This document shows positions 1-7,853 of a stretch of 7,853 nt of DNA, piece by piece (positions within the stretch are counted from its first letter, which is position 1; each line of letters starts with the position of its first letter). Position numbers and translations under genes: made by a program. The stretch comes from Gammaproteobacteria bacterium (GTDB lineage Bacteria; Pseudomonadota; Gammaproteobacteria; Pseudomonadales; Azotimanducaceae_A), in assembly GCA_028819775.1 (NCBI GenBank), contig JAPPKV010000151.1, forward strand, positions 1-7,853, given 5' to 3'. A model generated the notes under the pieces. That model was not told the DNA's origin. It saw only the letters and a list, made by a program, of their open reading frames with translations, and did no database searches.

Positions 1-2006
1 TCGAAGTGGCGGCTGAGGACCACCGGCGTGACGCTGGCCCACGTTCGCGATGGTCGTGTCCAAGTCTCGTGCTGGAGATTCCACGGCGGACGTTCGCGCC
101 TGTCGAGCTCGATGCCCAAATCGAATGACCCGCCATCGAACAGCCGAAGGTCGTCTCGTGGCAGGCCGGTGTTCGAGTCGCGCAGGATGGGCTCAAGGCA
201 GCGCCCGACCTCTTGGTGTTGCGGCACCATCGGCACGATCAAGCCCAACCCCATGATCCGCCCGTCGGCGTGTGGGGAACCGACGAACGGCAGCGGCGCC
301 AACGCCAAGTGTGGATCAGCAGAGGGTCTGCCGTCGGCGCGATGTCCGCTGAACCACTCGGGTGGCGGTTGAATAGGGCATTGGTGCATCAGCAATCCCC
401 GTAGGGCTGCCGTCAGCTTGAGTGTTGCCGGCAGGGACGCGCGACGCCCGTTGATGGCCAGCACGATGATGTGCGGATCGAACACGGTATGCGGTGTCGG
501 GTCGGGGGCGGGCTTTAGCGGTCGGCTATACCCCTGCCAACGGGTAGGAACGGGCCTTCTCGGTGTTGGCGGTCTGTAGGACTTCAACTCCTTGGTGCGT
601 CGGTCCTGTTCTCGATGGCTTCCCGGACTACCTGCGCGATCTCCTTGGCGCTCTGCCGCAGCAAGTCGATCTCGTATTGTGTCAACATCCGGGGAGCGGG
701 CGAGGTACCGAGCCTCCGATTGAGTAAGGCAGTTGAAGGCGTGACCGAACTTGGCGCGCCACCACTTCTCGAATTCCCGTCCGTGCTTGTCTCTGAGTTC
801 ACGTAGCTGCTCCTTTGTAGGGTTCAACTTGGCCGAATAGGGCTTGCCCGTCAATGCCACCGTGCCGATCACCGTGCCACCCTGTTTTTGGACCCAGCCG
901 CGGAGGTTTGCCATGGTGCCGCCTTGTCCTATGAAGTCGTCGACCATCACATACTCGCGCCCTGAATCGACGTCGCCTACGAATCGAGCCTGACGGGCAA
1001 GCCGACCGTACCCGTCGGCTCCGGTATGGGAGACCACGTTCGACTGCACGACTTGGGCAATGAACGGAATACCCAGTCGGGCACTCAGCCACTCGGCCAA
1101 GGCTGCTGGAATCGCGTTTACGCCTTGGTGCTCGTATGAATGGGCGCAGACCAACGCGGGTGCGCCTCGGTCGCTTGTCTCGACGAAGCGGCGCACGTCG
1201 GCGACAGGCGACTCGTCTAGCAGCGAGTCGATCAAACGTCGCGCCGCTAGACCGTCGCCGGACTTGGCCAGCGCGTACTCCGGATGTCGCCTGGTTTGTG
1301 CTTCGTTGGCCAACAAGACGGCGTCGGGAAAGCGTCGCCACGGCACCCTCGGTGGAGGCACACCCGCCTTGCGATCTGCTTCGGCCTGCCACGCGGTTTG
1401 GTGCGGGTGCGCCAATTGATCGAGGCGGCCTGACGCAGGAATCCTAAGGCGATGCGTAGCCATGCCTTCGGCAGGCACCCAGGTGGGTTCGATGTCGCGA
1501 TCCTGCTCCACCCAGACCTGCACGAAGGAGGCGGAGTTTCCTATGTGGGTGACCTTCGCAGCTAGGCGTTCGAGTGCGAGGTTGCGGCCATCCAGATCCG
1601 CATCGGGCCAGATCAGGTGCACCGTTGGGTCTTGCGGGATCGCGACCGGGAAGCCTCGGGGTTGACGTGACCGGTGTTCTGGAAGAACTCCAAGTCCCGC
1701 ATTCTTGAGCTTGTCCATCGTAGCTCTGGCAGGCACGCGACCGACCTTGACATCGTTCACCGGCGCATAACTCGTCACTGGCGAACGCGCCGACGCGTCC
1801 GAGGCGGCGAGGCTTGGTGGCGGAAGCCCCTCAAGCCAACGCAGCGCAGCGCCTTCGTCCGCATCCTCGGTGGTTTCGAACCATGCTGCCGCCAAGGCCA
1901 TGAACACGCGATCCGGGTGGGGTGGCCACTCGGCGTGCGTTTTCCTGGCTCCGTCCGCTGCGGCCATGGCCCAGCCGTTCAGGTAGCAGATGCCAAGAGC
2001 GAACAT
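1..2006 (-). CDS. csb2: Csb2 (Cas5-Cas6 fusion of type I-G CRISPR) with an internal phosphoribosyltransferase domain; 3' end cut by the window edge
   Basis: In type I-G systems Csb2 combines Cas5 and Cas6: it processes pre-crRNA and binds the crRNA end in Cascade. The frame starts at ATG 2004-2006, overlapping the csb1 stop (TGATG), and stays open for 668 codons to base 1, so the C-terminus is missing. Residues 1-197 look like the Csb2 N-terminus (FALGICYLNGW at 2-12, AEWPPHPDRVFMALAAAWFE at 25-44, THIGNSASFVQVW at 153-165, LRIPASGRL at 187-195). Residues about 199-470 are foreign to the family and hold a PRTase. From about 489 the Csb2/Cas6-like part resumes: RWQGYSRP, DPHIIVLAI, SGHRADGR, ADPHLALAPLPFVGSPHADG, and WASVTPVVLSRH at 658-668. 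My recollection is that ordinary Csb2 proteins are about 450-550 residues, so this one is about 250 too long. Identification as Csb2 is strong from motifs and gene order. Whether one long polypeptide is made is uncertain. No good Shine-Dalgarno lies close to the start, so translation probably depends on coupling to csb1. Confidence 0.88.
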   Translation of the reverse strand, partial: MFALGICYLNGWAMAAADGARKTHAEWPPHPDRVFMALAAAWFETTEDADEGAALRWLEGLPPPSLAASDASARSPVTSYAPVNDVKVGRVPARATMDKLKNAGLGVLPEHRSRQPRGFPVAIPQDPTVHLIWPDADLDGRNLALERLAAKVTHIGNSASFVQVWVEQDRDIEPTWVPAEGMATHRLRIPASGRLDQLAHPHQTAWQAEADRKAGVPPPRVPWRRFPDAVLLANEAQTRRHPEYALAKSGDGLAARRLIDSLLDESPVADVRRFVETSDRGAPALVCAHSYEHQGVNAIPAALAEWLSARLGIPFIAQVVQSNVVSHTGADGYGRLARQARFVGDVDSGREYVMVDDFIGQGGTMANLRGWVQKQGGTVIGTVALTGKPYSAKLNPTKEQLRELRDKHGREFEKWWRAKFGHAFNCLTQSEARYLARSPDVDTIRDRLAAAERQGDRAGSPGSHREQDRRTKELKSYRPPTPRRPVPTRWQGYSRPLKPAPDPTPHTVFDPHIIVLAINGRRASLPATLKLTAALRGLLMHQCPIQPPPEWFSGHRADGRPSADPHLALAPLPFVGSPHADGRIMGLGLIVPMVPQHQEVGRCLEPILRDSNTGLPRDDLRLFDGGSFDLGIELDRRERPPWNLQHETWTRPSRTWASVTPVVLSRHF
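584..688 (-). other. Out-of-phase 34-codon ORF at the right edge of the PRTase insert, possibly the start of a gene carried in with it
   Basis: A different minus-strand frame reads MLTQYEIDLLRQSAKEIAQ and on through VVREAIENR to a TGA at 584-586. About 25 of 32 third positions are G or C, against roughly half in the overlapping csb2 frame, and the amphipathic helical composition looks like real protein. ATG 686-688 overlaps the PRTase C-terminus, as a translationally coupled downstream gene would, but there is no clear Shine-Dalgarno. I read it as a fragment of a neighbour gene imported with the PRTase. It could equally be a chance ORF; I do not recognise it. Confidence 0.35.
592..599. repeat. 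8-bp direct repeat TTGGTGCG, right copy
   Basis: This 8-mer also occurs in the same orientation at 1398-1405. The pair brackets the PRTase segment, 806 bases apart. It could be a target-site duplication or a microhomology junction from the insertion. With only 8 bases and a freely chosen search area, coincidence is quite possible. Confidence 0.35.
639..1343 (-). other. Phosphoribosyltransferase-like domain embedded in Csb2
   Basis: Csb2 residues about 222-456 form what looks like a whole type I PRTase. It opens with PWRRFPDAVLLANEAQ (222-237), continues with EHQGVNAIPAALAEWL (292-307) and a TGADGYGRLARQARF stretch (328-342), and then has the PRPP-binding signature VMVDDFIGQGGT at 353-364: hydrophobic strand, two acidic residues, and a GQGGT phosphate loop. 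LTGKP (385-389), KWWRAKFGHAFNCLTQSEARYL (414-435) and SPDVDTIRDRLAAA (438-451) follow. These match, from memory, a free-standing accessory PRTase family of about 220-260 residues often found on mobile DNA. The acidic pair D356/D357 and the glycine loop are intact, so catalysis is possible; the substrate base is unknown. The frame is the same as csb2 on both sides. The domain itself is well supported; its exact limits and any function in CRISPR are inference. Confidence 0.85.
1398..1405. repeat. 8-bp direct repeat TTGGTGCG, left copy
   Basis: Partner of the copy at 592-599. It lies at Csb2 residues 202-203, just after the last recognisable Csb2 motif (GRLDQ) and before the PRTase begins. Removing the 806 bases between equivalent points would join GRLDQLAHPHQ to GVEVLQTANTEKARSYP. 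That run has good third-position bias but needs a further one-base correction to enter the RWQGY frame. Confidence 0.35.
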
Positions 2007-3217
2007 CAGTCTTGTTCCGCTCCTGACTCCCTCGCTAGTTCTTGGCTCTTGCGGACCAGCTCGACCAAGTCGTGCGACGGTGTGAGTTCGACTGGTTCTT
2101 CCGCCCACGGGAGACCTGACTGCTTGGCCTCATCGATTGCCTCACGAAGCAATTCGATGCCCGCACCGGCGTCGAGTTCGAACTCTTCCGGCGTTTGTCC
2201 GGGACGGTCTAGGAGCTGCCAGACAGGCTCGCTTTCGGGGAAGAGCTGGCACCGGGAACGAAGGTCGCCATCGCTGCGCGCAAGAGTTCCCGCAGCCAAT
2301 CCCAAGGCAGCCAGCGTCGTACGTGCAGCCGAATCGACATCTTGATCGGAAACAACGCCACCGTTAAGTGGAAACCTCAGCCGCCGAAGAACAGCCATTG
2401 ACAGGGTTGTTGTCTGCTGCCCGCTTGAGATTGTGAACCCGCCATCGACGATTCCGGGCGTCACGTTTCCATGGTTCGCTTCAGACGGCCTGCCGGTTTT
2501 CTTGAGTTTTCCTTTCCCGTCTCCCGCGTCGAGCGTCCAAGTCGGTGCTCCGTCGCTTGCCGACTTCCTTTCGTAGAGCGGGCCAGCACCGAGCATGATT
2601 TGCGCGGGATCAATGCGGCTTGAGGTCCGGACGCCGGCGACTGCATCGAACCCAACGATCTCAGACACCAACGCACGTTGGAATTTGGCCCCAAGCCCCC
2701 CGCGCGGTCCCGTCGAGTCCCACAAGCCGAACACCAAGGCCGTCGGACACAGGCCAAACAGCCCCGTTGCGTTGCGAATGTCAGCCGTATCGAGAACTCG
2801 TCCCGTTTCCGACTCGCGGAAAATCACTCCATCGAGCAGGCTGTCTCGGAACAGCGCATCTGCAATGCGGTGCGGTGCCTCTAGGCTGCTCACCGTGAAC
2901 CTCTTGAGCAGCGTGTCCTGATCGAAACGAGTAACGACTTGCGGTAACGCGAGATCACCCGCGCGATGCGCCTCCAGAAGCGCCCACTCCATACGATTGG
3001 CTTGCGACTGCACTGAGTCGAGAAGGACGCACTTTCTGATTTCGCCCGTTTTCGGATCGATGCGTTCCTCGGTGGCGTACTTTCGGCCTTCGTATGTTGG
3101 CGGAAACACTTTGTCCCCTGGACCGCCTGCGGGCTGATAGACGGTGACGCAACGAAACGCGGCTGCTTTACCGCACACTGCTTGTCGCAACGTCGTCAGA
3201 TCAAGTTGCTTGGACAC
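2006..3217 (-). CDS. csb1: Csb1, the Cas7 backbone subunit of type I-G Cascade
   Basis: Csb1 is the Cas7-family RNA-binding protein that polymerises along the crRNA to form the Cascade backbone. I place the start at GTG 3215-3217, giving 403 residues. AGGAGAG (3222-3228) sits 4 bases upstream and the gap to the preceding stop is only 13 bases. A TTG at 3271 in the same frame would add 18 residues, but these overlap the upstream gene and look unstructured. Family motifs, numbered from the GTG, are PPTYEGRKYATEER (39-52), LLDSVQSQANRMEWALL (65-81), CPTALVFGLWDSTGPRGG (157-174) running into LGAKFQRALVSEIVG (175-189), and RTSSRIDP (197-204). The C-terminal half has LSMAVLRRLRFP and a weakly conserved acidic tail. 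Length and motifs are normal for the family and nothing appears broken. The stop TGA (2006-2008) shares a base with the csb2 ATG, so the two are probably translationally coupled. Confidence 0.95.
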   Translation of the reverse strand: MSKQLDLTTLRQAVCGKAAAFRCVTVYQPAGGPGDKVFPPTYEGRKYATEERIDPKTGEIRKCVLLDSVQSQANRMEWALLEAHRAGDLALPQVVTRFDQDTLLKRFTVSSLEAPHRIADALFRDSLLDGVIFRESETGRVLDTADIRNATGLFGLCPTALVFGLWDSTGPRGGLGAKFQRALVSEIVGFDAVAGVRTSSRIDPAQIMLGAGPLYERKSASDGAPTWTLDAGDGKGKLKKTGRPSEANHGNVTPGIVDGGFTISSGQQTTTLSMAVLRRLRFPLNGGVVSDQDVDSAARTTLAALGLAAGTLARSDGDLRSRCQLFPESEPVWQLLDRPGQTPEEFELDAGAGIELLREAIDEAKQSGLPWAEEPVELTPSHDLVELVRKSQELARESGAEQD

Positions 3218-3221
3218 TGCT

Positions 3222-3228
3222 CTCTCCT
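3222..3228 (-). promoter_or_regulatory. Shine-Dalgarno for csb1 (decides a GTG start)
   Basis: AGGAGAG on the minus strand, 4 bases before GTG 3215-3217 and just after the upstream stop at 3231-3233. It selects the internal GTG over the upstream in-frame TTG at 3271. Confidence 0.75.
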
Positions 3229-3230
3229 GT

Positions 3231-4145
3231 TCATGCTGGTCGTGAGTGTGTGAAGTTCCGGTACTTCCCAACAGTAAAGCGTTGGCTTCGATATACCTCC
3301 GAGATTCCCATGTCTCCCAGCAATGCTCGGTCAGGTATCGGCTTTTGAATCTCAGGCACCGCTAGCAGAGATCGCATAACGTCTACGCTGAGCTGACACA
3401 CCCAGATTGGCCATGTAAACAGCGTCGTCCATTCCCGGCTCGAAAATCCTGTTGTTGCAAGCCGTCGATTGAAGGGAGCTGTTGGCAGAAGTGGGAGTGC
3501 TTCCATCGCAAGTCGGTTGGCACCGTACATAGTTCTAGGGGCGGTTCCAGACGGATTGTCCCACCGCAGGGCATGCCGTCGATCCTCCACAGGATCCCAA
3601 CGAAGCCCGAGCCTCACATCCGAGTAATCCCATGACTCGAAGAGAGACTTGCGTAGATGGTCGGCGCCAGTCTGGTCTACAAGGTCCTTCATCGAGCCGA
3701 GGAAGTGTTGGTGTCCGGCCCCGCTCATGGTCCGTAGAGCGGTGTCTTGGATGGTCTTGTCGTTACTCCCGACGACGACTTCACACCCAAAAGCAGCAAT
3801 GAAGTCGGCGTACCGACGATCCTGTGCCGAAGCACACGATTGGGCACGTGAAGCCACCGCGCCAAACTCCTTGGGGACGACATTGAGGTCTGCCGCAAAG
3901 GTGAACTCTGGGCATGACTCTCGGCGAAGTTCCTCATGCAACATCTCCACGAGTTGTCCTTGCACAATTGGTTTCTTACCGAGAACGACCGGCCGCCAAC
4001 CGTTTCGCATTGTCCATTGCATTCGCCAATTGCCGTGTTCGTCGGCCAACGTGATCGTACGCAGTAAGCCAACAGCCGCGAGGAATCCCAGTGGATTGCT
4101 CCCGTCGAGGCCGACCAGCACGAGACCGCGTTCGTCACCCATCAT
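3231..4145 (-). CDS. Compact Cas8-like subunit of type I-G CRISPR (Cas8u2 / 'Cas3-extension' type protein)
   Basis: This gene occupies the slot between cas3 and csb1 that in Geobacter-type I-U/I-G loci holds the small Cas8 (GSU0052, Cas8u2; I also recall the label 'Cas3-extension family'). From the first ATG of an ATGATG pair it is 304 residues; the second ATG (4140-4142) is almost as good. GGGAGGAG (4150-4157) lies just upstream. The gene overlaps the cas3 stop by 11 bases, so coupling is likely. Visible motifs are LDGSNPLGFLAAVGLLR (13-29), which resembles the start of Csx17; SGAGHQHFLGSM (141-152); LRWDPVEDRRHALRWDNPS (181-199); MYGANRLAMEALPLLP (207-222); a Trp-rich WTTLFTWPIWVCQLS; and a basic end, VYRSQRFTVGKYRNFT. 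By analogy it would contact target DNA near the PAM; no catalytic motif is seen. The family placement rests on position plus remembered motifs. Its role as Cas8 is inferred. Confidence 0.78.
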   Translation of the reverse strand: MMGDERGLVLVGLDGSNPLGFLAAVGLLRTITLADEHGNWRMQWTMRNGWRPVVLGKKPIVQGQLVEMLHEELRRESCPEFTFAADLNVVPKEFGAVASRAQSCASAQDRRYADFIAAFGCEVVVGSNDKTIQDTALRTMSGAGHQHFLGSMKDLVDQTGADHLRKSLFESWDYSDVRLGLRWDPVEDRRHALRWDNPSGTAPRTMYGANRLAMEALPLLPTAPFNRRLATTGFSSREWTTLFTWPIWVCQLSVDVMRSLLAVPEIQKPIPDRALLGDMGISEVYRSQRFTVGKYRNFTHSRPA

Positions 4146-7100
4146 GAGTCTCCTCCCACTCGCTGCGGCGCCAGTCGGCCAGGCGTAGCAGCGTTTCGAG
4201 CCAAGCAAGACCCCACCACCCGTATCGACGAGTCAGCCGCCAGAAGCGATCCGCGCCGCCGGAGTCGAGGCGTTCGAGATAGGTAGGACCGCACCATCGC
4301 ATCCGATGGCCATTCAACTCGAATTGTGCCGTGACGGACTCATCGTCCGCGACCACCGGTGCAAACGGGCGGCAATACCCATGGTGGCTAGCGACGAGGT
4401 GGAGAACCAAGTCGTGTAGGTCCGTGTCTGTGGGGAGGAGGTCCGGTGCCGTCTCAGCCATACGTACCGACAGCAGTTCGTGCCGGCCTCCTTCCGGATA
4501 CCCCGATGCCTTCCGTGCGCGTTGCCGGGCAGAGCGACTATCCGGCATGTCGGCGGACTTGGCCCATAGTTCCCGGCCATCCCAGCGTGCTCCGCCTCTC
4601 AAGAGCGACTGGAATCGTGGGTCGGCTTTGCCGAGGTCATGCAGCAAACCGGCCCGTGCGACCGCGTGAACCAAGGGCTCTGGCAGGCCACATCCGACCG
4701 CGTGTCGTCGAGCATAGTCCTCGACGCCCGGCAGATGTGTTCGCAGGCGCACCGGATTGCCATTTCGGTGCGAAATCCCCGACGCGGAGGTGTCGTCCTC
4801 GTCGCTGAAAGCGTCGACTTCGTGCGTGGTCACCGGCACCCGCCGCCGACCGGCCACAACCAAACTCACCGCACCTGTCAGTCGGCACGCCCGACGGAGT
4901 TTTCGGACGTTCGAATACTCTGCCGCGAGTTCCTTTGCCGCTTGAGGTAACCACGTCCAGCCGTCCGGCGCCGTGCCGGCGGCCAGTTCCGCCAGCACTT
5001 CGCCGACGGCATCAACGACTTCATCGGGATCTTCTTCGTACTTCCGCTCGAGCTCACGGTCGAGGAGCGATTTCGCCGCCGACTTGGCCGAAAGCGAGTC
5101 TGGCCAGACATCAACCAAGTCCGGGTGCAACCGAAGTATCGGTTTGGCGCGGGCGAGCCGGTGCGCTTGGTCGCCGATATCAAGTGCGCCAGCCGGGTCA
5201 GTCGAATCTAGTTGGAGGTCTCCGAGCTGTTGCCACGGGCCAGGGTGGCCGGTCGGAATCACGATAACGTCGCCCGGTCGGATTTCGGATGGATCAGCCG
5301 TAATCGTGTCACGGCCCGTCTCTCGTCCTCGCCAACGGACCACGCGACGAACGGCGTTCTCTGAATCGTCGTCCAACTCGCGTGTGTGGGTTGCCTCCTG
5401 CGTATCTGCTCCCTCCACATCGGCACTATGGTCCTCGGTGTCTTCTGCCGACAGCCAGCGTTTGAACACTCCGATGGGTACCGGCAACGTCTCGACGCTG
5501 CTAGGCGGGCACAGCGACAGCGTGCTCAAGGCCTCGTCTTGGGCCTCGGTGCCCACTAGATCGAGGTCCGCACGCCAGCACACCTGCACATCAGGAGCGC
5601 CTTCTTGGGGGCCGTGCAGGAACAGGGACACATCTGGTGACGGCTGTGGTTCGGGCGCCGTTTGGCCCCAGCAGTCCACATGGGCGGGGAGCATGACCGG
5701 CGCGTCCAACGCCGGCGCATTTAGCATGTTCAAGACCTCCCCACACGGTAGGACACGCTTCAAGGCTGCGATGCCGAAGTCGACGATCCCGTTCTCGTCC
5801 TCGACACGCCGGAGCCATGCCCAAGTTTCGGTGAGCGCATTGCCGTAGACAGGATCGGGCTCCTTGAACTTGACCTGATCGCCGCGAATGAGAATCTCTG
5901 CACGGCTGTTTACGTTGCGGCCCATGCGATTTAGACGCCCGAATCGCTGGCGCAAGGCATCCAGACTTGCGCATTCTGTCACGAGCCCGTCGAAGTCCAA
6001 GTCGGCGCCCACCTCCAAGGTCTGCGTGGCGACGACGATGACCGGTTCGCGCAGATGGCGGTCCTCGGACTGATCGGAGTGGAGTCCCAGATGCCGAAGC
6101 CGCTCAACGACGGAGTCCTTGTCCACTGATCGCATCCGGCCGGTGAGCAAGACGATGTTGCTTTCCGATTGGCGCAGTAGCCTGTAGGTCTCCCGCGCCG
6201 TAGCAACCCGGTTGGCGAAGACGACAACAGCCCGGCGTCCATCGGCGATCAACTCTCGGGCAGCCAACGCTAGTTCCTTCGATAGCTCGGTGCTCGCGTC
6301 CTTGCCCTTCGCCTTCGCGACCGTCTTCAATCTTGCGGGTTTCCTTGCCAGCTGGCGTCTGCCGAGCGGATGGCTGGGGTCGGTGCCCTCCTCGGATGCG
6401 TCGTCGAACACTTCCTGCAATCCGGGCGGGGGTGTCGCTGACATCACGACTGGATGAAAACAACGCTCCAGCGGGGAGTCCGCCCAAGTCCGGTATTTGC
6501 GGACGGCGTCGAGAGTCTGCTGGAACGGCTGCGAGCAGTGCGCTTCGTCGAGAAGGATTAGGCTGTCGTTAGCGATCAGTCCCGCGTAGATCGGCCATGT
6601 TCCGAAACCGCGTCCGTATGCTCGAAAAAGGATGCGGGAGCCGACTTGGTCCACGGTTGAGGCGACTATCGTAGGCTGTAACGGGTTCCGCGCCCACGCT
6701 TCCGAGCGATACATGCCACCGCGGAGCGCGTGAACGGCCAACGGTGGCTCATCCTCAGGCCAATCGCACCCTCCACTTCCGATGTGGCAGAGGCTGTCCT
6801 TGACGGTCTTCAGGATCCCGTATTTGGCCTCGGCTAGCTTTCGGGCAAGGCGTCGAGCTCGCTCGTGAGCCTCGTCGACGATGATTCGGCGGTCCACGAC
6901 AAAGAAGATGCGGCGTGGTGCTGTAATCGGCTGGCCTACGTCCAGCCGTCTTGCTTGGGCAGCCAGGGCGAAAACGGCAATGTCCATGCAAGCCGTCTTG
7001 CCGGAGGCGGTCGGAAGAGCGATGGCCTCGGGCCAAGCCGATCTGCCTAGTTGACGGTTATTCGCAGAACCAGCCGAATCCGAAGACGGCGGCGGCGAAT

Positions 7101-7233
7101 ATTCGCCATGGGCCATGACGCGAGCTGCGAGAGATCTCTGCCAGGAGAACGGAGTTTTGCACCACAGCGCTTGGAAGAACTCATCGAAGTCCGATGCGTG
7201 CAGCGTCCTCCGACTCGTAGCTGTATCAACCAA
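4135..7233 (-). CDS. cas3: Cas3 helicase-nuclease of type I-G, HD domain at the C-terminus
   Basis: Cas3 is recruited by Cascade to the target R-loop, unwinds it with ATP and degrades the displaced strand. The protein is 1032 residues. The superfamily 2 helicase comes first: PTASGKT Walker A at 74-80, DEAH at 229-232, SAT at 265-267, TQTLEVGADLDF at 403-414, and the arginine-finger motif QRFGRLNRMGR at 429-439. A middle region (about 450-830) has an acidic, poorly conserved stretch near 606-628. The HD nuclease is at the C-terminus: GLLHDLGKAD with H865/D866, H918 in GRHELLS, the H950/H951 pair in ASHHGY, and D1020 in LRLADW. HD-last order is typical of I-G/I-U Cas3 and unlike most other type I subtypes. 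All key residues are present. The start is TTG 7231-7233: GAGGTGA lies 6 bases upstream and an in-frame stop lies immediately before. The start overlaps the upstream ORF's stop. Confidence 0.96.
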   Translation of the reverse strand: MVDTATSRRTLHASDFDEFFQALWCKTPFSWQRSLAARVMAHGEYSPPPSSDSAGSANNRQLGRSAWPEAIALPTASGKTACMDIAVFALAAQARRLDVGQPITAPRRIFFVVDRRIIVDEAHERARRLARKLAEAKYGILKTVKDSLCHIGSGGCDWPEDEPPLAVHALRGGMYRSEAWARNPLQPTIVASTVDQVGSRILFRAYGRGFGTWPIYAGLIANDSLILLDEAHCSQPFQQTLDAVRKYRTWADSPLERCFHPVVMSATPPPGLQEVFDDASEEGTDPSHPLGRRQLARKPARLKTVAKAKGKDASTELSKELALAARELIADGRRAVVVFANRVATARETYRLLRQSESNIVLLTGRMRSVDKDSVVERLRHLGLHSDQSEDRHLREPVIVVATQTLEVGADLDFDGLVTECASLDALRQRFGRLNRMGRNVNSRAEILIRGDQVKFKEPDPVYGNALTETWAWLRRVEDENGIVDFGIAALKRVLPCGEVLNMLNAPALDAPVMLPAHVDCWGQTAPEPQPSPDVSLFLHGPQEGAPDVQVCWRADLDLVGTEAQDEALSTLSLCPPSSVETLPVPIGVFKRWLSAEDTEDHSADVEGADTQEATHTRELDDDSENAVRRVVRWRGRETGRDTITADPSEIRPGDVIVIPTGHPGPWQQLGDLQLDSTDPAGALDIGDQAHRLARAKPILRLHPDLVDVWPDSLSAKSAAKSLLDRELERKYEEDPDEVVDAVGEVLAELAAGTAPDGWTWLPQAAKELAAEYSNVRKLRRACRLTGAVSLVVAGRRRVPVTTHEVDAFSDEDDTSASGISHRNGNPVRLRTHLPGVEDYARRHAVGCGLPEPLVHAVARAGLLHDLGKADPRFQSLLRGGARWDGRELWAKSADMPDSRSARQRARKASGYPEGGRHELLSVRMAETAPDLLPTDTDLHDLVLHLVASHHGYCRPFAPVVADDESVTAQFELNGHRMRWCGPTYLERLDSGGADRFWRLTRRYGWWGLAWLETLLRLADWRRSEWEETHDG
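4150..4157 (-). promoter_or_regulatory. Shine-Dalgarno for the Cas8-like gene
   Basis: GGGAGGAG on the minus strand, inside the cas3 coding end, 4 bases before ATG 4143-4145 and 7 before ATG 4140-4142. It excludes the far-upstream start at 4208, which would only translate cas3 sequence in a second frame. Confidence 0.75.
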
Positions 7234-7552
7234 GTCCGGTCACCTCGTTCCGTGCACGCGGACGCCACTTCGGGTCGGGATCGCATGGCGCGGATTCCGG
7301 AGTCGGTTTCAATAAACCTAGTTCCCGAATGCGCCGCTCGAGATGCTCCCGAATCCTCGCCTCGTCCACCGGCTCGCCCGCCATGGTCATGGAGTTGGCC
7401 ACTCGACGCGGAATCGCCTCCAGGTTCCGCCGCAGACGTTCGTTGGGCGGCAGTGCGCGCCAACTTCGGATGGCTTCCTGTAAGCGGTAGCTTGACATCG
7501 GCTTCTCGTGTTCGCCCAATGGCGCAACGGGACTGGTAGTGCCCTCGTTCAT
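7226..7552 (-). CDS. Small unknown protein translationally coupled to cas3
   Basis: From ATG 7550-7552 this is 108 residues; a second ATG at 7496-7498 would give 90. Neither has a convincing Shine-Dalgarno. The conserved-looking core is SYRLQEAIRSWRALPPNERL, followed by a helical segment with PRRVANSM and ending in EHLERRIRELGLL. It is charged and helical, with no membrane segment, signal peptide or known motif that I recognise. Codon bias resembles its neighbours, so it is probably a real coding region. Its TGA (7226-7228) overlaps the cas3 TTG by 8 bases, which suggests coupling and a role linked to the CRISPR operon. The same frame is open upstream of the ATG for 21 more protein-like codons, back to a TAG at 7616-7618, so this may be the surviving C-terminal part of a longer broken gene. 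I assign no function. Confidence 0.55.
   Translation of the reverse strand: MNEGTTSPVAPLGEHEKPMSSYRLQEAIRSWRALPPNERLRRNLEAIPRRVANSMTMAGEPVDEARIREHLERRIRELGLLKPTPESAPCDPDPKWRPRARNEVTGLG
7240..7246 (-). promoter_or_regulatory. Shine-Dalgarno for cas3 (decides a TTG start)
   Basis: GAGGTGA on the minus strand, 6 bases before TTG 7231-7233 and lying within the last codons of the upstream small ORF. With the in-frame TGA just upstream, it leaves TTG as the natural cas3 start. Confidence 0.7.
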
Positions 7553-7615
7553 CGCGGGCAGAAGCTCGTCGATTACCCTTTGGTCGACGCCATCCTCCTC
7601 GCACCACTTGAAATG

Positions 7616-7762
7616 CTAATCCACCGAGCGTTCGAATTCTCGTCGGAGCGCTTGCGTTTCAGCCCACTTCGAATGTGGCGATGGGATACGGTTCGCCGAC
7701 CACGCCGTGAAGGCGGAGTCGTCGAACCCCACGCAAGCAAGCCCTTGTATTCCATTGTCGTC
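7616..7762 (-). pseudogene. Coding-like segment between two in-frame stops, probably the middle of a broken gene
   Basis: Between TGA 7763-7765 and TAG 7616-7618 the frame reads as convincing protein, including GLACVGFDDSAFTAWSANRI and SKWAETQALRREFERSVD. It is in phase with both the partial gene upstream and the small ORF downstream. After the TAG it continues as HFKWCEEDGVDQRVIDELLP into ATG 7552. Third positions are mostly G or C. A separate short gene starting at GTG 7730-7732 (38 residues) is possible but unusual. I do not recognise the family. Simplest reading: one ancestral gene split by nonsense mutations, or sequencing errors. Confidence 0.45.
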
Positions 7763-7852
7763 TCACGGCCCCCACACGGTCACCGACCGTCCATCGAGCG
7801 ACTCCTCGCGCCGGTAGAGCTTCTCCTCCCACGGCTTCGACTCGTCCCGGTC
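7763..7852 (-). CDS. C-terminal tail of an unknown gene entering from the window edge
   Basis: Twenty-nine codons run in from base 7852 and end at TGA 7763-7765. The residues include DRDESKPWEEKLYRREESL and end in GRSVTVWGP. Composition and third-position bias are those of real coding sequence. The fragment is too short to name. The stop may be natural or may be the first of two nonsense changes, because the protein-like frame resumes directly after it. Confidence 0.5.
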   Translation of the reverse strand, partial: DRDESKPWEEKLYRREESLDGRSVTVWGP

Positions 7853-7853
7853 G

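Follow-up and report, generated by a model that had tools for sequence, protein, structure and literature searches.

A phosphoribosyltransferase gene with a probable second reading frame inside the type I-G CRISPR gene csb2

Introduction

The phosphoribosyltransferase (PRTase) fold is found in anti-phage systems, including ShosT (ShosTA) and the type III retrons, and cas genes of types I-B, I-C and I-D yield a second small protein, Cas11, by internal translation in the same frame. The type I-G subunit Csb2 is described for Thioalkalivibrio sulfidiphilus as Cas5-like plus Cas6, and remains bound at the 3' hairpin of the crRNA (PMC9638904). Two further groups of PRTases bear on the present locus, including (i) the competence protein ComFC, which carries four zinc-binding cysteines and binds single-stranded DNA (ssDNA) independently of its PRPP site, a site needed for DNA transport (PMC9005727), and (ii) the enigmatic PRTases of phages and conjugative elements (Iyer et al. 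2017, PMC5512222), a study whose PRTase section mentions neither a CRISPR link nor an overlapping gene.

The locus described here occupies part of a window of 7,853 nucleotides, the whole stretch of DNA that was analysed. Its Csb2 resembles type I-G homologues such as that of T. sulfidiphilus in family, operon context, Cas6b-like C-terminal domain and the presence of a linker between two domains, whereas, compared with the account in PMC9638904, this linker holds a PRTase and a second reading frame. The PRTase is like ComFC and ComF in its best solved fold match and its PRPP loop, but shows no zinc finger and low identity, and belongs to Cascade instead of competence. Its homology to the phage and conjugative-element PRTases (PMC5512222) is clear, the grouping being by homology alone, and it differs from them in being fused into a Cas subunit; with the ShosT (ShosTA) and type III retron PRTases the matches are weak or at the level of the fold only. 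As with Cas11, a cas gene would give a second small protein, but from a different frame and one brought in with the insert.

The Csb2-PRTase fusion had already been noticed in a sequence-only reading of the window; new here is the second, overlapping frame in the 3' part of the PRTase. In this locus a CRISPR effector subunit contains an enzyme fold of the nucleotide-binding kind, and the cas gene concerned, retained across loci of six phyla, probably codes for two proteins in different frames. In addition, the function of the mobile-element PRTases becomes testable in a defined complex, and the nested proteins point to an unnamed small-protein family.

Architecture of the fusion gene

The type I-G operon runs in the order cas3g, cas8g, cas7g, csb2 (Table 1). 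A stop-free minus-strand frame spans 2108-3, with the csb2 stop codon beyond the window end. Both ends of the fusion match Csb2 profiles, the window Csb2 scoring 217.8 bits against TIGR02165 (cut-off 45), and the PRTase lies inside the intervening residues 218-480. The Csb2 C-terminal domain displays a Cas6-like fold; the conserved histidines of Csb2 homologues fall past residue 668, where the window ends, the catalytic histidine of T. sulfidiphilus Csb2 being H503.

Table 1. Coordinates of the features in the window.
Feature	Position	Strand	Basis
csb2-PRTase fusion gene, 668 codons inside the window, 3' end cut by window end	3..2006	minus	
Csb2 N-terminal (Cas5-like) part, residues 1-217	1356..2006	minus	TIGR02165 and PADLOC Cas56g matches
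PRTase unit, residues 218-465, including the PPRxxW...FPDAV segment (start of free-standing relatives)	612..1355	minus	alignments; model
PRPP-binding loop VMVDDFIGQGGT, residues 353-364	915..950	minus	DDF[IV]GQGG conservation
Csb2 C-terminal (Cas6-like) part, residues 481-668, cut by window end	3..566	minus	
Nested overlapping frame (probable second product), +1 relative to csb2-PRTase; GTG start at 802, stop 586-584; 72 codons / 72 aa	584..802	minus	
Shine-Dalgarno AAAGGAG, 7 nt before nested GTG	810..816	minus	
Inner ATG of nested frame (MLTQYEIDLLRQ...), possible alternative start	686..688	minus	
cas7g (Csb1)	2006..3271	minus	PF09617 1.8e-53
cas8g, 'Cas3-extension' flavour	3231..4208	minus	NF049934 4.3e-76
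cas3g	4135..7233	minus	TIGR02621 9.9e-211

Profiles and homologues bear out the single open minus-strand frame reported earlier, in which the Csb2 N-terminal part, a PRTase with a PRPP signature and the Csb2 C-terminal part follow each other. The same insert was looked for in other Csb2 homologues, with residues 222-480 as the search query and the permitted length of candidates taken from the full frame, and at least 403 proteins matched at E 0.001 or better in a candidate set capped at 7993. PF09609, the Csb2 Pfam family, is present in all 120 matches listed, among which 117 show DDF[IV]GQGG (the other three retain DD and GGT), 117 the N-terminal WPPHP and 116 W.GY, with all three motifs in 111. 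The fused homologues are open across both junctions. A one-off insertion is rejected by these homologues, and the probability that an error of assembly or sequencing created the join between a PRTase gene and csb2 is practically nil, the same architecture recurring in numerous independent records, among them L006, L012, L017 and L019, which are titled as chromosomes. The concern that the PRTase might be a separate gene in homologues fails for the fused ones, with their open junctions, and stands for other relatives, which are insert-free or carry a separate PRTase. Judged by its sequence, Csb2 is here a type I-G Cascade subunit whose Cas5-Cas6 linker contains a complete ComFC-like PRTase gene, an architecture of which we are virtually certain. 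The earlier statement that no such protein had been described agrees with a literature search, poor in subscription journals, that found no Csb2-PRTase fusion.

Fold and relatives of the PRTase domain

The structure model of residues 226-470 (pLDDT 89.3) adopts a PRTase fold, and the model of the whole fusion reaches a pTM of 0.40. The acidic pair of the PRPP loop is D356 D357. The domain scores 14.3 bits against PF00156, below the gathering cut-off of 26.3; a generic purine salvage enzyme was rejected, all PRTase family models staying below their cut-offs. The nearest solved fold is ComFC, an ssDNA binder whose PRPP site is needed for DNA transport (PMC9005727), and the domain might by analogy bind ssDNA or nucleotides at the R-loop and pass DNA to spacer acquisition or repair. 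This is unlikely in our judgement: the identity to ComFC is only 14-16 percent, residues 218-465 contain only Cys287 and Cys426 in place of the four-cysteine zinc finger, and ssDNA binding by ComFC does not depend on its PRPP site (PMC9005727).

The plasmid and phage relatives comprise 168 plasmid and 2 phage records, with identities of 36-38 percent to the 20 plasmid matches listed and 40 percent to two phages, and the window PRTase matches PHROG 22413 at 2.3e-60. Viral contigs searched with patterns from P0001 gave no match. The retron link raised in the sequence-only reading proved weak, PADLOC PRTase_III-A matching over 30 residues with E 0.05 and 0.012; neither a reverse transcriptase nor an antitoxin was noticed near the PRTase among the neighbours looked at, unsystematically.

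Distribution of fused, separate and lone forms

A scan of named genome contigs returned 138 relatives, the best 80 of which were used as loci. The fusion occurs in 24 of these best 80 (local BLAST), with 22 complete frames of Csb2 N-terminal part, PRTase and C-terminal part, among which L029 is cut by its contig and L013 and L014 are near-identical and from one genome, and two fused frames without the N-terminal part (L026, L045). Six loci (L004, L021, L022, L024, L025, L063) combine a separate PRTase with type I-G genes and an unfused Csb2. L010 has a weak Cas4g/Cas1g fragment match nearby and Csb2 elsewhere in the genome, and the genome of L018 is without Csb2. The other 48 of the best 80 are lone PRTases with no type I-G matches in the fetched flank, so that the basic activity of the PRTase need not be CRISPR-specific; Csb2 is found in 2 of the 47 genomes of lone-PRTase loci examined. 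When up to six genes on each side of the lone PRTases were clustered into families, no neighbour recurred beyond a few loci.

Six phyla are represented among the fused loci of the PRTase tree: Pseudomonadota, Acidobacteriota, Nitrospirota, Myxococcota, Binatota and Latescibacterota. An array lies in the flank of 7 of 21 fused loci, as detected with a crude repeat detector to which 21 of the 24 were put. In the phylum of L019 (Acidobacteriota by record title), Csb2 is present in 31 of 297 sampled genomes, and among 30 Csb2 genomes scanned (1.5-kb flanks, one locus per genome) only the seed genome, that of L019, has a PRTase at Csb2; the fusion is thus a minority form.

Several unusual forms accompany these relatives. 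In G728 and G642 the Csb2 frames reach 741 and 827 aa and contain a detectable second Cas6-like C-terminal part, and long Csb2 frames also occur in L025 (L025:7770-9920, 716 aa) and L063 (L063:15533-17698, 721 aa). The separate PRTases P0139 and P0142 display, by eye, a Csb1 (Cas7g)-like N-terminus, as if joined to a cas7 remnant, and some matches have internal stop codons.

Insertion site and history

Close relatives free of the insert came up when the Csb2 N-terminal part alone served as query, and 24 of the 120 matches listed have the C-terminal motif and no PRTase (22 empty, 2 scarred), which makes the PRTase dispensable to Csb2 itself. The empty-site relatives are mostly 528 aa long, the aligned ones being 60-66 percent identical to the window protein, and have a short linker that looks helical by sequence; the scarred P0262 and P0271 keep the insert flanks and have lost the core. 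P0121 and P0295, whose contigs are of the same length (10612), give a hint of a separate PRTase beside an empty Csb2. Free-standing relatives mostly start with MxxPPRxxWxxFPDxV, which in the fusion directly follows the left junction, so that the insertion was of a whole gene.

When the Csb2 tree is built without the insert, 20 of the 22 empty forms share a branch (support 87) that lies among fused ones (86-88, not starred). This tree, whose outgroup branch is long (2.96) and whose root is unsure, fits a single old gain of the PRTase and its loss several times. In the PRTase trees, quick trees without bootstrap, a single branch (SH-aLRT 99) holds 61 of the 82 rows, with every fused and linked form among them; forcing the fused PRTases together is rejected (AU p 4e-74), and several free copies neighbour fused ones, e.g., P0121 next to P0022, and L004 next to L023, the latter two in one genome. 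We infer that the PRTase has been released from csb2 repeatedly.

The insert is likely a compact two-frame module of mobile-element origin, both frames of which csb2 would have taken up. The two alternatives offered at the outset, a foreign gene inserted in frame and a new Csb2 architecture, each hold in part, the first being the most likely origin and the second describing what is now conserved. Such a module might also be selfish cargo that survives through in-frame insertion in a tolerant linker and does nothing for Cascade. Its relatives within mobile elements, the empty and scarred sites, which show that loss is possible, and the interchange of fused and free forms implied by the rejected constraint speak for such cargo; the retention of both frames in loci of six phyla, the recurrence of a separate PRTase beside several type I-G flavours and the near-invariant PRPP loop speak against it, and we hold passive carriage to be distinctly improbable.

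The nested second frame

Almost all of the relatives examined keep the +1 frame open over the 3' third of the PRTase, where its translation has the look of a conserved protein. At a fixed nested-start position, chosen after the data were seen, the 21 fused loci (L005 being left out by the motif filter) show a start codon in 21, a Shine-Dalgarno (SD) sequence in 20, at least 60 open codons in 20 and all three in 20, against means of 10.2, 11.7, 4.3 and 1.1 when synonymous codons were re-drawn 3000 times, with an all-three maximum of 5; frame +2 is open in none of the 21. The sole failure is L037, whose likely start lies six codons later. Among the 76 of 81 sequences that passed the motif filter, the chosen starts are ATG (71), TTG (4) and GTG (1), with an SD-like match of at least four bases in 61, a descriptive count because the start was picked by best SD.

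The pairwise similarity of the second-frame peptides per site, over two segments in the 20 of 24 loci that passed the filter, is 3.35 and 2.39 versus simulated means of 0.44 and 0.15, and frame 0 scores 3.08 and 2.55 over the same segments, so both frames are conserved. In 30 genes of the I-G branch, synonymous codon identity reaches 0.53-0.65 near the nested start (expected 0.37-0.42) and 0.64-0.88 further in (expected 0.27-0.44), and drops back past the nested end; the same rise extends up to the PRTase stop in 43 lone genes (0.52-0.83 versus 0.29-0.46). In lone loci the small frame usually runs on past the PRTase stop, where differences at nested positions 1, 2 and 3 number 19, 14 and 54, as counted in 14 non-independent pairs from 18 lone loci, picked by nucleotide identity (at least 70 percent). 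This count supersedes both an earlier one that pooled unaligned sets (262, 277 and 351) and pairs picked by nested-protein identity, which are biased towards the nested frame.

Synonymous constraint alone cannot separate a protein from an RNA, and an RNA or DNA element might underlie it with no protein made. This is very improbable in the light of the open frame with SD and start in 20 of the 21 fused loci, the third-position bias in the nested frame past the PRTase stop and the extension of the nested frame into a CARF protein in L025. In the latter record, titled as a chromosome, the nested frame is stop-free and continues into a protein that matches CARF-HEPN-CARF over residues 68-629 (3.8e-134), located between type I-G genes and type III-like genes. 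From these sequence patterns, translation of the nested frame is highly probable.

The ATG at 688 was considered as the nested start and displaced by 802, since some lone relatives are without it and the synonymous constraint starts farther upstream. This inner ATG is present in 23 of 23 fused loci, and it may be used, an annotated protein of Moraxella phage Mcat5 starting at its position; an annotation of part of the nested frame was seen in two Moraxella phage records only, as short hypothetical proteins, once from the inner start. The nested frame is also present in the Acinetobacter plasmid L147 and the Moraxella phage L144, and absent from two other PRTases of plasmids, L142 and L143; the Vibrio plasmid L145 falls outside this comparison, the motif filter finding nothing there. 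The same small frame is carried by widespread separate PRTases that have no type I-G genes beside them (lone loci among L027-L080). No family matched the four nested proteins scanned with NCBIfam or the two scanned with PADLOC, and a tblastn search of plasmids with the small peptide yielded a single match (E 7); Pfam and PHROG matches to parts of the nested protein (E 0.015-0.18) were taken as chance.

Proposed working

The best overall explanation, to which we assign a probability of about 0.75, is a double-coding PRTase insert in Csb2 with two products and a proposed role in interference. The operon would make from the PRTase DNA both the fusion and a protein of ~70 aa, the latter read in the +1 frame from a ribosome-binding site of its own. 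The fusion would assemble as an ordinary Csb2 on the crRNA 3' hairpin and, because Csb2 stays bound there (PMC9638904), the PRTase domain should sit near that hairpin, each Cascade thus carrying a putative PRPP- or nucleotide-binding PRTase tethered near the Cas6 end. The small protein would bind the PRTase, and a role as its partner is somewhat favoured. PRPP or nucleotide binding by the pair may condition or assist interference, rather than serve nucleotide salvage, possibly through ComFC-like nucleotide or ssDNA handling or through an effector released on target recognition; that the PRTase acts in interference is proposed tentatively, at below even odds. Both frames are kept through many divergent copies, which argues that both products matter, and the persistence of the fusion together with the second frame in related bacteria indicates that the combination is real and probably used.

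Alternatively, the PRTase and the small protein might be effector and regulator in a toxin-antitoxin-like pair, with Cascade carrying the effector, and with PRPP or nucleotide depletion unleashed once the target is recognised or the small protein is lost; we consider this, too, an unlikely arrangement. The double-coding insert that yields two products could, in its most far-reaching and rather doubtful form, provide Cascade with a built-in second effector, i.e., a mobile-element-derived two-protein module, consisting of a PRPP-dependent PRTase and its small partner, captured whole, including the gene overlap, and switched on at the crRNA-guided target, the partner in one lineage being wired to a CARF-HEPN-CARF RNase of the cyclic-oligoadenylate-activated type that would link type I-G and type III immunity.

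Neighbouring genes at type I-G loci

In L012 and L026 the genes that follow the fused operon group with a Csx17-type type I-G operon in the clustering, and in L021 a HEPN match under the cut-off (L021:20364-20834; 17.5 versus 22 bits, E 0.0048) adjoins a Csx17-type operon. The region L025:7770-16272 is a mixed type I-G / type III locus comprising a type I-G operon, the PRTase, the CARF-HEPN-CARF protein fused to the nested frame and, after these, Cas10-like and type III RAMP genes. In the window, a 108-aa ORF upstream of cas3g (7226-7552, minus strand) has no family match, and ORFs resembling it (51-61 percent) occur in the type I-G loci L011, L021, L022 and L037.
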